DNA from: Streptomyces rubrogriseus
Lineage (GTDB): Bacteria; Actinomycetota; Actinomycetes; Streptomycetales; Streptomycetaceae
Assembly: GCF_027947575.1 (NCBI RefSeq)
Contig: NZ_CP116256.1
Span: 8,246,001-8,310,000, forward strand
DNA: 64,000 bases
Reading direction: 5' to 3'
A program made the position numbers and the translations under genes. The notes beneath the pieces were generated by a model. It did no database searches, had not been told where the DNA came from, and saw only the letters and a program-made list of their open reading frames with translations. Positions 1-64,000 of this stretch are shown here, piece after piece; positions within the stretch are counted from its first letter, which is position 1; every line of letters starts with the position of its first letter.

Positions 1-89
1 GGAACTACCTGTCGTCGGCCGCGAGCAAGCTCGGTGCGGAGAACCGGCACGCGGCGGTGCGGCTCGCGAGGGAGCGCGGTTGGGTATAG
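1..89 (+). CDS. C-terminal end of a LuxR/NarL-type response regulator (partial)
   Basis: Only the last 28 codons are in the window, ending at the TAG at 87-89. The translation (NYLSSAASKLGAENRHAAVR, then LARERGWV) matches the final helices of the LuxR-type HTH domain in actinobacterial NarL/DesR-like response regulators, where the recognition helix is followed by a short tail ending in Gly-Trp-Leu/Val. Such regulators normally bind promoter DNA after phosphorylation by a partner histidine kinase. The receiver domain and the kinase lie outside the window, so the pathway cannot be named. The stop codon overlaps a TATAGT hexamer (85-90) that may serve the tRNA gene downstream. Confidence 0.75.
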   Translation, partial: NYLSSAASKLGAENRHAAVRLARERGWV

Positions 90-126
90 TGGCTGTCGCG
101 CCACGGAGAAATCCACGGCACGCAGT

Positions 127-202
127 GCGAACGTAGCTCAGTTGGTAGAGCGCAACCTTGCCAAGGTTGAGGTCGCGAGTTCGAACCTCGTCGTTCGCTC
201 CA
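127..202 (+). tRNA. tRNA-Gly (GCC anticodon)
   Basis: A complete cloverleaf can be drawn. The acceptor strand GCGAACG (127-133) pairs with CGTTCGC (192-198), the anticodon loop is CTTGCCAAG with anticodon GCC, and the T-loop is GGTTCGAAC-like. The sequence continues T-CCA, so the CCA end appears to be encoded. A hairpin terminator follows directly. Confidence 0.95.
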
Positions 203-207
203 GACGA

Positions 208-237
208 GAAGCCCCCGGTTATCGGCCGGGGGCTTCT
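208..237 (+). terminator. Terminator of tRNA-Gly
   Basis: GAAGCCCCCGG and CCGGGGGCTTC form a stem around a short ATC-containing loop, just after the tRNA 3' end. It may also act on the opposite strand for purC, which ends at 267. Confidence 0.8.
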
Positions 238-266
238 TCGTGTGCGGCCTTCTGCGGCCTCTGCCG

Positions 267-1166
267 CTACGACCAGCTCTGGCCGGTCAGCAGCTCGTAG
301 GCCTCCACGTACTTGGCGCGGGTGGCGTCCACGACCTGCTGCGGCAGCGGCGGCGGGGGCAGCTCGCTCCCCCGGTCCCAGCCGGACTCGGCCGAGGTCA
401 GCCAGTCCCGCACGAACTGCTTGTCGTACGACGGCTGCGCGCGGCCCGGCTGCCACCGGTCGGCCGGCCAGAAGCGGGAGGAGTCCGGGGTGAGGACCTC
501 GTCGGCGAGGACCAGGTCGTCCCCGTCGAAGCCGAACTCGAACTTGGTGTCCGCGAGGACGATGCCGCGCTCGCGGGCGATGTCCCGGGCGCGGGAGTAG
601 ACGGCGAGGGTGGCCTGGCGCAGGGCGGCCGCGGTGTCCGCGCCGACCTGGCGGGCGACCTCCTCGTAGGAGACGTTCTCGTCGTGCTCGCCGACCTCGG
701 CCTTGGTGGCCGGGGTGAAGATCGGGGCGGGCAGCTCCGAGCCGTCGACCAGGCCCTCGGGGAGGGCGAGGCCGCACACGGTGCGGGTCTGGTCGTACTC
801 CGCCAGGCCGGAGCCGGTGAGGTAGCCGCGGGCCACGCACTCCACGGGGACCATCCGCAGCGACTTGCAGACCAGGGCGCGGCCCTCCCAGTCGGCGGGG
901 GCGCCGGGGGGCAGCTCGGTGCTCAGGACGTGGTTGGGGGCCAGGTCGGCGAGCTGGTCGAACCACCACAGGGAGAGCTGGGTGAGGACCCGGCCCTTGT
1001 CCGGGATCTCGGTCGGCAGCACCCAGTCGTAGGCGGAGATGCGGTCGCTGGCGACCATCACGAGGTCGCCCGCCTCGTTCCGGTACAGCTCGCGCACCTT
1101 GCCGGTGTGCAGATGCACCAGACCCGGAACCTGGATCGGCTCGGGCTTTTCAACGAATCCGGACAC
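267..1166 (-). CDS. purC: Phosphoribosylaminoimidazole-succinocarboxamide synthase (SAICAR synthetase)
   Basis: PurC joins CAIR and aspartate with ATP to give SAICAR in cytoplasmic purine biosynthesis. The 299-residue length is normal for the monofunctional long form. The N-terminus carries the typical HTGKVRELY segment, the VASDRISAYDWVLPTEIPDK region follows, and VECVARGYLTGSG lies near residue 110, all signature PurC blocks. The start is GTG at 1166 because GGGGAGGAACC sits just upstream. purD lies about 4 kb away on the same strand, separated by two unrelated genes, so these are clustered purine genes but not a simple operon. Confidence 0.97.
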   Translation of the reverse strand: MSGFVEKPEPIQVPGLVHLHTGKVRELYRNEAGDLVMVASDRISAYDWVLPTEIPDKGRVLTQLSLWWFDQLADLAPNHVLSTELPPGAPADWEGRALVCKSLRMVPVECVARGYLTGSGLAEYDQTRTVCGLALPEGLVDGSELPAPIFTPATKAEVGEHDENVSYEEVARQVGADTAAALRQATLAVYSRARDIARERGIVLADTKFEFGFDGDDLVLADEVLTPDSSRFWPADRWQPGRAQPSYDKQFVRDWLTSAESGWDRGSELPPPPLPQQVVDATRAKYVEAYELLTGQSWS

Positions 1167-1269
1167 GGTTCCTCCCCGTGGTTCTGAACAATACGTCGAT
1201 TGTCCCGTACGTCGGGGGGAGGGCGACGAGCGGGGCAGGCAGGGACGGGGGCGGCCCGGGGTGCGCGGC

Positions 1270-2793
1270 TCAGTCCCGTTTGCAGATGCGGTCCAGGAGG
1301 TTGGCCGTGGCGCGCTGGACCCGCGGGTCGACGTGGCCGGGGCGGTCCAGGGCCGGGGACCAGGCGAAGGTGCCGGACGCGAAGACCCAGGCGCCCGACG
1401 GGGCCCGATACAGCGACGTCTCCTGGTGGCGCCGGACGCCGTCCACGTCGGCGTACGGGGAGTGGGCGAGCAGGACCCGCTCGTCGTGCTCGGGGAGCGC
1501 GGTGCGCGGGAAGTAGCGGTCGGCCTCGCCCGCCACCAGGTCCTCGATCTCGTCGCCCTCGTGCGCCCCGGTGGCCTCCCAGAGCCAGTGACCGGCGTTG
1601 CGGACGATCATCGGGTGGGGTTCGGGGACGCGGCCGGCGTACTGGATGCCGAGCAGCTGCTGCTCGGGGCGGTCGATCTCCCGCCACAGCGCGGGCCGGC
1701 CGGGGCCCTTGCGTTTGCGGCAGGTCAGCAGGCGGTCGGCGACACCGGAGGGCGAGGGGGCCAGCTCCACCTGCCAGTACATGGTGTTGGCGGAGAGGAA
1801 GACCAGGGACGTGCCCCGGTCGCGGGCCAGTTCCGCGGTGCGGCGCATGGCGGTGGACCAGTACTCGTCGTGGCCGGGGAAGACCAGGCCCCGGTAGCGG
1901 GCCGGGTCGACCCGGCCGGAGTGCAGGTCGCGGGCGTCGGCGTAGGCGAGGTCGTAGCCGTAGCGCTCGGCGAAGCGGATGAAGTCGTAGGCGTGGCCCA
2001 CGTGGAGGGGCAACCCGGCGCCCGCGTACGGGCGGTCGAAGGAGACGGTCGTCGCGGCGTCCGCCTCGCCGAGGAGCCGGCCCTCCTCGTCCCAGGCGTG
2101 GTAGAGGCTGGCACCCGTGCGGCCGTCCTCGGGATAGAGGTTGTACGCCTGCCAGGTGACGTCGGGCAGGAGGAGGAGCAGGTCGGCCGGGTGGTCGTCG
2201 CGGACCGTGAAGGGGACGTGGGAGCGGTAGCCGTCGGCGGTGGTGAGCACGGCCACGTACGCGCCGATGTTCCAGTACGTGGGGATCTGCAGGCGCCAGG
2301 ACAGCCACCAGTGGTGGCAGGAGACCGTGCGGTCGGCGGCGAGCGGCGGGGGCTGGACGATGCCGGACAGGCGGGGGCTGGTGGTGATCTTGGCGGCGCC
2401 GTCGCCGCCGTAGTGCCCGATCCGGTACACGTCGACGCTGAACTGCTGCGGCGGGTCGACGGTGACGTGGAAGTCGATGGCCTCGCCGGGGGCGGCGGCT
2501 CCCGTCGCGGTGAAGCCCTTGATCTGGCGGCGGACGTCGTCCGCGGCGCGGGGGCCGCCGCCGGAGTCGGTGCCGGTTCCCGTGCGGGTGCGGGTGCGGG
2601 TGCCCGTGGTGGTGCCGGTGGTGGTGTCGGTGTCGGTGCGGTCCTGGTCCGCGTACCAGGCGACCACCTGGCCGGTGTCGCCGAAGTACGTCTCGCCGCC
2701 GCGCAGCCAGGGGACGGGCCCCTGGCCGAAGGGGTCCGTCACGGCGTGCGCGAGTGCTCCCGACTCCCAACGGCGGATCTGCTCGGAGCCCAT
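1270..2793 (-). CDS. N,N-dimethylformamidase beta-subunit-like protein
   Basis: The 507-residue protein starts at ATG 2793 behind GAGGGGAC. An in-frame open stretch continues far upstream but is Arg/Pro-rich noise antisense to the next gene, so I excluded it. The body (IKGFTATGAA, VDVYRIGHYGGDGA, WNIGAYVAVLTT, DVTWQAYNLYP, FVFPGHDEYWS-like blocks) resembles the C-terminal domain of the large subunit of N,N-dimethylformamidase, an amidohydrolase with a class I glutamine-amidotransferase-like fold. Residues 65-85 contain a Thr-Asp/Thr-Arg-rich low-complexity insert. There is no signal peptide and no small-subunit gene nearby, so the substrate is unknown. The family assignment is from recognition of these blocks only. 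Confidence 0.7.
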   Translation of the reverse strand: MGSEQIRRWESGALAHAVTDPFGQGPVPWLRGGETYFGDTGQVVAWYADQDRTDTDTTTGTTTGTRTRTRTGTGTDSGGGPRAADDVRRQIKGFTATGAAAPGEAIDFHVTVDPPQQFSVDVYRIGHYGGDGAAKITTSPRLSGIVQPPPLAADRTVSCHHWWLSWRLQIPTYWNIGAYVAVLTTADGYRSHVPFTVRDDHPADLLLLLPDVTWQAYNLYPEDGRTGASLYHAWDEEGRLLGEADAATTVSFDRPYAGAGLPLHVGHAYDFIRFAERYGYDLAYADARDLHSGRVDPARYRGLVFPGHDEYWSTAMRRTAELARDRGTSLVFLSANTMYWQVELAPSPSGVADRLLTCRKRKGPGRPALWREIDRPEQQLLGIQYAGRVPEPHPMIVRNAGHWLWEATGAHEGDEIEDLVAGEADRYFPRTALPEHDERVLLAHSPYADVDGVRRHQETSLYRAPSGAWVFASGTFAWSPALDRPGHVDPRVQRATANLLDRICKRD

Positions 2794-2960
2794 GGGACAG
2801 TCCCCTCCCTCGTGCCCCCGTGGTCGTGCGTATGACGAACGCCTTTGCCATGTGCGCGATCGGTCCCAGCACATCACATTTCGCACGCGGGCTGTCACTG
2901 TTCGTCGCGAACTGGCCGAAAGTGGAATGGGAGGGTCCGATTCGTTGGAGGCCCGGGGGA

Positions 2961-4991
2961 TCAGACCAGACGCACCGGCTTCTCGGGACGTATGCCGAGG
3001 TCGGTCATCCAGGCGCGCAACGGGCCCGGGTCGCCGGTCTCGACGAGGCTGAGCACGCTGGGCGCCAGGTCCGCGGAGCGGGCGCCGTCGAACAGGAGCG
3101 AGGGCCCGTCGAGCCAGTCGAGACCGGGGGCCGCCCCGGCGGTGTCCATCGCCGCGCAGCACACCATCGCGGTGATGTGCGCGGTGAGGATCTCGCGCCC
3201 GGTGCGCGGGGGCTGAAGCGGGAGGAGGGGGAGCGCGCGGTCGTCCCAGAGGGCCGCGTCGGGACCGGTCCCGGCTCCCGGTTGCGGGGTCGGCGAGGTG
3301 GCACCGGCCGCGGCGGGCCGCGCCTGGGCCTCCTCGCGGGCCAGCTGCGCGCTGAGCCCGGCGGCCAGGGCGGCGCCACGGGCGGTGGTGCCGGCGAGAT
3401 CGTCCTCGTCGTCCACGTCGTCGGCGGCGTGGACGGCGTGGACGGCGTCGTCGGCGTGGAGGGCGTGGACGGCGTGGACGGCGTCGTCGGCGTGCGGCAC
3501 GTGCGGGGCCTCGTCGTCGGTGTATGGCACGTGCGGGGCCTCGTCGTCGGCGTGCGGCACGTGCGGGGCCTCGTCGTCGGCGTGCGGCACGGGTGGGTGC
3601 GGGGTGCCGTCCCCGGCCGGTGCCTCCGTCCCTGCCTCGGGGGCCGCTGCGGTCTCGGTGTCGGCGCCGGTGACAGGGGGGACGGTGACCGCGTTGTCCG
3701 GGGTCGTGAGGTGGTCCAGGACGCGGGCCAGGGTCGGGCCGTCCGTGCCCGGTGCGACGCCCCCGGCGGCGCGGCGGACGCCCAGGGTGTCCAGCACGCG
3801 GTGCAGGCGGGCCGCGTCCGTGCGCCAGGTGCGGTCGACGACCTCCTCGGGATACTCGTCCCACCCCACCGGCGACCAGTCCGGGCCGGTCTCGGCGGGC
3901 CCGCCGTGGAACAGACGCGCGGCGAGGAGCGAGACCGCCTCGTCCATCACCCCGGGCTCCTCCAGCAGGTCACAGGCGGGGCGCTCGCCCAGCCGGGAGG
4001 CGAAGCCCTCGGCCAGGCGGTCCCGGCGCGACAGCTCCGTGAGGGCGGCGACGACACCGACGTCCAGCCGGGAGGGCCAGCGGCCCATCCGCCAGGCCGG
4101 CAGCGCCACCCGGGTCAGCAGCCGGTCCCAGCCCGCGTACGCGAGCCCGACCTGCTCCTGCGCGACGATCCGCAGACCGTAGTCCACAGCCTGTGCACGC
4201 TCGGCGGCCGCGGCCGCGACCCCGCGCTCCATCTCGGTCGCGTGACCCCGGCAACTGCGCAGCAGCAGCCGGGACGCCCAGCCGAGGCCCGCGCACGCCA
4301 CGCGGGACAGCGGATCCCGTCGGCCCGCCGAGGCCACCGCCACCGCGGCGTCCAGGCCCCGTATGAAACGCCGGGCCGCGGCTATGTCGGGGTGGGCCGA
4401 GGGCCCCGTACCGGCGACGACCGGGGCGAGGACGGCGCGCAGCTCGCCCACCCGCATCCACCACAGGAACGGTGAGCCGATGACCAGGACGGGCGCGGCG
4501 GCCGCGCTCCGCCGGTGGGCGGGGCCGCTCAGGCCGGCCGGGTCGTCGTCGTGCTTCACCGCCGGGGGCGGGCCGTGGGCCGGGTGGGTCCGGTCCTCCA
4601 GCCAGCTGTCGCAGTCCGGGGTGAGCGCTATCGCGGAGGGGGCGGGGACGTCGAGGCGGTCGGCCAGGTCGCGCACCATCCGGTAGAGGTCGGGCGCCGA
4701 CTCCTCGGCGACCGTGACCGTGGGGGTCACGGCGGGCCGGGAGCGGGCCACGACCAGGGCGACTCCGGCGGCGGCCAGCAGCACGAGCAGCGCGAGGACG
4801 GACACGACCCAGCGCAGGACGTCCCAGGCGGCGCCCGCCAGATGCCCGGTGGAGCCGCCGACGAGGAGGATCACGGCGACGGCGGCGGGCAGCAGGGCCA
4901 CGGCCAGCGCGCGGCTGCGGACCCGCAGCACCGCCAGTGCCCGGGCACGCGCGGCCTGAGCGCCCATCTCCACACCACCGATACCGGTCAC
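2961..4991 (-). CDS. Membrane protein resembling an inactive M48 peptidase, with His/Asp-rich repeats
   Basis: The start is GTG 4991 behind GGTGAGG. Two hydrophobic segments occupy roughly residues 24-50 and 58-85. A soluble region with VTVAEESAPDLYRMVRDLAD follows, then VLVIGSPFLWWMRVGELRAV near residues 170-190. The latter reads like the segment before the zinc-binding HExxH helix of M48 (HtpX-like) proteases, but here the helix continues LAPVVAG, with no HExxH. I infer a pseudoprotease of that fold. Residues about 465-530 are a tandem repeat of the type HADDEAPHVP and HAVHADD. The C-terminal 130 residues are variable. Function unknown; the fold call is tentative. Confidence 0.6.
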   Translation of the reverse strand: MTGIGGVEMGAQAARARALAVLRVRSRALAVALLPAAVAVILLVGGSTGHLAGAAWDVLRWVVSVLALLVLLAAAGVALVVARSRPAVTPTVTVAEESAPDLYRMVRDLADRLDVPAPSAIALTPDCDSWLEDRTHPAHGPPPAVKHDDDPAGLSGPAHRRSAAAAPVLVIGSPFLWWMRVGELRAVLAPVVAGTGPSAHPDIAAARRFIRGLDAAVAVASAGRRDPLSRVACAGLGWASRLLLRSCRGHATEMERGVAAAAAERAQAVDYGLRIVAQEQVGLAYAGWDRLLTRVALPAWRMGRWPSRLDVGVVAALTELSRRDRLAEGFASRLGERPACDLLEEPGVMDEAVSLLAARLFHGGPAETGPDWSPVGWDEYPEEVVDRTWRTDAARLHRVLDTLGVRRAAGGVAPGTDGPTLARVLDHLTTPDNAVTVPPVTGADTETAAAPEAGTEAPAGDGTPHPPVPHADDEAPHVPHADDEAPHVPYTDDEAPHVPHADDAVHAVHALHADDAVHAVHAADDVDDEDDLAGTTARGAALAAGLSAQLAREEAQARPAAAGATSPTPQPGAGTGPDAALWDDRALPLLPLQPPRTGREILTAHITAMVCCAAMDTAGAAPGLDWLDGPSLLFDGARSADLAPSVLSLVETGDPGPLRAWMTDLGIRPEKPVRLV
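3420..3600 (-). repeat. Tandem repeats encoding His-Ala-Asp-Asp units
   Basis: Three 30-bp units (3491-3520, 3521-3550, 3551-3580) and a partial fourth differ by only a few bases. They are preceded on the left by shorter GGCGTGGACGGCGTC-type units. On the minus strand they encode HADDEAPHVP-like decapeptides and HAVHADD heptad-like units. The reading frame is preserved throughout. Confidence 0.85.
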
Positions 4992-5298
4992 GGCCGGACC
5001 TCACCCCCTCATCGCTGTCCTGTCTGTCCTGGACCGTCCTGCTGCTCTTGCGTGCTTCCGCTCTTGCTCACTCCACCCACTGTGGCACCCAGCACTGACA
5101 TCGCAATGCCGGTGGGCCAAGTGCCGGAACGCTTGCGCGGCACCATAGTTGGGGCCCCCGCCCCCGTCAGCCGTATGGCCCATCGGTCACCCGATGGAAT
5201 GGCTTTGGGGAAAGGTGAAGACGGACAGCAAAGGTCAGGCCCCGACTCCTGAGACGGAGCCGGGGCCTGCCGGGTTCGGTGACGGGGCGACTGCGGGG
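4992..5298. other. Intergenic region between purD and the membrane protein gene
   Basis: About 300 bp with lower GC than its surroundings. It holds the purD terminator at its right end and presumably the promoter of the 4991 gene. A 30-codon open frame on the minus strand (5101 to 5009) begins MSVLGATVGGVSKSGS, but it has no ribosome-binding site and unusually AT-rich third positions, so I do not call it as a gene. Confidence 0.6.
5236..5269 (-). terminator. purD terminator
   Basis: CAGGCCCCG (5236-5244) pairs perfectly with CGGGGCCTG (5261-5269), extended inside by CTCC/GGAG. It lies 30 bp past the purD stop codon. Confidence 0.85.
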
Positions 5299-6549
5299 CT
5301 ACGCGCCCGCCGCCTTCGCCGCGATGTCGGTGCGGTGCTGCGAGCCGTCGAGGCCGATACGGGCGACGGCCCGGTAGGCACGGTCGCGGGCCTCGGTGAG
5401 GTCGGCGCCGGTGGCCGTGACGGACAGGACGCGGCCCCCGGCGCTGACGACGGCGTCGCCCTCGGCGCGGGTGCCGGCGTGCAGCACGTAGGCGTGCGGG
5501 GCGTCCTCGGCGGCCACCGCGTCGAGGCCGGTGATCGGGTCGCCGGTGCGCGGGGTGCCGGGGTAGTTGTGCGAGGCGACGACCACGGTGACGGCCGCCT
5601 CGTCGCTCCAGCGCAGCGGCTCGAGATCGGCGAGGTTGCCGGTGGCGGCGGCCATCAGCAGACCGGCGAGCGGGGTCTTCAGCCGGGCCAGCACGACCTG
5701 GGTCTCGGGGTCGCCGAAACGGGCGTTGAACTCGATCACGCGCACACCGCGCGAGGTGATCGCGAGCCCGGCGTAGAGAAGTCCGGAGAACGGGGTGCCG
5801 CGGCGGCGCATCTCGTCGACCGTCGGCTGGAGCACGCTCTGTACGACCTCGTCGACCAGCTTCGGGTCGGCCCAGGGCAGCGGAGAGTAGGCGCCCATGC
5901 CACCGGTGTTCGGGCCCTCGTCGCCGTCGAGGGCGCGCTTGAAGTCCTGGGCGGGCTGGAGCGGGCGGACGTTCTCGCCGTCGGTGACGGCGAACAGGGA
6001 GACCTCGGGGCCGTCCAGGAACTCCTCGACGACGACGCGGTCGCAGGCGTTCGCGTGCGCGCGGGCCGCCTCGACGTCGTCGGTGACGACGACGCCCTTG
6101 CCCGCGGCCAGCCCGTCGTCCTTGACGACGTAGGGCGCGCCGAAGGCGGCGAGGGCCGCGTCGACCTCGGCGGGGTCGGTACAGACGTAGGAGCGGGCCG
6201 TGGGCACGCCCGCGCCGGCCATCACGTCCTTGGCGAAGGCCTTGGAGCCCTCCAGCCGGGCCGCCTCCCCCGAGGGGCCGAAGACCGGGATGCCGGCCTC
6301 GCGGACGGCGTCGGCGACCCCGGCGACCAGGGGCGCCTCGGGTCCGACGACGACCAGCTCGGCGCCGAGCCGGGTGGCCAGCGCGGTGACGGCCGCGCCG
6401 TCGAGGGCGTCGACCTGGTGCAGTTCGGCGACCTCGGCGATACCGGCGTTGCCGGGTGCGCAGTGCAGCGCGGTGACGTCGGGGTCGAGGGACAGGGAAC
6501 GGCACAGGGCGTGTTCGCGGGCGCCGCCGCCGATGACAAGGACCTTCAC
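5299..6549 (-). CDS. purD: Phosphoribosylamine-glycine ligase (GAR synthetase)
   Basis: PurD condenses 5-phosphoribosylamine with glycine using ATP, the second step of purine biosynthesis. The 416-residue protein opens with the N-domain motif [15 protein letters not shown]. It contains the ATP-grasp segments [18 protein letters not shown] and [16 protein letters not shown], and the GPEVSLFA and [11 protein letters not shown] metal/ATP-binding blocks near residues 200 and 275. The start is GTG 6549. A TAGGCT hexamer lies only 7 nt upstream (6562-6557, minus strand), so the transcript may be leaderless. It is transcribed separately from dnaX. Confidence 0.97.
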
Positions 6550-6657
6550 GGGGTGAAGCCTAATGGGAGCGGGCCGGTGCGGTTTGTGCGGGCTTCCGAA
6601 GGGACGGGAGGCGGAGACTCGTACCTTCCTCCAGGCCCGGCGGCAGACCGACGGCGG

Positions 6658-9045
6658 CTACTCGTTCGTGATCTCCTCGACCACCGTGGCGCCCAGCTCG
6701 CGGACCAGCAGCTCCTTGCCGGAAAGAGCCGACTCGTCGAGGTCCGGGTCGTCGTCCTCGGGGATGTCGTCTTCGGGGGAGACCGGGGGCGGCTCGGGTG
6801 CCGAGGGCCGGGGAGCGGGCGCCGGGGCCGACGCGGGGGCCTGCGGTGGCGCGGCGGGCGTGGACGCGGACGCCGAGGGCCGCTGGGCGGGCGCGCCCCC
6901 GCCGAAGCCGCCACCGCCACCGCCACCGAAGCCGCCACCGCCCCCGGATCCGCCGCCGAAGCCACCGCCTCCGGATCCGCCGAGGCCGCCGGAGGAGCCG
7001 GAAGGGCCGGAAGGACCACCGGCGGGCGGGGGCGCCGCTCCGCCGCCGGACGGGTCGACCACCGCGTCGATCTTCCACTGCACGTTGAACTGCTCGGCCA
7101 GGGCCTGCCGCAGCACGTCCTCGCTGCCGCTGCTCACGAAGTTGTCTCGGGCGCCGGCGTTGACGAAGCCGAGCTGGAGGGAGGTGCCGTCGAAGCCGGT
7201 CACCTGGGCGTTCTGGCTGAGCAGGATCCAGGTGAAGCGGCGGCGGTTCTTGACCGCTTCCAGGATGTTGGGCCAGAGCGAACGGGGGTCGACCCCGGAA
7301 GCACCCGGCGGCGGCGAGACGGACGCGGGGGCGGGGGCGGCCGCCGCTGGAGCCGGCGCCTGGGCCGGAGTCGCTGCGGGGCCGGAGGCGGGGGCAGCCG
7401 GGGTCCGGGGCTGTCCACCGCCCGTCGGTGCCGCCGTGGGCCATCCACCGGGGCGGCGCCCGCCACCCGCGGGGGCCGCGCTCGGCCAGGCACCGGGCGC
7501 GGGCGCCGGAGCGGGAGCGGCAGCAGGTGAGGGAGCGGGCGCAGGTGCGGGAGTCGCAGGCGAAGGTGGCGCAGGCGCAGGAGCGACGTCGGCGGAAGAG
7601 GGCGCGGCCTGCGCATGTCCGCCACCGGTGGGAGCCCCACTCGCGTCGGAGGCGGGGCCGGCACCGGTACCAGCACCGGCACCGGCAGCCGTGTCGGCGG
7701 AAGGGCCGCCGCCCGGTGCGCCCGCCGGGGTCCCGGCGCCCTGCCCCCGTACCGCCGCACGGGCCGCGGCGGGCCCGCCGCCCGGCGGCACCTGAGCCGC
7801 GACGGGCGCCCCGGCCCCCGCACCGGCGTGCGCCTCGGGCCCAGGCGCGTACCCCATCGCGGGAGCGCCCGCACCGGCCGAGAACTGCACCCCGCGCTCG
7901 ATCCGGTCCAGCCGGGCCATCACCGACCGCTCGTCGCCGTACGCGGCGGGCAGCATCACGCGCGCGCAGATCAGCTCCAGCTGGAGGCGCGGCGAGTGGG
8001 CGCCGCGCATCTCGGTGAGCCCCTCGTTGACGATGTCGGCCGCGCGGCTCAGCTCGGCGGCGCCGAAGGACCGGGCCTGCTCCTGCATCCGCTCGACGAC
8101 GTCGGCGGGGGCGTCGATGAGCCCCTTCTCCGCGGCGTCGGGCACGGCGGCGAGGATCACCAGGTCACGCAGGCGCTCCAGCAGGTCGGTGACGAAACGC
8201 CGCGGGTCGTTGCCCCCTTCGATCACCCGGTCCACCACCCCGAAGGCGGCGGAGCCGTCCCCGGAGACGAAGGACTCGACGACGGAGTCGAGCAGCGAAC
8301 CGTCCGTGTAGCCGAGCAGGGCGGTGGTCATGTCGTACGTCACACCGTCGGCGCCGGCGCCCGCGAGCAGCTGGTCCATGACGGACATGGAGTCACGCAC
8401 GGACCCCGCCCCGGCCCGCACGACGAGCGGGAGCACGCCCTCCTCGACCGCGATCCCCTCCCGACCGCACACCTCGGCGAGGTAGTCGCGCAGGGTGCCG
8501 GGCGGCACGAGCCGGAACGGGTAGTGGTGGGTCCGCGACCGGATGGTCCCGATGACCTTCTCGGGCTCGGTGGTCGCGAAGATGAACTTCAGGTGCTCCG
8601 GGGGCTCCTCGACGACCTTCAGCAGGGCGTTGAAGCCCTGCGGCGAGACCATGTGGGCCTCGTCGATGATGTAGATCTTGTACCGGCTGGAGGCGGGCCC
8701 GAAGAAGGCCTTCTCGCGCAGGTCACGGGCGTCGTCCACACCGCCGTGCGAGGCGGCGTCGATCTCGATGACGTCGATCGAACCCGGTCCGTTGCGCGCG
8801 AGGTCGCGGCAGGACTGGCACTCGCCGCACGGGGTCGGCGTGGGGCCCTGCTCGCAGTTCAGACAGCGGGCCAGGATCCGGGCGCTGGTCGTCTTGCCGC
8901 AGCCGCGCGGACCGCTGAACAGGTACGCGTGATTGACCCGGTTGTTCCGCAGCGCCTGCTGCAGCGGGTCGGTGACATGCCCCTGCCCGATGACCTCGGC
9001 GAAGGACTCCGGGCGGTAACGGCGGTAGAGCGCGAGAGACGACAC
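6658..9045 (-). CDS. dnaX: DNA polymerase III subunit gamma/tau
   Basis: DnaX is the AAA+ motor of the clamp-loader complex. Residues 1-240 show the clamp-loader ATPase: GPRGCGKTT (Walker A), a zinc module with CLNC and CGECQSC, DEAH (Walker B) and the sensor segment IFATTEPEKV. I start at GTG 9045 (VSSLALYRRYRPESF), not at the longer in-frame start at 9090, because family members begin there. The protein is 795 residues. Residues about 410-570 are Ala/Pro/Gly-rich, then comes a conserved tau-like domain, then a very Gly-rich stretch (6895-6990), then the conserved acidic tail ending LGATVVEEITNE. No slippery frameshift site was obvious. Confidence 0.95.
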   Translation of the reverse strand: MSSLALYRRYRPESFAEVIGQGHVTDPLQQALRNNRVNHAYLFSGPRGCGKTTSARILARCLNCEQGPTPTPCGECQSCRDLARNGPGSIDVIEIDAASHGGVDDARDLREKAFFGPASSRYKIYIIDEAHMVSPQGFNALLKVVEEPPEHLKFIFATTEPEKVIGTIRSRTHHYPFRLVPPGTLRDYLAEVCGREGIAVEEGVLPLVVRAGAGSVRDSMSVMDQLLAGAGADGVTYDMTTALLGYTDGSLLDSVVESFVSGDGSAAFGVVDRVIEGGNDPRRFVTDLLERLRDLVILAAVPDAAEKGLIDAPADVVERMQEQARSFGAAELSRAADIVNEGLTEMRGAHSPRLQLELICARVMLPAAYGDERSVMARLDRIERGVQFSAGAGAPAMGYAPGPEAHAGAGAGAPVAAQVPPGGGPAAARAAVRGQGAGTPAGAPGGGPSADTAAGAGAGTGAGPASDASGAPTGGGHAQAAPSSADVAPAPAPPSPATPAPAPAPSPAAAPAPAPAPGAWPSAAPAGGGRRPGGWPTAAPTGGGQPRTPAAPASGPAATPAQAPAPAAAAPAPASVSPPPGASGVDPRSLWPNILEAVKNRRRFTWILLSQNAQVTGFDGTSLQLGFVNAGARDNFVSSGSEDVLRQALAEQFNVQWKIDAVVDPSGGGAAPPPAGGPSGPSGSSGGLGGSGGGGFGGGSGGGGGFGGGGGGGFGGGAPAQRPSASASTPAAPPQAPASAPAPAPRPSAPEPPPVSPEDDIPEDDDPDLDESALSGKELLVRELGATVVEEITNE

Positions 9046-9060
9046 GCATACGAGGTTATA
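9046..9060 (-). promoter_or_regulatory. Candidate dnaX -10 element giving a leaderless mRNA
   Basis: On the minus strand TATAAC (9060-9055) lies 9 nt before the proposed GTG start, with no Shine-Dalgarno sequence in between. Transcription would begin at or next to the start codon. No convincing -35 was seen. Confidence 0.4.
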
Positions 9061-9098
9061 GGCGCCCACCGACAACCGGACCGCCCGCAAAGGAGACG

Positions 9099-9182
9099 CC
9101 CCCCACGCACCCGCCAGAGCCGACCTACCCTTGCTGCCTTCCGGCCCTGGGGGAGTTCAGTCAGATAGCGCCGCGTGAGGGG
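9099..9182 (-). ncRNA. ffs: Signal recognition particle RNA (small, 4.5S type)
   Basis: The minus strand contains the SRP RNA signature AGGGCCGGAAGGCAGCAAGG around 9126-9149, the Ffh-binding asymmetric and symmetric loops with a GGAA tetraloop. The flanks CCCCTCACGC (5') and GCGTGGGGGG (3') pair to close one long hairpin of about 84 nt, the size of the Streptomyces SRP RNA. It lies directly upstream of dnaX, as in S. coelicolor. Confidence 0.93.
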
Positions 9183-9260
9183 CTGGGCCACACGTTACCC
9201 GATGTGGGGGCCTCAGAACGAGTTCGCAAGCACTCCCCGGCGTCATGTAATGTTCTCGGC

Positions 9261-9348
9261 GGAGGATTCGCCTAGAGGCCTAGGGCGCACGCTTGGAAAG
9301 CGTGTTGGGGGCAACCCCTCACGAGTTCGAATCTCGTATCCTCCGCCA
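9261..9348 (+). tRNA. tRNA-Ser (GGA anticodon)
   Basis: The acceptor GGAGGAT (9261-9267) pairs with ATCCTCC (9338-9344), the anticodon loop is CTTGGAAAG (GGA), and a long variable arm is present as expected for serine. Discriminator G is followed by an encoded CCA at 9346-9348. Confidence 0.96.
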
Positions 9349-9368
9349 GTGCCTCACCGGGCACGATG

Positions 9369-9402
9369 TCGAAGGGCCCCCTGGAAACAGGGGGCCCTTC
9401 GA
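9369..9402 (+). terminator. Terminator of tRNA-Ser(GGA)
   Basis: A perfect hairpin: TCGAAGGGCCCCCTG and its complement flank a GAAA tetraloop. It may also stop transcription of the ArsR operon arriving from the right. Confidence 0.9.
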
Positions 9403-9446
9403 CGTGTTCGGTGGCGTACGAGGTACGCAGGCCGAGGCGCGCGTCT

Positions 9447-9782
9447 TCAGTCCGGTCGGTTCGCCTCGGGTTGTTCCGCCAGTGTCTTGATCCGGAGCAG
9501 GCGGGTCTCCCAGGAGCGGCCGATGCGGTCGAGCTCGCGGGCCAGTGCGCCGAGGCGGGCGCCGACGGCGACGTGGACCACCTCGCGTCCCCGCCGCTCG
9601 GACTCGACCAGGCCGACCTCGCGCAGCACCTCCAGGTGCTTGACGATCGCCTGCCGGCTCACCGGCAGGGCCCTGGCCAGCTCGGACGCCGACACCGGGG
9701 CCTCGCCGAGCCGGGCGAGTATCTCCCAGCGCGTCGGGTCGCCGAGCGCCGCGCACACCGCGGGCAGGGCGGGGGCGGTCAC
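9447..9782 (-). CDS. ArsR-family transcriptional regulator
   Basis: This 111-residue winged-helix repressor shows the ArsR core: LGDPTRWEILARLGEAPVSA, then the recognition helix SELARALPVSRQAIVKHLEVL, then the wing with GRE. No metal-binding Cys pair is visible, so it is not an arsenic or metal sensor by sequence; related proteins pair with SRPBCC/AHSA1 genes. The start is GTG 9782, which overlaps the stop of the upstream SRPBCC gene as GTGA, so the two are translationally coupled. It probably binds the tandem inverted repeats at 10339-10387 and represses its own operon. Confidence 0.88.
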   Translation of the reverse strand: MTAPALPAVCAALGDPTRWEILARLGEAPVSASELARALPVSRQAIVKHLEVLREVGLVESERRGREVVHVAVGARLGALARELDRIGRSWETRLLRIKTLAEQPEANRPD

Positions 9783-10291
9783 CGGTGCCCCGTGGCGGGC
9801 GTGGTGGGCGTGGTGGGCGTGGCCTGCTCCGCGTACGCCTTCGCCGCGGCCAGTTCGGTGAGCCAGCCCTTGTCGTTGCCCTCGCGCTGCTCGAGCCAGG
9901 TCGCCGGGTCGTCGGCGAGGCCGGAGAAGCCGCTCTCCACCACCCGCAGGGTCACCCCGCCGCCGTCCCGCTCGTCGATCCAGAACTCGACCAGGGTAGA
10001 AGGGGCCGACTCGTCGCGCGAGGGGGTGCCGATCCACCGGAACGCCGCGTAGCGCGGCCTGTCCAGCTCCACCGTCCGGAACCGGAACTCACCGAGGGAC
10101 GGATGGCGCACCACCGCCGTGTCGCCCTCGTACCGCACGTCCTGGTCCGCCTCGACCACGCCGTCGTTGACGTACCAGCCGGGCCGGGCCACCAGCTCCC
10201 ACACCCGGTCGGCCGGGGCGTCGATGTCGATCTGCCGGGCGATCCGGTCCAGCTCGGCCGTATCGGTAGCGGAATGTGCCGACTCGTTCAT
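9779..10291 (-). CDS. SRPBCC (AHSA1/START-like) domain protein
   Basis: The 170-residue protein starts at ATG 10291 behind GGAGAAGGGG. It has the SRPBCC helix-grip pattern: IDIDAPADRVWELVARPGWY at the N-terminus, a central beta-sheet, and a C-terminal helix with GFSGLADD and EQREGNDKGWLTEL. These proteins bind small hydrophobic ligands. Being coupled to an ArsR regulator is the usual context for this subfamily, but the ligand is unknown. The C-terminal tail has a short Thr-Pro repeat. Confidence 0.85.
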   Translation of the reverse strand: MNESAHSATDTAELDRIARQIDIDAPADRVWELVARPGWYVNDGVVEADQDVRYEGDTAVVRHPSLGEFRFRTVELDRPRYAAFRWIGTPSRDESAPSTLVEFWIDERDGGGVTLRVVESGFSGLADDPATWLEQREGNDKGWLTELAAAKAYAEQATPTTPTTPATGHR

Positions 10292-10338
10292 GACTGGTCC
10301 CCTTCTCCGTACTGCTGAGTGCCGCGTTGGGTTGTATT

Positions 10339-10387
10339 GCAATTAAACGGTTGCACATCGAGGGCCTATTAGCAACCTGGCGGTTGC
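10339..10387. promoter_or_regulatory. Tandem operators for the ArsR regulator
   Basis: Two 16-bp inverted repeats share the layout GCAAYY-N4-GGTTGC: GCAATTAAACGGTTGC (10339-10354) and GCAACCTGGCGGTTGC (10372-10387). Their starts are 33 bp apart, close to three helical turns, and they sit 48-96 bp upstream of the SRPBCC start. Confidence 0.6.
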
Positions 10388-10525
10388 ACATCATGTCCCC
10401 GCGTTGCTCCATCGAGGGGGAGTCTCGCGCGGACAGGTCGCACTCTCACCCGGTTGAGCCGCCCGGGGGCCGCTTTGCGGGTAGGGAGCGGATTGGTCTG
10501 TTCCGTTTCCAGCGAAGGAGGGCCG

Positions 10526-11416
10526 GTGGCCGAACGCATTGTTCATCGACGCGGTTATCGAAAGGGCCTCGGCGGTGAGATGTGCGCCGAGTTCCTGGGG
10601 ACGTTCGTCCTGATCCTGTTCGGCATCGGGTCGGTGGCCGTCGCGGTCGCCGGGCTGCCCGGCTCGGGCCGGCAGACCGCGGACTTCGGACCCGCCAACT
10701 GGCTCATCATCTCGTGGGGGTGGGGCCTTGCCGTCGTCTTCGGCGTGTACGTCGCCGGGGGCATCAGCGGGGCCCACCTCAACCCCGCGGTGACCCTCGG
10801 GTTCGCGGTGCGGCGGGACTTCCCGTGGCGGAAGGTGCTGCCCTACTGGCTCGCCCAGGTCGTGGGCGCGTTCGTCGCCGCCGCGCTCGTGTACGCCTGC
10901 TACCGGTGGGCGATCGACGCGGCCATCGCCAAGGCGGGCGAGACACGGGAGACGTCCCTGAACACGTACTCGATCTTCGCCACGTTCCCCGCGGAGTACT
11001 TCGGCGACTCCTGGTGGGGTCCCCTGCTCGACCAGATCGTGGGCACCGGGATCCTGCTCCTGCTGATCTGCGCGCTCATCGACACCCGCAACACGGCGCC
11101 GATGTCCAACCTGCACCCGTACCTCATCGGGCTGGTCGTCGTCGCGATCGGCCTCGCCTTCGGCACCAACGCCGGGTACGCGATCAATCCGGCCCGCGAC
11201 TTCGGCCCGCGCCTGTTCACCTTCTTCGAGGGATGGGGCGACATCGCCCTGCCCGGCACCTTCCAGTGGTTCAGCGGCTACTGGTGGATCCCCATCGTCG
11301 GCCCGCTCATCGGCGGGGTCGTCGGGGTCCTGGTGTACGACCTGCTCGTCAGCCCGGTACTGAAGGCCAGGCTGGTCGAGCGCGAGGAGGGGCCGGCCAC
11401 CGAGGAGCCCTCCTGA
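10526..11416 (+). CDS. MIP-family channel, aquaglyceroporin-like
   Basis: The protein forms a membrane channel for water or small neutral solutes such as glycerol. I start at GTG 10526 because GAAGGAGG precedes it; the longer frame from 10454 lacks a site. The 296-residue protein has six hydrophobic segments and both half-helix signatures: SGAHLNPAVTLG in the first repeat and GYAINPARDFGPR in the second. The Asp after the second NPAR is typical of glycerol facilitators (GlpF) and not of strict water channels. No glycerol kinase gene is adjacent, so the solute is inferred. Confidence 0.92.
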   Translation: MAERIVHRRGYRKGLGGEMCAEFLGTFVLILFGIGSVAVAVAGLPGSGRQTADFGPANWLIISWGWGLAVVFGVYVAGGISGAHLNPAVTLGFAVRRDFPWRKVLPYWLAQVVGAFVAAALVYACYRWAIDAAIAKAGETRETSLNTYSIFATFPAEYFGDSWWGPLLDQIVGTGILLLLICALIDTRNTAPMSNLHPYLIGLVVVAIGLAFGTNAGYAINPARDFGPRLFTFFEGWGDIALPGTFQWFSGYWWIPIVGPLIGGVVGVLVYDLLVSPVLKARLVEREEGPATEEPS

Positions 11417-11438
11417 CGGCGGCCGGGGCCCCGGTCTC

Positions 11439-11630
11439 CTAGCGGTCGGCGATGTCCTCGCGGAGTCCGTCGGAGAACTCCCACCACGACAGCGGAAGCC
11501 AGTCACCGTTGACGAAGGCGTCGACGGTGGCGCCGCGGCCGCGGACGGTCACCGTCGTGCCGGGCGGGTAGGTGGTGCCGGACAGGCCCGGCACGGGAAC
11601 CAGCAGAGTTCCCAGTCGTTGCGCTGACAC
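11439..11630 (-). CDS. Small conserved-looking hypothetical protein (63 aa)
   Basis: The start is GTG 11630 with a near-perfect AAAGGAGG 7 nt upstream, which makes it a convincing gene. The protein begins MSAQRLGTLLVPVPGLSG and contains TTVTVRGRGATVDAFVNGDW, which looks like a small beta-rich domain. It has no signal peptide and no recognised family. It is convergent with the aquaglyceroporin gene. Confidence 0.7.
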   Translation of the reverse strand: MSAQRLGTLLVPVPGLSGTTYPPGTTVTVRGRGATVDAFVNGDWLPLSWWEFSDGLREDIADR

Positions 11631-11704
11631 CCTCTGGCCTCCTTTCGCGGTGTGCGGCGGGCGTCTCGTACGCCCGAGATTCCCGAGATTACCGACTTGC
11701 CCCT

Positions 11705-11729
11705 TCTCATCGACCGGAGAACGATGAGA
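11705..11729. promoter_or_regulatory. Inverted repeat upstream of the dehydrogenase gene
   Basis: TCTCATCG (11705-11712) and CGATGAGA (11722-11729) form a perfect 8-bp inverted repeat with a 9-bp spacer, 42 bp before the ADH start and between two divergent genes. It is a candidate operator or leader hairpin. Confidence 0.4.
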
Positions 11730-11770
11730 GATGGGTCACGGGAATCCGCGCGCGGACGGAGGTCACGACC

Positions 11771-12904
11771 ATGAAGGCTGTTGTCTACAAAGGACCGTTC
11801 TCTGTAGCGGTCGAAGACGTCGAGAAGCCGGACATCCAGCATCCGAACGACGTGATCGTGCGCGTCACGTCGACCGCGATCTGCGGCTCCGACCTGCACA
11901 TGTACGAGGGGCGCACCGCGGCCGAGCCCGGCATCGTCTTCGGTCACGAGAACATGGGGATCGTCGATCAGGTCGGGCAGGGCGTCACGGGGCTGAAGAA
12001 GGGCGACCGCGTGGTCATGCCCTTCAACGTCGCCTGCGGCTTCTGCACCAACTGCGCCGCGGGCTACACGGGTTACTGCACGACCGTCAATCCCGGCTTC
12101 GCGGGCGGTGCGTACGGCTATGTGTCCATGGGTCCCTGGCAGGGCGGCCAGGCCGAGTACCTGCGCGTCCCGTACGCCGACTTCAACTGCCTGAAGCTGC
12201 CCGAGGGCGACGCGCACGAGACCGACTTCATCCTGCTCGCCGACATCTTCCCGACCGGCTACCACGGCTGTGAACTCGCCGACGTGCGTCCCGGCGAGAG
12301 CGTCGCCGTGTACGGGGCCGGTCCGGTCGGGCTCATGGCGGCCTACTCGGCGCTGCTGCGCGGCGCGAAGAAGGTGTTCGTCGTCGACCGCGTCCCGGAG
12401 CGGCTGCGGAAGGCCGAGGAGATCGGAGCGGTGCCCGTCGACTTCTCCGCGGGCGACCCGGTCGAGCAGATCAAGGAGCAGACCGAGGGCGCCGGCACGG
12501 ACAAGGGCGTGGACGCCGTCGGCTACCAGGCGACGGCGGGCGGGACGGGCAAGGAGGAACCGGCGACCGTCCTGAACTCGCTGGTCAACACGGTCCGGCC
12601 GACCGGGGCCCTGGGCGTTCCCGGGCTCTACGTCCCGGCCGACCCGGGCGGTCCGGACGAGCAGGCCAAGCAGGGCATGCTCCTCGTCGCGATCGGCAAG
12701 CTCTTCGAGAAGGGCCTGCGGGTGGGGACGGGTCAGTGCAATGTGAAGCGCTACAACCGGCAGCTGCGCGACATGATCATCGAGGGCAGGGCGACGCCGA
12801 GCTTCGTCGTCTCCCACGAGCTGCCCCTGGACCAGGCTCCGTCCGGCTACGACAAGTTCGACAAGCGGATCGAGGGCTACACGAAGGTGGTCCTGCACCC
12901 GTAG
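11771..12904 (+). CDS. Zinc-dependent alcohol dehydrogenase, glutathione-independent formaldehyde dehydrogenase-like
   Basis: This is a medium-chain dehydrogenase of 377 residues. The catalytic zinc ligands appear in ICGSDLHMY (Cys) and VFGHEN (His-Glu). The structural zinc cluster is in NVACGFCTNCAAGYTGYC, and the NAD-binding Rossmann motif is AVYGAGPVGLMAA near residue 180. The block order and the C-terminal VGTGQCNVKRYNRQL segment resemble FdhA of Pseudomonas putida, which oxidises formaldehyde with tightly bound NAD. Substrate is inferred from family only. The gene is monocistronic. Confidence 0.88.
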   Translation: MKAVVYKGPFSVAVEDVEKPDIQHPNDVIVRVTSTAICGSDLHMYEGRTAAEPGIVFGHENMGIVDQVGQGVTGLKKGDRVVMPFNVACGFCTNCAAGYTGYCTTVNPGFAGGAYGYVSMGPWQGGQAEYLRVPYADFNCLKLPEGDAHETDFILLADIFPTGYHGCELADVRPGESVAVYGAGPVGLMAAYSALLRGAKKVFVVDRVPERLRKAEEIGAVPVDFSAGDPVEQIKEQTEGAGTDKGVDAVGYQATAGGTGKEEPATVLNSLVNTVRPTGALGVPGLYVPADPGGPDEQAKQGMLLVAIGKLFEKGLRVGTGQCNVKRYNRQLRDMIIEGRATPSFVVSHELPLDQAPSGYDKFDKRIEGYTKVVLHP

Positions 12905-12910
12905 TGCCCC

Positions 12911-14956
12911 TCAGGACACGATCCGTATCCGGCGCTGCTCGCTCACCTGGTCCACCTCGGACACCCTTACGGTCGCCTTCATCGTCCAGACGCCGGGCAG
13001 GGGCAGCGTGAGGGTGTTCGCGCTCCAGTAGCCGCCCCGGTCGACCAGGTCCGCCTCGATGGGGCCGACGTCCTTGTCGGGGAGGGTGAAGGAGAGGCGC
13101 AGCTCGGGTACGGCGGCCAGGCTGCCGTCGGGGCCGAAGACGACGACCTGGACGGAGTTGTCGCCGGTGCGGCCGGGGTCCAGGGTGATCTGGACCGTGC
13201 CGCGGGCGGCCGTGCCGATCTCGAACGGGATCGTGGTGACGGACGCGGGCAGTACACCGCCCGCCGGTACGGCCGTCCGCGCCGCCTCCTCCGCCGCACG
13301 GCCGGGGAGGGTGGCGGTCAGCACGGTCGTCACCGCCAGGACGACCGCGGCCACGGCTGCCTCGGCGAGGACGGAGCGGCGCAGGCCGCGGCGGAGGGCG
13401 GCCTGGGCGGCGGTGTCTGCGGCGGCCGTGGTGTCTGCGGCGTCCGGGGCCGTGGTGGCCTTGGCCGTGGTGGCCGTGGCCGTGGTGGCCGTCGCCGTGG
13501 TGGCCGTCGCCGTGGTGGGTGGTTCCGGCTCCGGCTGTGACTCCGGCTCCGGAGGGCCGCCCGCCGGTTGGGGGATCCGCTCGCGAAGAGTCGTCCGGCC
13601 GGGCTCGCGCACGGCGAGCGCCGCCGTCGCCAGGGCCGTCGTCCATCTCCGGGACACCGCCGCCCCGGCCAGCAGTACGGCCACCAGGAGCACCTTGACC
13701 AGCAGCAGCCGGCCGTACGTCGTGCCGGTGAGCGCCTGCCAGGAGCCGAGGCCGCGCCAGGACTGGTAGACGCCGGTGGTCACCAGGACGGTGACGGCGG
13801 CGAAGGCGACACGGGAGAAGCGGGCCACGGTGGCGGCGTCGGCGGTCGCGCGCAGGGTGAGGATCAGGGCGGTGAGGCCGCCCAGCCAGACCGCGGTGGC
13901 GAGCAGGTGCAGGGTGGAGGACGTGATCGCGAGGGGCACCTGGACACCGGCGGAGGCGTGTTCCGCGGCGGCCCACGTCAGGGCGAGGCCGACGGCCAGG
14001 GCGGTGCCCACCGCGCCGGCGAGCGGGGTGCGCTCCCCCAGCCGGTCCGCGCGGGACGCCCGGACGAGGAAGAGCGCGACCGGGGCCAGCAGCGCCAGCC
14101 TGATCAGCAGCAGCACGCCGGGGCGCGCGGTGAGGGTGTCGGCGAGCGCCTCGGCGTCCAGGGCCGACGACGGCCCCGTACCCGCCTCGTACGGGGCGCG
14201 CAGCACCAGCAGGGCGACGGTGGCCGCCAGCAGGGCCCACCAGCCCGCCACCAGCGGGCGGCGCAACGGGGCCGGGTCCGGCGGGCGGCACAGGGCGGCG
14301 AAGGCGGCGGTGCCGATGAGCAGGGCGGCGGCGAGGTAGGCGAGGTAGCGGGCGAGTTTGTGGAGGGTCGCGGTCAGCGGGTTTTCGGTGGGGCCCGTGT
14401 CGACGGGGGCGGACGTCTGCGACGGCTTGCCCACGGAGAAGGTGAACGCGCCCGACACCGGGTGGCTGTCGGCGGACACCACCCGCCAGGCCACGGTGTA
14501 CGTGCCCTCCCCCAGGCCGTCCGGCAGCGCGACCCCGGCCGTGTCGGACCGGCCGTCCGCGTGCCCGGCCGCCCCGGTGCGGACGCGGTGGCCGCCCGGG
14601 TCCAGGACGCGGAAGGAGTCGTCGCGCAGGCCGACGGACTCGCTGAAGGTCAGGGTGACGTGGCCGGGGGCCCGCTGGAGGACCGCTCCGTCGGCGGGGG
14701 CGGTGGAGCCGAGGGCGGCGTGGGCGGCCGCCGGCCCGGCACCACCGAGGAGGAGCAGGACCAGCATGGCGCCCAGCAGCACCAGCCGCCGGAGTCCCCG
14801 GCCGCCCCGGAGGTCGAGCCAACGGTCCCGGCCCGGCCGGGAGAAACCCCGGGAAGGGTTCCCGTCACCTCGGTCGTTGTGGTCCCACCGCTGTGTCCGG
14901 TCGCGTCCTCCCCCTCTCCCCCGGCGTCCAGCGTGCGCATCGTCACCACACCTCAC
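12911..14956 (-). CDS. CopC-CopD fusion, copper resistance/uptake membrane protein
   Basis: An N-terminal signal (hydrophobic stretch ending GPAAAHA) releases a CopC domain whose mature N-terminal His and the later DSHPVSGAFTF segment match the Cu(II)-binding site of CopC. A CopD domain with about eight hydrophobic segments follows (residues 205-440), then an Ala-Thr low-complexity linker, then another membrane segment and a YtkA/CopC-like beta domain at the C-terminus. This YcnJ-like arrangement moves copper across the membrane. The GTG at 14956 is the longest start; a start nearer the signal peptide is possible, as the first 50 residues are Arg/Gly-rich. Confidence 0.85.
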   Translation of the reverse strand: MRCGDDAHAGRRGRGGGRDRTQRWDHNDRGDGNPSRGFSRPGRDRWLDLRGGRGLRRLVLLGAMLVLLLLGGAGPAAAHAALGSTAPADGAVLQRAPGHVTLTFSESVGLRDDSFRVLDPGGHRVRTGAAGHADGRSDTAGVALPDGLGEGTYTVAWRVVSADSHPVSGAFTFSVGKPSQTSAPVDTGPTENPLTATLHKLARYLAYLAAALLIGTAAFAALCRPPDPAPLRRPLVAGWWALLAATVALLVLRAPYEAGTGPSSALDAEALADTLTARPGVLLLIRLALLAPVALFLVRASRADRLGERTPLAGAVGTALAVGLALTWAAAEHASAGVQVPLAITSSTLHLLATAVWLGGLTALILTLRATADAATVARFSRVAFAAVTVLVTTGVYQSWRGLGSWQALTGTTYGRLLLVKVLLVAVLLAGAAVSRRWTTALATAALAVREPGRTTLRERIPQPAGGPPEPESQPEPEPPTTATATTATATTATATTAKATTAPDAADTTAAADTAAQAALRRGLRRSVLAEAAVAAVVLAVTTVLTATLPGRAAEEAARTAVPAGGVLPASVTTIPFEIGTAARGTVQITLDPGRTGDNSVQVVVFGPDGSLAAVPELRLSFTLPDKDVGPIEADLVDRGGYWSANTLTLPLPGVWTMKATVRVSEVDQVSEQRRIRIVS
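13451..13519. repeat. 15-bp tandem repeat within the CopC-CopD gene
   Basis: Four copies of CGTGGTGGCCGTCGC (with T/G changes in the first two) and a partial fifth. They encode an Ala-Thr pentapeptide array in the linker after the CopD domain. Copy number is likely to vary between strains. Confidence 0.85.
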
Positions 14957-15043
14957 GTCGCATCTCCGTCGTCGGGACCCACTGCCTCGGGGATACGTAC
15001 GGACGCGGCGGCCGTCCCGCTCACCGGGCTGCCCGGCGGCTCC

Positions 15044-15838
15044 TCACCACGACGGGCGGGCCGTCACCCCGCCGTCCACCACGAGGTCGTGGCCCGTCAC
15101 CCAGGACGCCAGCCGCGAGGCCAGGAACACGCACGCGTCCCCCACGTCCTCCGGGCGCCCGAGCCGTCCCGTCGGTGCCGCCCGCCGCCACCGCCGTACG
15201 CCCTCCGGCCAGGCCTCGGCGAGTCCCTCGCGGTCGACGAGGCCGGGGGAGACGGAGTTCACCCGCACGCCCCACGGGCCGTACTCCAGCGCCGCCGACC
15301 GGGCGTGCATCACCACCGCCGCCTTCGAGGCGCTGTAGTGCGCGTGCGCGGGAGCGGGGGCGCCCGCCTCGATGGAGGCGATGTGGGTGACCGTGCCGCC
15401 GCCGTCCTGGGCGCGCATGACGGCGGCCGCGGCCTGCGTGCACGCGAAGACGCCGGTCAGGTTGGTGTCCACCACCTCCCGCCACTCGGTCGCCGTCATG
15501 CCGGGCAGTTCCCGCAGCGGCTGCACGCCCGCGTTGTTGACCAGCGCGTCGAGCCGGCCGCCGCCCCACTCGGCGGCCTCCCCGACCAGGCGCCGGCAGG
15601 CGTCCTCCTCGGTGAGGTCGGCGCGCAGGACCGTGGCGCGCCCGCCCCGGCCGCGGATGCGTTCCGCCACCTCCCGCGCCGACTCCACCGCCGTACGGCA
15701 GTGCACCGCCACCGCAGCGCCCTCCTCGGCGAAGCGCAGTGCGATCCCCCGGCCGATGCCGCCGCCCGCGCCGGTGACCAGGGCGATCCGTCCCTCAAGG
15801 AGGCGGGTGGAGGCGGGGGAAGGGGTCGAAGAGGTCAT
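15044..15838 (-). CDS. Short-chain dehydrogenase/reductase
   Basis: A classical SDR of 264 residues: cofactor motif VTGAGGGIGRGIA, NNAG near residue 110, catalytic Ser-Tyr-Lys in ASIE and HYSASKAAV, and the C-terminal GHDLVVDGG. The start ATG 15838 overlaps the stop of the cupin gene as ATGA, so it is the last gene of a tightly coupled four-gene operon with the acylase, acyltransferase and cupin. It therefore should be under the iron box at 19221. The substrate is unknown. Confidence 0.9.
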   Translation of the reverse strand: MTSSTPSPASTRLLEGRIALVTGAGGGIGRGIALRFAEEGAAVAVHCRTAVESAREVAERIRGRGGRATVLRADLTEEDACRRLVGEAAEWGGGRLDALVNNAGVQPLRELPGMTATEWREVVDTNLTGVFACTQAAAAVMRAQDGGGTVTHIASIEAGAPAPAHAHYSASKAAVVMHARSAALEYGPWGVRVNSVSPGLVDREGLAEAWPEGVRRWRRAAPTGRLGRPEDVGDACVFLASRLASWVTGHDLVVDGGVTARPSW

Positions 15839-16332
15839 GGGCGGCACAGTGACACGATCCGGGCCGCCTCGGCCGGGTAGCGCGCCGTGAGTTCGGCGGC
15901 GTCGCCGTGCTCGTAGTCCCCGTAGGTGAAGCCGGGCGCCATCGTGCAGCCGAAGAGCGACCACGCGCCGCCCGCGCCCACCCGGCCGCCCATCCACGTA
16001 CCGGCGGGCACCGTGTACTGCACGTGCTGCCCGCCCAGGACGTCCGGTCCCAGCACGGCCGTACGCGCGCTGCCGTCCGGGGCGAGGAGGAGCAGTTCGA
16101 GGGGATCGCCGAGGTAGAAGTGCCAGACCTCGTCGGCGGGCAGGCGGTGCAGGGCGGAGAAGTCGCCCGGCCGGGCGGTGAGCAGGGCGACGATGGCGGA
16201 ACCCGCGGGGCGTCCGTCCGGGCGCCCGGGGCCCGCCCAGGTGCGCCGGAACAGTCCGCCCTCGCGCGGAATGGGCTCCAGTGCGTAGTGCGCGATCAGG
16301 TCTTCGGCGGTCGGTGTCGGCGCGGGAGTCAC
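15835..16332 (-). CDS. Cupin_5 (DUF985) family protein
   Basis: A 165-residue single-domain cupin with the family blocks LIAHYALEPIPREGGLFRRT, ALHRLPADEVWHFYLGDPLE and GCTMAPGFTYGDYE. DUF985 cupins resemble RmlC-like folds and their substrates are poorly known. The start is GTG 16332, overlapping the stop of the acyltransferase gene (GTGA); the end overlaps the SDR start. Membership of an iron-regulated operon is the only functional clue. Confidence 0.85.
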   Translation of the reverse strand: MTPAPTPTAEDLIAHYALEPIPREGGLFRRTWAGPGRPDGRPAGSAIVALLTARPGDFSALHRLPADEVWHFYLGDPLELLLLAPDGSARTAVLGPDVLGGQHVQYTVPAGTWMGGRVGAGGAWSLFGCTMAPGFTYGDYEHGDAAELTARYPAEAARIVSLCRP

Positions 16333-16949
16333 GCGCCGAACGCTACCTCCCGCCGCAGGAAGGCCAGTTGCGCCTTCTTCTCCGGCAGGTACACGTCCGG
16401 CAGGTCCACCTCGGGCAGGACCACCGCGGGACCGGCGGTGAAACCCTGCTTGAGGAAACGGGCGATCGCCTTCTCGTTGGCCACGTCCGGGTCGACCACG
16501 ATCCGCGTCCGGTCCAGGCCCAGCAGCACGTACGCCATGAGGGCGCCCGACAGCGCGGCGGTCCAGCCGGGGCGCGCGCCCTCGGTTCCGGCGGGGGCGA
16601 GGAGCAGGTGGACGCCGATGTCGCCCGGCTCGGCGGCGTAGCACTCGCTCACCCGGTCGGCAGCGGGATCGTAGGTCTGGAGCAGGGCAGCCGGCTCGCC
16701 GTCCTTCACGACCAGGTAGGCGTGGTGGGTGTCGAGGGTGTCCATGTGCGCGTACACGGCGGCGACCTGGTCGCGCGTCAGGTCGTTCATGCCCCAGAAG
16801 GCGGCCCGTTCCTCGCCCACCCAGCCGTGGACCACCGCGGCGTCCGCGGCGGGGTCCAGGGGCAGGACGCGGACGGTGCCGAAGCCGTCGAGGTGCTGCT
16901 CGTGGACCGGGGTGCGGGCGGCGTACGGGGTCGCGGGTGCGTCAGTCAT
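16329..16949 (-). CDS. GNAT acyltransferase of the siderophore (AlcB/IucB-like) type
   Basis: The 206-residue protein resembles the Acetyltransf_8 family, which acylates hydroxylamine groups during hydroxamate siderophore assembly. Supporting blocks are VVHGWVGEERAAFWGMND near residue 40, DIGVHLLLAP near 115, and RIVVDPDVANEKAIARFLKQ with GF following, the classic C-terminal CoA-binding segment. It overlaps the upstream acylase gene by 8 bp and the downstream cupin by 4 bp. Placement behind an iron box supports a siderophore role, but no NIS synthetase gene is in the window. Confidence 0.85.
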   Translation of the reverse strand: MTDAPATPYAARTPVHEQHLDGFGTVRVLPLDPAADAAVVHGWVGEERAAFWGMNDLTRDQVAAVYAHMDTLDTHHAYLVVKDGEPAALLQTYDPAADRVSECYAAEPGDIGVHLLLAPAGTEGARPGWTAALSGALMAYVLLGLDRTRIVVDPDVANEKAIARFLKQGFTAGPAVVLPEVDLPDVYLPEKKAQLAFLRREVAFGA

Positions 16950-19200
16950 CGGATTCCTTCGTGAGCCGGTCGAAGTCGGTGACCACCGGGGCGAGTTCGC
17001 CGCCGAGCCACAGGGGCTGCTGGTCGTGGTGGTGGGGTGAGCCGGGGAGGCCCGAGGCGCCGTGCGGCACCACCCAGCGGCTGTTCGCGCGGTCGGCCAG
17101 GTCCCAGACGTACCGCGCGGCCGGGCCGCGTGCGGCGCGGTCGGTGAGGCCGGGCACCGGGGAGGTGCACAGGACGCAGTCGTGGTCGCCGGAGAGGCCG
17201 GGTTCGTCCCCGGGGGCGGTGGCGGCGTCCGGCAGCGCCCGCCAGGGGGCCAGGCGGTGGGTGTCGCCCCAGGTGCCGGACGGCGGCGACGCGGCGACCT
17301 CCTCCAGCGCGGCGCGGACGGTCGCGGCGCGGTCGATGCCGTACAGGTCCTCCGCGCGCAGCAGGTGCTCCAGGGCGTGGCCGAGGCGCGGCACGAGCGC
17401 GAGCCACGGCAGGAGCACCTCGGGGTACGCGGGCGGCACGGACGCGGGGGCGAGGACCGGGTGCGCCGCCAGTCTTCGTACGACCGCCGCGCGCACGGCC
17501 GCGTACGCCGCGGCGTCGGTGCTGTCGGCGTCCATGCGCCGGTCCCAGGCGAGGATGCGGTCGCGCAGGGCGGCGGCCTCGGGGGTGAGGGGAGTGAGGG
17601 GGGTCGGTGTGGCCTCGGGGGGCGCGAGGGGCGCGGCGGTCGGGGTGGCTTCGGGTGTCGGGGTGGCTTTGGGTGTCGGTGCGGCTTCGGGCGGCGGTGC
17701 GGCTTCGGAAGCCAGGGCGGCTTCGGGCGGCGGTGCGGCTTCGGAAGCCAGGGCGGGATCCGGAGGCACGGCCGCGAGGTGGGACAGGAGGGGGGCGGCC
17801 GAGCCCAGGTGGGTGTCCGTGTGGATCGCGGGCATGTCCGCCGCCGACCAGTGCTCCTTGTCCGCGAGCAGGGCCTTGATGCGGTCGGCGCGGTGCGGCG
17901 GGGCGAACTCGACGCCCAGGGGCGTGGCCGGGCCGCGCTGGTTGGCCATCACCGCGACGCCGTCGGTGAGGCCGGCGCGGGGCGGGGTGTGCCAGCCGGT
18001 CCACTCGTGGCCGGGCTCCCAGGCGGGGACCGGTCGCAGGCCGTTCGCGGCGGGGCGCACGGGGACGCGGCCCGCGACCCGGTGCAGCAGGCCGCCCTCC
18101 GTGTCGGCGGCCTGCACCACGTTGACCGGCTCGGCCCACGCGTCCAGGGCGCGGTCCACGTCGGCGACCCGGCGGGCCCGCAGCAGCGGCAGCAGGGCGC
18201 CGAAGCCGAGGTCGGCGGTGACGCGGGGCGGGTAGCGCAGGCTGAGGGCGGCCGGGGTGCCGTCGTCGAGGCCCTCGGGGCCGCCCGCGATCACCGGGCC
18301 GCGGTCGGTCTCGATGATCTCGACCTCCACCGTGTCCTCCCCGGCGACGTGGATCGTCTCCGTGTGGCGGGCGGCGCGGTGCCAGGTGCCGTCGGGGCCG
18401 AGCGCCTCGACTCCGGCGCCGGTGCGGCGCAGGCGTTCGCGGTAGAGGTCCTGGTAGTCGGCCATCGCGTTGGTGATGGCCCAGGCGACCGTGCCGGTGT
18501 GGCCGAAGTGCGCGACCCCGGGGACGCCGGGAACGGCGAGGCCGACGACGTCGAACTCCGGGCAGGACAGGTGGATCTGCTGGTAGACGCCGGGGTCCTC
18601 GATGAAGCGGTGCGGGTCGCCCGCGATCAGTGCGTGTCCGGTCGTGGTCCGCTCGCCGCTCACCAGCCAGCCGTTGCTGCCCGCGGTGCCGGGGCCGTCG
18701 GCGGCGAACAGGGCGACGGCCTCCGGGCCGAGGTGGGTGGAGATGTGCTCGCGCCAGAGCTTGGCGGGGAAGCCCGCGAAGAGGATGTGCGTGGCGAGCC
18801 AGACGCTGAGCGGGGTCCAGGGGTCCCAGCGGCCCGGAGCGAGGCCGGTGCGGGCGAACTCCGGGGCCGGGTTCGGGTGCCCGGTCCCGGTGAGCCCGTC
18901 GTTCACGCCGTCCGCGTACGCCCGCACCCAGGCCGCCGTCTCCGGGTCCTTCCGTTCCAGGGCGGCGAAGCAGCGGCGGGCGGTGTCCGCGAGGCGGGCG
19001 CGGCGGGCGAGCCGGTCCCAGGACAGGGCCTCGGGGCCGAGGAAGGACGCGGAGGTGCCCTGGGCGCGGTGCCGCTCGACCTCCAGTTGCCAGGCGCGGT
19101 CGCGGGCGGTGACCCGGCCCTGGGCACGGGCGAGTTCGTGCGGGGTGTCCGCGCGCAGGTGCGGGATCCCCCAGGCGTCGCGGTAGGTCTCGGCGCTCAC
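16942..19200 (-). CDS. Penicillin acylase-family Ntn hydrolase
   Basis: The 752-residue protein starts at GTG 19200. It shows the family start YRDAWGIPHLRADTPHELA, with the predicted autocatalytic nucleophile Ser175 in GTAGSNGWLVSGERT, followed by HALIAGDPHR. Relatives cleave acyl groups from amides, as PvdQ does in pyoverdine maturation. Unlike PvdQ there is no signal peptide, so the enzyme appears cytoplasmic. Residues about 470-535 are an Ala-Pro-Glu-Thr-rich repeat insert (DNA 17600-17765). It is the first gene of the iron-box operon, 20 bp from the box, suggesting a role in siderophore tailoring or hydrolysis. Confidence 0.88.
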   Translation of the reverse strand: MSAETYRDAWGIPHLRADTPHELARAQGRVTARDRAWQLEVERHRAQGTSASFLGPEALSWDRLARRARLADTARRCFAALERKDPETAAWVRAYADGVNDGLTGTGHPNPAPEFARTGLAPGRWDPWTPLSVWLATHILFAGFPAKLWREHISTHLGPEAVALFAADGPGTAGSNGWLVSGERTTTGHALIAGDPHRFIEDPGVYQQIHLSCPEFDVVGLAVPGVPGVAHFGHTGTVAWAITNAMADYQDLYRERLRRTGAGVEALGPDGTWHRAARHTETIHVAGEDTVEVEIIETDRGPVIAGGPEGLDDGTPAALSLRYPPRVTADLGFGALLPLLRARRVADVDRALDAWAEPVNVVQAADTEGGLLHRVAGRVPVRPAANGLRPVPAWEPGHEWTGWHTPPRAGLTDGVAVMANQRGPATPLGVEFAPPHRADRIKALLADKEHWSAADMPAIHTDTHLGSAAPLLSHLAAVPPDPALASEAAPPPEAALASEAAPPPEAAPTPKATPTPEATPTAAPLAPPEATPTPLTPLTPEAAALRDRILAWDRRMDADSTDAAAYAAVRAAVVRRLAAHPVLAPASVPPAYPEVLLPWLALVPRLGHALEHLLRAEDLYGIDRAATVRAALEEVAASPPSGTWGDTHRLAPWRALPDAATAPGDEPGLSGDHDCVLCTSPVPGLTDRAARGPAARYVWDLADRANSRWVVPHGASGLPGSPHHHDQQPLWLGGELAPVVTDFDRLTKESDD

Positions 19201-19220
19201 CCCTGTGCCTCTACTTTCCT

Positions 19221-19239
19221 TTAGGTTAGGCTCACCTAA
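19221..19239. promoter_or_regulatory. Iron box (DmdR/IdeR operator)
   Basis: TTAGGTTAGGCTCACCTAA matches the 19-bp Streptomyces DmdR1 iron-box consensus as I know it. It lies 20 bp from the acylase start on the left and 44 bp from the siderophore-interacting protein start on the right, so one bound repressor could silence both directions when iron is plentiful. Confidence 0.93.
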
Positions 19240-19283
19240 GTTTGTGCGTCGTGGCCGAATAGTACGTGAAAGGTGAAGGAAAC

Positions 19284-20009
19284 ATGGGGCAGGGGCGGGG
19301 CTGGGAGGGCGCGGTCCTCAAGCTGATGCGCGCGAAGGACTTCGAGTTCACCGTGACGGGCGTGGAGGACGTGACCCCGCACTACCGGCGGCTGCGGCTG
19401 AGCGACGGCGGCATGCTTGCGGTGACCGGGGTCCACCCCACCATGTGGGTGCGGCTGTGGTTCGACAACGCGGGCAGGCCGCACCAGCGGGGGTACACGT
19501 TGGTCGACCCGGATCCGGCGGCCGGGACCTTCGCCATGGAGTTCGCCCTGCACGAGGGGTGCGCCAGCGACTGGGCGCGGGCGGCGAAGCCGGGGGACAC
19601 CGTCGAGGCGACGGTCCAGGGCACCGGGTTCGAGGTGCCGCAGCCCGCTCCCTCCCGTGTCTTCGCGGTCGCGGACCCGGCGTCCCTGCCCGCGCTCAAC
19701 TCCCTGCTCGACGCGTTCGGGTCGGTGCCGGCGACCGTCTGGTTCGAGGGGGACCCGGACGACGGCCTGCCGTTTCGTACCGACTCCGGGCGGCACGAGG
19801 TGCGGGCGGTCGAGCGGCGGGACGCGGGGGCGCGGCTGGTGGCGCGGGTGAAGGAGGAGCTGCCGGAGCTGCTGTCGGCCTCGTCGGAGCCGTACGTCTG
19901 GATCGCCTGCGACACGGCGACGACGCGGGCGCTCTCGTCGTACGTCCGCAAGGAGCTGGGGGTGCCGAAGCAGCGGGTGAACGCGCTGGGGTACTGGCGC
20001 GCGACCTGA
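19284..20009 (+). CDS. Siderophore-interacting protein (FAD-dependent ferric-siderophore reductase)
   Basis: SIP proteins reduce imported ferric siderophores in the cytoplasm with NAD(P)H and FAD. I start at ATG 19284, behind AAAGGTGAAGGA, rather than at the GTG at 19266, giving 241 residues. The FAD-binding domain contains HYRRLRLSDGG and RGYTLVDPDPAAG with the RxYT motif. The C-terminal SIP domain includes VFAVADPASLPALNSLLDAF, WIACDTATTRALSSYVRKEL and a final RVNALGYWR. It is divergent from the acylase operon across a consensus iron box. Confidence 0.94.
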   Translation: MGQGRGWEGAVLKLMRAKDFEFTVTGVEDVTPHYRRLRLSDGGMLAVTGVHPTMWVRLWFDNAGRPHQRGYTLVDPDPAAGTFAMEFALHEGCASDWARAAKPGDTVEATVQGTGFEVPQPAPSRVFAVADPASLPALNSLLDAFGSVPATVWFEGDPDDGLPFRTDSGRHEVRAVERRDAGARLVARVKEELPELLSASSEPYVWIACDTATTRALSSYVRKELGVPKQRVNALGYWRAT

Positions 20010-20034
20010 GCCCGTACGCGCGATCATCGGGACC

Positions 20035-20628
20035 ATGGACGTCACACTTCACCTCGCCCAGGACCCCGAGGCCGACGAACTCCTCGGGCGCAGCCCGCTC
20101 GCCGCGCTGGTCGGCATGCTGCTGGACCAGCAAGTGCCCATGGAGTGGGCGTTCAAGGGTCCCTCGACCATCGCCCGGCGCATGGGGGCGGAGGACCTCG
20201 ACGCGCACGACATCGCCGCGTACGACCCCGAGTCGTTCGCCGCGCTGCTGTCCGACAAGCCGGCCGTCCATCGCTACCCCGGTTCGATGGCGGGGCGGGT
20301 GCAGCAGTTGTGCCGGTACCTCGTCGAGACGTACGACGGTGACGCCGAGGCCGTCTGGCGGGGGGTGAGCACCGGGAAGGAGCTGCTGAAACGGCTCCAG
20401 GAACTGCCGGGGTTCGGCAAGCAGAAGGCCCAGATCTTCCTCGCGCTGCTCGGCAAGCAGCTCGGCGTCCGTCCCGAGGGGTGGCGCGAGGCGGCGGGGG
20501 CGTACGGGGAGGCGGACTCCTTCCGGTCGGTCGCGGACATCAGGGGGCCGGAGTCCCTGACCAAGGTGCGCGCGCACAAGCAGGAGATGAAGGCGGCGGC
20601 CAAGGCGGCGAAGGCCTCCGGCAAGTAG
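20035..20628 (+). CDS. HhH-GPD superfamily DNA glycosylase-like protein
   Basis: The 197-residue protein has the helix-hairpin-helix segment LPGFGKQKAQIFLALLGKQL around residues 123-142, preceded by LLDQQVPMEWAFKGP, a typical GPD-domain feature. Only one Cys is present, so the C-terminal 4Fe-4S cluster of EndoIII/MutY is absent. Family members excise damaged bases. It follows the SIP gene by 25 bp and could be cotranscribed, although no iron link is expected. Lys/Ala-rich tail. Confidence 0.85.
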   Translation: MDVTLHLAQDPEADELLGRSPLAALVGMLLDQQVPMEWAFKGPSTIARRMGAEDLDAHDIAAYDPESFAALLSDKPAVHRYPGSMAGRVQQLCRYLVETYDGDAEAVWRGVSTGKELLKRLQELPGFGKQKAQIFLALLGKQLGVRPEGWREAAGAYGEADSFRSVADIRGPESLTKVRAHKQEMKAAAKAAKASGK

Positions 20629-20700
20629 GTACGGCTGCGGCTGCGGCGGGGTGGGGGTGCGCGTAGCGCGGTGCGTGCGGTGGGTGGGTCGGGGTCGCGC

Positions 20701-20793
20701 CGGGGGGTGTCCGTCCTCGGAACGGCGCGGAATCGGTCGGCCACAGAAGCGAACTTTGTTGACGCGCCAACCGCTGCGGGCGGACACCCCCCG
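20701..20793. repeat. Long-range 13-bp perfect inverted repeat
   Basis: CGGGGGGTGTCCG (20701-20713) and CGGACACCCCCCG (20781-20793) are exact reverse complements separated by 67 bp. Their role is unknown. Confidence 0.7.
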
Positions 20794-20876
20794 ACACGAC
20801 CCCTTCTCGCCGTACGCGGCTCCCCCGCCGCGTCGCCCCCGCCGTCCGCTGCGGGCAGTCGCCGCCCCCCGCCGCC

Positions 20877-20920
20877 GCTGCGGGCAGTCGTGCCGCTGGG
20901 GCGGCACGGGTGGGCGCAGC
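20877..20920. repeat. Nested hairpin, resembling a dispersed Streptomyces intergenic element
   Basis: GTGCCGC-TGGG-GCGGCAC is the inner stem-loop, and GCTGCG ... CGCAGC closes an outer stem. Similar sequences recur between genes in Streptomyces genomes in my memory; copy number here was not searched. Confidence 0.5.
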
Positions 20921-21012
20921 GGCACCCCGCAACGCCGGGCCGCGCCGGAGCGCATCAGCCCCGTGGCCCAACCCAGGTGGCATCCGTGTGGCGTCTGCTC
21001 CCAGCATGGGGC

Positions 21013-21693
21013 ATGACCGAACCACCTAGCGGGTCCCCCGGCGGGACGCCGTACGACGACCGCGGGGTGCACGCCCGGCACGGGACGACGCACGGCCCGG
21101 CCTCCGGACACCAGGAGCCCGAGCCCGCCTTCGAGGGGCCGCTGCACCTCCTGTCCCGCGCCGCCTGGCAGACCGTGCTGTTCACCGGCATCGCCTCGCT
21201 GATCCTGGGCATCCTGGTCCTGGTCTGGCCCGGCGCCTCGCTGCTCGCCGCCGGCGTGCTCTTCGGGCTCTACCTCGTCATCAGCGGCGTCCTCCAGCTG
21301 GCCGCGGCCTTCGGTACGCACCGCAGGACCTCGCTGCGGGTGCTGGCCTTCATCAGCGGCGCCGTGTCGATCCTGCTGGGTCTGTTCTGCTTCCGCGGCC
21401 CCCTGCAGTCGGTGCTGCTGCTCGCGCTGTGGATCGGCATCGGCTGGCTGTTCCGCGGCGTCACCCAGATCGTGGCGGCCGCGCACGACCCGACGATGCC
21501 GGCGCGCGGCTGGCAGATCTTCCTCGGCGCCGTCACCGTGGTCGCCGGCATCGTCCTGATCGACTCGCCGGTCGAGTCGGCCACCGTCCTCATGCTGGTC
21601 GGCGGCTGGTGGCTGGTCGTCGTAGGCGTCGTCGAGATCGTGACGTCCGTGCGGCTGCGCGGGCGGGCGCACCAGGTTCCCCGCGCGCTGTGA
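21013..21693 (+). CDS. HdeD family (DUF308) membrane protein
   Basis: The 226-residue protein starts at ATG 21013. A hydrophilic 50-residue His/Gly-rich N-terminus is followed by six hydrophobic segments arranged as paired repeats (LFTGIASLILGILVLVWPGA and its equivalents), the pattern of HdeD/DUF308 proteins. HdeD is linked to acid resistance in E. coli; the role in Streptomyces is unknown. Monocistronic by spacing. Confidence 0.85.
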   Translation: MTEPPSGSPGGTPYDDRGVHARHGTTHGPASGHQEPEPAFEGPLHLLSRAAWQTVLFTGIASLILGILVLVWPGASLLAAGVLFGLYLVISGVLQLAAAFGTHRRTSLRVLAFISGAVSILLGLFCFRGPLQSVLLLALWIGIGWLFRGVTQIVAAAHDPTMPARGWQIFLGAVTVVAGIVLIDSPVESATVLMLVGGWWLVVVGVVEIVTSVRLRGRAHQVPRAL

Positions 21694-21774
21694 GCGGCGC
21701 CCCGCCTACGCCGAGCGGGCGGATTACGTCCCCGGCGCGATGGACGGCGTACGCCGGGCGGGGACACGACTGAG

Positions 21775-22104
21775 GTGAGACCCGCACCGCACGCCGCCGT
21801 CCGCCGGGACGCCTGTCTGCGGGCCCTGGTCCTGTTGCTCGTCCTGCTCGTGCCCTGCACGCACGTGGCGGCCCAGGCGGCACCGGTCGCGCCGGTGGCC
21901 GCGGCGGCCGGCATGGCGGGGGAGTACGACCATCTCGACACCGTCCTGAGGGCGCCGGGGCGAAGCGGCCGGCGGGTCGTTGTGGCTCGGCCGGTTGCGC
22001 CGCCCTTCGCGGCGGGGCGTCGGGCTCATCTCCGGTTCGACGCCCGTACCGACCGGGCCGCCGTCCTCCCCCGCGGCCCCCGTTCCGTGGTTCTGCGCTG
22101 CTGA
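21775..22104 (+). CDS. Small putative secreted protein (109 aa)
   Basis: From GTG 21775 the translation has a positively charged start and the hydrophobic run LRALVLLLVLLVPCTHVAA, a plausible signal peptide or single membrane anchor. A polar region with GEYDHLDTVLRAPGRSGRRV follows. The ribosome-binding site is weak. No family recognised; the coding call rests on codon bias and the signal-like N-terminus. Confidence 0.5.
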   Translation: MRPAPHAAVRRDACLRALVLLLVLLVPCTHVAAQAAPVAPVAAAAGMAGEYDHLDTVLRAPGRSGRRVVVARPVAPPFAAGRRAHLRFDARTDRAAVLPRGPRSVVLRC

Positions 22105-22173
22105 CCGCGCCGGACCGGCCCGACCGCCGGTCCCCCGCGAACCCGACACGCGAACCAGGAACGAGGAATCGAC

Positions 22174-22305
22174 ATGCCCAACGACCCCTACGCCGTCCTG
22201 CGCGCCCTCCTGCGCGCCGAGGCGGCCCGCCGTGCGCCCAGGCCCGCCGCTCCGCAGGCGGCCGGCGAACAGCAGCGGCCCGCGCGGGAACGGCGGCGCG
22301 GCTGA
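22174..22305 (+). CDS. Small hypothetical protein (43 aa)
   Basis: ATG 22174 follows GAGGAATCGAC. The product starts MPNDPYAVLRALLRAEAARR and ends in a charged Arg-rich tail. It lies 69 bp after the secreted protein gene and may share its transcript. No recognised family; short length makes it uncertain. Confidence 0.5.
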   Translation: MPNDPYAVLRALLRAEAARRAPRPAAPQAAGEQQRPARERRRG

Positions 22306-22480
22306 CGTGAGGGCCGGGCGGCGGGGGCGGTCGGGCGCCGTCTCCGCCGCCCGCGGAGCGCCCCGCGGTCGCCGAACTCGCACCGGCCCTGCCGATTGAT
22401 CCGGTTTGCGGCGGCTTTTCCGGCGCCGCACTCCGGCGCCATGGCTGCGCCCGCAACGCCGGGGCCGGTAGGCTTTCCGT

Positions 22481-22777
22481 GTGATCTTCAAGCGCATCGG
22501 AAACGGCCGGCCGTACCCCGACCACGGCCGGGAAAGCACCCGGCAGTGGGCGGACGTCGCGCCGCGCCCGGTCCGCCTCGATCAGCTCGTGACGACCAAG
22601 GGCCAGCTCGACCTGGAAACGCTCCTGGCCGAGGACTCCACCTTCTACGGCGACCTCTTCGCACACGTCGTGAAGTGGCAGGGCGATCTGTACCTGGAGG
22701 ACGGTCTGCACCGGGCGGTGCGGGCCGCGCTGCAGCAGCGCCAGGTGCTGCACGCCCGGGTCCTCGAGCTCGACTGA
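22481..22777 (+). CDS. Conserved actinobacterial small protein (98 aa)
   Basis: The start is GTG 22481, 6 nt after a TAGGCT hexamer (22469-22474) and with no ribosome-binding site, suggesting a leaderless mRNA. The product begins MIFKRIGNGRPYPDHGRES and ends with LEDGLHRAVRAALQQRQVLH. It resembles a widespread actinobacterial family sometimes labelled VapB-like antitoxin, but no toxin gene is adjacent, so I leave the function open. Confidence 0.75.
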   Translation: MIFKRIGNGRPYPDHGRESTRQWADVAPRPVRLDQLVTTKGQLDLETLLAEDSTFYGDLFAHVVKWQGDLYLEDGLHRAVRAALQQRQVLHARVLELD

Positions 22778-22888
22778 CGACGCCGGCGGCGCTTTCGGTT
22801 GACCCTTTCGGGTTGCCTTGCGCCGAACCTCGGAACGTCGACTGATCATCTAATAGGCATCCCTGCTCCGGCGCACTACGCTGCGCCC

Positions 22889-23527
22889 ATGAGCATGCTG
22901 ACTCCTCCCGGCATGGGTGGCCAGTACAAGATCACGGGGGACAAGTACCCGCGGATGCGCCCGGCCCGGCGACGTGGCCGGTTCGCGGTCGTCGCCGTCG
23001 CCTGCGTCACCGTTCTCGGGGTGCTGGGCTGGGGCACGCTGCAGCTCATCGACGTCTTCACCGGCGGCGACAAGGCCTCGGCGGCCGGTGCCGCCGGCTG
23101 CGCCACCACCGCCAGGGCCAGTGCCTCGCCGGCCGCCGTGGTGCTGCCGAAGCCCGGTCAGGTCACCGTCAACGTGCTCAACGCGACGACCCGCGGCGGC
23201 CTGGCGCAGAAGACCGCCGACGAGCTGAAGAAGCGCGGCTTCCGGGTGGGCGACGTGAGCAACGCGCCCAAGGAGTACGACAAGAAGGTCGCCGGCACGG
23301 GGCTGCTGCTCGGGCCGACCGCCTCCCTCAAGACGTCGCTCACCGTGCTCGGCACCCAGTTGCCCGGCGCCGAGCACCGCGCCGACGCGGCCCGCAAGGG
23401 CGCCGCCGTCGACCTCATCATCGGCAACGGCTTCAAGGGGCTGGCGAAGCCCGCGGACGCCGACACGGCGCTGGCCGAGCTGACCGCGCCGCGGTCGACG
23501 CCCGCCGCGGAGAAGAAGGGCTGCTGA
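22889..23527 (+). CDS. LytR C-terminal domain (LytR_C) membrane-anchored protein
   Basis: The 212-residue protein starts at ATG 22889, again 6 nt after a -10-like TACGCT and without a ribosome-binding site. A cytoplasmic Arg-rich segment precedes one membrane span (VVAVACVTVLGVLGWGTL). The extracytoplasmic part from residue 90 has VTVNVLNATTRGGLAQKTAD and GFRVGDVSNAPK, the LytR_C domain found as a tail on LCP cell-wall ligases but here alone. It likely acts at the cell envelope. Confidence 0.85.
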   Translation: MSMLTPPGMGGQYKITGDKYPRMRPARRRGRFAVVAVACVTVLGVLGWGTLQLIDVFTGGDKASAAGAAGCATTARASASPAAVVLPKPGQVTVNVLNATTRGGLAQKTADELKKRGFRVGDVSNAPKEYDKKVAGTGLLLGPTASLKTSLTVLGTQLPGAEHRADAARKGAAVDLIIGNGFKGLAKPADADTALAELTAPRSTPAAEKKGC

Positions 23528-23551
23528 GCGGGTCCGGGACTTCGCCGACCG

Positions 23552-24187
23552 CTACTCGGCCGCTCCGTACATGCGGTCGCCCGCGTCGCCGAGGCCCGGG
23601 ACGATGTAGCCCTGCTCGTTGAGACGCTCGTCGACCGAGGCCGTCACGACCGTCACCGGGGTACCGGCCAGCTCGCGCTCCATCAGTTCGACACCCTCGG
23701 GGGCGGCGAGCAGCACCACCGCCGTCACGTCGTCGGCGCCGCGCTTGATCAGCTCCCGGATGGACGCGACCAGCGTGCCGCCGGTGGCCAGCATGGGGTC
23801 CAGGACGTACACCTGGCGCCCGGACAGGTCGTCCGGCATGCGCGTGGCGTACGTGGAGGCCTGGAGCGTCTCCTCGTTGCGCACCATGCCGAGGAAGCCC
23901 ACCTCGGCGGTCGGCAGCAGCCGGACCATGCCGTCGAGCATGCCGAGACCGGCCCGCAGGATCGGCACCACCAGCGGGCGCGGGTGGGAGAGCTTGACGC
24001 CCGTGGTCCGGGAGACCGGCGTGTGGATGTCGACCTGTTCGGTGCGGACGTCCCGCGTGGCCTCGTAGGCGAGCAGGGTGACCAGCTCGTCGGCGAGACG
24101 GCGGAAGGTCGCGGAGTCGGTGCGCTGGTCGCGCAGCGTGGTGAGCTTGTGGGCGACCAGGGGGTGGTCGACGACGTGGAGACGCAT
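23552..24187 (-). CDS. upp: Uracil phosphoribosyltransferase
   Basis: Upp converts uracil and PRPP to UMP in pyrimidine salvage. The 211-residue protein starts [20 protein letters not shown], contains [11 protein letters not shown], and carries the PRPP-binding loop [17 protein letters not shown], then the uracil-binding end [16 protein letters not shown]. The ATG at 24187 matches the usual family start, although an in-frame GTG lies two codons upstream. Confidence 0.97.
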
Positions 24188-24325
24188 GTCCACCACATTA
24201 ACCGGGCCCCGTGGGGGCGGCGTCCCCGCGGCGGGCAAGGCCCGGGGCGGGGCTCCACTCGTCCGCGGGCGTCAAACCGCCCGGTCGGGGGAAGGTGGGA
24301 GGGACAGACGCTGGGTGGTGAGACT

Positions 24326-24574
24326 GTGCCTGACCGGGACTTCCACAACATGCCGTCCCCCGGCGCCGAGCGGGGTGCGGAGCGCGGGGCCGAGCCGAGT
24401 GCGGTGCCGCAGGGGGAGCGGGAGCGTGAGCGGGAGGCCGAACGGCGCCGGCGCCGGGCCCAGTTCCTGCGTGACCTGGCGGAGGCCCGGCAGCTGCGGG
24501 ACCGCGTGCAGCCGCGCCGCGCCAAGACCGCCCGGCTGCGGCACGCGATGCGCATGCGCACCTTTCGCTGGTAG
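24326..24574 (+). CDS. Small highly charged hypothetical protein (82 aa)
   Basis: GTG 24326 gives VPDRDFHNMPSPGAER, a Glu/Arg-rich helical middle (EREREREAERRRRRAQFLRD) and a basic tail ending RHAMRMRTFRW. Codon bias fits Streptomyces coding DNA. It is divergent from upp. No family recognised; a nucleic-acid or ribosome-associated role would be only a guess. Confidence 0.55.
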   Translation: MPDRDFHNMPSPGAERGAERGAEPSAVPQGEREREREAERRRRRAQFLRDLAEARQLRDRVQPRRAKTARLRHAMRMRTFRW

Positions 24575-24914
24575 TTCCCCGGTGGTCCCGCCGCCCGGGA
24601 GAACTTCCTGACCCGGCCGGGGAAGATCGCGCGCCGCGCCGACGTTGGTGGTGACGGACGTACGCGGGGACCGCGAGAATCCGCGTACGATCCGCACGTG
24701 GCGGCGACAAGGGCGCTGCTGGGCGGCTGCCCGGGTGCGCACCTTCCGGGACGCCGGTCAAAACAGCCGGACACAGGGCGCCGAAGACGTCCCCTGAGTG
24801 CCTTGTTTCTGCCACGATTCCGAGTGGGTGGGGCTCGGAGCACCGCTCCCCCGCCCGTAGCCTCCGCCGGGGGGATCCCCAACCGGCACGCCTAGGACCA
24901 GTGGGAGAGTCACG
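24575..24914. other. Intergenic region with an inverted repeat
   Basis: 340 bp without a convincing gene. CGTACGCGG (24659-24667) and CCGCGTACG (24681-24689) form a perfect 9-bp inverted repeat with a 13-bp spacer, a candidate operator or hairpin. The rest presumably contains the promoter of the tadA operon. Confidence 0.55.
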
Positions 24915-25463
24915 GTGTACTTCGCCGCACTGCTCGCGCGCACCGAAGACGGGTGGGAAGCGAGCGACACGGAGCTCGACGATGTGGAAAGCCTGTCGGA
25001 TCTTGCCGACCTGGCCCGGGAGGCCTCTCCCGACGAGGACACGGTGCTCGTGCTGATCGAGCAGGAGGACGCGTGGTTCGGAGTCGTCCGGGTGGACGGC
25101 GAGGAGGACCCCCGTATCTATGTGTCGGACGCCGCCGCGGCCGCCCGCAGCAGCTACGGCGAGATCCTGCTCACCGACGAGCTGCTCGGCCGGGAGCCGG
25201 GTGACGACGGCGACGACCTCGACGACCTCGACCTCGACGGCACCGAGGACGGCGAGTCCGACGACGAGGAGGACGAGGACGGCGGCGGCTCCGACGCGAC
25301 CGCCGGCTCGGGCGAGGCCGTGCCGCACGGACCGGTCGGCGACGCCGAGGTCCTCGACGACTTCGGCGTGAGCGAGAAGGAGCTGCGCTCGATGTCCGGG
25401 GACGCGGTCGGGGAGATCGCCGAGGCCCTGGGCGCGCTGGACGTACTGGAGACCGTCCGCTGA
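24915..25463 (+). CDS. tRNA adenosine deaminase-associated protein
   Basis: This 182-residue acidic protein starts at GTG 24915 (MYFAALLARTEDGWEASD). It matches the actinobacterial family that always precedes tadA; its actual role is not established. The N-terminal half is a compact domain ending at LLTDELLGREPG. An Asp/Glu-rich stretch at residues 95-125 follows, then a conserved C-terminal segment, ELRSMSGDAVGEIAEALGAL. tadA follows after 44 bp, so the genes are likely cotranscribed. Confidence 0.88.
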   Translation: MYFAALLARTEDGWEASDTELDDVESLSDLADLAREASPDEDTVLVLIEQEDAWFGVVRVDGEEDPRIYVSDAAAAARSSYGEILLTDELLGREPGDDGDDLDDLDLDGTEDGESDDEEDEDGGGSDATAGSGEAVPHGPVGDAEVLDDFGVSEKELRSMSGDAVGEIAEALGALDVLETVR

Positions 25464-25507
25464 CCGGGCCGGCCGAGGAGGATCCCGAGGGGGCACCGCC
25501 CGATCCG

Positions 25508-25963
25508 GTGCGCGACCGGTGGCGGGCCGCGATGCGGCTCGCCCTGGCCGAGGCCGGACGGGCCGCGGCGGGCGGGGACGTGCCCGTCGGCGCCGTCGTC
25601 CTGGCGCCGGACGGACGTACCGTGCTCTCCGCCGGGCACAACGAACGCGAGGCCACCGGGGACCCGACGGCCCACGCCGAGGTCCTGGCGATCCGGCGGG
25701 CCGCGGCGGAGCTGGCCGAGTGGCGGCTGTCGGGCTGCACGCTCGTCGTCACCCTGGAGCCCTGCACGATGTGCGCGGGCGCGCTCGTCCAGTCCCGGGT
25801 GGACCGCGTCGTCTACGGCGCCCGCGACGACAAGGCGGGGGCGGCCGGGTCGCTGTGGGACGTGGTGCGCGACCGGCGCCTCAACCACCGTCCCGAGGTG
25901 ATCGAGGGCGTGCTCGCGGACGACTGCGCCCGGCTGCTCACGGACTTCTTCCGCGGCCGCTGA
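25508..25963 (+). CDS. tadA: tRNA-specific adenosine deaminase
   Basis: TadA deaminates A34 to inosine in tRNA-Arg(ACG); that tRNA is encoded in this window at 51883-51955. The 151-residue protein has the zinc/proton-shuttle motif HAE in DPTAHAEVLAIRRA and the PCxxC motif in TLEPCTMCAGALVQ. GTG 25508 is chosen as start; the next Met lies 8 codons later and would cut into the first helix. Confidence 0.95.
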   Translation: MRDRWRAAMRLALAEAGRAAAGGDVPVGAVVLAPDGRTVLSAGHNEREATGDPTAHAEVLAIRRAAAELAEWRLSGCTLVVTLEPCTMCAGALVQSRVDRVVYGARDDKAGAAGSLWDVVRDRRLNHRPEVIEGVLADDCARLLTDFFRGR

Positions 25964-26040
25964 CCCGGCGTCCGGACGGTTGTTCGTCGGCCCCAATACC
26001 GATTTCTGAGCACGCCGCTCCGTGCTGTAAGGTCTCTCTC

Positions 26041-26125
26041 GGTAGCGTGTCCGAGCGGCCGAAGGAGCTCGCCTCGAAAGCGAGTGTGGCGCAAGTCACC
26101 GAGGGTTCAAATCCCTCCGCTACCG
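26041..26125 (+). tRNA. tRNA-Ser (CGA anticodon)
   Basis: The acceptor GGTAGCG (26041-26047) pairs with CGCTACC (26118-26124). The anticodon loop is CTCGAAAG with CGA, and there is a long variable arm. CCA is not encoded. A TAAGGT -10-like hexamer lies 7 nt upstream. Confidence 0.96.
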
Positions 26126-26130
26126 CTTTT

Positions 26131-26160
26131 GAAGGGCCCCGTCGAAAGACGGGGCCCTTC
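26131..26160 (+). terminator. Terminator of tRNA-Ser(CGA)
   Basis: GAAGGGCCCCGTC and GACGGGGCCCTTC flank a GAAA tetraloop, forming a perfect 13-bp stem just after the tRNA. Confidence 0.93.
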
Positions 26161-26214
26161 GTGCGATCATGAGCGACCGAAAGGCGTGGGTCGAAAGGGA
26201 CAGGGGAGGCCGCG

Positions 26215-26391
26215 GTGGCGGTGAACTCGAAGAAGATCGCCGTCTATGTGGTCGTGGTCTTCGTGCTGTACGTGATCATCACTGATCCGGCCAAGGCAGC
26301 CGACTACGTGCAGATAGGTTTCCAGGGCATATCCGACGCGGCGGGCGCCGTGGGCGACTTCATGACCTGGGCCGCCAACGGAGGAGAATGA
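26215..26391 (+). CDS. Small single-span membrane protein (58 aa)
   Basis: GTG 26215 follows GGGGAGG. The product starts MAVNSKKIAVYVVVVFVLYV, a transmembrane helix, then has IQIGFQGISDAAG-like amphipathic sequence and a tail ending ANGGE. Its stop overlaps the start of the Dabb gene, so translation is coupled. Good codon bias. Family unknown; too short for standard gene calling but well supported here. Confidence 0.75.
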   Translation: MAVNSKKIAVYVVVVFVLYVIITDPAKAADYVQIGFQGISDAAGAVGDFMTWAANGGE

Positions 26392-26684
26392 TGATCCGCC
26401 ATCTCGTGCTGTTCAAGCTGAACGACGGTGTCGGGCGCGACGACCCGCGCGTCCTGGCGGGCGTCGAGGCCTTCCGGGCGCTCGGCGGCCGGATCGAGGA
26501 CCTCCGCTTCTGGGAGTGCGCCTGGAACATCAGCGACCGGCCCATCGCCTACGACTTCGCCATCAACTCGGCCGTGGACGACGCGGACGCGCTCAAGCGC
26601 TACCTCGAACACCCGGCGCACCAGGCGGGCGTCGCGCTGTGGCGCGAGTTCGCCACCTGGGTGATCGCCGACTACGAGTTCTAG
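26388..26684 (+). CDS. Dabb family stress-responsive alpha/beta-barrel protein
   Basis: The 98-residue protein begins MMIRHLVLFKLNDGV, typical of Dabb dimeric ferredoxin-like proteins, and ends with HPAHQAGVALWREFATWVIA, the other family block. The GGAGGAG site lies inside the end of the preceding 58-aa gene. Function of bacterial members is mostly unknown. Confidence 0.88.
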   Translation: MMIRHLVLFKLNDGVGRDDPRVLAGVEAFRALGGRIEDLRFWECAWNISDRPIAYDFAINSAVDDADALKRYLEHPAHQAGVALWREFATWVIADYEF

Positions 26685-26794
26685 TACGACCGCGCCTTCC
26701 GGCTCCTGGGCTCCGACGCCCTCGGCCCCGTACCTGCCCGGTGCGGGGCCTTTTCGCGTTCACTCAACACGACCTTATGCGGTGCTTGCACACA

Positions 26795-26805
26795 GTGGAC
26801 ATGTC
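26795..26805. promoter_or_regulatory. GTGGACATGTC motif upstream of sigF
   Basis: This 11-mer differs by one base from GTCGACATGTC upstream of sigN (27879-27889). It lies 72 bp before the sigF start, next to an AT-rich TGCTATGAC that could be a -10. See the findings. Confidence 0.4.
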
Positions 26806-26876
26806 TTGTGATGCTATGACCGCTTTTGACGGATGAGTTGACGGAAGAGTTGACAGATCACGAGGTGGAGTTGACC

Positions 26877-27734
26877 GTGCCGGCCAGTACTGCGCCTCAA
26901 GCACCGCCCGCGCCGCCCGCCCAGGCCCAGGCCCAGGACCAGATCCAGGAGGCTCCGGCGCCGCAGCGCAGCCGGGGCGCCGACACCCGGGCCCTGACCC
27001 AGGTGCTGTTCGGCGAGCTGAAGGGCCTCACCCCGGGCACGCCGGAGCACGACCGGGTGCGCGCGGCGCTCATCGAGGCCAACCTCCCGCTGGTGCGCTA
27101 CGCCGCCGCCCGCTTCCGCTCCCGCAACGAGCCGATGGAGGACGTCGTCCAGGTCGGCACCATCGGGCTCATCAACGCCATCGACCGCTTCGACCCGGAG
27201 CGGGGCGTGCAGTTCCCGACGTTCGCGATGCCCACGGTGGTCGGGGAGATCAAGCGGTACTTCCGCGACAACGTGCGCACCGTGCACGTGCCGCGCCGGC
27301 TGCACGAGCTGTGGGTGCAGGTCAACAGCGCCACCGAGGACCTGACCACCGCCTTCGGGCGCTCCCCGACCACCGCCGAGATCGCCGAGCGACTGCGCAT
27401 CACCGAGGAGGAGGTGCTGTCCTGCATCGAGGCGGGGCGGTCGTACCACGCCACCTCGCTGGAGGCCGCGCAGGAGGGCGACGGGCTGCCCGGACTGCTC
27501 GACCGGCTCGGCTACGAGGACCCGGCGCTGGACGGGGTCGAGCACCGGGACCTCGTGCGCCACCTGCTCGTCCAGCTCCCCGAGCGGGAGCAGCGGATCC
27601 TGCTGCTGCGCTACTACAGCAACCTCACGCAGTCTCAGATCAGCGCCGAACTCGGCGTCTCCCAGATGCACGTCTCGCGGCTACTGGCGCGTAGTTTCCA
27701 GCGGTTGAGGTCCGCGAACCGGATCGACGCGTAA
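26877..27734 (+). CDS. sigF: RNA polymerase sigma factor SigF (SigB/SigF family)
   Basis: SigF directs late sporulation genes in Streptomyces. I start at GTG 26877 ([14 protein letters not shown]) behind GAGGTGGAG, matching the known S. coelicolor protein; the longer TTG frame from 26826 is less likely. The 285-residue protein has a Pro/Gln-rich N-terminus and region 2 ([54 protein letters not shown]). Region 3 includes RRLHELW, and region 4 ends in [20 protein letters not shown]. No anti-sigma gene is adjacent. sigN follows on the same strand. Confidence 0.95.
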
Positions 27735-27843
27735 GCTCGGCCCGGAGTCCGGGCGGAGTCGAAAGCGCGAGCGAGGGGTCACCGGGGAGAGCGAATCGCT
27801 CACCAGGGCCGTTGCGGACGGAATCGGGCTGAAAGCCCATCAG

Positions 27844-27863
27844 ACCCCCTGTTTCCAGGGGGT
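27844..27863 (+). terminator. sigF terminator
   Basis: ACCCCCTG-TTTC-CAGGGGGT is a perfect 8-bp stem with a 4-nt loop, 110 bp after the sigF stop. Confidence 0.75.
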
Positions 27864-27878
27864 ATTCGCATCTCGGAT

Positions 27879-27915
27879 GTCGACATGTCACTACAGCGCG
27901 TTGCCGACATGTGAC
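27879..27915. promoter_or_regulatory. Duplicated CGACATGTSAC motif upstream of sigN
   Basis: CGACATGTCAC (27881-27891) and CGACATGTGAC (27905-27915) are direct repeats 24 bp apart. The core GACATGT also occurs upstream of sigF. No recognised regulator consensus fits exactly. Confidence 0.5.
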
Positions 27916-27936
27916 ATTCTGCCGGAGACGCGTTTG

Positions 27937-27954
27937 CCGGAGCTTCGGCTCCGG
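27937..27954 (+). promoter_or_regulatory. UUCG-capped hairpin in the sigN leader
   Basis: CCGGAGC-TTCG-GCTCCGG is a 7-bp stem closed by a stable C(UUCG)G tetraloop, 73 bp before the sigN start. It could be a leader structure or a weak terminator. Confidence 0.5.
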
Positions 27955-28026
27955 TATTCAGGTGAAGGCTGCGTTCCCGGCGTGGGAGCGTGTGCCGCGA
28001 CCGTCCCGCGACCCAAAGGGGGTGGC

Positions 28027-28992
28027 ATGTCCGCAGAACAGGGCAGCTCGAAGGTGCTCGCGCTCGCGGAGAGCGAGACCGCGCCCGACTCGATCGAGGC
28101 GTTCGGCCCCGTCGAGCCCGTCGGCCCCATCGACTCCGTCGGCCCGGCCGGCTCCGTCGACGACGCTCGGGCCGGCGACGCCGTGCCCGGCCTCGACGCC
28201 GTGCCGGCCCAGTCCCTCCCGGCCACGGAGGCCATCGACACCCGCACCCTGTCCCGCTCCCTGTTCCTGCGGCTCGCCGCCCTCGACCAGGACAGCCCCG
28301 AGCGTGCCTACGTCCGGGACACCCTGATCGAGCTGAACCTCCCGCTGGTGCGCTACGCCGCCGCGCGCTTCCGGTCCCGCAACGAGCCGATGGAGGACAT
28401 CGTCCAGGTCGGCACCATCGGCCTGATCAAGGCGATCGACCGCTTCGACTGCGAACGGGGGGTCGAGTTCCCCACGTTCGCCATGCCGACCGTCGTCGGC
28501 GAGATCAAGCGGTTCTTCCGCGACACCTCGTGGTCGGTGCGCGTCCCGCGCCGCCTCCAGGAGCTGCGGCTGGCCCTGACGAAGGCCAGCGACGAGCTGT
28601 CCCAGAAGCTGGACCGCTCGCCGACCGTGGCCGAGCTGGCCACCGTCCTCGGCGTGTCCGAGGAGGACGTCGTCGACGGCCTGGCCGTGGGCAACGCCTA
28701 CACCGCCTCCTCGCTGGACTCGCCCGCCCCGGAGGACGACGGCGGCGAGGGCTCGCTCGCCGACCGCCTGGGCTACGAGGACACGGCGCTGGAGGGCGTG
28801 GAGTACCGCGAGTCCCTGAAGCCGCTGCTGGCCAAGCTGCCTCCCCGGGAGCGGCGGATCATCATGCTGCGCTTCTTCGCCAACATGACGCAGTCGCAGA
28901 TCGGCGAGGAGGTCGGCATCTCGCAGATGCACGTCTCCCGGCTGCTCACCCGGACCCTGTCGCAGCTGCGCGAGGGGCTCATCTCCGACTGA
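28027..28992 (+). CDS. sigN: RNA polymerase sigma factor SigN (SigB/SigF family)
   Basis: A paralogue of SigF, placed directly downstream of it as in S. coelicolor (SCO4034), where SigN is linked to aerial hyphae development. ATG 28027 follows AAAGGGGG and gives 321 residues. The first 75 residues are an acidic Ser/Pro/Val-rich extension with a repeated GPV/GPI pattern. Region 2 is nearly identical to SigF, while region 3 differs ([20 protein letters not shown]), and region 4 ends [18 protein letters not shown]. It has its own upstream region with duplicated GACATGT motifs. Confidence 0.92.
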
Positions 28993-29010
28993 GCCCGCGC
29001 CACGGGAGAG

Positions 29011-29076
29011 CCCGTACGACAGCACGGCGACCGCCGTGGCACCTCGGGGGTGCCGCGGCGGTCGCCTTCGTACGGG
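29011..29076. terminator. Large bidirectional terminator hairpin after sigN
   Basis: An outer stem CCCGTACG/CGTACGGG encloses an inner one built from GGCGACCGCCG and CGGCGGTCGCC with a TCGGG loop region. It separates sigN from a convergent gene. Confidence 0.85.
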
Positions 29077-29114
29077 CCGGTATCCGCAGCAGGGGGCCGG
29101 TACCCGCGCCCGCT

Positions 29115-29312
29115 CTAGCCGAGCGCCAGCCAGGCCACGGCCGCGACGACGATCACGGCGGCCACGATGCCGACGATCAGGCCGACGCGGGGTCCGGAGG
29201 AGGCGGCGGGGGCCGCCTGCCGGGTCTGCGGGGCGTCGTCGACGAACGCGCGGAACATCTGGGTGCTGCCTGCGGGGTCGTTGGTGCCCTGGGGGCCCTG
29301 GGTGTTAGCCAT
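29115..29312 (-). CDS. Small tail-anchored-like membrane protein (65 aa)
   Basis: ATG 29312 gives MANTQGPQGTNDPAGSTQMF, a polar cytoplasmic stretch with RAFVDDAPQTRQ, and one C-terminal transmembrane helix (GLIVGIVAAVIVVAAVAWLA) ending after two more residues. The topology suggests a protein held by its C-terminus. A longer start at 29384 is possible but less likely. Family unknown. Confidence 0.65.
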   Translation of the reverse strand: MANTQGPQGTNDPAGSTQMFRAFVDDAPQTRQAAPAASSGPRVGLIVGIVAAVIVVAAVAWLALG

Positions 29313-29456
29313 GGGCCGAGACACTAGCGAATCCGCGAGTGCGGCCCAAGTGCGGGGCCGCCGAGCCCTCTTGGCCCGCGCCACCCCTTATCACCTGCGC
29401 GTTTACTTTCGCAATACTTGTCTTTGCCAACTTTTTATGCCGCACCGACCCTTTTT

Positions 29457-29501
29457 GTTTGCCTGTAGCAACTAACTGTCCTTATGGTTGCCCTAAGCAA
29501 C
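29457..29501. promoter_or_regulatory. Two MarR-type operator candidates
   Basis: GTTTGCCTGTAGCAAC (29457-29472) and GGTTGCCCTAAGCAAC (29486-29501) share the pattern GNTTGCCNNNAGCAAC; the second contains the perfect repeat GTTGC-N5-GCAAC. They lie 17-61 bp upstream of the MarR start in an AT-rich stretch and likely mediate autorepression of the MarR-MFS operon. Confidence 0.6.
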
Positions 29502-29517
29502 GAATCGGGAGGTGCGC

Positions 29518-30018
29518 ATGGCCGAGAAGGCGCAGTACGAGGAGCTGATCCGCCAGTTCAGCGCCTTCGGCGCCGTGAAGCGGGAGATGGGGCGGCTGCT
29601 GCCGTCCGACTGTCCCGGCGGGTCCGTCGCCGTACTGACGCTGCTCGGCCGCCACGGGGACATGCGCATGAGCAAGCTCGCGGAGCTGCTCGCGGTGGAC
29701 ATGTCGGTGACCAGCCGCCACGTCGCCCACGGCGCCGAGCGAGGCTGGATCGAACGTTTTCCCGACCCGGCGGACAAGCGCTCGCGCATCCTGCGCCTGA
29801 CGCCCGCGGGGCAGGACCAGCTCGACGAGATCGCCGAGCGGACCACCCAGCTGCTCTCCCACCGCCTGAGCGACTGGTCCGACGACGAGGTCGGCCAGCT
29901 CTCCCGGCTCATGGCCCGCCTCAGGGCCAGCTTCGACGACTGCCGGGCCCCCGCGGCCCGGCCTCCCGCACTGTCCGGGGACGAACAGTCCACCCGTACA
30001 CCCGCGATCACCACGTAA
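29518..30018 (+). CDS. MarR-family transcriptional regulator
   Basis: ATG 29518 follows CGGGAGG. The 166-residue protein has the winged-helix core HGDMRMSKLAELLAVDMSVT-SRHV with the wing DPADKRSRILRLTPAG. MarR proteins release DNA when bound by phenolic or hydrophobic ligands and usually control an adjacent exporter; here the MFS gene follows by 13 bp. Two operator candidates lie just upstream. Confidence 0.92.
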   Translation: MAEKAQYEELIRQFSAFGAVKREMGRLLPSDCPGGSVAVLTLLGRHGDMRMSKLAELLAVDMSVTSRHVAHGAERGWIERFPDPADKRSRILRLTPAGQDQLDEIAERTTQLLSHRLSDWSDDEVGQLSRLMARLRASFDDCRAPAARPPALSGDEQSTRTPAITT

Positions 30019-30031
30019 GTAAAGGAAGTCC

Positions 30032-32614
30032 ATGGCAACGACCACACCAGCCGGTGTGCGGGCTCATGCCAAGCACGGGGGAGGCTCCACCGGAGACGCT
30101 CCGATGACGCACCGGCAGATCATGGAGGCACTGTCCGGGCTGCTGCTCGGCATGTTCTGCGCGATCCTGTCCTCGACCATCGTCACCAACGCCCTGCCCG
30201 AGATCATCGGGGACCTCGGCGGCGGCCAGAGCGCCTACACCTGGGTCGTCACGGCCTCGCTGCTGACGATGACCGCCTCGACCCCCCTGTGGGGCAAGCT
30301 CGCGGACCAGTTCAGCAAGAAGGCCCTGGTCCAGATAGCCCTGATCGTCTTCGTCATCGGTTCCGTCGTGGCCGGTCTGGCGCAGAACCCCGCGATGCTG
30401 ATCACCGCGCGGGCCATCCAGGGCCTCGGCGCCGGCGGTCTGTCCGCCCTGGCGCAGATCATCATGGCCGCGATGATCGCCCCGCGTGAGCGCGGGCGCT
30501 ACTCCGGCTACCTCGGTGCCACCTTCGCCGTCGCCACCGTCGGCGGCCCGCTGCTCGGCGGCGTCATCACCGACACCAGCTGGCTCGGCTGGCGCTGGTG
30601 CCTCTACGTCGGCGTGCCCTTCGCGATCCTCGCGCTGATCGTGCTCCAGAAGACGCTGCACCTGCCCGTGGTCAAGCGGAAGGTCAAGGTCGACTGGGCC
30701 GGCGCCTTCTTCGTCACCGCGGCCGTCTGCCTGCTGCTCGTCTGGGTCACCTTCGCCGACGACAAGTACTCCTGGATGTCCTGGCAGACCGCTGCCATGG
30801 TCGGCGGCGCCATCGTGCTGACGCTGATCTTCCTCCTCGTGGAGTCGAAGGCCAGCGAGCCGATCATCCCGCTGCGCCTGTTCAGGAACCGCACCATCAC
30901 CCTGGCCTCGCTGGCCTCGCTGTTCGTCGGTATCGCGATGTTCGCGGGCACCGTCTACTTCAGCCAGTACTTCCAGCTGGCCCGGGACAAGTCCCCGACC
31001 ATGTCGGGCGTCATGACGATCCCGATGATCGGCGGCCTGTTCGTCTCGTCCACGGTCTCCGGCATCGTCATCACCAAGACCGGCAAGTGGAAGCGCTGGC
31101 TGCTGGCCGGCGGCGTGCTGCTGACGGCGGGCCTGGGCCTGCTCAGCACGATGCGTTACGACACCGCGTACTGGCACATCGCGATCTTCATGGCGCTGAT
31201 GGGCCTCGGCGTCGGCATGATGATGCAGAACCTGGTGCTCTGCACGCAGAACCAGGTGGAGCCGAGCGACCTGGGCTCCGCGTCCTCCACGGTCACCTTC
31301 TTCCGGTCCCTCGGCGGCGCCGTGGGCGTCTCGGTGCTCGGCTCCGTCATGTCGACCCGGATCAGCCACTACGCCACCGACAGCATCGGGCAGCTCAAGC
31401 CCGAGGACCAGATGGCGGCCGGCAAGGCCCTGGGCTCCGGGCAGATCCCCGACATGGACCTGCTGCCCGCGCCCATCCGCACCTGGCTGGAGAGCGCCTA
31501 CGGGCACGGCATCGCCGACATCTTCCTGTACGTCGCGCCGATCGCCCTGCTCGGTTTCCTGGTGACGCTGTTCATCAAGGAGGTCCCGCTGCGCACCAAG
31601 GGCGCCCTCGCCCAGGCGGCGGAGTCCTCGGCCGAGGCCGCCCCGCCGGTGGCGGGCACCCCCGCGGAGGCCGTCCGCGTCGCCGGCGAGCCGGTTCCGG
31701 CCGGTGCGATGGCGGCCGTGTCGGCCACGCCGTCCGGCGGCCCGGCCGTCGCGGACACCGCGGTCTCCCCGGCCGTCGGACCGGCGGCCACGCAGCGGCT
31801 CGCCGCCGTCGCCACGACGGCCGGCTCCGGAGAACCGCAGGCCCCCGTCTCCGGCGGCATCGCGGTGCGCGGCTTCGTCCGCGGCGCCGAGTCCGCCCCG
31901 GTCCCGCAGGCCGCGGTCACGCTGATCTCGCTGGCCGGCCGTCAGCTCGGCCGGTCCGTCGCCCAGGCCGACGGCTCCTACGCCGTCGACGCGCCGAGCG
32001 CCGGGTCGTACGTGCTGATCGCCTCCGCCGACGGCTTCCAGCCGCAGGCCTCCACCATCGTCGTCAACGACGAGCCGGTCGCCTACGACATCCTGCTCAG
32101 CGGCACCAGCGGGCTCACCGGCCTGGTCCGGGCCATGGAGGGCGGGCTGCCGGTCAAGGACGCCATGGTGATCGTCACCGACGTGCGCGGTGACCTGCTG
32201 GCCAGCGCCACCACCGGTGAGGCGGGCGAGTTCGCCTTCACCGAGCTGGTGCCGGGCACGGTGACCGTCGCGGTCAACGCCGCCGGCTACCGGCCCCGCG
32301 CCCTGCCCCTGGAGGTCGGCGGCACCGGCGTCACCCGCGTCGAGGTCGACCTCCAGGCCGGGGCCCAGGTCCAGGGCGTCGTGCGGGCCCCGCACGGTCC
32401 GCTGGCCGACGCCCGGGTCACCCTGGTCGACGCGGCGGGCAACGTGGTCGGCACGGCCACCACCGGGGCGGACGGGGCGTACGCCTTCACCGACCTGGAC
32501 GCCGGTGAGTACACCGTCATCGCGACCGGCTACCCGCCCGTGGCGACGGCCCTGACGGTCGCCGGCCCGGGTGCCGACGGCCACGACATCGAGCTCGCCC
32601 ACCCCGGCGAGTAG
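30032..32614 (+). CDS. DHA2-type MFS exporter fused to three carboxypeptidase-regulatory-like domains
   Basis: Residues 1-515 are a 14-span EmrB/QacA-type drug:proton antiporter (GMFCAILSSTIVTNALPEII, GKLADQFSKK, RAIQGLGAGGLSALAQIIMA). After an Ala/Pro-rich linker, residues about 605-860 hold three tandem beta-sandwich units starting near 609, 693 and 779 (GFVRGAESAPVPQAAVTLIS, GLVRAMEGGLPVKDAMVIV, GVVRAPHGPLADARVTLVD). These resemble CarboxypepD_reg/SdrD-B-like folds, normally found outside the cell. Family exporters are about 500 residues, so this is a true extra module. It forms an operon with MarR, and the next gene carries the same kind of domain. Confidence 0.93.
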   Translation: MATTTPAGVRAHAKHGGGSTGDAPMTHRQIMEALSGLLLGMFCAILSSTIVTNALPEIIGDLGGGQSAYTWVVTASLLTMTASTPLWGKLADQFSKKALVQIALIVFVIGSVVAGLAQNPAMLITARAIQGLGAGGLSALAQIIMAAMIAPRERGRYSGYLGATFAVATVGGPLLGGVITDTSWLGWRWCLYVGVPFAILALIVLQKTLHLPVVKRKVKVDWAGAFFVTAAVCLLLVWVTFADDKYSWMSWQTAAMVGGAIVLTLIFLLVESKASEPIIPLRLFRNRTITLASLASLFVGIAMFAGTVYFSQYFQLARDKSPTMSGVMTIPMIGGLFVSSTVSGIVITKTGKWKRWLLAGGVLLTAGLGLLSTMRYDTAYWHIAIFMALMGLGVGMMMQNLVLCTQNQVEPSDLGSASSTVTFFRSLGGAVGVSVLGSVMSTRISHYATDSIGQLKPEDQMAAGKALGSGQIPDMDLLPAPIRTWLESAYGHGIADIFLYVAPIALLGFLVTLFIKEVPLRTKGALAQAAESSAEAAPPVAGTPAEAVRVAGEPVPAGAMAAVSATPSGGPAVADTAVSPAVGPAATQRLAAVATTAGSGEPQAPVSGGIAVRGFVRGAESAPVPQAAVTLISLAGRQLGRSVAQADGSYAVDAPSAGSYVLIASADGFQPQASTIVVNDEPVAYDILLSGTSGLTGLVRAMEGGLPVKDAMVIVTDVRGDLLASATTGEAGEFAFTELVPGTVTVAVNAAGYRPRALPLEVGGTGVTRVEVDLQAGAQVQGVVRAPHGPLADARVTLVDAAGNVVGTATTGADGAYAFTDLDAGEYTVIATGYPPVATALTVAGPGADGHDIELAHPGE

Positions 32615-32623
32615 CAGAACCCC

Positions 32624-32677
32624 GGCCCGTGGTGGCGTGCGCGCTCTGAGCGGAGGTGCGCCCGCCCACCACGGGCC
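32624..32677 (+). terminator. Hairpin between the MFS fusion gene and the yceI-like gene
   Basis: GGCCCGTGGTGG (32624-32635) and CCACCACGGGCC (32666-32677) are exact complements around a 30-nt loop, followed by GGTTTCTTT. It could end or attenuate the MFS transcript before the YceI gene. Confidence 0.7.
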
Positions 32678-32723
32678 GGTTTCTTTACGACCACTTTCTG
32701 AGCCTTTGCAGGGAGAAAACGGG

Positions 32724-33545
32724 ATGGGACTGACCGCGAGGATCCGAACGCGGGACGGATGGGCCGTGTCGCACGCGGTCGTCACGGTGACCGACATGAC
32801 CGGCACGCAGGTGCTGCGCGCCGAGGCGGACACCGAGGGCGCCGTGCGGGACACCACCGCGCTGACGCCGGGGGCGTACACCGTGATCGTCACCGCGGTC
32901 GGCTACGCGCCGGCCGCCTCCAGCGCGATCGTCACCGCGAGCGGCCGGGCCGAGGTCGGCACGGTGACGCTGGCCCGGCAGGGCGGCACCGAACTGCCCC
33001 CGCCGGGGCCGTGGACGGTCGACCCGGCGCACTCCAGCGTGGCCGCCGTCGCGCAGCACCTGGGCATCTCCAGCGTGCGCGGCCGCTTCACCGACTTCGC
33101 CGCCACCGTCGAGATCGCCCCGGACGACGTCACCAAGTCCCGGGTGGAGGCGGTGATCAAGGCGGCCTCCATCGACACCGGCAACGGCATGCGCGACACC
33201 CACCTGCGCTCGGCCGACTTCCTGGACGTCGAGCGCCACCCGGAGATCACCTACCGCTCCACCGGTGTCTCGGAGGCGGGCCCGGACCGCTGGACCGTCC
33301 ACGGTGAGCTGGGTCTGCACGGGGTCGTCCGCGAGGTCGACCTGGACCTGGCCTACCTCGGGACCGGGGCCGACCCCTGGGGCGGCACCCGGGCGGCCTT
33401 CCGCGCGACGACGGAGCTGCACCGCGAGGACTTCGCCATGAACTACAACCAGGTCGTCCAGGCCGGCATCGCCGCCATCGGCACGACGCTCCGGGTCGAG
33501 CTGGACATCCAGGCGGTCCAGGGGGAGTCACTGCCCGCGGTGTGA
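32724..33545 (+). CDS. YceI-family protein with an N-terminal carboxypeptidase-regulatory-like domain
   Basis: ATG 32724 follows GGGAG. Residues 1-90 are a beta-sandwich unit like those on the MFS protein upstream (RDGWAVSHAVVTVTDMTGTQ, GAYTVIVTAVGYAPAA). Residues 95-273 are a YceI lipocalin-like barrel (GPWTVDPAHSSVAAVAQHLG, VIKAASIDTGNGMRDTHLRS, ELGLHGVVREVDLDL). YceI proteins bind polyisoprenoid or other amphiphilic molecules. No signal peptide is visible, so the protein may be cytoplasmic. The shared domain and synteny suggest that it works with the exporter. Confidence 0.92.
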   Translation: MGLTARIRTRDGWAVSHAVVTVTDMTGTQVLRAEADTEGAVRDTTALTPGAYTVIVTAVGYAPAASSAIVTASGRAEVGTVTLARQGGTELPPPGPWTVDPAHSSVAAVAQHLGISSVRGRFTDFAATVEIAPDDVTKSRVEAVIKAASIDTGNGMRDTHLRSADFLDVERHPEITYRSTGVSEAGPDRWTVHGELGLHGVVREVDLDLAYLGTGADPWGGTRAAFRATTELHREDFAMNYNQVVQAGIAAIGTTLRVELDIQAVQGESLPAV

Positions 33546-34307
33546 GGCACTGCCGGACGCCCGGGCCACCACCTGGGCGCACAGGTCCCGGAGTTTGACG
33601 TTCCGGTCCTGTGAGGCCCGGCGCAGCCGCTCCAGGGCCCGGTGGGCGTCGATGCGCTCCCGGGCCATGAGCATGCCGACCGCCTGGTCTATGACGCTGC
33701 GGGAGAGCAGGGCGGTGCGCACGTCGGCCGCCGAGGCCTGCCGCCGTTCGATGCGCAGGGCCTCGTTCACCGCGTCCGCGGCCCGCTCCGCGAAGGCACG
33801 GGCCGCGTCCAGCCCCTGGGCCAGGGAACCGGGCACGAGGCCGTAGAGGTTGAGCGCCGCACCCGTCTCGCCCTCGATGGGCAGCGGCAGCGCCAGCACA
33901 CAGCGCACGCCGGTGGCCAGCGCGTACTCCGTGTACGCGGGCCAGCGCGTCTCCTCGGCCAGGTCGGCGGAGTACTTCGGGTCCCCCGACTCGGCGGCGT
34001 CCACGCAGGGGCCCGAGCCGTTCTCGTACTGGCGCAGGTCCAGGCCGCTGGGCAGGCCGGTGCTGCCCGCCAGCGTCATCAGCCGGTCGGCGCGGCGCAC
34101 CGTGACCGAGCAGGCCACGGCACCGGGCACCTGCACGACCGCCCGGTCGGTCAGATCACGCAGCAGGGTGTCGAGACCCTGGCTGCGGGCCATGGCGTGG
34201 TCGAGCGTGGCCGACATCCGGTCCGTGTCCGTCGCCCGGTCGACGTCCGTCGCCCGGTTCGTGTCCGCGTCTCGGCCCGTGTCCGTTTCCCTGGTCCGCG
34301 AGGTCAT
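33528..34307 (-). CDS. GAF-ANTAR domain regulator (first of a pair)
   Basis: The 259-residue protein begins with a Thr/Asp/Arg-rich repeat (RATDVDRATDTDR). A GAF domain follows (residues 40-190, ENGSGPCVDAAESGDPKYSA), then an ANTAR domain (LLSRSVIDQAVGMLMARERI, RRASQDRNVKLRDLCAQVV). ANTAR domains bind nascent RNA hairpins and prevent termination. It follows the second GAF-ANTAR gene by 18 bp, and its 3' end overlaps the yceI-like gene by 18 bp tail to tail. Confidence 0.92.
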   Translation of the reverse strand: MTSRTRETDTGRDADTNRATDVDRATDTDRMSATLDHAMARSQGLDTLLRDLTDRAVVQVPGAVACSVTVRRADRLMTLAGSTGLPSGLDLRQYENGSGPCVDAAESGDPKYSADLAEETRWPAYTEYALATGVRCVLALPLPIEGETGAALNLYGLVPGSLAQGLDAARAFAERAADAVNEALRIERRQASAADVRTALLSRSVIDQAVGMLMARERIDAHRALERLRRASQDRNVKLRDLCAQVVARASGSASHRGQ

Positions 34308-34325
34308 GACCGTACGGATGTCCCG

Positions 34326-35057
34326 TCACCGCTCGGTCACGCCTCTGCCGCCCGTACCCGAGTTGGCGTCGACGATGCGGCGGGCCAGGTCGCGCAGCTT
34401 CACGTTCTCGCGCTGGGAGGCCTTCACCAGGGACTCGAAGGCGCCGCCCGCGTCGATGTCCAGACGCTCCATCAGGATGCCGGTGGCCTGGCCGATCAGG
34501 TCCCGGGTGCGCATCGCCTCGGTGAGCTGCTCGCGCACGGTCGCCGAGTCCAGGGCGAGGGAGACGTGCGCGGTGAACAGCCGTCCGATGCGGGTGGCGT
34601 CCTCGTCGAAGGCCTGCGGCTTGCGGGCGTACGCGGTCAGCACGGTCAGCCGGCGCCGGTCGGCGCGCAGCCGCAGGGACAGCGTGGAGCGCAGGCCGAG
34701 CCCGGACAGGACGTTGCCGCCGCCGTCGGTCTCGCTGTCGTCCGTCCGCACCACGGGCGTGGTCCACAGGCGCTCCCAGTCCGGGTGCGGGGTGTGGCCG
34801 CCCTGCCGGGGATCGGCGGCAAACCGCACGGTCTCGTCGGTCCAGGCGAGGGAACGCAGCCGGCCGCCGCGCTGGATCTCCGAGATGGCCGCGTGCTCGG
34901 CCTCGGGCAGCAGGCGTACCGCCAGTGCGACGGCGGTGTTCATGGTGTCGCCGGGGGAGCCCGTCGCGTGCAGTTCACCGGCCGCGGCGGTCAGGGCTTC
35001 GGCCAGCTCGAAACCCACTGGAAAACGCGGCAAATCAGTAAATTCGGACGCAGCCAC
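34326..35057 (-). CDS. GAF-ANTAR domain regulator (second of a pair)
   Basis: I place the start at GTG 35057 (VAASEFTDLPRFPVGF) behind GAAGAGG, although the frame extends to 35147. The 243-residue protein has a GAF domain (residues 20-165, with EHAAISEIQRGGRLRSLAWT) and an ANTAR domain (MRTRDLIGQATGILMERLDI, VKASQRENVKLRDLARRIV). Both ANTAR copies keep the alanine/aromatic core but their GAF parts are dissimilar, so the pair may sense different cues and form heterodimers. Confidence 0.9.
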   Translation of the reverse strand: MAASEFTDLPRFPVGFELAEALTAAAGELHATGSPGDTMNTAVALAVRLLPEAEHAAISEIQRGGRLRSLAWTDETVRFAADPRQGGHTPHPDWERLWTTPVVRTDDSETDGGGNVLSGLGLRSTLSLRLRADRRRLTVLTAYARKPQAFDEDATRIGRLFTAHVSLALDSATVREQLTEAMRTRDLIGQATGILMERLDIDAGGAFESLVKASQRENVKLRDLARRIVDANSGTGGRGVTER

Positions 35058-35313
35058 CACGAACCTCTTCGGCAAGCGCGGCCTCACGGCCGTGCGCAGG
35101 AGAGCTCCGCAGCACATTCCCGACTGCGAGCACAGGACGAACAGCACTTTAGCTGCTCGGTTGCGTGCCGGTGACGCTCGGCCGACGGTCCGGGCGGGCC
35201 CGCGGCCGGGCGAGCGGCGCGCCTTCCGCGCCGCCCCGCCGCATGGTGCAATGGGGACCGGGTCAGGAAGCGGCCCGGCCGGAAGCCCGACGGACGTCTG
35301 TCAGGTGAGTGCT

Positions 35314-35724
35314 GTGACCTTCCTCCCCCAGCCCTGCGAGCCGTGTGAGCCGGGTGAACCGCCAGGGTGCGTCGTGCTCGCGATGCCCGGCGAGATCGAC
35401 TTCTGCAATGCCGCGGGGCTGCTGCCCCTGATCATGACCGCCGTGGAGCAGCGCTCCGACGGACTGCGCCTGCTCGTCCTGGATCTCTCCCCGACCAGTT
35501 TCATGGACTCCCAGGGCGTCCGCCTCGTCGCGGCCGTACGCCGCCGGCTGCCCGACCACGTTCCGCTGCGCGTGGTGGCCGTCCCGAAGGGCGTACCGAG
35601 CCGCGTCCTGGAACTCTCCAACCTGCGCCGCGACGTGCCGGTCCACGACAACCTCGCGGAGGCGCTGCGCACCGCGAGCGGGATCGCCGGGAGCGGGACG
35701 GCGGGGAGCGGCACGGCGGCCTAG
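35314..35724 (+). CDS. STAS-domain anti-sigma factor antagonist
   Basis: STAS antagonists bind anti-sigma kinases and are switched by serine phosphorylation. The 136-residue protein has the STAS core VVLAMPGEIDFCNAAGLLPL, LLVLDLSPTSFMDSQGVRLV with the target Ser in MDSQG, and VSRVLELSNLRRDVPVHDNL-like end. I chose GTG 35314 because AGGTGA sits 5 nt upstream; GTG 35305 is an alternative. No anti-sigma kinase gene is adjacent. Divergent from the GAF-ANTAR pair, hinting at a stress-signalling cluster. Confidence 0.88.
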   Translation: MTFLPQPCEPCEPGEPPGCVVLAMPGEIDFCNAAGLLPLIMTAVEQRSDGLRLLVLDLSPTSFMDSQGVRLVAAVRRRLPDHVPLRVVAVPKGVPSRVLELSNLRRDVPVHDNLAEALRTASGIAGSGTAGSGTAA

Positions 35725-35733
35725 GCTGGCGGC

Positions 35734-36204
35734 ATGGCACCGAACATCGCGACGAACACCCGTGTCTCACTGGACGAGTTGCTGGACTTCGTACGCCCCC
35801 GGCACCGGGCGATCCTGCTCACCCGGCGGGCCGACGGCAGCCCCCAGGGCTCGCCGCTGACCTGCGGGGTCGACGACGCCGGCCGGATCGTCGTCTCGAC
35901 CTACCCCGAGCGGGCCAAGACCCGCAACGCGCGCCGCGACCCGAGGGTCAGCCTCATCGTGCTCAGCGACGAGTGGAACGGCCCGTGGGTCCAGATCGAC
36001 GGCACCGCGGAGGTCATCGACGCGCCGGACTCCGTGGAGCCGCTCGTGGAGTACTTCCGCAACATCTCCGGCGAGCACCCCGACTGGGACGAGTACCGGC
36101 GGGCCATGGTCAAGCAGGGCAAGTCCATCGTCCGGGTGACACCGGAGAAGTGGGGGCCGGTGGCGACGGGCGGTTTCCCGGCGCGGCTGGCGGCGGACGA
36201 CTAG
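35734..36204 (+). CDS. PPOX-class F420/FMN-dependent enzyme
   Basis: A 156-residue split-barrel flavin/deazaflavin enzyme: RPRHRAILLTRRADGSPQGS at the N-terminus, VSTYPERAKTRNARRDPRVS (cofactor-binding block) and WVQIDGTAEVID. The pattern fits the F420-dependent PPOX family common in actinobacteria. The ATG lies 6 nt after TAGGCT (35722-35727), which overlaps the STAS stop codon, so it can have its own leaderless transcript. Confidence 0.9.
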   Translation: MAPNIATNTRVSLDELLDFVRPRHRAILLTRRADGSPQGSPLTCGVDDAGRIVVSTYPERAKTRNARRDPRVSLIVLSDEWNGPWVQIDGTAEVIDAPDSVEPLVEYFRNISGEHPDWDEYRRAMVKQGKSIVRVTPEKWGPVATGGFPARLAADD

Positions 36205-36273
36205 GGCCTGCCCCGGAGGCCGCACACCGGGCTGGACCGTCGGCGCCGGAGGGAACGGCCGGCGCCGGGTCGG

Positions 36274-37032
36274 TCAGGCCTGTTCGACCATCGCGTCGAT
36301 GCCCGCGACGAGCAGGTCGAGGGCGAACTCGAAGTCCCGGTCCAGCATCTCCGCCACGGTGTCGCCGCCCCGGGCCGCCATGATGTCCTGCGCGTCCTCG
36401 ATGACGCCCGCGGTGTCCGGCACCTCGGTCACCGCGGTCATCGAGTCCTGGAAGTACTCCTCCGGACTCAGCCCGGTGTCCGCCACCCGGGCGAGGAAGC
36501 GGCCCTCGATGGTGCCGTAGCCGTAGACGAACTGGAAGACGGCCGAGATGGCGCCGGTCAGGCGGTGCGCGGGCAGCCCGCTGCGGCGCACGACGTTCTG
36601 CACCGCGCGGGAGAAGGCCAGCGAGTGCGGCCCGATGTTGAGGTAGGTGCCGACCAGCCGGGACGACCAGGGATGGCGCACCAGCAGCGCCCGGTTCTCC
36701 CGCGCCAGGGCCCGCAGCTCCTCGCGCCAGTCGAGCCCGGCGTCCGGGTCCGGGTGGCGCAGCTCGCCGAAGACGGCGTCCAGGGCTAGCTCGAGCAGCT
36801 GGTCCTTGGTGTCGACGTACCAGTACACGGACATGGCGGTGACGTTCAGCTCGGCGGCCAGGCGGCGCATCGAGAACCCCGTCAGGCCCTCGGCGTCCAG
36901 CAGCCGGACGGTGACCCCGGTGATCCGGTCCCGGTCGAGCCCGGACGGCTGCCCCCCACGGCGACCGCCGCGCCGCCCCTCCCCCGACAGCCACACGCTG
37001 TCCCGCGGCCCCTCCCGCCCTGCCTTCGCCAT
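36274..37032 (-). CDS. TetR-family repressor of the adjacent MFS exporter
   Basis: The 252-residue protein has a basic, Gly/Arg-rich N-terminus and then the TetR HTH (GVTVRLLDAEGLTGFSMRRL, AAELNVTAMSVYWYVDTKDQ). The C-terminal ligand-binding domain is of the TetR_C type (LARENRALLVRHPWSSRLVG, AISAVFQFVYGYGTIEGRFL). It is transcribed in the same direction as the MFS gene and 162 bp downstream of it. The likely operator is the 39-bp palindrome at 38704-38742. Confidence 0.9.
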   Translation of the reverse strand: MAKAGREGPRDSVWLSGEGRRGGRRGGQPSGLDRDRITGVTVRLLDAEGLTGFSMRRLAAELNVTAMSVYWYVDTKDQLLELALDAVFGELRHPDPDAGLDWREELRALARENRALLVRHPWSSRLVGTYLNIGPHSLAFSRAVQNVVRRSGLPAHRLTGAISAVFQFVYGYGTIEGRFLARVADTGLSPEEYFQDSMTAVTEVPDTAGVIEDAQDIMAARGGDTVAEMLDRDFEFALDLLVAGIDAMVEQA

Positions 37033-37194
37033 GCGCGCCTACCTCGCTCTCACCGTCACCGGTCATGCTAGGCGCCCCTGAAAGGGGCGCGGGGCGTGAC
37101 GATATGCGGCTCCGCCGCGCGGGCGCGACCAGCCCCGGCCGACCCGCGGCCGTGAACATGCCCCCACTCCCCGCCCCCTCAGGCACCCGCCCCC

Positions 37195-38703
37195 TCAGCC
37201 GCCCACCCGCTCCGCCCGCCGCAACAACACCGCCGCCACCACTCCGCCCAGCAGCACCGCCACCGCTCCCACCAACTGGCTGCTCTCCACTCCGGAGGAG
37301 AACGCGTCCAGGACCCGGTCCCGCTCCCCCTCTCCCCGCGCCGAGGCCAACGCCGCCGGCAGCGACGTCGCCGCGACCGGCGCCAGCGCCGCGAACCGGG
37401 AGTTCAGCACCGCCCCGAGGACGGCCACGCCCAGCCCGTTGCCGAACTCGGCCAGCGTGCCGTTGACGCCCGCGCCGACCCCGGCCTTGGCCGGCGGGAT
37501 CGCGCTCATCAGCGCGTGGGCCATCGCCGGGTTGCCGAGCGCGCACCCCACGCCGATCAGCAGCAGTCCCAGCAGCGTGCCGGCGTAGCCGTGCCCGGTC
37601 AGCGTGGCGATGGCCACCAGGCCCGCCGCCATCAGCACCATGCTCAGCAGCACCGCCACCGGCGTGCCGAGCCTGGCCAGCCACTTCGCCGCCACCCCGG
37701 AGAAGTTCAGCAGCACCACCGTCAGGGCCAGCGGCGCGGTCCGCAGCCCGGCCTCCAGCGGGCCGTACCCGAGCACGAACTGCAGGTGCTGGGTGAGCAG
37801 GAACAGCGCACCGCCCATGCCGAAGGTGATCAGCACGAGACCGGCCACCGCGCCGGTGAACCGCTGGTCGCGGAAGAAGGTGAGGTCGAGCATCGGGTAC
37901 GGGACGCGGCTCTCCCAGTAGGCGAAGAGCGCGAGCACGCCCACGGCGACGGCGGCGGTGGCCAGGACCCGGCCCGACGTCCAGCCGTGCTCCGGGCCGG
38001 AGATGATCGCGTAGACGAGCGCGGCCATGCCGATCGTGGAGAGGAGGGCGCCGAGCAGGTCGGGGCGGTCGCCCTGCCGGTTCTTCGACTCCGGGACCAG
38101 GGTCACGACCGCGACCAGGCCGAGGGCCACCACCGGCAGGTTGATCAGGAAGATCGCACCCCACCAGAAGTGGTCCAGCACGAAGCCGCCGATCAGCGGC
38201 CCGCAGGCGAAGCCGAGCGCGCTGACCGCGCTCCAGATGCCGATGGCCTTGGCGTGCTCGGCGGGCGCGAAGATCTGCATGACCACGGCCAGCGTGGTGG
38301 TCAGCAGCAGGGCACCGCCGACGCCCATGCCGGCCCGCGCCGCGATCAACTGCTCGGTGGTCTCCGCGAGCCCGGCCGCCAGCGAGCCGGCCCCGAACAG
38401 GGCGAGGCCGGTGGCCAGCATCTTCTTGCGGCCGTACCGGTCGGCCGCGCTGCCCGCGGTGAGCAGCAGGCCGGACTGGACCAGCGAGTAGGCGTTGATC
38501 ATCCACTGGATGTCGGAGGTGGCCGCGCCCAGCTCGTTGGTGAGCGAGGGGATGGCCACGTTCAGCACGGTGTTGTCCAGGACCACCGTGAGCTGGGCGA
38601 GGCTGATGACGCCGAGGATCAGCCAGCGCTGCGGGTGGCCCTGGACCGGGGGTGCGGGTTCCCGTTCGCGTTCCTCGGCGGATTCCTGGGGTGACGTCGA
38701 CAT
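37195..38703 (-). CDS. DHA2-type MFS multidrug exporter (EmrB/QacA family)
   Basis: The 502-residue protein has 14 predicted spans: VVLDNTVLNVAIPSLTNELG, SAADRYGRKKMLATGLALFG (motif A), RAGMGVGGALLLTTTLAVVM, and FACGPLIGGFVLDHFWWGAI (motif C). Such pumps export drugs in exchange for protons. The start ATG 38703 abuts a perfect 39-bp operator; the -10-like TATACG ends 9 nt before the ATG, so the mRNA has little or no leader. The partner TetR gene lies downstream. Confidence 0.93.
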   Translation of the reverse strand: MSTSPQESAEEREREPAPPVQGHPQRWLILGVISLAQLTVVLDNTVLNVAIPSLTNELGAATSDIQWMINAYSLVQSGLLLTAGSAADRYGRKKMLATGLALFGAGSLAAGLAETTEQLIAARAGMGVGGALLLTTTLAVVMQIFAPAEHAKAIGIWSAVSALGFACGPLIGGFVLDHFWWGAIFLINLPVVALGLVAVVTLVPESKNRQGDRPDLLGALLSTIGMAALVYAIISGPEHGWTSGRVLATAAVAVGVLALFAYWESRVPYPMLDLTFFRDQRFTGAVAGLVLITFGMGGALFLLTQHLQFVLGYGPLEAGLRTAPLALTVVLLNFSGVAAKWLARLGTPVAVLLSMVLMAAGLVAIATLTGHGYAGTLLGLLLIGVGCALGNPAMAHALMSAIPPAKAGVGAGVNGTLAEFGNGLGVAVLGAVLNSRFAALAPVAATSLPAALASARGEGERDRVLDAFSSGVESSQLVGAVAVLLGGVVAAVLLRRAERVGG

Positions 38704-38742
38704 GTTGTACAGCGTATAGGAGAGCCCTATACGCTGTACAAC
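38704..38742 (-). promoter_or_regulatory. TetR operator overlapping the MFS promoter
   Basis: GTTGTACAGCGTATAGG and its exact reverse complement flank a 5-bp spacer (AGAGC). On the minus strand the palindrome itself contains TTGTAC (38741-38736), a 17-nt spacer and TATACG (38718-38713), then 9 nt and the ATG. A bound repressor would cover the whole promoter. Confidence 0.85.
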
Positions 38743-38764
38743 GGTTTCCCGTCCGGGACGGCGG

Positions 38765-40978
38765 TCAGGCCGTCGGCGACGTCAGGTCGTAGAAGGTGGC
38801 CGAGCCGACCGTGACCTCCTTGAAGTTGTCCTCGACCCATGAGGTGATCTGGGACGCGCTACCGGAGTCGCCGCCCATGCCACCCCCCGCGCCGCCACCG
38901 ATGAAGTAGTGGATCCGGCCGTCCGCCACGTACTTCTTGAACTGGGCCAGGGTCGGCGACGGGTCGGTGCCGTTGAAGCCGCCGATCGCCATCACCGGGG
39001 CGCCGGTGCCGAGCTGGTAGCTCGCGGCGTTCTGGGAGCCGATCGCGGCGGCGGCCCAGGTGTACGCGTCGGCGTCGGTCTCCAGCAGCTTCTTCGCCTC
39101 GGAGCCCACTTCGGCGCCGTTGAGCAGGCCGCCCATGCCGCCGCCGCCCGCGCCCGTACGGCCGCCCTCGCCGGTCGGGCCGCCGGCCGGACCGCCGTTC
39201 TGGCCGTTCGGTGCCTGGCCGTTGGGCGTCTGGCCGTTCTGGTTGGTGCCTCCGGCGCCCGGAGCGGTGCCGCCGCCGGGGAAGCCGCCGCCACCGGGCC
39301 CGCCCTGTCCCTGTCCCTGTCCTTGTCCCTGACCCTGACCCTGACCAGGGGGGTTCCCGCCGCCCGGGAAGCGGCCGCCGCCGGGGCCGCCGCCCATGCT
39401 CGCGCCGGCCGGACCGGCCGTGACGATGGAGCCGCTGTGCCCCTCCCGCACGGTGCTCAGCGTGTACGCGGTGGGTGCGGCCAGCGCGGCCACGAGTCCG
39501 AGGCCCGCCGCCGCGAGGGCGGTCCGCCTCCCCAGCCGCCCCGCGAAGACCAGCCCCAGCGCGGCGACCAGGCCGCCGACCAGGACCGGCACCTTCAGCC
39601 AGGGGAGGTAGTCGGGCGTCCGGTTGAGCAGCACGTATCCCCAGGCCGCGCTCGCCGTGACGGCGGCGGCGAGGGCGATCGACGCCCAGGGCCGCTCGCG
39701 GCGTTCCCACAGCGTCGCGGCGCCCATGCCGGTCACGGCCGCCAGGTACGGCGCGAGGGCCACCGTGTAGTACTGGTGGAAGATGCCGGCCATGTAGCTG
39801 AAGACGGCCGCCGTCATCAGCAGCGAGCCGCCCCAGACCAGGAAGGACGCGCGTGCTCCGTCCGTGCGGGCGGCGCGGCGGGTGGCGACCAGGCCCGCGA
39901 CGAGCAGGATCAGGGCGGCCGGGAGCAGCCAGGAGATCTGGCCGCCGATCTCCGAGTTGAACATCCGGTCCCAGCCGGTCTCGCCCCACTGTCCGCCACC
40001 GCCGCCGCCCATGCCGCCGCCCCCGCCGCCGACGCTGCCGGTCTCCTCGCCGTTGAGGCGGCCGAGGCCGTTGTAGCCGAAGGTCAGCTCCAGGAAGCTG
40101 TTGTTCTGCGAGCCGCCGATGTACGGGCGGGACGACGCCGGCCACAGCTCGACGACCGCGACCCACCAGCCGCCGGAGACGACGATCGCGGCGGTCGCCA
40201 GCGCGAGCTGGCCGAGGCGCTTCCTGAGCCGCACCGGCGCGCAGACGCCGTAGACCAGGGCGAGGGCGGGCAGGATCAGGAAGGCCTGGAGGGTCTTCGC
40301 CAGGAACGCGAAGCCGATCGCCGCGCCCGCCCAGACCAGCCACTTGCTCCGGCCGTCCTCCAGCGCCCGTACGACGAGGTAGCAGGCGACGGACATCAAC
40401 AGGGCGAGGAGCGCGTCCGGGTTGTTGAACCGGAACATCAGCGCGGCGACGGGCGTGAGCGCGAGCACGGCGCCCGCGATCAGTCCGGCCGCGGGGCTGA
40501 ACCGGCGGCGGACGGCCGCGTACACGACGGCGACCGTGCCCACCCCCATGAGCACCTCGGGCACGAGGATCGACCAGGAGGAGAGGCCGAAGATCCGCAC
40601 CGCCAGCGCCATCGGCCACAGCGCGGCCGGGGGCTTGTCGACGGTGATGGCGTTGCCCGCGTCGAGCGAGCCGAAGAAGAACGCCTTCCAGGACTGGCTG
40701 CCCGCCTGTACGGCCGCCGAGTAGAAGGAGTTGGCGTAGCCGGAGGCGCTCAGGTTGTAGAGGTAGAGGAGGGCGGTGGCCAGCAGGAGGCCGAGGAAGG
40801 CTGGGCGTACCCAGCGGGGGTCCTCGGGGCGGCCGCGCCAGACCCGGGCGAGCCGGGGCCGCCGCGAAGGCCGGGGCTGCCGGTGGGCGGGCGGCGCCGC
40901 GGACGGCGGTCCCCCGTCCTCGCCGACGGGGGTGGGCGTGCCGTCGGCGTGCGTGGTCGGGTCGTAGTGCGTCGTCAT
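38765..40978 (-). CDS. GT39/ArnT-like membrane glycosyltransferase
   Basis: The 737-residue protein has a Pro/Arg-rich cytoplasmic start, then about twelve membrane segments from residue 65. The PMT_2-type catalytic loop is GNAITVDKPPAALWPMALAV, followed by ALMFRFNNPDALLALLMSVA. Such enzymes move a sugar from a polyprenyl carrier to an acceptor outside the membrane. Residues about 525-620 are Gly/Gln-rich repeats (GQGQGQGQ), and a conserved outer domain follows (AYTWAAAAIGSQNAASYQLG, VADGRIHYFIGGGAGGG). It overlaps the GT2-GtrA gene by ATGA, so the pair is an assembly line. Confidence 0.92.
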   Translation of the reverse strand: MTTHYDPTTHADGTPTPVGEDGGPPSAAPPAHRQPRPSRRPRLARVWRGRPEDPRWVRPAFLGLLLATALLYLYNLSASGYANSFYSAAVQAGSQSWKAFFFGSLDAGNAITVDKPPAALWPMALAVRIFGLSSWSILVPEVLMGVGTVAVVYAAVRRRFSPAAGLIAGAVLALTPVAALMFRFNNPDALLALLMSVACYLVVRALEDGRSKWLVWAGAAIGFAFLAKTLQAFLILPALALVYGVCAPVRLRKRLGQLALATAAIVVSGGWWVAVVELWPASSRPYIGGSQNNSFLELTFGYNGLGRLNGEETGSVGGGGGGMGGGGGGQWGETGWDRMFNSEIGGQISWLLPAALILLVAGLVATRRAARTDGARASFLVWGGSLLMTAAVFSYMAGIFHQYYTVALAPYLAAVTGMGAATLWERRERPWASIALAAAVTASAAWGYVLLNRTPDYLPWLKVPVLVGGLVAALGLVFAGRLGRRTALAAAGLGLVAALAAPTAYTLSTVREGHSGSIVTAGPAGASMGGGPGGGRFPGGGNPPGQGQGQGQGQGQGQGGPGGGGFPGGGTAPGAGGTNQNGQTPNGQAPNGQNGGPAGGPTGEGGRTGAGGGGMGGLLNGAEVGSEAKKLLETDADAYTWAAAAIGSQNAASYQLGTGAPVMAIGGFNGTDPSPTLAQFKKYVADGRIHYFIGGGAGGGMGGDSGSASQITSWVEDNFKEVTVGSATFYDLTSPTA
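39301..39350 (-). repeat. 6-bp tandem repeat encoding Gly-Gln
   Basis: About eight copies of CCTGTC/CCTGAC encode a (Gly-Gln)n run in the extracytoplasmic linker of the glycosyltransferase. Slippage would keep the frame. Confidence 0.8.
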
Positions 40979-42309
40979 CGGGCGTCGCTCCAGGTGCGAT
41001 GCGGGTCGGGAAGGTGCGGGTCCGGAAGGTGGGGGTCCGGAAGGTGGGGGTCCGGCGTGTGGGTCGTGGGCTGCGCGTCCGGGAACACCCAGGCGCGGAA
41101 GAGCAGGAAGCGCAGCACGGTGGCGGCGAGGTTGGCGGCGATCAGCACCGCCAGCTCGGTGGAGTGGTCCGGGTGGGCGGTCGCCGCGCTCAGGGCCGCC
41201 AGCGAACCGCTGGTCAGCGCCAGGCCGATGCCGAAGACGACCAGCCCCTGCGCCTGGTGCCGCACGGCGCCGCCCCGGCCCCGCACCCCGAAGGTCAGCC
41301 GCCGGTTGGCGGCGGTGTTGGCGACCGCCGAGACCAGCAGCGCGAGCGCGTTGGCGAGCTGGGAACCGGCGAAGTGCCGGAAGCCGCTGTAGAGGAGCAG
41401 GTAGAAGAGGGTGGACAGGGCGCCGACCACGCAGAAGCCGACGAGCTGCCGGGCCAGTCCCTGCGGTACGCCGGTCAGGTCGCGGTCGCGCGGATCGTCG
41501 CCGAAGGGGCGGGCCAGCCGGTCCAGGGGGAGGGAACCGGTGGCCAGGGCCCTGCCGACCCGCCACACGCCCTTGAGGTCCTCGGTCGCCGTCCGCACGA
41601 TGTGCACGGTGGAGTCCGGGTCGTCGACCCAGTCGACGGGCACCTCGTGGATCCGGCACCCGGCGCGTTCGGCCAGCACCAGCATCTCGGTGTCGAAGAA
41701 CCAGCCGGTGTCCTCCACCAGCGGCAGCAGCACCTGGGCCACGTCCCGGCGGATGGCCTTGAAGCCGCACTGGGCGTCGGAGAAGCGGGCCTGGAGGGAG
41801 CCGCGCAGGATGAGGTTGTAGGTGCGGGAGATGAACTCCCGTTTGGCCCCGCGCACCACCCGTGAGCTGCGGGCGAGCCGGGAGCCGATCGCGAGGTCCG
41901 AGTGGCCGGAGATCAGCGGCGCCACCAGCGGCAGCAGCGCGTTCAGGTCGGTGGAGAGGTCCACGTCCATGTAGGCGAGGACCGGGGCGTCCGAGGCCGA
42001 CCAGACGGTCCGGAGGGCCCGGCCGCGCCCCTTCTGCTCCAGCCGGACCGACCTGACCGCCGCGAGGTCGGCCGCCAGACGGGCCGCGACCCGCGGGGTG
42101 CCGTCCGTGGAGGCGTTGTCGGCGACCGTGATGCGGAAGGCGTAGGGGAACGTCCGGTTGAGGTGCTCGTGCAGTCTCCGGACGCACGGCCCGAGGTCCT
42201 TCTCCTCGTTGTAGACGGGGACCACTACGTCCAGGACAGGCGTACCGGCTCCTGCGGCCGGGAGGTGCTCCCGCGCCGGCAGGGAGCCGGGAGAAGAGTC
42301 GGTTCGCAT
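40975..42309 (-). CDS. GT2 glycosyltransferase fused to a GtrA-like membrane domain
   Basis: Residues 20-265 are a dolichyl-phosphate-mannose-synthase-like GT2 domain: LDVVVPVYNEEKDLGPCVRR, ITVADNASTDGTPRVAARLA, and the DxD-type YMDVDLSTDLNALLPLV. Residues 300-425 form a four-span GtrA-like domain (QLVGFCVVGALSTLFYLLLY, LLVSAVANTAANRRLTFGV). The product is probably a polyprenyl-phosphate sugar that the GT39 enzyme uses. The C-terminus has four LPDPH repeats (DNA 40999-41060). ATG 42309 starts 15 bp after the kinase gene's stop, so it follows the two-component genes closely. Confidence 0.93.
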   Translation of the reverse strand: MRTDSSPGSLPAREHLPAAGAGTPVLDVVVPVYNEEKDLGPCVRRLHEHLNRTFPYAFRITVADNASTDGTPRVAARLAADLAAVRSVRLEQKGRGRALRTVWSASDAPVLAYMDVDLSTDLNALLPLVAPLISGHSDLAIGSRLARSSRVVRGAKREFISRTYNLILRGSLQARFSDAQCGFKAIRRDVAQVLLPLVEDTGWFFDTEMLVLAERAGCRIHEVPVDWVDDPDSTVHIVRTATEDLKGVWRVGRALATGSLPLDRLARPFGDDPRDRDLTGVPQGLARQLVGFCVVGALSTLFYLLLYSGFRHFAGSQLANALALLVSAVANTAANRRLTFGVRGRGGAVRHQAQGLVVFGIGLALTSGSLAALSAATAHPDHSTELAVLIAANLAATVLRFLLFRAWVFPDAQPTTHTPDPHLPDPHLPDPHLPDPHRTWSDAR

Positions 42310-42323
42310 GGGACCGACTCTTC

Positions 42324-43898
42324 TCAACTCCCCTGTCGCACCCGTGTGGTGGTGCTGTGCTGTGCCTGTGAGAACGCTCGCCCGTCCGACCGGTCGTTGA
42401 CCGCGGACAGGGACCGGTCGTGGACCGCGGGGAGATACACGGTGAAGACCGTCCGGCCCGGCGCGCTGTCCACCGTCACACCACCGCCGTGCGCGGCCGT
42501 CACGGCCTGCACGATGGCGAGCCCGAGGCCGGTCGAGCCGGTCGCACGGGACCGCGCGGAGTCCCCGCGCGCGAACCGTTCGAAGACGCGCGGCAGCAAC
42601 TCGGCCGGGATGCCCGGCCCGTTGTCCGCCACGTCCACGCACAGCCACGGCCCGTCGCGTCGCACGCGCGCGGTGACGGTCGTGCCCGGCGGGGTGTGGT
42701 TGCGGGCGTTGCCCAGCAGGTTGACCAGCACCTGCTGGAGCCGGGCCGGGTCCGCCGACACCAGGGCCGGTTCCTCGGGCAGGTCCAGCCGCCAGGTGTG
42801 GTCGAGACCGGCCGCGCGGGCGTCGCTGACGGTGTCCACGACCAGCGGTACGAGGTCGGTGGGGCCGAACTCCAGCGGGCGTCCCGCGTCCAGGCGGGCG
42901 AGCAGCAGCAGGTCCTCGACCAGCAGGGTCATGCGGCCGGCCTCGGACTCGATGCGGCCCAGCGCGTGCCGGGTGTCGGGGCCGACCTGTTCGCGTCCCC
43001 GGCGGGTGAGTTCGGCGTAGCCGCGGATGGAGGCGAGCGGGGTGCGCAGCTCGTGGCTGGCGTCGGCGACGAACTGCCGTACCCGCGTCTCGCTCTGCTG
43101 CCGTGCGTGCAGGGCTCCGTGCACGTGGTCGAGCAGCCGGTTGAGCGCGGAGCCGACCCGGCCGACCTCGGTGTGCGGGTCGCACTCGGACTCCGGGACC
43201 CGTTCGTCGAGGTTCACCTCGCCCGCGTGCAGCGGCAGTTCGGAGACCCGGCCGGCGGTGGCCGCGACCCGGCGCAGGGGGCGGGTGGCGACGCCGACGA
43301 TGACGGCCCCGGCGAGGGAGGCGGCGACGAGGCCCGCGGCCGTGACGCTGGCCTCCACGAGGATCAGGGTGCTGATGGTGCCGTCGACGTCGGAGGTGGG
43401 CAGAGCGGCGTAGTAGCCGTCGTGGTACTCGACCCGGTAGTCACCGAGGCCCGGGATCTCCACGGTGTGCGCCTCCCCGTCCCGGGGGACGGAGGCGAGC
43501 GCGGTGCGCTGGCCCTCGTCGAGGGAGACCGCCGTCGTCCCGCTGGGGTCCGTGCTCTCGTCGTCCTTCTCGCCGTACTTGGCGTCGACGACGGCACCGT
43601 CGCGGGTCTCGGCGACGATCGTGTCGCGCGGCTGCGGACCGCCGTGCGTGACGAAGTCGTCGAGGTCCATCCGCTGCTTCACCCCGCCGCCGGGCCCCGG
43701 TTCGCCCGGCGGGCCGAAGCCGGACACCCGGGCCGCGACCTCGCGCACCTGGCCGTCCAACTGCTCGTACAGGTGCGAGCGCAGCGCGACCGTCGTCACC
43801 GTGCCGATCACCGCGCACACCACCGCGATCAGCGCCACGGACGCGACGACGAGCCGCGTCCGCAGGGTGCGCGGCCGCGGTCGTCGCCGCCCGCTCAC
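42324..43898 (-). CDS. Sensor histidine kinase
   Basis: GTG 43898 overlaps the regulator stop as GTGA. The 524-residue protein has two membrane spans (about 15-38 and 165-188) around an extracytoplasmic sensor region, then HAMP, the H-box FVADASHELRTPLASIRGYA, N-box NLLGNARNHTPPG, G1 DVADNGPGIP and G2 TGLGLAIV. All catalytic motifs are intact. The operon continues into the two glycosyltransferase genes, so it may control sugar attachment at the envelope. Confidence 0.95.
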   Translation of the reverse strand: MSGRRRPRPRTLRTRLVVASVALIAVVCAVIGTVTTVALRSHLYEQLDGQVREVAARVSGFGPPGEPGPGGGVKQRMDLDDFVTHGGPQPRDTIVAETRDGAVVDAKYGEKDDESTDPSGTTAVSLDEGQRTALASVPRDGEAHTVEIPGLGDYRVEYHDGYYAALPTSDVDGTISTLILVEASVTAAGLVAASLAGAVIVGVATRPLRRVAATAGRVSELPLHAGEVNLDERVPESECDPHTEVGRVGSALNRLLDHVHGALHARQQSETRVRQFVADASHELRTPLASIRGYAELTRRGREQVGPDTRHALGRIESEAGRMTLLVEDLLLLARLDAGRPLEFGPTDLVPLVVDTVSDARAAGLDHTWRLDLPEEPALVSADPARLQQVLVNLLGNARNHTPPGTTVTARVRRDGPWLCVDVADNGPGIPAELLPRVFERFARGDSARSRATGSTGLGLAIVQAVTAAHGGGVTVDSAPGRTVFTVYLPAVHDRSLSAVNDRSDGRAFSQAQHSTTTRVRQGS

Positions 43899-44635
43899 GA
43901 GACCGCGGGCTTGATCAGGTATCCGGCGCCGCGCCGGGTGTGGATCATCGGCTCGCGCCCCGCGTCGATCTTCCGGCGCAGGTAGGAGATGTACAGCTCC
44001 ACGACGTTGGCCTGGCCGCCGAAGTCGTAGGACCACACGCGGTCCAGGATCTGCGCCTTGCTCAGCACCCGCCGGGGGTTGCGCATCAGGAAGCGCAGCA
44101 GCTCGAACTCGGTGGCGGTGAGGTGGATGCCGTCGCCGCTCCGGGTGACCTCGTGGCTGTCCTCGTCGAGGGTGAGGTCGCCGACGACGAGGACGGAGTC
44201 GGAGCGCCGGTCGGCGGCGCCGGAGCGGCGGATCAGACCGCGCAGCCGGGCGACGACCTCCTCCAGGCTGAACGGCTTGGTGACGTAGTCGTCGCCGCCC
44301 GCGGTCAGCCCGGCGATCCGGTCCTCCACGGCGTCCTTGGCGGTCAGGAACAGCACCGGCACGTCCGGCAGGTCGCGGCGCAGCCGCCCCAGCACGCTCA
44401 GGCCGTCCATGTCGGGCAGCATCATGTCCAGTACGACGGCGTCGGGCCGGAAGTCGCGCGCGGTCTGGACGGCGCCGTGGCCGTCGCCCGCGCTGCGGAT
44501 CTGCCAGCCCTCGTAGCGCAGGGCCATGGACAGCAGTTCGGTGATGGACTGCTCGTCGTCCACTACAAGCACCCGGACGGGGCTCCCGTCCGGCCTCAGC
44601 AGTTCGGTGCGCCCCTGGGGCGAGGTCGTGGTCAT
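43895..44635 (-). CDS. OmpR-family response regulator
   Basis: The 246-residue protein has a receiver domain (VRVLVVDDEQSITELLSMAL, phosphoacceptor Asp in AVVLDMMLPDMDG, switch Lys in YVTKPFSLEE). The DNA-binding domain is OmpR/PhoB-like (HLTATEFELLRFLMRNPRRV, ANVVELYISYLRRKIDAG). The start is ATG 44635. It is coupled to the kinase gene. Two direct repeats of CTCTGAGAA in the upstream region may be its own binding site. Confidence 0.95.
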   Translation of the reverse strand: MTTTSPQGRTELLRPDGSPVRVLVVDDEQSITELLSMALRYEGWQIRSAGDGHGAVQTARDFRPDAVVLDMMLPDMDGLSVLGRLRRDLPDVPVLFLTAKDAVEDRIAGLTAGGDDYVTKPFSLEEVVARLRGLIRRSGAADRRSDSVLVVGDLTLDEDSHEVTRSGDGIHLTATEFELLRFLMRNPRRVLSKAQILDRVWSYDFGGQANVVELYISYLRRKIDAGREPMIHTRRGAGYLIKPAVS

Positions 44636-44656
44636 AGCGGTCACCTTGTCGGGACG

Positions 44657-44698
44657 CTCTGAGAAGGCCCTTTCCCCAACCTGTGATTTCTCTGAGAA
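44657..44698. promoter_or_regulatory. Direct repeats upstream of the response-regulator gene
   Basis: CTCTGAGAA occurs at 44657-44665 and 44690-44698, 33 bp apart (three helical turns), just upstream of the regulator start. OmpR-type regulators bind direct repeats, so autoregulation is plausible. Confidence 0.45.
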
Positions 44699-44769
44699 AC
44701 GCACGGGCACCGCGCGGGCACCGTCCGTCAGCCCTCCGCCGCCGCCCGTCGACCCTTCGCCACCGTCCG

Positions 44770-45462
44770 TCAGCCCGCCGCGGTCAGGCCCTCGGCCGTG
44801 AGGGTGAGGTGCCGGACCAGCACCTCGGCGGCGGTGTCGGCGTCGCGGGCCAGCGCCGCCTCCTCCAGCCGGCGGTGTTCCTCGACGCCGTCCCGGCCGG
44901 GATTGCGGTGCGTGGACCAGCGGCGGGCCAGTTCGCTCGCCGTCCACAGCCGGTCGAAGGTCTCCAGCAGCACGGGGTTGCCGCAGCCCTCCATCAGGGC
45001 GCGGTGGAAGAGCCGGTGCGCCTCGGACCACGCCTCGCTGTAGTACTCGCCCTCCTGAGGCGTGTACGCGGGCGTGCGGGACAGCCGGTGGTGGGCGGCG
45101 CGCACCCGGGCCTCCCAGTCGACGTCGCCGCGCTCGACGGACATGCGCAGCAGGACCGGTTCGATGGTGCGGCGGGCCTCCGCGATCTCCTGCCAGCGCC
45201 GGTCGGAGTAGGCCGGGACGGCGAAGCCGCGGTTGGGCAGCCGGTCGGCGAGCCCGTCCCCGACCACCCGCACGAGGGCCTCGCGCACCACGGCCAGGCT
45301 CACGCCCTGCTCCTTGGCGAGGTCCTGCGGCTTGAGGGCGGCACCGGGGGCGTGGTCGCCGCGCATGATCGCGTCCCGCAGATGGGCGTAGACCTGCTCG
45401 GAGAGCATCCGCTTGCCCGCCGGCGGGGGCGGCTGGGGCGACGTGGGGCCGGTCTGAGTCAT
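44770..45462 (-). CDS. GntR-family regulator (FadR subgroup)
   Basis: The 230-residue protein has an N-terminal winged helix (QVYAHLRDAIMRGDHAPGAA, LAKEQGVSLAVVREALVRVV) and an all-helical FCD-type ligand-binding domain (EIAEARRTIEPVLLRMSVER, EAHRLFHRALMEGCGNPVLL). ATG 45462 lies 6 nt after TATGCT on the minus strand, indicating a leaderless transcript. A perfect 14-bp palindrome at 45487-45500 between this gene and the divergent PEBP gene is the likely operator. Confidence 0.92.
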   Translation of the reverse strand: MTQTGPTSPQPPPPAGKRMLSEQVYAHLRDAIMRGDHAPGAALKPQDLAKEQGVSLAVVREALVRVVGDGLADRLPNRGFAVPAYSDRRWQEIAEARRTIEPVLLRMSVERGDVDWEARVRAAHHRLSRTPAYTPQEGEYYSEAWSEAHRLFHRALMEGCGNPVLLETFDRLWTASELARRWSTHRNPGRDGVEEHRRLEEAALARDADTAAEVLVRHLTLTAEGLTAAG

Positions 45463-45486
45463 AGGAGCAGCATAGACGATCGCTTG

Positions 45487-45500
45487 GATAATCGATTATC
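45487..45500. promoter_or_regulatory. Palindromic operator between GntR and PEBP genes
   Basis: GATAATCGATTATC is a perfect 14-bp palindrome, 25 bp upstream of the GntR start and 64 bp upstream of the PEBP start. It is AT-rich against a GC-rich background. Confidence 0.6.
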
Positions 45501-45563
45501 AGTGTTATGGTCGATTGCAGCGGCCGGCCCACACGGACCGGCCCGGCCGAAAGGAACGACGCG

Positions 45564-46097
45564 ATGAGCGCCAACGACCCGTTCGCCCGCCTCCCCGAGG
45601 CGGCCTCCTTCACCCTCACCAGCACGACCGTCGCCGACGGCGCCGCCTGGCCGCCCGCGCAGCACTCCTCCGGCGTCCCCGGCGGCAAGGACGTCTCCCC
45701 GCAGCTGTCGTGGAGCGGCGCGCCGGAGGGCACCCGGAGCTACGCCGTCACCGTCTACGACCCCGACGCCCCCACCGGCTCCGGGTTCTGGCACTGGGCG
45801 GTCGCCGACATCCCGGCCGCCGTCACCGAGCTGCCCGAGGGCGCCGGCGACGACAGCGGCGCGGGTCTGCCCGAGGGCGCCTTCCAGCTCCCCAACGACG
45901 CCCGCGCCGCCCGCTACATCGGCGCCGCCCCGCCGGCCGGGCACGGCCCGCACCGGTACTTCGTGGTGGTGCACGCCCTGGACGTCGAGTCCATCGGCGT
46001 CCCGGCCGACGCCACCCCGGCCGTCCTCGGCTTCACCATGGCCGGGCACATCCTCGGCCGCGCGGTCCTGACCGTCACCGCCGAGACCTCCGCCTGA
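45564..46097 (+). CDS. PEBP (YbhB/YbcL, Raf kinase inhibitor-like) protein
   Basis: ATG 45564 follows AAAGGA. The 177-residue protein shows the PEBP ligand-pocket blocks [34 protein letters not shown] and [20 protein letters not shown]. Bacterial PEBP proteins have unclear roles. The gene is divergent from the GntR regulator across a palindrome, so it is a probable target. The iron regulator gene follows within 8 bp and may be cotranscribed. Confidence 0.93.
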
Positions 46098-46105
46098 CCC
46101 ACCGC

Positions 46106-46816
46106 GTGTCCAGGCTCATCGACACCACGGAGATGTACCTCCGCACCGTCCTGGAACTCGAGGAGGAGGGCGTGGTCCCGCTGCGCGCCCGCATCGCCGA
46201 GCACCTGGACCAGAGCGGCCCCACCGTGAGCCAGACCGTCGCCCGCATGGAACGCGACGGCCTGCTGCGGATCGCCGCCGACCGGCATCTGGAGCTGACC
46301 GACACGGGCAGGCGGCTGGCGACGCGTGTGATGCGCAAGCACCGGCTCGCGGAGTGCCTGCTCGTCGACGTGATCGGCCTGGAGTGGGAGCAGGTCCACG
46401 CCGAGGCCTGCCGCTGGGAGCACGTGATGAGCGACGCCGTCGAACGCCGCCTCCTGCGCCTGCTGCGGCACCCGACCGAGTCGCCCTACGGCAACCCGAT
46501 CCCGGGCCTGGAGGAACTGGGCGGGGCGAACCCCGCGGCGCCGCGCCCGTCCGCCCCCGCCGCCGCCGCCGGGAGCACGGTCAGCCTCGGTGACCTGCGC
46601 CCCGGGCCGGACGGCGTGAGCGCGGTCGTCCGGCGCATCGGGGAGCCGGTCCAGGCCGACGGTGGCCTGCTGGCCGCCCTGCGGCGGGCCGGGGTGCGGC
46701 CCGGCGCGGTCGTGCGCGTCACGCCGTGGCCCGGCGGTGTGCGGGTCGGCAGCGACGGCCGGACCGCCCGGCTCCCCGCACGTACCGCCGCGCACGTCTT
46801 CGTCGCCCCGCTCTGA
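46106..46816 (+). CDS. dmdR2: DtxR/IdeR-family iron-dependent repressor, DmdR2-like
   Basis: The 236-residue protein starts at GTG 46106. The N-terminal HTH is EHLDQSGPTVSQTVARMERD. Both metal sites of DtxR are kept: Met in TEMYLRT; His and Glu in RKHRLAECLL; His, Cys, Glu and His in HAEACRWEHVMS. A Pro/Ala-rich linker leads to a C-terminal SH3-like domain. The position next to a PEBP gene and near a class B PBP matches S. coelicolor dmdR2 (SCO4017). The iron box at 19221 is a predicted target of this regulator or its paralogue DmdR1. Confidence 0.9.
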   Translation: MSRLIDTTEMYLRTVLELEEEGVVPLRARIAEHLDQSGPTVSQTVARMERDGLLRIAADRHLELTDTGRRLATRVMRKHRLAECLLVDVIGLEWEQVHAEACRWEHVMSDAVERRLLRLLRHPTESPYGNPIPGLEELGGANPAAPRPSAPAAAAGSTVSLGDLRPGPDGVSAVVRRIGEPVQADGGLLAALRRAGVRPGAVVRVTPWPGGVRVGSDGRTARLPARTAAHVFVAPL

Positions 46817-46861
46817 CCCCGGTGGGCACCGACCGGTTCCGGCGGCCGGTGCCCACCGGGG
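46817..46861. terminator. Bidirectional terminator between dmdR2 and the amidohydrolase gene
   Basis: CCCCGGTGGGCACC (46817-46830) and GGTGCCCACCGGGG (46848-46861) form a perfect 14-bp stem between two convergent genes. Confidence 0.9.
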
Positions 46862-46868
46862 ACGCCCC

Positions 46869-47777
46869 TCAGCTCCACTGGCTCTCCCGGCTCTCCGGCA
46901 GCCCGAACAGCCGGGCCGCGTTGTCGTGGCACACCCCGCGCAGCCACGCGTCTCCCAGCTCCAGCCGCTCCAGGGCGTGCAGTTGATGCAGGTAGGGATA
47001 CGGGATGTTGGGGAAGTCGGTGCCGAGCAGGACCCGGTCGCCGAGGTCCGCCAGCCGGGGCAGCGCCCGGCGCGGGAAGGGCGCGAGACGCTCGCTGAAG
47101 TCGGTGAACGCCATGGTCGTGTCCAGCCGCACCTCCCCGTACCGCTCGGCGAGGTCCAGGAAGTCCTCGTACTCGGGCATCCCGAGGTGCGCCACGACCA
47201 GCCGCAGCCGCGGGTGGCGGGCCAGGACCCGGGCGATCGGCTCGGGCCCGGTGTGCTTGCCGGGCGCCGGCCCCGAACCGCAGTGGACGACGACCGGTGT
47301 CCCCGCCTCGGCGAGCACCCCCCACGCCGGGTCGAGCAGCTCGTCGGCCGGGTCGTACGCCCCCACCTGCACGTGCGCCTTGAAGACCCGCGCCCCCGCC
47401 TCGACGGCCCGGCGCACGTACGTCTCGACGCCCGGTTCGGGGAAGAGGGTGGAGGTGTGCAGGCAGTCGGGCGTGCGGCGGGCGAAGTCCACCGCCCAGT
47501 CGTTCAGCCACTGGGCCATGCCCGCCTTGTGCGGATAGAGCATGGCGGTGAAGGCCCGCACCCCGAACCTGCGCAGCAGCTCCGCGCGTTCGTCCTCCTC
47601 GTGCCGGTAGGTGATCGGCCACTCGACCCCGCCGGTCAGCGGCCCGAGGGCGTCGAAGTAGGCCCAGACCTTGCGCAGCACCCGCTCGGGCATGAAGTGC
47701 GTGTGCACGTCGACCAGCCCGGGCAGCCCGAGCCCCTCCCAGAACCGGCGGACCTGCCCGACTTCGTGATCACTCAT
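46869..47777 (-). CDS. Amidohydrolase_2-family hydrolase or decarboxylase
   Basis: The 302-residue TIM-barrel protein has the metal-site motifs LVDVHTHFMPERV near the N-terminus, KAHVQVG, TPVVVHCGSG, VAHLGMPEYEDF and LGTDFPNIPYP. These match the PF04909 family (ACMSD-like). The substrate is unknown. ATG 47777 is the conventional start. It is convergent with dmdR2 and follows DUF2797 with 77 bp between. Confidence 0.9.
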   Translation of the reverse strand: MSDHEVGQVRRFWEGLGLPGLVDVHTHFMPERVLRKVWAYFDALGPLTGGVEWPITYRHEEDERAELLRRFGVRAFTAMLYPHKAGMAQWLNDWAVDFARRTPDCLHTSTLFPEPGVETYVRRAVEAGARVFKAHVQVGAYDPADELLDPAWGVLAEAGTPVVVHCGSGPAPGKHTGPEPIARVLARHPRLRLVVAHLGMPEYEDFLDLAERYGEVRLDTTMAFTDFSERLAPFPRRALPRLADLGDRVLLGTDFPNIPYPYLHQLHALERLELGDAWLRGVCHDNAARLFGLPESRESQWS

Positions 47778-47854
47778 GCGGCCACGATCGCGCCCCGCGC
47801 TCACCTGGACAAGGGGGCGAGGGGACGAGGAGGCGAGGGGGCGAGGGGACGAGG

Positions 47855-48736
47855 TCAGAACAGCCCGTCCTGTACTCCCGGCGCTCGTCTGATCTCCCGC
47901 AGGGGCACCGCACACGGCTCGCCCCCGGCCGACACCAGCTCCCACCCCGTCATCAGCCGTGTGTCGAGCACGACGACCCCCCGCTCCGTCGCCAGATGCA
48001 GATCGGGCCCGGCGGCCGCCACCAGCTCACCCCCGATCGCGCCGCCCGCCACCAGCTCGGCGACCTCCGCCACGGCGGCCGGCCCGCGCTCCGCGCCCGC
48101 GATCCCGAAGACGCCCGCGTGGTCGACACCCCGGAACGGCTCCGGCGTCAGCGCCTCGGGCCAGCCGCCGAGCGCCACCGCCCGCGCGTGCAGCCCGGCG
48201 ATCTCGGCCGCCCGCTCCGCCTCCGACTCGGGCAGGGCGTCCCGCACCGCGCGCTTGTGGGCGTACGGGATGCGGTCGGGCACGCCCAGCGCGGCCCGCA
48301 GCAGCTCCTCGGTCCGGCGCGCGGCCATCAGCGGACCGCACCCCAGCCAGCTGAAGCACACGGCCCCCTGCTCCAGCAGCCGGGCGGACCCCCGTTCGTA
48401 CGCGGTGATCCCCACCTTGACGAGGCCGGGACCGAACCAGGCCAGATAGACGTGGTACGGCCGCGGATCGTCGGCCATGGTGTCGGCGGCCACCGAGTGG
48501 GCCCGGTCAAGGCGTGCGCACTCCTCGCACCGCGCCCCCGTACTGCGCCCCGACACCCCGGCCCGTACCGGACACGCGTGTCCCCGCGCTCCCACGCACG
48601 TCCGCACACCCCCCTCGGCGACGCCGAAGGCCACCCGCTTCCCCCGGACCAGCGCACTGCGCCGGCCCCCGACCCACGTCAGCACGGGACCGTCCGCCGC
48701 CCACCGCAGCCCCGCGCACTTCCATGCCTGTGCCAT
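47855..48736 (-). CDS. DUF2797 family protein
   Basis: ATG 48736 gives 293 residues. The N-terminal half contains several Cys (GHACPVRAGVSGRSTGARCE, then ECARLD), suggesting a zinc site. The central block is YHVYLAWFGPGLVKVGITAY-ERGSARLLEQGA, which resembles the GIY-YIG nuclease-like motif of DUF2797. Function unknown. It is divergent from the HxlR gene across an inverted repeat. Confidence 0.85.
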   Translation of the reverse strand: MAQAWKCAGLRWAADGPVLTWVGGRRSALVRGKRVAFGVAEGGVRTCVGARGHACPVRAGVSGRSTGARCEECARLDRAHSVAADTMADDPRPYHVYLAWFGPGLVKVGITAYERGSARLLEQGAVCFSWLGCGPLMAARRTEELLRAALGVPDRIPYAHKRAVRDALPESEAERAAEIAGLHARAVALGGWPEALTPEPFRGVDHAGVFGIAGAERGPAAVAEVAELVAGGAIGGELVAAAGPDLHLATERGVVVLDTRLMTGWELVSAGGEPCAVPLREIRRAPGVQDGLF

Positions 48737-48768
48737 CCCCACCGACAGTAGGGGGCAGCACTGACAAC

Positions 48769-48801
48769 GGGCGGGCACTCACTCATGGTGAGCGCCCGCC
48801 C
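48769..48801. promoter_or_regulatory. 33-bp inverted repeat between DUF2797 and HxlR genes
   Basis: GGGCGGGC-A-CTCAC and GTGAG-C-GCCCGCCC flank a 5-bp centre, 18 bp before the HxlR start. It is a candidate HxlR operator. Confidence 0.5.
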
Positions 48802-48818
48802 GGACGTACCGTATGACC

Positions 48819-49172
48819 ATGGCAGAAAGTGAACCGATGTGCCCCGAGCGCCTGCTCCTGGAGCACGTCACCAGCCGCTGGGGCACCCTGGCCCTGATCG
48901 CTCTGCTCGACCGCCCCCACCGCTTCGGCGAACTGCGCCGGGAGATCGGCTCGGTCAGCGAGAAGATGCTGACCCAGACCCTGCGGACCCTGGAGCGCGA
49001 CGGCCTGGTCCACCGGGACGCCGCGCCCGTGATCCCGCCCCGGGTGGACTACTCCCTCACCGACCTCGGCCGCGAGGCCGCCGAACAGGTCCGGGACCTC
49101 GCGCGCTGGACCGAGCGGCGGATGGCGGCGGTCGAGCGGTCCCGGGGGGCGTACGACGCGGCCAGGGTGTGA
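48819..49172 (+). CDS. HxlR-family transcriptional regulator
   Basis: The 117-residue winged-helix protein has the family core CPERLLLEHVTSRWGTLALI, RFGELRREIGSVSEKMLTQT and DYSLTDLGREAAE. One Cys near the N-terminus (Cys in EPMCPERL) is typical and often redox or electrophile sensing. ATG 48819 lies 6 nt after TACCGT, so a leaderless mRNA is likely; an in-frame ATG sits at 48813. The target gene is not obvious. Confidence 0.9.
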   Translation: MAESEPMCPERLLLEHVTSRWGTLALIALLDRPHRFGELRREIGSVSEKMLTQTLRTLERDGLVHRDAAPVIPPRVDYSLTDLGREAAEQVRDLARWTERRMAAVERSRGAYDAARV

Positions 49173-49194
49173 CGCGCCGCCGCCCCCGACGGCG

Positions 49195-50682
49195 TCACGA
49201 CTTCAGGACCGCCTTCATGACGCTCTTGGCGATGGGCGCGCCGAGCCCGCCACCGGAGATGTCCGCGCGGGAGATGTCCATGTCGGTCGGGTCGATGAAC
49301 ACGGCCACCGCGACGGAGGACCCGTCGTCCTTCTTGCCGTAGGAGACGAACCAGCCGTACGGCACCTCGTCGTTGACGTCGACACCGCGCTGCGCGGTAC
49401 CGGTCTTGCCGCCGACCGTGATGCCGTCGATCTGGGCGCGGCGGGCGCTGCCCTCCTTGGCGGTGAACTCCATCATCTCCTGGACCTTCTGCGCGGTCTC
49501 GGCGGAGACCGCCTCGCTCATCACCGTGGGCTCGGTCTTCTCCAGGGTGTCCAGGTCCGGGCCCTTGACCTCGTCGACGACGTAGGGCTGCATCACCTTT
49601 CCGTCGTTGGCGATCCCGGCGGTGACCAGGGCCATCTGCATCGGCGTACTGGTGAGGCTGCCCTGTCCCATGCCGGTGAGCGCGGTGCCGGGCTTGTCGA
49701 GGTCCTCGGGGTAGAGGCTCTTGGTGGCGAGCAGGTCGCCGAAGTCGTCGGAGTAGACGTCCTCGTTGAAGCCGAACTTCTCGGCCGTCTCGCGCATCTT
49801 GTCCTGCCCGAGCTTGGAGGCGGCGTCGAGGAAGACGTTGTTGCAGGAGTGCTGCATGGCGGTCTTCATCGAGGCCTTGTTGCAGACCGCGTCACCGGCC
49901 TCGCTGCCGATCTTGTTGGTGGACTGCGGCAGCGGGTACGGGGAGACGGCGTCCGTGCGGGCGTCGACGTCGGTGACGATGCCGTGCTCCAGCGCGGCGG
50001 CCGCGGTGAGGATCTTGAAGGTGGAGCCCGGCGGGTAGGTCTCCCGCAGCGCGCGGTTGGCCAGCGGCTTGTTCTTCTTCTTGTCCAGCGCGACGAAGCG
50101 GTCGGACTCCTTGAAGGTGCTCCCCGCGAACGTCGACGGGTCGTAGGAGGGCGCCGAGACCATCGCCAGCACCTTCCCGGTCTGCGGGTCGAGCGCGACC
50201 ACGGCCCCCCGGGCGCCCTTCAGGTCGGTCAGCCCGTCCCAGGCCGCCTTCTGCGCCTTCGGGTCGATGGTGGTGACCACCGAGCCGGCCCGCCGCCCCT
50301 CACCGCTGACCACGTCGGCGAACCGCTGGAACGCCAGCCGGTCGTCCTTGCCGGTGAGGATGGAGTCGTAGGTCTTCTCCAGCAGCGTCATGCCCTGGGC
50401 CTGCGACGCGTATCCGGTCACCGGCGCGTACATCGGACCGTCGACGTAGGTGCGCTTGTACTTGAGGTCGGTGGTCTCGGTCTCCTTGGAACCGGTGACG
50501 GCCCGGCCGCCGACGATGATGTCGCCGCGCGGGGTGGCGAACTGCTCGATCTGCACCCGTCTGTTCTTGGTGTCGGAGGCCAGCTCCGGGGCCCGGACGT
50601 ACTGCAGCCAGTTCGCGCGGATCAGCAGGCCGAGCACCAGCAGTCCGCAGAAGATCGCCACGGCCCTCAGCGGCTTGTTCAC
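49195..50682 (-). CDS. Class B penicillin-binding protein (PbpA-like transpeptidase)
   Basis: The 495-residue protein starts at GTG 50682 with one membrane anchor (VAIFCGLLVLGLLIRANWL). The dimerisation domain is followed by the transpeptidase with SxxK in PPGSTFKILTAAAALEHG, SxN in MQHSCNNVFLDAA and KTG in VGGKTGTAQRG. All catalytic motifs are intact. It lacks an RodA/FtsW partner here, so it is probably an accessory PBP like S. coelicolor SCO4013. Confidence 0.95.
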   Translation of the reverse strand: MNKPLRAVAIFCGLLVLGLLIRANWLQYVRAPELASDTKNRRVQIEQFATPRGDIIVGGRAVTGSKETETTDLKYKRTYVDGPMYAPVTGYASQAQGMTLLEKTYDSILTGKDDRLAFQRFADVVSGEGRRAGSVVTTIDPKAQKAAWDGLTDLKGARGAVVALDPQTGKVLAMVSAPSYDPSTFAGSTFKESDRFVALDKKKNKPLANRALRETYPPGSTFKILTAAAALEHGIVTDVDARTDAVSPYPLPQSTNKIGSEAGDAVCNKASMKTAMQHSCNNVFLDAASKLGQDKMRETAEKFGFNEDVYSDDFGDLLATKSLYPEDLDKPGTALTGMGQGSLTSTPMQMALVTAGIANDGKVMQPYVVDEVKGPDLDTLEKTEPTVMSEAVSAETAQKVQEMMEFTAKEGSARRAQIDGITVGGKTGTAQRGVDVNDEVPYGWFVSYGKKDDGSSVAVAVFIDPTDMDISRADISGGGLGAPIAKSVMKAVLKS

Positions 50683-50910
50683 CGTCGGCCCCCGTCGATG
50701 TGCGGCCGGTCGGATATGAAGACTGGTCCTCTCAACATGCGCACACCCTAGACACAGTTGCGGACCGTACTCACGTCCGGTCGGCCACCGCACCCGCCGT
50801 GTCGCCCAACTCCCGCTGCCCACGGCCTTCGAGCCCCGTCGGCGACAATCCGTCGGAACCTGTCGCTCACGCCACTGGGACACCCTCCGTGCCCTGCATA
50901 GCGTGCCCGC

Positions 50911-51342
50911 ATGAACCTCGCCGGCCTCCTTCCGTACGTCATGCCGATCGGCATCGGCCTCCTCGTCGTCCTGCTGCTGTCCCTCGTCCCGGACCCGCAC
51001 CGCCGCCCACTGAACGCCCTCGGGATCGCCGGTGCCGGGGGCGTCTACTTCTCGGGCGGCGGCCTGGGCGCCTGGGAGCTCCCGTTCGGCGCGCTCATGC
51101 TCTACGTCGCCTACCGGGGCCTCACGTCCTGGACGTTCATCGGCATCGGCTGGCTGCTGCACACCGCGTGGGACGTCGTCCACCATCTGAAGGGCAACCC
51201 GATCCTCCCCTTCGCCCACGACTCGTCCCTGGGCTGCGCGATCTGCGACCCGGTCATCGCCCTGTGGTGCCTGCGCGGCGGCCCCTCCCTGCGCGCACTC
51301 CTCGCCGGGCGTCGCGTTCCGCGGCGGCGGGCCGTCACGTGA
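50911..51342 (+). CDS. DUF6010-like membrane protein
   Basis: ATG 50911 lies 6 nt after TAGCGT and has no ribosome-binding site. The 143-residue protein has four hydrophobic segments (MPIGIGLLVVLLLSLVPDPH) and the block GIGWLLHTAWDVVHHLKGNP with several His, then SSLGCAICDPVIALWC. The call rests on resemblance to this family; function unknown. Its end overlaps the convergent gene by 8 bp. Confidence 0.75.
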   Translation: MNLAGLLPYVMPIGIGLLVVLLLSLVPDPHRRPLNALGIAGAGGVYFSGGGLGAWELPFGALMLYVAYRGLTSWTFIGIGWLLHTAWDVVHHLKGNPILPFAHDSSLGCAICDPVIALWCLRGGPSLRALLAGRRVPRRRAVT

Positions 51343-51772
51343 GGGGCGACCCGCCCTGACCGCTCCCCGTGCAGCCGGTCGCCGCCGGCACGTCACGGCA
51401 CCGCTCGTCCTGGTGCGACTGAAGCGCGACGCCACCGAACACGACGACACAGACCAGGCCGACCACGACGGCCTGCCCGGCCACCGTCACCACGGCCCCG
51501 GCCCGCGCGGCGACCGCGGCCGCCACCCCGGCGAGGACCCCGACGCCGCCGACGGCGGCCAGGTAGTTCCACAAGGGATCGGGCGGGACGCTCTCCGCCG
51601 GATCGAGACTCAGTCCGGACAGGAACCAGAGCCCGAAGATCACCGCCAAGGCGATCAACTCCAGGACCACGAGACCGCATCCGGCCCCGATGTCGGCACC
51701 AAGGTCGGCACGGCGCCGACGTCCGGAGCCGGTGGTGGCGTCGAACGCCGGCGGAGCGACAGGCAGGTCCAT
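51335..51772 (-). CDS. Small membrane protein, DUF6234-like
   Basis: The 145-residue protein starts MDLPVAPPAFDATTGSGRRR, then has three hydrophobic segments (LIALAVIFGLWFLSGLSL, LAAVGGVGVLAGVAAAVAA, VVGLVCVVVFGGVALQ) and a short Cys-containing tail. A start at 51808 is possible. No function recognised. Confidence 0.65.
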   Translation of the reverse strand: MDLPVAPPAFDATTGSGRRRRADLGADIGAGCGLVVLELIALAVIFGLWFLSGLSLDPAESVPPDPLWNYLAAVGGVGVLAGVAAAVAARAGAVVTVAGQAVVVGLVCVVVFGGVALQSHQDERCRDVPAATGCTGSGQGGSPLT

Positions 51773-51840
51773 GTCCGCCACTCTGGCCCGCACACGGAAC
51801 GGGCACATGAGTACGCCTACTCAGCTGCCCCAAGAGAAAG

Positions 51841-51874
51841 CGGAAGCCCCGTGGAGAGATCCACGGGGCTTCCG
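51841..51874. terminator. Terminator of tRNA-Arg
   Basis: CGGAAGCCCCGTGG and CCACGGGGCTTCCG form a 14-bp perfect stem with a 6-nt loop, just past the 3' end of the minus-strand tRNA. Confidence 0.9.
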
Positions 51875-51882
51875 CCGCACTG

Positions 51883-51955
51883 TGCACTCGGCAGGATTCG
51901 AACCTGCAACCTTCTGATCCGTAGTCAGATGCTCTATCCGTTAAGCTACGAGTGC
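51883..51955 (-). tRNA. tRNA-Arg (ACG anticodon)
   Basis: On the minus strand GCACTCG pairs with CGAGTGC, and the anticodon loop is CTACGGA with ACG. The A34 of this tRNA is the substrate of TadA encoded at 25508-25963. CCA is not fully encoded. Confidence 0.95.
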
Positions 51956-52103
51956 TTGTCTTGTTCAGTTTTACCGCCGCTCCCGTTCCTTCCGGCCCGT
52001 TCGCGGCGACAGGAAGAACATTACATGACTGCCGCCGTCATGTGAAATCCATTGGCCGCACCCCTTGTGACCTGGGCAAATGCCGGTTGCGGGCGGTCGG
52101 CAA

Positions 52104-52140
52104 CACAGAAGCCCCAGCCGGGTGGGCCGGGGCTTCCGTG
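52104..52140. terminator. Terminator of tRNA-Ser(GCT)
   Basis: GAAGCCCC (52108-52115) pairs with GGGGCTTC (52129-52136), extended by a CAC/GTG outer pair. It follows the minus-strand tRNA. Confidence 0.85.
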
Positions 52141-52146
52141 TTCGTG

Positions 52147-52237
52147 CGGAGGCGGAGGGATTTGAACCCTCGATGGGCTTTAAGACCCAAACCGCATTAG
52201 CAGTGCGGCGCCATAGACCGGACTAGGCGACGCCTCC
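52147..52237 (-). tRNA. tRNA-Ser (GCT anticodon)
   Basis: On the minus strand GGAGGCG pairs with CGCCTCC, the anticodon loop is CTGCTAAT with GCT, and a long variable arm is present. Discriminator G is followed by CA. Confidence 0.95.
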
Positions 52238-52418
52238 AGACAACAGCACCGTCTCGCGGGCGAGCGCGAGTGGCGCGTGCCGATGATGACACAGTTGAGC
52301 GCGCTGTCACCAATCGGCCCCTACGGTACTAGGCGGGCAGGCCGCAGAGCAAAGCCCTTACGGCGTAGTCCACCGGGCCGTCGCGCAACGTCCGGGCGGC
52401 CGGCGCGTTGGTCAGGTC

Positions 52419-52880
52419 ATGTTCCAGGTGACCCGCACCCCCGCCGCCCGCCTCCTCGGCGCCGCCGCCCTGTCCGCCGCCGCCCTCGCCTCCGTCTGCG
52501 CCGCGCCCTCGGCCGCGGTCGCCGGTCCCGCCGCTCCGGAGGGTGACCACCTCACGGTCACCGTCCGCGACGCCGGCCCGGACATGGACGGCACCTACGA
52601 GCTGTACTGCCACCCCGTCGGCGGCGACCACCCCGACACGGAGGGCGCCTGTGCCGTCGTCGACCGCGACACCCGGTGGGGCCAGGAGGTCTTCGCGCCG
52701 GTCCCCGAGGGCACCGTCTGCACCATGCAGTACGGCGGCCCCGCCACCGCGCGCGTCACCGGTACGTGGGCCGGACGCCCCGTCGACGCGACGTACGACC
52801 GGCGCGACGGCTGCGAGATCTCCCGGTGGGACCGCATGGTGCCGCTGCTGCCCGAGGTGGGGGCCCCGGCCCGGTCGTAG
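52419..52880 (+). CDS. SSI-type subtilisin inhibitor-like secreted protein
   Basis: The 153-residue protein has a signal peptide (ARLLGAAALSAAALASVCAA) and an SSI domain with two Cys pairs (ELYCHPVGGDHPDTEGACAV and GTVCTMQYGGPATARVTGTW, then DGCEISRWDRM). SSI proteins inhibit serine proteases such as subtilisin, and the reactive loop lies between the second Cys and YGGP. The ATG at 52419 has a weak ribosome-binding site; GTG 52428 is an alternative. Confidence 0.9.
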   Translation: MFQVTRTPAARLLGAAALSAAALASVCAAPSAAVAGPAAPEGDHLTVTVRDAGPDMDGTYELYCHPVGGDHPDTEGACAVVDRDTRWGQEVFAPVPEGTVCTMQYGGPATARVTGTWAGRPVDATYDRRDGCEISRWDRMVPLLPEVGAPARS

Positions 52881-53054
52881 GGCCCGGACGGTCACCGGTC
52901 ACACGTTCTACGTCACTTCCTCGTGCGACCTCCGTCCCATCCCACACCGTCCGAGGGGCCCCCTCCCTTAGACTCCCTCGCGTGACACGTCGCGGGCCGA
53001 TTGGCAAGATGGCCCAGGCGGTCGGCAAGTGCGGTAACAGGAGGGAAGCGTCTC

Positions 53055-56000
53055 GTGAGCAGCAGGCCATCCCGAGGCGCTGCTCGCCTCGCAGCCATAC
53101 TGGACGCGCTGCCGGACGCGTTGGTCCTGGTCAACGCGAACGGCACCGTGGTCAACGCGAACACCATCGCGCTCGAGGCGTTCGAGACGCCGGGCACCGC
53201 GCTGGTCGGGCGGGGGCTCCTTGATCTGCTGCCGCAGTTCGACTCGCGGCTGATCCCGGGCTCCATGCGGCGCCCCGACCACATCGACCCGCGGGCGCGC
53301 ACCAAGCCGACCCGGATGGTCGCCCGGCGCACCGACGGCTCCGAGTTCCCGGTCGAGGTCACCAGCGCCAACCTGGAGACCGGCCAGCAGGCCTACGACA
53401 CCTACGGCTACACCGGCGACGAGCTGCTGATGCTGGTCGTCCGCGACCTCTCCGGCACCGTCGACACCGAGGCCGAGCTGGCCCGTTCGCAGCGGCAGAC
53501 CGAGATGATCCTGCGGGCCGCCTCCGAGGGCGTCGTCGGCACCGACACCGACGGGCGGATCGTCCTCGTCAACCCGGCCGCCGCGCAGATCCTGGGCTAC
53601 CGGGCCGGTGAACTCGGCGGGCGCGAGCTGCACACCCTGGTCCTGCACTCGCGTGCCGACGGCTCGCCCTTCCCGTACGACGAGTCGCCGCTCGCCGACA
53701 CCCTGCGCTCCGGGCGCAAGCACCGGGTGCGCGGGCAGGTGCTGTTCGCAAAGAGCGGGGACCAGCTGCCGGTCGACCTGACGACCGCGCCCGTGCGCGA
53801 CGGCGACCAGCTCGTCGGCGCCGTGATGACCTTCACCGACCGGCGCCCCTACGACGCCCTCGTCAAGGAGCACGAGGAGGCGGAGCGGCGGCACGCCGAG
53901 GAACTGGAGCGGCTCGCCGAGGAGCACGCCGCCGAGCTGACCGCGCTGCGCCAGCGGCACGTCGCCGAGCTGGAGGAGCTGAAGGAGCAGCACGCGGAGG
54001 AGATCGCCGCGGACGCCGACCGCTACGCCGCCCTCGGCGAGCGGGAGAAGGACCGGTACGAGGCGATCGCCGGGCGGCACGAGCAGCTGCTCACCCTCCT
54101 CGGCGACTCCCTGCGCGGCCCCCTGGACGAACTGCGCCGGGAGCTGGCCGCACTCGCGTCGGACGACGCCGGGCAGTTGTGGCCCGAGGCCAACCAGGTG
54201 CTGCACCACCTGTCGGCCGGCTACTCGCGCATCACCACCCTCATCGACAACGTCCTCGGCTACCAGCGCCTGGACGTGGGCAACGAACAGGTCGCCCGTA
54301 CGAAGGTGATGCTCGACGCCGTCGTCGCGGCGGGTGTCGACGGTGCCGTGGAGCTGATCGGGCCGGGGCGGGTGCAGTTCGCCGTGCACGCGCCGCCGAT
54401 CGAGGCCGAGGTCGACCCCCGGCTGCTGGCCACCGCGCTCGCGCACCTGGTCGCGGACGTCGCCGGCGTCGACGCCACCGGCAACTCGCCCGTGTCGGCG
54501 ACGGGCGGCTACCTGGACAACACCGTCGTGGTCGCGGCGGCGCAGCGCGGCGAGGTCGTACGCATCGAGGTGCGCGGGCCGTACGCCGGGGGAGACCCGG
54601 TGCACGAGCCGATCGTGCGCGGAATCGTGCGGGCGCACGGTGGCGTGCTGCAGACGCACGACGTGCCGGGCATGAGCGGCAGCGCGTTCGTGCTGGAGGT
54701 GCCGATCGGCGGCGGCGCGGGTGCCGTCACCGCCCAGGGCGCCGAGCTCGCGCAGATCGCCCCCGCCGTGCCGGACGCCCCTGCCGACTCGGCCGGTGGC
54801 GTGGGTGCGCAGGGCAGCACCGTGGCCGTTCGCGAACCGGCTCACGGGGGCGGACGGCGGCGGGCCCGCCGGGCCTCCGTCGACGCGTTCCTGGAGAGCG
54901 GGGTCGCCGAGGCGCCGGGCGGCGCGGGAGCCGGGCCCGAGGCGGACTCCGCTCCGACCGGGCGGCGCAGGAGGCGCGCGGCCCAGGCCGAGGCGCAGGC
55001 CGGGGTCGAGGCCCGGGCCGGGGCCAGCGCTCAGGGGCAGGGCGGCGACGTACCGGGTCCGCTGCCCGTGCCCGCGCAGGCGGGGCCCGGCGCGGGTGCC
55101 GGGGCCGGTGGTACCGGGCGTCGGCGGGGACGGCCCGCGGAGAGTTCGGGCGCCGAGACGGCCGGGGTGCCCCAGGCCGCGCTCGGCGGGGTGTCCGAGG
55201 GTGCCGTCGTCATGGCCGGCGAGCACGGCGGCGGGGCCGCGGCGTCCAACACCGGTCTGGGCGGGACCGTGCCGCCACAGGGCGTCCCCGCGCCCACCGG
55301 ACGCCGGGCCGGGCAGGACGGCGGTGAGCAGCACGCGCTGCCTCCGGCGCTGCCCGCGCAGGCCGGCGGGTCGAACCCGGCAGACCTGGCCGACCCGGCG
55401 GACCCTGAGGCCTCCGACCGGCCGACGGGGCGCCGACGCCGTGCCCTGGCCTCCGCCAACGAGCGCGCCGCCGCGCAGGAGGCCGCTCCGCGCCAGGTGT
55501 TCGCCCTGCCGCCCGCCGACGCCGACGCCGACCGTCCTTCCGAGGGGGCGGCAAAGGCTCAGGGACGGGTTCAGGAGCCGGGGCAGGTCCAGCCCGGTCG
55601 GGTCCGGGTGCCGGGACCCGCCGCTCCCGGTGACGCCGTGCCCGACGAGGGCCGCCACGACGCCGTACCGCACGACCAGTCCGAGGACCACACGCCGCCG
55701 CAGCCCCATCCGGCCGAGGCGCCCACGGGACGCCGCCGACGGGCCGGGGCCGCCCGCCCGGCCGACGAACCGGTGCCGGGCCAGGACCAGGCCCAGGACC
55801 AGGACCAGGACCAGCGTCAGACGCGGAGTGCGCCCGCCCAGGGCATCCCGGTACAAGGAGCGCCGCCGGTGCACGGAGCCCCCGTGCCCGCCCCGGCCGC
55901 CGCCCCCCATACCGAGGCACAGGCACCCCGGCCCGCCGAGTCCGGTGCCGACGCCGCGGCGCCCGCCGCCCCGGGAAGCCCGCGCCCGCGCCGCAGCCGT

Positions 56001-57419
56001 GGCCCGCCGCCGCGGACACCCAGGGCGCCGGCACGCCCGTACCGCCCGGCACGCCCGTACTGCCCGGCTCCCCGTACCGCCCGGCGCGGCACCGGCGCCT
56101 GCGGCACCTGCGGCACCTGCCGCCCCGCAGGGCGTTCCCGCCACCACGCCGAGCCGGGGCACCCCGCTGCCGCCCGAGAACGCGCCCGCCCCTCGCGCGG
56201 CACAGCCGCTGCCCGCCGAGGCGTCCGCGCCCGTCGACCCGAACTCGACGCAGGGACGGGCGATCAGTGTGCGGACCCTGGGCCAGGGCGTGCCGTTCAA
56301 CCGGCAGGCGGTCCAGGTGCAGCAGCCGTCGGCGACCCCGCCCCGCACCAGCCGGGCGGCGGCGGCCGACGCCGCAAGCTGGGCACGCCACCCGACCCGG
56401 CGAGCGGCGGGACGGCGCCGTCGGCCCGCCCGCACCCGCCCGCCGAGCAGCCGCCGGGCGCGCAGCCGAAGAAGCAGGCCCCGCCGCAGCCCCCGAGGCA
56501 GGCCCAGGACCAGCCGTCCCTGGCCGGCGGTCAGGGACGGCTCGCGCCGGTCACCGAGGGCGCCGGACGGTCGTACGCCATAGGGGCGCCGGACCGGAAC
56601 GCCGCCGAGGGGCCCGAACCGCTGGACGGACCCGGCGGGGCCGTGGAGGTGGCCGATCCGCCGCGCCCGCAGCCGATGGACGACGAGCTGCCGCCGGAGC
56701 CGCTGGACAACCCGCGCCGGCTGCTGGTGTGGCCCGCGCCGGACGTCTCCACGCAGCAGGCGCTCAGCGACCGCGGCTACCGGCCGGTGATCGTGAACTC
56801 GCGCGAGGAGGTCGACGCGCAGATCGCGGCGTTCCCGGCCGCGCTGTTCGTGGACCCGCTGACCGGGCCGATCACGCGTACGGCGCTCCAGTCGCTGCGG
56901 CAGGCGGCGGTGGCGGCCGAGGTGCCGGTGCTGGTCACGGCCGGGCTCGGACAGGCCTCGCGGGACGCCGCCTACGGCGCCGATCCGGCCGTCCTGCTGA
57001 AGGCGCTCGCGCCCAGGGACAGCGAGCAGCATCCGCCGCGCGTCCTGCTGATCGAGGAGCACGCGGAGATCGCGCTGGCGCTGACCTCGACGCTGGAGCG
57101 GCGCGGGATGCAGGTGGCGCGGGCGGCGAGCGACGCCGACGCGGTGACGCTGGCGGGCCAGTTCCGGCCGAACCTGGTCGTGATGGACCTGATGCGGGTG
57201 CAGCGGCGCCAGGAGGGGTCCGCCGGGATCGTCGACTGGCTGCGCGCCAACGGGCAGCTCAACCGCACCCCGCTGGTCGTCTACACCGCCGCCGTCGACC
57301 AGGACGACCTGCCGCGGCTGGCCTCGGGCGAGACGGTGCTGTTCCTGGCGGAGCGTTCCACCAGCGGTGAGGTGCAGTCCAGGATCGTCGAGCTGCTCTC
57401 GCGGATCGGGACCAACTGA
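53055..57419 (+). CDS. Giant PAS / pseudo-histidine kinase / receiver-like signalling protein
   Basis: GTG 53055 follows AGGAGGG. Domains in order are PAS (residues 8-115), PAS (160-275), a charged coiled coil (280-340), a kinase-like core (345-580) and a disordered linker (590-1180). The linker holds repeated PTGRRRR motifs. Two receiver-like domains close the protein (about 1215-1310 and 1320-1450). The H-box position reads DSLRGPLDELRREL with no His. The last receiver keeps an Asp in VVMDLM. The architecture resembles OsaA-like streptomycete hybrid sensors. Between about 55973 and 56345 the coding frame appears broken three times, so the exact protein is uncertain. Confidence 0.85.
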   Translation: MSSRPSRGAARLAAILDALPDALVLVNANGTVVNANTIALEAFETPGTALVGRGLLDLLPQFDSRLIPGSMRRPDHIDPRARTKPTRMVARRTDGSEFPVEVTSANLETGQQAYDTYGYTGDELLMLVVRDLSGTVDTEAELARSQRQTEMILRAASEGVVGTDTDGRIVLVNPAAAQILGYRAGELGGRELHTLVLHSRADGSPFPYDESPLADTLRSGRKHRVRGQVLFAKSGDQLPVDLTTAPVRDGDQLVGAVMTFTDRRPYDALVKEHEEAERRHAEELERLAEEHAAELTALRQRHVAELEELKEQHAEEIAADADRYAALGEREKDRYEAIAGRHEQLLTLLGDSLRGPLDELRRELAALASDDAGQLWPEANQVLHHLSAGYSRITTLIDNVLGYQRLDVGNEQVARTKVMLDAVVAAGVDGAVELIGPGRVQFAVHAPPIEAEVDPRLLATALAHLVADVAGVDATGNSPVSATGGYLDNTVVVAAAQRGEVVRIEVRGPYAGGDPVHEPIVRGIVRAHGGVLQTHDVPGMSGSAFVLEVPIGGGAGAVTAQGAELAQIAPAVPDAPADSAGGVGAQGSTVAVREPAHGGGRRRARRASVDAFLESGVAEAPGGAGAGPEADSAPTGRRRRRAAQAEAQAGVEARAGASAQGQGGDVPGPLPVPAQAGPGAGAGAGGTGRRRGRPAESSGAETAGVPQAALGGVSEGAVVMAGEHGGGAAASNTGLGGTVPPQGVPAPTGRRAGQDGGEQHALPPALPAQAGGSNPADLADPADPEASDRPTGRRRRALASANERAAAQEAAPRQVFALPPADADADRPSEGAAKAQGRVQEPGQVQPGRVRVPGPAAPGDAVPDEGRHDAVPHDQSEDHTPPQPHPAEAPTGRRRRAGAARPADEPVPGQDQAQDQDQDQRQTRSAPAQGIPVQGAPPVHGAPVPAPAAAPHTEAQAPRPAESGADAAAPAAPGSPRPRRSRGPPPRTPRAPARPYRPARPYCPAPRTARRGTGACGTCGTCRPAGRSRHHAEPGHPAAARERARPSRGTAAARRGVRARRPELDAGTGDQCADPGPGRAVQPAGGPGAAAVGDPAPHQPGGGGRRRKLGTPPDPASGGTAPSARPHPPAEQPPGAQPKKQAPPQPPRQAQDQPSLAGGQGRLAPVTEGAGRSYAIGAPDRNAAEGPEPLDGPGGAVEVADPPRPQPMDDELPPEPLDNPRRLLVWPAPDVSTQQALSDRGYRPVIVNSREEVDAQIAAFPAALFVDPLTGPITRTALQSLRQAAVAAEVPVLVTAGLGQASRDAAYGADPAVLLKALAPRDSEQHPPRVLLIEEHAEIALALTSTLERRGMQVARAASDADAVTLAGQFRPNLVVMDLMRVQRRQEGSAGIVDWLRANGQLNRTPLVVYTAAVDQDDLPRLASGETVLFLAERSTSGEVQSRIVELLSRIGTN
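55973..56345 (+). other. Segment with three compensating frame discontinuities in the sensor gene
   Basis: Plausible family sequence moves through three frames. The annotated frame ends near GGG 55973-55975. The +2 frame then reads KPAPAPQPWPAAADTQGAG, the +1 frame from about 56090 reads ISVRTLGQGVPFNRQAVQV, and the annotated frame resumes near 56340 with GGGGRRRKLGTPPDP. Each step fits one missing base. Confidence 0.7.
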
Positions 57420-57458
57420 GGGCGTCCGCGGCGGCACCGGCCGACGGGTCCCTCCGGG

Positions 57459-58037
57459 TCACCGGTCGACGATGCGGCGGGCCGCCTTCTTGATCGAGGC
57501 ACGCAGGCCGTCGGTGTCGGCGTCCCCGCCACCGACCAGGATGCGTTTCATCTGCGGCACCACGACCGCCCAGTTGGCCATCGCGACCAGCAGGAACAGG
57601 AGGTCGGGCGCCGGGATGGCGTCGGTGATCACGCCGCGCTCCTGGCCGTCCCGCACGGCGGCGACCTTGCGGGCATAGTGCTCCTGGCGCTCGGCCTCGT
57701 GCGGCAGCTCGGCGGTGCCGTACTCCATGCCCTCCCAGAAGAGCAGGCGGAGCAGCTCGGGGTGGGCGGCGTGGTAGTCGAGGAGGCGGTCGATCCAGCC
57801 CTCGATGTCGTCCGGGTCGACGGGGACGGAGATCGCGAGGTCGAGCATCTTCTTCTCGAGGACGGACGCGAACAGCTCGCCCTTGTTGCCGTAGTAGGCG
57901 TAGATCAGCTGCTTGTTGGCCCTGGCCTCGGCCGCGATGCGGTCGATGCGCGCGCCGGCGATGCCGTGGCGGGCGAACTCCGCCACCGCCGCCTCGAAGA
58001 TCCGGGCCTTGGTGGCCTCGGGGTCCCTTGCTGCCAT
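57459..58037 (-). CDS. TetR-family multidrug-sensing repressor (SCO4008-like)
   Basis: ATG 58037 gives 192 residues. The HTH is ATKARIFEAAVAEFARHGIA, GARIDRIAAEARANKQLIYA, then YYGNKGELFASVLEKKM. The C-terminal helices are typical of drug-binding TetR proteins. By position and divergent MFS partner it corresponds to S. coelicolor SCO4008, described as a multidrug-binding repressor of SCO4007. Two similar operators lie in the 135-bp intergenic gap. Confidence 0.92.
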   Translation of the reverse strand: MAARDPEATKARIFEAAVAEFARHGIAGARIDRIAAEARANKQLIYAYYGNKGELFASVLEKKMLDLAISVPVDPDDIEGWIDRLLDYHAAHPELLRLLFWEGMEYGTAELPHEAERQEHYARKVAAVRDGQERGVITDAIPAPDLLFLLVAMANWAVVVPQMKRILVGGGDADTDGLRASIKKAARRIVDR

Positions 58038-58064
58038 GGGGCCAGGGTAGCCGGACGGGCGAAC

Positions 58065-58141
58065 CAACCAACTATTTGGTTGACACGACTCGGGAATGCG
58101 GGCGAGACTCCCCGGGTTAGTTCCAACCAACCAGTTAGTTG
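58065..58141. promoter_or_regulatory. Two TetR operators between the repressor and MFS genes
   Basis: CAACCAA-CTAT-TTGGTTG (58065-58082, perfect arms) and CAACCAA-CCAG-TTAGTTG (58124-58141, one mismatch) share an 18-bp layout. Their starts are 59 bp apart; one lies near each start codon, so both genes can be repressed. Confidence 0.8.
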
Positions 58142-58172
58142 TTAATGCGCGCTCGAAGGAGTCGCTCCGCCC

Positions 58173-59456
58173 ATGCCGTCATCGCCGTCCTCCACCACTC
58201 CCGCCCCCACGTCCACCCCGGCCGCCGGGAGGGTGCCCTCCGGGAAGGGGCCGTCCGGCGCCGCCGCACGCCTCTTCCTCCCCCTGATCGCCCTGTGCAC
58301 CGCCGTGACGGCCGCCAACATCTACCTCGCGGCGCCGCTGCTCCCCCTCATCGCCCACGACATGGGTTCCACCCCGTCGGGGGTCGCCTGGCTCGCCTCG
58401 GTCGCCCAGCTGGGATACGCGGCCGGCCTGCTCTTCTTCGCGCCGCTCGGGGACAGCGTGAACCGGCGCCGCCTGGTCGCCGCCCTCTCGCTGGTCGCCA
58501 CCGCCGCCCTGCTCGCCGCCGCCGCGTCGGCCGGGACCGGCGCGCTCGCGGGCGCCGTCCTGGTCGCCTCGGCCGCCACCGTCGTACCGCAGCTCCTCGT
58601 CCCGCTGGTCGCCGAACGCGCCCCCGCCGACCGCCGGGCCCGGCACGTCGCGGCCGTCATCGCGGGCCTGTTCACCGGCGTCGTCGCGGCCCGGGTGCTC
58701 GGCGGTCTCGCCGGGCAGGCCTTCGGCTGGCGGGCGGTGTTCGTGGGCGCCGCCGTCCTCACCGCCGTACTGGGGCTGGCGACCGCGTACATCCTGCCGG
58801 TGGAGCGGCGACAGCGGCGGGGGCCGCTGTTCGCGGGGCTCGTCGCGATACCGGGACTGGTGCGCCGCTCGCCCGACCTGTGGCGGGCGTGCGTGCGGCA
58901 GGCGGGGATGTACGGCGCCTGGAGCGCCCTGTGGACCTCGCTCGCCCTGCTGCTCACGCAGGACGAGGGGTACGGCATGACCACCGCCGCGGCCGGACTG
59001 TTCGGCCTGTTCGGGCTGGCGGCGAGTGTCGTCGCGCCGCTCGCCGGGGGAATGGTCGACCGGTTCGGCGCGGCCAAGGTCGTACGGTCCGCGTACGCGC
59101 TGGCCGCCCTCTCGGTGCCGCTGTTCTGGCTGGGCGGCCAGGTGATGGCGGCACTGTGCGCCGCAGCCGTCCTGGTGCACGCCGCCCTGGTCGCCTCGCA
59201 CGTCGCCAACCAGACCCTGGCCCTCACCACGACCTCGGCCCCGGCCACCGCCAACACGGCGTACGTCGTCGCCGGCTTCGCGGGCGGCGCGCTGGCCTCG
59301 GCCCTCGCGGGGCCCGCGTTCGGCCACTGGGGCTGGGGCGGCGTGTGCGCCGTGGCGGGGGCCTGGCTGGTGCTGGGGTGGACGGCCACGGCCGTACGCC
59401 CGGCGCGGACTGCGCGCACTCCCGGGACTGCGCGGACCGCGCGGACCGCGCGGTGA
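58173..59456 (+). CDS. MFS exporter (SCO4007-like)
   Basis: ATG 58173 follows GAAGGAG. The 427-residue protein has twelve predicted spans (FLPLIALCTAVTAANIYLAA, FAPLGDSVNRRRLVAALSLV motif A, RVLGGLAGQAFGWRAVFVGA). The C-terminus has a short Thr-Ala-Arg repeat. The pair with the divergent TetR gene and shared operators indicates drug-induced efflux. Confidence 0.92.
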   Translation: MPSSPSSTTPAPTSTPAAGRVPSGKGPSGAAARLFLPLIALCTAVTAANIYLAAPLLPLIAHDMGSTPSGVAWLASVAQLGYAAGLLFFAPLGDSVNRRRLVAALSLVATAALLAAAASAGTGALAGAVLVASAATVVPQLLVPLVAERAPADRRARHVAAVIAGLFTGVVAARVLGGLAGQAFGWRAVFVGAAVLTAVLGLATAYILPVERRQRRGPLFAGLVAIPGLVRRSPDLWRACVRQAGMYGAWSALWTSLALLLTQDEGYGMTTAAAGLFGLFGLAASVVAPLAGGMVDRFGAAKVVRSAYALAALSVPLFWLGGQVMAALCAAAVLVHAALVASHVANQTLALTTTSAPATANTAYVVAGFAGGALASALAGPAFGHWGWGGVCAVAGAWLVLGWTATAVRPARTARTPGTARTARTAR

Positions 59457-59522
59457 GGGCGGAGGGGGTGCCGGGCGGGAGGCCGTGCGGCCCGCCGACC
59501 GGCATCCTCGTGCCCGCGCCGG

Positions 59523-61178
59523 TCAGAGGCGGGTGACGTCGAGACCGCCGTCGGCGTACTGCCGGCGCAGCACCTTCTTGTCGAACTTGCCGACGCTCGT
59601 CTTCGGCACCGTCTCGATGACCGTCCAGCGTTCCGGCAGCTGCCACTTGGCGATCTTGCCGTCCTCGGCGAGGAAGGTGCGCAGGGCGGCGAAGTCGGTG
59701 CTGGCGCCCTCCCTGAGGACGACGGTGGCCAGCGGACGCTCGCCCCATTTGTCGTCCGGTACGGCGACGACCGCGGCCTCGGCGACGTCCGGGTGGGCCA
59801 TCAGCGCGTTCTCCAGCTCGACCGAGGAGATCCACTCGCCGCCGGACTTGATCACGTCCTTGGCCCGGTCGGTGAGGGTGAGGAAACCGTCCGGGGAGAT
59901 CGTGCCGACGTCACCGGTCTTCAGCCAGCCGTCCGCGCTGAACTTGTCGTCGGGACGCAGCGGATCGGCCCCGGGGCCGTTGTAGTAAGCACCGGCGATC
60001 CAGTTGCCGCGCACCTCCAGCTCACCGGCGGACTCGCCGTCCCAGGGCAGGCGCTCGCCGCCGGGACCGGTGAGCCGGGCCTCGACGCCGGCCGGGAAGC
60101 GCCCCTGCGTGAGGCGGTAGGCGAACTCCTCCGGCGTCCCGACCACGTGGGCCGGCGGCCGGGCGATCGTGCCGAGCGGCGAGGTCTCCGTCATGCCCCA
60201 GGCGTGGCAGACCCGCATGCCGAGCGCGTCGAACGCCTCCATGAGGGAGGGGGGACAGGCCGAGCCGCCGATGGTGACCTGGGTGAGGGACGAGACGTCG
60301 CGGGGCGTGGCCGTCAGCTCGGCCAGCAGGCCCTGCCAGATGGTGGGGACGGCGGCGGCGTGCGTCGGCCGCTCGCCCTCGATCATCGCGGCGAGGGGCG
60401 CGGGCTGCAGGAAGCGGTCCGGCATCAGCATGTTCACGCCGGTCATGAAGGTGGCGTGCGGCAGCCCCCAGGCGTTGACGTGGAACTGCGGGACCACGAC
60501 CAGCGACGTGTCCTGGTCGGTCAGGCCCATCGACTGGGCCATGTTGACCTGCATGGAGTGCAGGTAGATGGAGCGGTGGCTGTAGACCACGCCCTTGGGG
60601 TCGCCGGTGGTGCCGGAGGTGTAGCACATGGCGGCCGCGGCCCGCTCGTCCAGCTCGGGCCAGTCGTAGGCGGTCGGCTTCCCGGCGATCAGGTCCTCGT
60701 ACTCGTGCACCTGGACGGCGGCCCCGTCCAGCAGCGAGCGGTCGCCCGGCCCGGTGACGACGACGTGCTCGACCGTCTTCAGGTGCGGCAGCAGCGGGGC
60801 GAGCAGCGGCAGCAGCGAACCGTTGGCGAGCACGACCCGGTCGGCGGCGTGGTTCACGATCCAGGCCAGCTGCTCGGGCGGGAGGCGGAGATTGAGGGTG
60901 TGGAGGACCGCGCCCATGGAGGGGATCGCGAAGTAGGCCTCGACGTGCTCGGCGTTGTTCCACATGAGGGTCGCCACGCGTTCGTCGTCGCCGACGGCGA
61001 GGTCCTCGCGCAGGGCGTGCGCCAGCTGGGCGGCGCGGGCACCGATCTCGGCGAAGGAGCGGCGGTGCGGCTCGTCCTCACCGGTCCAGGTGGTCACCTG
61101 CGAGCTGCCGTGGATGGTCGACCCGTGGGTCAGGATCCTCGATATCAGCAGCGGTACGTCCTGCATCGTGCTCAGCAC
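59523..61178 (-). CDS. Long-chain fatty-acid-CoA ligase (FadD-like)
   Basis: GTG 61178 is chosen because GGGAGG lies 5 nt upstream, giving 551 residues. The adenylation domain shows YTSGTTGDPKGVVYSHRS (P-loop), HAWGMTETSPLG, and WLKTGDVGTISPDGFLTLTD with RAKDVIKSGGEWIS. The catalytic Lys lies in KTSVGKFDKK near the end. It activates fatty acids to acyl-CoA in the cytoplasm; chain length is inferred. A perfect 18-bp palindrome upstream suggests control by a TetR-type fatty-acid regulator. Corresponds in position to SCO4006. Confidence 0.93.
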   Translation of the reverse strand: MLSTMQDVPLLISRILTHGSTIHGSSQVTTWTGEDEPHRRSFAEIGARAAQLAHALREDLAVGDDERVATLMWNNAEHVEAYFAIPSMGAVLHTLNLRLPPEQLAWIVNHAADRVVLANGSLLPLLAPLLPHLKTVEHVVVTGPGDRSLLDGAAVQVHEYEDLIAGKPTAYDWPELDERAAAAMCYTSGTTGDPKGVVYSHRSIYLHSMQVNMAQSMGLTDQDTSLVVVPQFHVNAWGLPHATFMTGVNMLMPDRFLQPAPLAAMIEGERPTHAAAVPTIWQGLLAELTATPRDVSSLTQVTIGGSACPPSLMEAFDALGMRVCHAWGMTETSPLGTIARPPAHVVGTPEEFAYRLTQGRFPAGVEARLTGPGGERLPWDGESAGELEVRGNWIAGAYYNGPGADPLRPDDKFSADGWLKTGDVGTISPDGFLTLTDRAKDVIKSGGEWISSVELENALMAHPDVAEAAVVAVPDDKWGERPLATVVLREGASTDFAALRTFLAEDGKIAKWQLPERWTVIETVPKTSVGKFDKKVLRRQYADGGLDVTRL

Positions 61179-61236
61179 GGTGTCCTCCCGGGGCGACATT
61201 GCCTACGCGGCGGTAAGGGTTGCGCTGATTCTGCGC

Positions 61237-61254
61237 ACATACCGCGCGGTATGT
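61237..61254. promoter_or_regulatory. Perfect 18-bp palindrome upstream of the acyl-CoA ligase gene
   Basis: ACATACCGCGCGGTATGT is its own reverse complement and lies 58 bp before the ligase start. TACCNNNNGGTA-type palindromes are typical of TetR regulators in actinobacterial lipid metabolism. Confidence 0.75.
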
Positions 61255-61327
61255 CACTAGTCCCGGGTGATCGATCAGTGGGCGGCGCCGAATACGCGAT
61301 CCCACCGGGTGTTCACACACCGGGTCA

Positions 61328-61933
61328 TTACCGCACGAACCCCAGCTCAGGGTCCTCGCGGAGCTTGCCGAGGGCCCGGGAGACGGCCGACTTCACCGTG
61401 CCCACGGAAACTCCGAGCACTTCGGCCGTACGGGCCTCGCTGAGGTCCTCGTAGTACCTGAGGACGACCATCGCCCGCTGCCGGGCGGGCAGCTTCATGA
61501 TCGCCCGCCACATCGCGTCGTGCAGGGCCTGCCGCTCCGCCGGGTCGTCGGCCCCGGTCACGGGCTCCGGCTCGGGCAGCTCGTCGCAGGCGAACTCGTC
61601 GACCTTGCGCTTGCGCCACTGCGACGTCCGGGTGTTCAGCAGCGCCCGGCGCACGTAGCCGTCCAGGGCACGGTGGTCCTCGATGCGCTCCCAGGCCACG
61701 TAGGTCTTGGTGAGCGCGGTCTGCAGCAGGTCCTCCGCGTCGCTCGGGTTCGCGGTGAGCGACCGGGCGGTACGCAGCAGCACCGGCTGGCGTGCCTTCA
61801 CGTACGACGAGAACGACGGGTACGGGAAGGTCTGCGTCCGTGCCGTGGACGCGGCCGGTGCGGCGGCCCTCGCCGTGGCCGGCGCCATGACTGTGGCGGC
61901 GTTCGAAGCGCTGGTGCAGACGGGTGTGGTCAT
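61328..61933 (-). CDS. ECF sigma factor of the SigE family
   Basis: The 201-residue protein has an Ala/Thr-rich 35-residue start. Region 2 follows (FSSYVKARQPVLLRTARSLT, SDAEDLLQTALTKTYVAWER, YVRRALLNTRTSQWRKRKVD), then region 4 (LPARQRAMVVLRYYEDLSEA, LGVSVGTVKSAVSRALGKLR). It resembles the streptomycete SigE-family (ECF41-unrelated) group without an adjacent anti-sigma gene. Corresponds in position to SCO4005. Confidence 0.93.
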   Translation of the reverse strand: MTTPVCTSASNAATVMAPATARAAAPAASTARTQTFPYPSFSSYVKARQPVLLRTARSLTANPSDAEDLLQTALTKTYVAWERIEDHRALDGYVRRALLNTRTSQWRKRKVDEFACDELPEPEPVTGADDPAERQALHDAMWRAIMKLPARQRAMVVLRYYEDLSEARTAEVLGVSVGTVKSAVSRALGKLREDPELGFVR

Positions 61934-62368
61934 GGCTCAACGCTATGAGCGAGGGAGCACCCGGCGGATCGGCCGCAGGTCCCGAAGCCGAGTCCGCCTC
62001 AGGTTGTAGGGGTGGTGTTGGCCCCACCTCCTGTAGGTGGAGTGGGGGAGGAGGGGTACTGCGGGTTGACCCCTGAGGGTTCGCACGAGGCAAGCACCCG
62101 TGGGGGCGCGGAGCACCTGCGAGGCGCACTCCGGCAGGGGGCAGGATGCCCCCGCGAGGCCTGCACCCGGCGAGGACGGCCCGGCACCCGCAGCACGGCC
62201 GACGCGGACCCGGCCGACGCTGACCGGGCCATCCCGGGCACGACTGACGCGGGCGTGGTCGCCCCGGGCGCGGCCGGCGCGGGCACGGCCGACGCGGGCC
62301 TGGTCGACGCGGGCCTGGTCGGCGCGGGCACGGCCTGACGCAGACACGGCCTGACGCAGGCACGAAAA
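61934..62368. other. Intergenic region with short GC-rich repeats
   Basis: No convincing gene. The right half (62270-62360) is a run of 15-bp GCGGGCCTGGTCGAC-type units and two copies of CACGGCCTGACGCAG, with open frames on both strands of poor quality. A small hairpin CCACCT-N5-AGGTGG lies at 62024-62040. Presumably holds the ECF sigma promoter near 61934. Confidence 0.6.
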
Positions 62369-62406
62369 CGTCCGGGCGACGGTACCTGAGTACCGTCGCC
62401 CGGACG
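62369..62406 (-). terminator. Strong intrinsic terminator, minus strand
   Basis: CGTCCGGGCGACGGTAC and its exact complement flank a 4-nt loop. On the minus strand the stem is followed by TTTTCGTG, a classic rho-independent layout, rare in this genome. Confidence 0.9.
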
Positions 62407-62442
62407 CACTGCGACCCCATGAAGCACACCCGCACAAGTACC

Positions 62443-62480
62443 GAGGGGCCGGCGCGGCAGCGCACCCGCGCCGGCCCCTC
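62443..62480 (-). terminator. Terminator of the small secreted protein gene
   Basis: GAGGGGCCGGCGCGG and CCGCGCCGGCCCCTC form a 15-bp stem, 4 bp past the stop codon. A second terminator lies 37 bp further on. Confidence 0.9.
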
Positions 62481-62483
62481 AGC

Positions 62484-62810
62484 TCACCACCACAGCGGGG
62501 AGAAGGTGACGGCCACGTTGTCGTTGCCCTGGTTGATCGACGTGAAGGCGGAGCCGTCGACCTGCGCGGTGTTGCTCTGGTTCGAGGCCCCCGAGCCGAC
62601 CGCCTGCTGCTGCGTGGTGGACGAGTTGCCGTTGTTGTCGTCGCCGACGCCGCTGCCGATGATGCCCGCGGAAGCGCTGGCGGCGGTCGCGTTCGATCCG
62701 TCGTCCGCGAAGGCGCCGTTGTCCGCCGTCGCCACCCCGCCGAGGAGAGCGGCGGCGAGCGGAAGGGCGGCAACGGCGGCGACGACACGGGCGGTACGGA
62801 TGCTTGCCAT
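62484..62810 (-). CDS. Small secreted Asn/Gln/Ser-rich protein, possibly amyloid-forming
   Basis: ATG 62810 follows a strong TGGAGGAACAAC. The 108-residue product has a clear signal peptide (RTARVVAAVAALPLAAALLG, then GVATA) and a mature part of about 80 residues rich in Asn, Gln, Ser and Gly with no Cys. The C-terminal half (SSTTQQQAVGSGASNQSNTA, FTSINQGNDNVAV) recalls curlin-type NxQ repeats but is not a chaplin or rodlin. It ends in the aromatic LWW. Tandem terminators follow. Function unknown; surface fibre or adhesin is a guess. Confidence 0.8.
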   Translation of the reverse strand: MASIRTARVVAAVAALPLAAALLGGVATADNGAFADDGSNATAASASAGIIGSGVGDDNNGNSSTTQQQAVGSGASNQSNTAQVDGSAFTSINQGNDNVAVTFSPLWW

Positions 62811-63174
62811 GTTGTTCCTCCAGAACAAGTGCGCACCGGCTTCCAGCCGACAACGCGAGAAGTACGTGAACTAGGGCTGTTGCCAAGGCAGTTGGCCGAC
62901 CGCCTCGACGCTGTGCACGACGTCGCGTGATCAGAGTTGCCCACCGAATCCCCGGCGAACCACCCCGGAAGCCCTGATTCGCCCTCAAGCGTGAGGACAA
63001 GTCGATAAACCCCTTTGCTTCCCTTCCTCCCCATGCCGGGACAGCACGGACGACTCCACCTCAAGCCCCGCAAGAGGTGAAGCGTTCCGCCACTTTCTCC
63101 CCGCACCCCTCCCTCCCCGGCGTGTCGCATCCCTCACCCTTCCCTTTCTCGAACATACGTACGAACATAGACCC
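62811..63174. other. Divergent intergenic region upstream of the secreted protein and primase-polymerase genes
   Basis: About 360 bp of lower GC with no credible gene. It should contain both promoters. The right end holds the LexA-like box. Confidence 0.6.
63149..63164. promoter_or_regulatory. LexA (SOS) box-like sequence
   Basis: TCGAACATACGTACGA differs by one base from the actinobacterial LexA box TCGAAC-N4-GTTCGA (A in place of one T). It lies 10 bp before the primase-polymerase start. The flanking CGAACATA is also repeated 12 bp later. Confidence 0.55.
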
Positions 63175-64000
63175 ATGGCCACCACCGACCGGCGGGCCAA
63201 GACGCTGGCCCTCGCACACGCCCTGTCAGCCGCGGAACGCGGACTGGCCGTCATCCCGCTGGCCCGGACGAAGCTCCCGGCGCTGCGTTCCCCGCACCGC
63301 GACGCCCCGGCCACCGAGCCCTTCGCCTGCCGCGGCGAGTGCGGCCGCTTCGGTCACGGTGTCCACGACGCCTCCACCGACCCGGACCGCGTCCGCGCGC
63401 TCTTCGCCGCCGCCCCGTGGGCCACGGGCTACGGCATCGCCTGCGGCCTTCCGCCGCATCACCTGATCGGGGTCGACCTGGACACGAAGTCGGCGGCGGT
63501 GCCGACGGACTCCGCCACCGCCCTGCGCGAACTGGCCCTGCGCCACCTGTTCACGATCCCGCCCACGGTCGTCGTCCTCACCCCCAGCGGAGGCCGCCAC
63601 CTCTGGCTGACCGGCCCGCCGGACCACGTCGTCCCCAACTCGGCGGGCCGCCTCGCCCCCGGCATCGACATCCGGGGCGCCGGCGGCTACCTCGTCGGCC
63701 CCGGCTCCCGCACCCGCCACGGCGCCTACACGATCGCCCCCGGCACGTCCCACCTCAGGCCGGCGCCCTGCCCGCCCGCGCTCCTGCGCCTGCTGCTCCC
63801 GCCCCCGGTCCGACGTGCCGACGGCGAGTCGACGGGCGACGGACGCGGCCTCGTCCAGTTCGTGCTGGCCGCCCACGAGGGCCAGCGCAACACCCGCCTC
63901 TTCTGGGCGGCCTGCCGCGCCTACGAGAACGGCGTCGGCGCGGCCCTCCTCGCCCCCTTGCTGGACGCCGCCCGGACCACCGGCCTGACCGAACGCGAGG
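63175..64000 (+). CDS. Bifunctional DNA primase/polymerase (prim-pol), 3' end outside window
   Basis: The first 275 residues are present. The N-terminal prim-pol domain (AEP superfamily) shows LSAAERGLAVIPLARTKLPA, a Cys-rich zinc-like site (CRGECGRFGHGVHD), GIACGLPPHHLIGVDLDTKS with the catalytic DxD-type Asp pair, TPSGGRHLWL, and IDIRGAGGYLVGPGSRT. Such proteins prime and extend DNA, often on mobile elements, but this one sits in the core chromosome. The LexA-like box upstream suggests damage induction. Confidence 0.9.
   Translation, partial: MATTDRRAKTLALAHALSAAERGLAVIPLARTKLPALRSPHRDAPATEPFACRGECGRFGHGVHDASTDPDRVRALFAAAPWATGYGIACGLPPHHLIGVDLDTKSAAVPTDSATALRELALRHLFTIPPTVVVLTPSGGRHLWLTGPPDHVVPNSAGRLAPGIDIRGAGGYLVGPGSRTRHGAYTIAPGTSHLRPAPCPPALLRLLLPPPVRRADGESTGDGRGLVQFVLAAHEGQRNTRLFWAACRAYENGVGAALLAPLLDAARTTGLTERE

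Follow-up and report, generated by a model that had tools for sequence, protein, structure and literature searches.

Gene content and organization of the locus

Within the 64-kb window, by which we mean the whole stretch of DNA that was analysed, five genes are arranged around an iron box, with a conserved gene on either side (Table 1). Profile matches place the five in the families named in a preliminary description made from the sequence alone (an Ntn acylase, an acyltransferase, a cupin, an SDR and a SIP reductase). The overlaps of 8, 4 and 4 bp reported there for the four-gene run were confirmed on the sequence, the shared letters being ATGACTGA between desG and desH, GTGA between desH and the cupin gene, and ATGA between the cupin and SDR genes. 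The frame of desJ is open already from a GTG at 19266, although the ATG at 19284 is the most likely start, giving the 241-residue length that published mutants imply. The earlier statement that the window holds no NIS synthetase was borne out by a whole-genome search, as all four PF04183 matches of the genome fall outside it.

Table 1. Features of the desJGH locus, in window coordinates; counts over 80 loci refer to the best 80 of 578 confirmed matches in other genomes
Feature	Position	Strand	Evidence
CopC-CopD protein, opposite flank	12911..14956	-	PF04234 + PF05425; match within 6.5 kb in 68/80 loci (best 80 of 578)
SDR, SCO4052 position, probable passenger	15044..15838	-	PF13561; near cupin in 11/12 loci without desH
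Cupin_5 (DUF985) protein, SCO4051 position, probable passenger	15835..16332	-	PF06172; 20/55 cupin genomes lack desH
desH, DesC-like acyltransferase (Acetyltransf_8), 206 aa	16329..16949	-	PF13523, E 6.4e-43; W43 and Q91 as in SCO4050
desG, Ntn amidase (Penicil_amidase), proposed de-succinylase, 752 aa	16942..19200	-	PF01804, E 3.4e-159; W61 as in SCO4049
18-bp-unit tandem repeat coding variable DesG linker	17599..17744	-	Tandem Repeats Finder; gap in most relatives
Arg198 (beta-24) codon, proposed carboxylate-binding residue	18607..18609	-	Arg in 80/80 loci (best 80 of 578)
Ser175 codon: nucleophile, beta chain residue 1	18676..18678	-	aligned to Ser1 of 4hsr_B and 35sz_C; invariant in 24/24
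Iron box, predicted DmdR site, between desG and desJ	19221..19239	.	1 mismatch to consensus
desJ, SIP-family ferric-siderophore reductase, 241 aa	19284..20009	+	PF04954 + PF08021; W55 and Q68 as in SCO4048
HhH-GPD protein, SCO4047 position, conserved flank	20035..20628	+	TIGR03252; near desG in 76/80 loci (best 80 of 578)

The locus corresponds to desJGH of Streptomyces coelicolor

The gene order HhH-GPD, SIP, amidase, acyltransferase, cupin, SDR is that of SCO4047-SCO4052, part of the SCO4045-SCO4052 region of S. coelicolor described in PLoS Biology in 2025 (PMC12161575). In that account, SCO4047 is an HhH-GPD gene, SCO4048 is desJ (SIP), SCO4049 desG (amidase) and SCO4050 desH (acyltransferase), while SCO4051 is called a "putative sugar epimerase" and SCO4052 a dehydrogenase. 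All five residues replaced by stops in the published mutants occur at the same positions here (W61 of DesG, W43 and Q91 of DesH, W55 and Q68 of DesJ), and the lengths implied by the published truncations match for DesH (206 aa) and for DesJ read from the ATG at 19284 (241 aa). DesG is the exception in length, with about 782 aa implied by the paper's truncation number versus 752 aa here, a difference that probably lies in the linker coded by the 18-bp tandem repeat; its best database match (93% identity, 755 aa) is named S. violaceoruber. The published rule for recognizing desGH asks for PF01804 and PF13523 genes no more than 1 kb apart (PMC12161575), and the two genes here overlap by 8 bp. The two loci also have in common the flanks on both sides, the protein families, iron-box control and a separate desABCD cluster. 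Judged by these sequence features, the locus is the already published orthologue of SCO4047-SCO4052, including desJGH (PMC12161575).

The preliminary description had called the locus uncharacterised, which no longer holds: desJGH was described in 2025 as needed for high-level desferrioxamine B (DFO B) production (PMC12161575), and the operon has already been cited in a 2026 paper (PMC13011467). A literature search on the SCO4047-SCO4052 numbers found SCO4051 and SCO4052 named only in the former. The suggested link to a hydroxamate siderophore was right, the siderophore being desferrioxamine, but the suggested hydrolysis or recycling of the finished molecule gives way to a published role in biosynthesis, namely the choice of an acetyl cap (PMC12161575). 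The initial observation is correct and the locus already known, and what we add to its mechanism and boundaries is small.

In S. coelicolor, inactivating desG lowered DFO B about 1000-fold and inactivating desH about 16-fold, production recovered on complementation of either mutant, and a desJ mutant made more DFO B (PMC12161575). On the monomer route proposed in the same paper, DesG de-succinylates and DesH acetylates.

Iron box and predicted DmdR1 control

The iron box at 19221-19239 (TTAGGTTAGGCTCACCTAA) has one mismatch to the 19-bp palindrome, a pattern with no match in 100 shuffles of the window. The box is present where the preliminary description had placed it, in the promoter region common to the divergent desG and SIP genes, as expected both for the DmdR1 regulon and for desJGH, although it differs in one letter from the consensus applied here and so is not an exact consensus box. 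Across the 8.41-Mb genome, the pattern at up to three mismatches gave 18 strand-matches at 11 distinct places, and the reversed control gave none. All 19 letters are identical to those of a box that sits 64 bp ahead of the desA start in the same genome. Among the relatives (best 80 of 578), an iron box lies at most 260 bp upstream in 74 of 80 at up to two mismatches and in 78 of 80 at up to three. In S. coelicolor, the desJGH locus falls within a published, predicted and co-expressed iron regulon (PMC12161575).

The desABCD cluster and co-occurrence of DesH with DesD

Desferrioxamine B is used as a drug against iron overload, and its share versus desferrioxamine E in a strain is set by desGH. 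The genome carries desABCD at 1.10 Mb, in a cluster encoding DesD (IucA_IucC and FhuF), a DesC acyltransferase, DesB (Lys_Orn_oxgnase) and DesA (Pyridoxal_deC) along with a SIP and a periplasmic binding protein; its two iron boxes lie at 1105136 and 1107230. With desGH at 8.26 Mb on the contig, the two are unlinked, unlike in other actinomycetes whose desG lies inside the desferrioxamine cluster (PMC12161575); what is common to both arrangements is desG and its supposed role.

DesH tracks DesD across 150 Streptomyces genomes, all of one genus. We took as DesD orthologues those with at least 60% identity, and as DesH orthologues those with a best E value of 1.1e-43 or below, the next matches (1.0e-32 or weaker) being DesC-like and near DesD where both were listed. 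DesD orthologues occurred in 119 genomes; of the other 31, 25 had only more distant NIS synthetases and six had no match at E 1e-60. DesH orthologues occurred in 85. Both were present in 84 genomes, DesH only in one, DesD only in 35 and neither in 30 (Fisher p 2e-12, ignoring descent), which provides a wider test of DesH/DesD co-occurrence. The single exception (G083) carries no DesD orthologue, its DesH-like gene being 48% identical, and six of the 85 DesH matches contain a stop codon within the matched stretch (G007, G041, G063, G098, G103 and G142). We counted both observations against the explanation that we favor below.

Conservation among relatives and desG-desH fusions

A scan of species genomes gave at least 595 matched stretches, of which 578 were confirmed among the matches listed; we kept the best 80 of these 578, so the sample leans toward close relatives. 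A search for the same gene order elsewhere, as had been suggested, found the full order desJ-desG-desH-cupin-SDR in 51 of the 80 desG loci (best 80 of 578). The remainder of these best 80 comprised desJ-desG-desH-cupin in eight, plus one near a contig end, desJ-desG-desH in seven, desG-desH in seven, desG-desH-cupin-SDR in five, and one locus cut off by a contig end after desG. Counted another way over the same best 80 of 578, the run desG-desH-cupin-SDR stands in 56 loci, cupin and SDR are both absent beside desG in 14, with one more cut by a contig end, and desJ is absent beside desG in 12. The absence of desJ in those 12 loci, like the higher DFO B of the published desJ mutant (PMC12161575), was counted against our favored explanation.

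In nine of the 79 loci that have both genes, among the best 80 of 578, desG and desH form a single ORF. Intergenic gap lengths over the 80 loci (best 80 of 578) came from extrapolated starts and served solely to spot such fusions. Several of the nine junctions differ and others are alike, and Pfam found both domains in each of the two fused ORFs that were scanned. Fusions of desG and desH had been reported from S. atratus and Micrococcus (PMC12161575), and we add nine further natural examples.

The predicted acyl pocket of DesG

A 24-sequence alignment predicts that DesG is cut between Gly174 and Ser175, with Ser175 as the nucleophile; Tyr206 and His231 are invariant in all 24. Of the solved sequences, the nearest is 35sz, titled "Penicillin acylase family protein"; among those with a named activity, N176 glutaryl-7-ACA acylase comes first (E 1.8e-69 for 4hsr_B) and D-succinylase next (E 1e-38 for 7eby), ahead of penicillin G acylases at a best E value of 7e-20 and PvdQ at 5e-8. 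An AlphaFold2 model from 24 sequences (23 Streptomyces-type loci, the window included, and one database protein) had a mean pLDDT of 41.2, too low for use, and the pocket residues described below are read from sequence.

The residue at beta-24 is Arg198, and Arg stands there in all 80 loci (best 80 of 578), whereas the genome's two other PF01804 proteins have Leu and Thr. In a table of ten structures, beta-24 is Arg only in N176 (4HSR) and D-succinylase (7EA4) and otherwise Phe (as in PvdQ and the penicillin G acylase of E. coli), Leu, Trp or Val; in two class I cephalosporin acylase structures the Arg is found instead at beta-57, a neighboring pocket position (PMC11241749). Changing that beta-57 Arg to Ala or Gly left a class I enzyme without glutaryl-7-ACA activity (PMC8197700), and simulations of N176 placed R24beta and Y32beta among seven residues that stabilize cephalosporin C in its productive pose (PMC6712217). 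By a yardstick of our own, drawn from the ten structures, an Ntn acylase for acidic acyl groups carries a pocket Arg at beta-24 or beta-57, and DesG carries it at beta-24. Since this Arg is found in a glutaryl acylase and in D-succinylase, it fits de-succinylation by DesG. With the N176 acylase and D-succinylase (7EBY also), DesG has in common the Ser nucleophile and the DPHR motif with beta-Arg24, although their substrates differ from the one predicted for DesG. Asn244 of DesG occupies the position of His70beta in N176, a difference that we counted against our favored explanation.

PvdQ and the penicillin G acylases are exported enzymes that belong with DesG to the PF01804 superfamily. DesG, unlike them, has no signal-like segment, and a crude count found it to lack the hydrophobic N-terminal segment of the genome's two other PF01804 proteins. 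Membership of DesG in the PvdQ family was rejected at 42.6 bits versus a cut-off of 950 (NCBIfam NF051460). DesG is probably a cytoplasmic Ntn amidase, and the pocket Arg and missing N-terminal segment are easier to reconcile with a cytoplasmic de-succinylase than with an aryl-acylase or an exported PvdQ-like enzyme. A term search of PMC12161575 found none of the words active site, pocket and succinylase; Arg198 adds a testable pocket residue for DesG.

The cupin-SDR pair also occurs without desJGH

Taking E values of 1e-49 or below as orthologous, we found the cupin in 55 of 150 Streptomyces genomes, within 4 kb of desH in 34, with desH elsewhere in one (G058) and without desH in 20, so that desH does not adjoin the cupin in 21 of the 55; 16 further genomes had weaker cupin matches only. 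Of the 20 loci lacking desH, 12 were retrieved, and an SDR orthologue was close to the cupin in 11. Three of the 12 (L110-L112) have the order HhH-GPD, cupin, SDR, CopD, the same site without desJ, desG and desH, and another (L116) has HhH-GPD, cupin and SDR plus short scraps of desG and desH. In none of the 12 did the 600 bp ahead of the cupin contain an iron box; the best sites had 9-11 mismatches, much as in randomly drawn pieces of these loci. The pair is not confined to desGH and its iron box. Since it is found without desH and without an iron box, it appears to be independent, standing under the box here by position. We infer that the pair lies outside the pathway and is iron-controlled only through its downstream location, which leaves two of the five genes out of it. 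Where linked, as beside desH in those 34 of 55 genomes and with overlapping frames here, cupin and SDR may have a helper role.

Proposed mechanism and alternatives

We consider it very likely that the locus is desJGH (SCO4048-SCO4050) with the cupin-SDR pair behind it (SCO4051-SCO4052) as a passenger, and with DesG de-succinylating, DesH acetylating and DFO B as the product. The two activities were proposed in PMC12161575 and are supported here by sequence. In favor of this reading we count the gene order, the matching mutant positions and lengths, the desABCD cluster with its two iron boxes, the DesH/DesD co-occurrence, the desG-desH fusions, the nearest solved sequences with a named activity, beta-Arg24 and the missing N-terminal segment of DesG. 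When iron is scarce, DmdR1 would leave the box at 19221, allowing transcription in both directions. The desABCD products would make N-hydroxy-N-succinylcadaverine (HSC), to be trimerised to desferrioxamine E by the NIS synthetase DesD. DesG, a probable cytoplasmic Ntn amidase, would strip succinate from HSC, and DesH would re-acylate the freed N-hydroxycadaverine with acetyl-CoA to give HAC, which DesD would build into linear desferrioxamine B as its capped end. DesJ would be a second ferric-siderophore reductase beside DesF.

The same mutant phenotypes (PMC12161575) and pocket Arg would fit equally well if DesG trimmed the succinyl end of linear dimer or trimer intermediates and DesH acetylated the N-hydroxy end so exposed, diverting chains whose assembly is already under way from DFO E to DFO B. 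A DesG-DesH fusion would be equally suited to such a bulky intermediate, but the route proposed in PMC12161575 runs through the monomer, and we regard end trimming as unlikely. An older hypothesis for desG, suggested by earlier work according to PMC6401478, is that its product makes or removes aryl (phenylacetyl) desferrioxamine caps. DesG does belong to PF01804, and S. venezuelae, which produces an aryl-ferrioxamine, has a desG candidate preceded by an iron box (PMC6401478). However, the desG mutant of S. coelicolor lost DFO B, that species has no known arylated DFO according to PMC12161575, and beta-24 is Arg in 80/80 loci (best 80 of 578) versus Phe in E. coli penicillin G acylase. With this Arg in the pocket we judged an aryl-capping role less likely, and hold it to be highly improbable.

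The preliminary description had placed all five genes under iron control in a single pathway for modifying or recycling a hydroxamate siderophore, and part of this stands: the frames overlap, and linkage is frequent, with the cupin beside desH in 34/55 cupin-bearing genomes and desG-desH-cupin-SDR in 56/80 desG loci (best 80 of 578). What does not stand is a single dedicated pathway, because cupin and SDR occur elsewhere in the genus without desJGH and its iron box (20/55 cupin genomes without desH and one with it elsewhere; no box upstream of the cupin in 12/12 fetched loci) and are both absent beside 14/80 desG loci (best 80 of 578); the lack of a hydrophobic N-terminal segment in DesG also speaks against it. 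We rejected the five-gene pathway on the cupin-SDR loci that have neither desH nor an iron box, and consider it quite unlikely.

The de-succinylation and acetylation that we favor could be part of a broader scheme, which is speculative and which we rate as rather doubtful. DesG and DesH would form a cut-and-replace pair that overwrites the DesC acyl group on both the chain end and the monomer, with direct hand-over between them, and would move as a cassette of three genes with their iron box, acquired or lost at a single conserved chromosomal site between the HhH-GPD gene and a cupin-SDR-copCD block. A direct hand-over of the intermediate from DesG to DesH would be in keeping with the single ORF in 9/79 loci (among the best 80 of 578). 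If the scheme were true, production of the capped siderophore would toggle on and off between strains through gain or loss of the three-gene cassette.

Variation and possible decay in desG and desH

The Pro/Ala/Glu-rich linker of DesG was long in the window and in P0001, one of the relatives with which we aligned it, and was almost missing from most of the other aligned relatives; the aligned protein from locus L027 carried long insertions at two sites. The desG match at locus L060 was interrupted by one stop codon, and may be a pseudogene or contain a sequencing error. Among the surveyed Streptomyces genomes, the DesH matches in G007, G041, G063, G098, G103 and G142 each held one internal stop codon within the matched stretch, which could likewise reflect either decay or sequencing error. 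We found remnants of both desG and desH in L116, a cupin locus lacking desH, and a search of the remnant site recovered neither a desJ match nor an iron box. Surveyed genome G083, which has no DesD orthologue, encodes a DesH-like gene (48% identity).

Locations of the features described
Feature	Location	Remark
Tandem repeat, 18-bp unit	window 17599-17744	within desG; encodes Pro/Ala/Glu-rich linker
desJ	window 19284-20009	
desG match	L060:10001-12160	
desG and desH remnants	L116:7055-7588	between HhH-GPD and cupin
DesH-like gene	G083:C1:5750275-5750859	
NIS synthetase	own genome C1:6458279-6460271	Acetyltransf_8 gene adjoining
IucA/IucC matches	own genome C1:5948684-5950928	opposite-facing

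DesJ and additional synthetase loci

By sequence, the solved structure closest to DesJ was that of the SIP domain from IrtA, a mycobactin importer. Elsewhere in the window's own genome, a further NIS synthetase is adjoined by its own Acetyltransf_8 gene, apparently forming a second siderophore-type cluster, and a pair of weaker IucA/IucC matches lie near each other.
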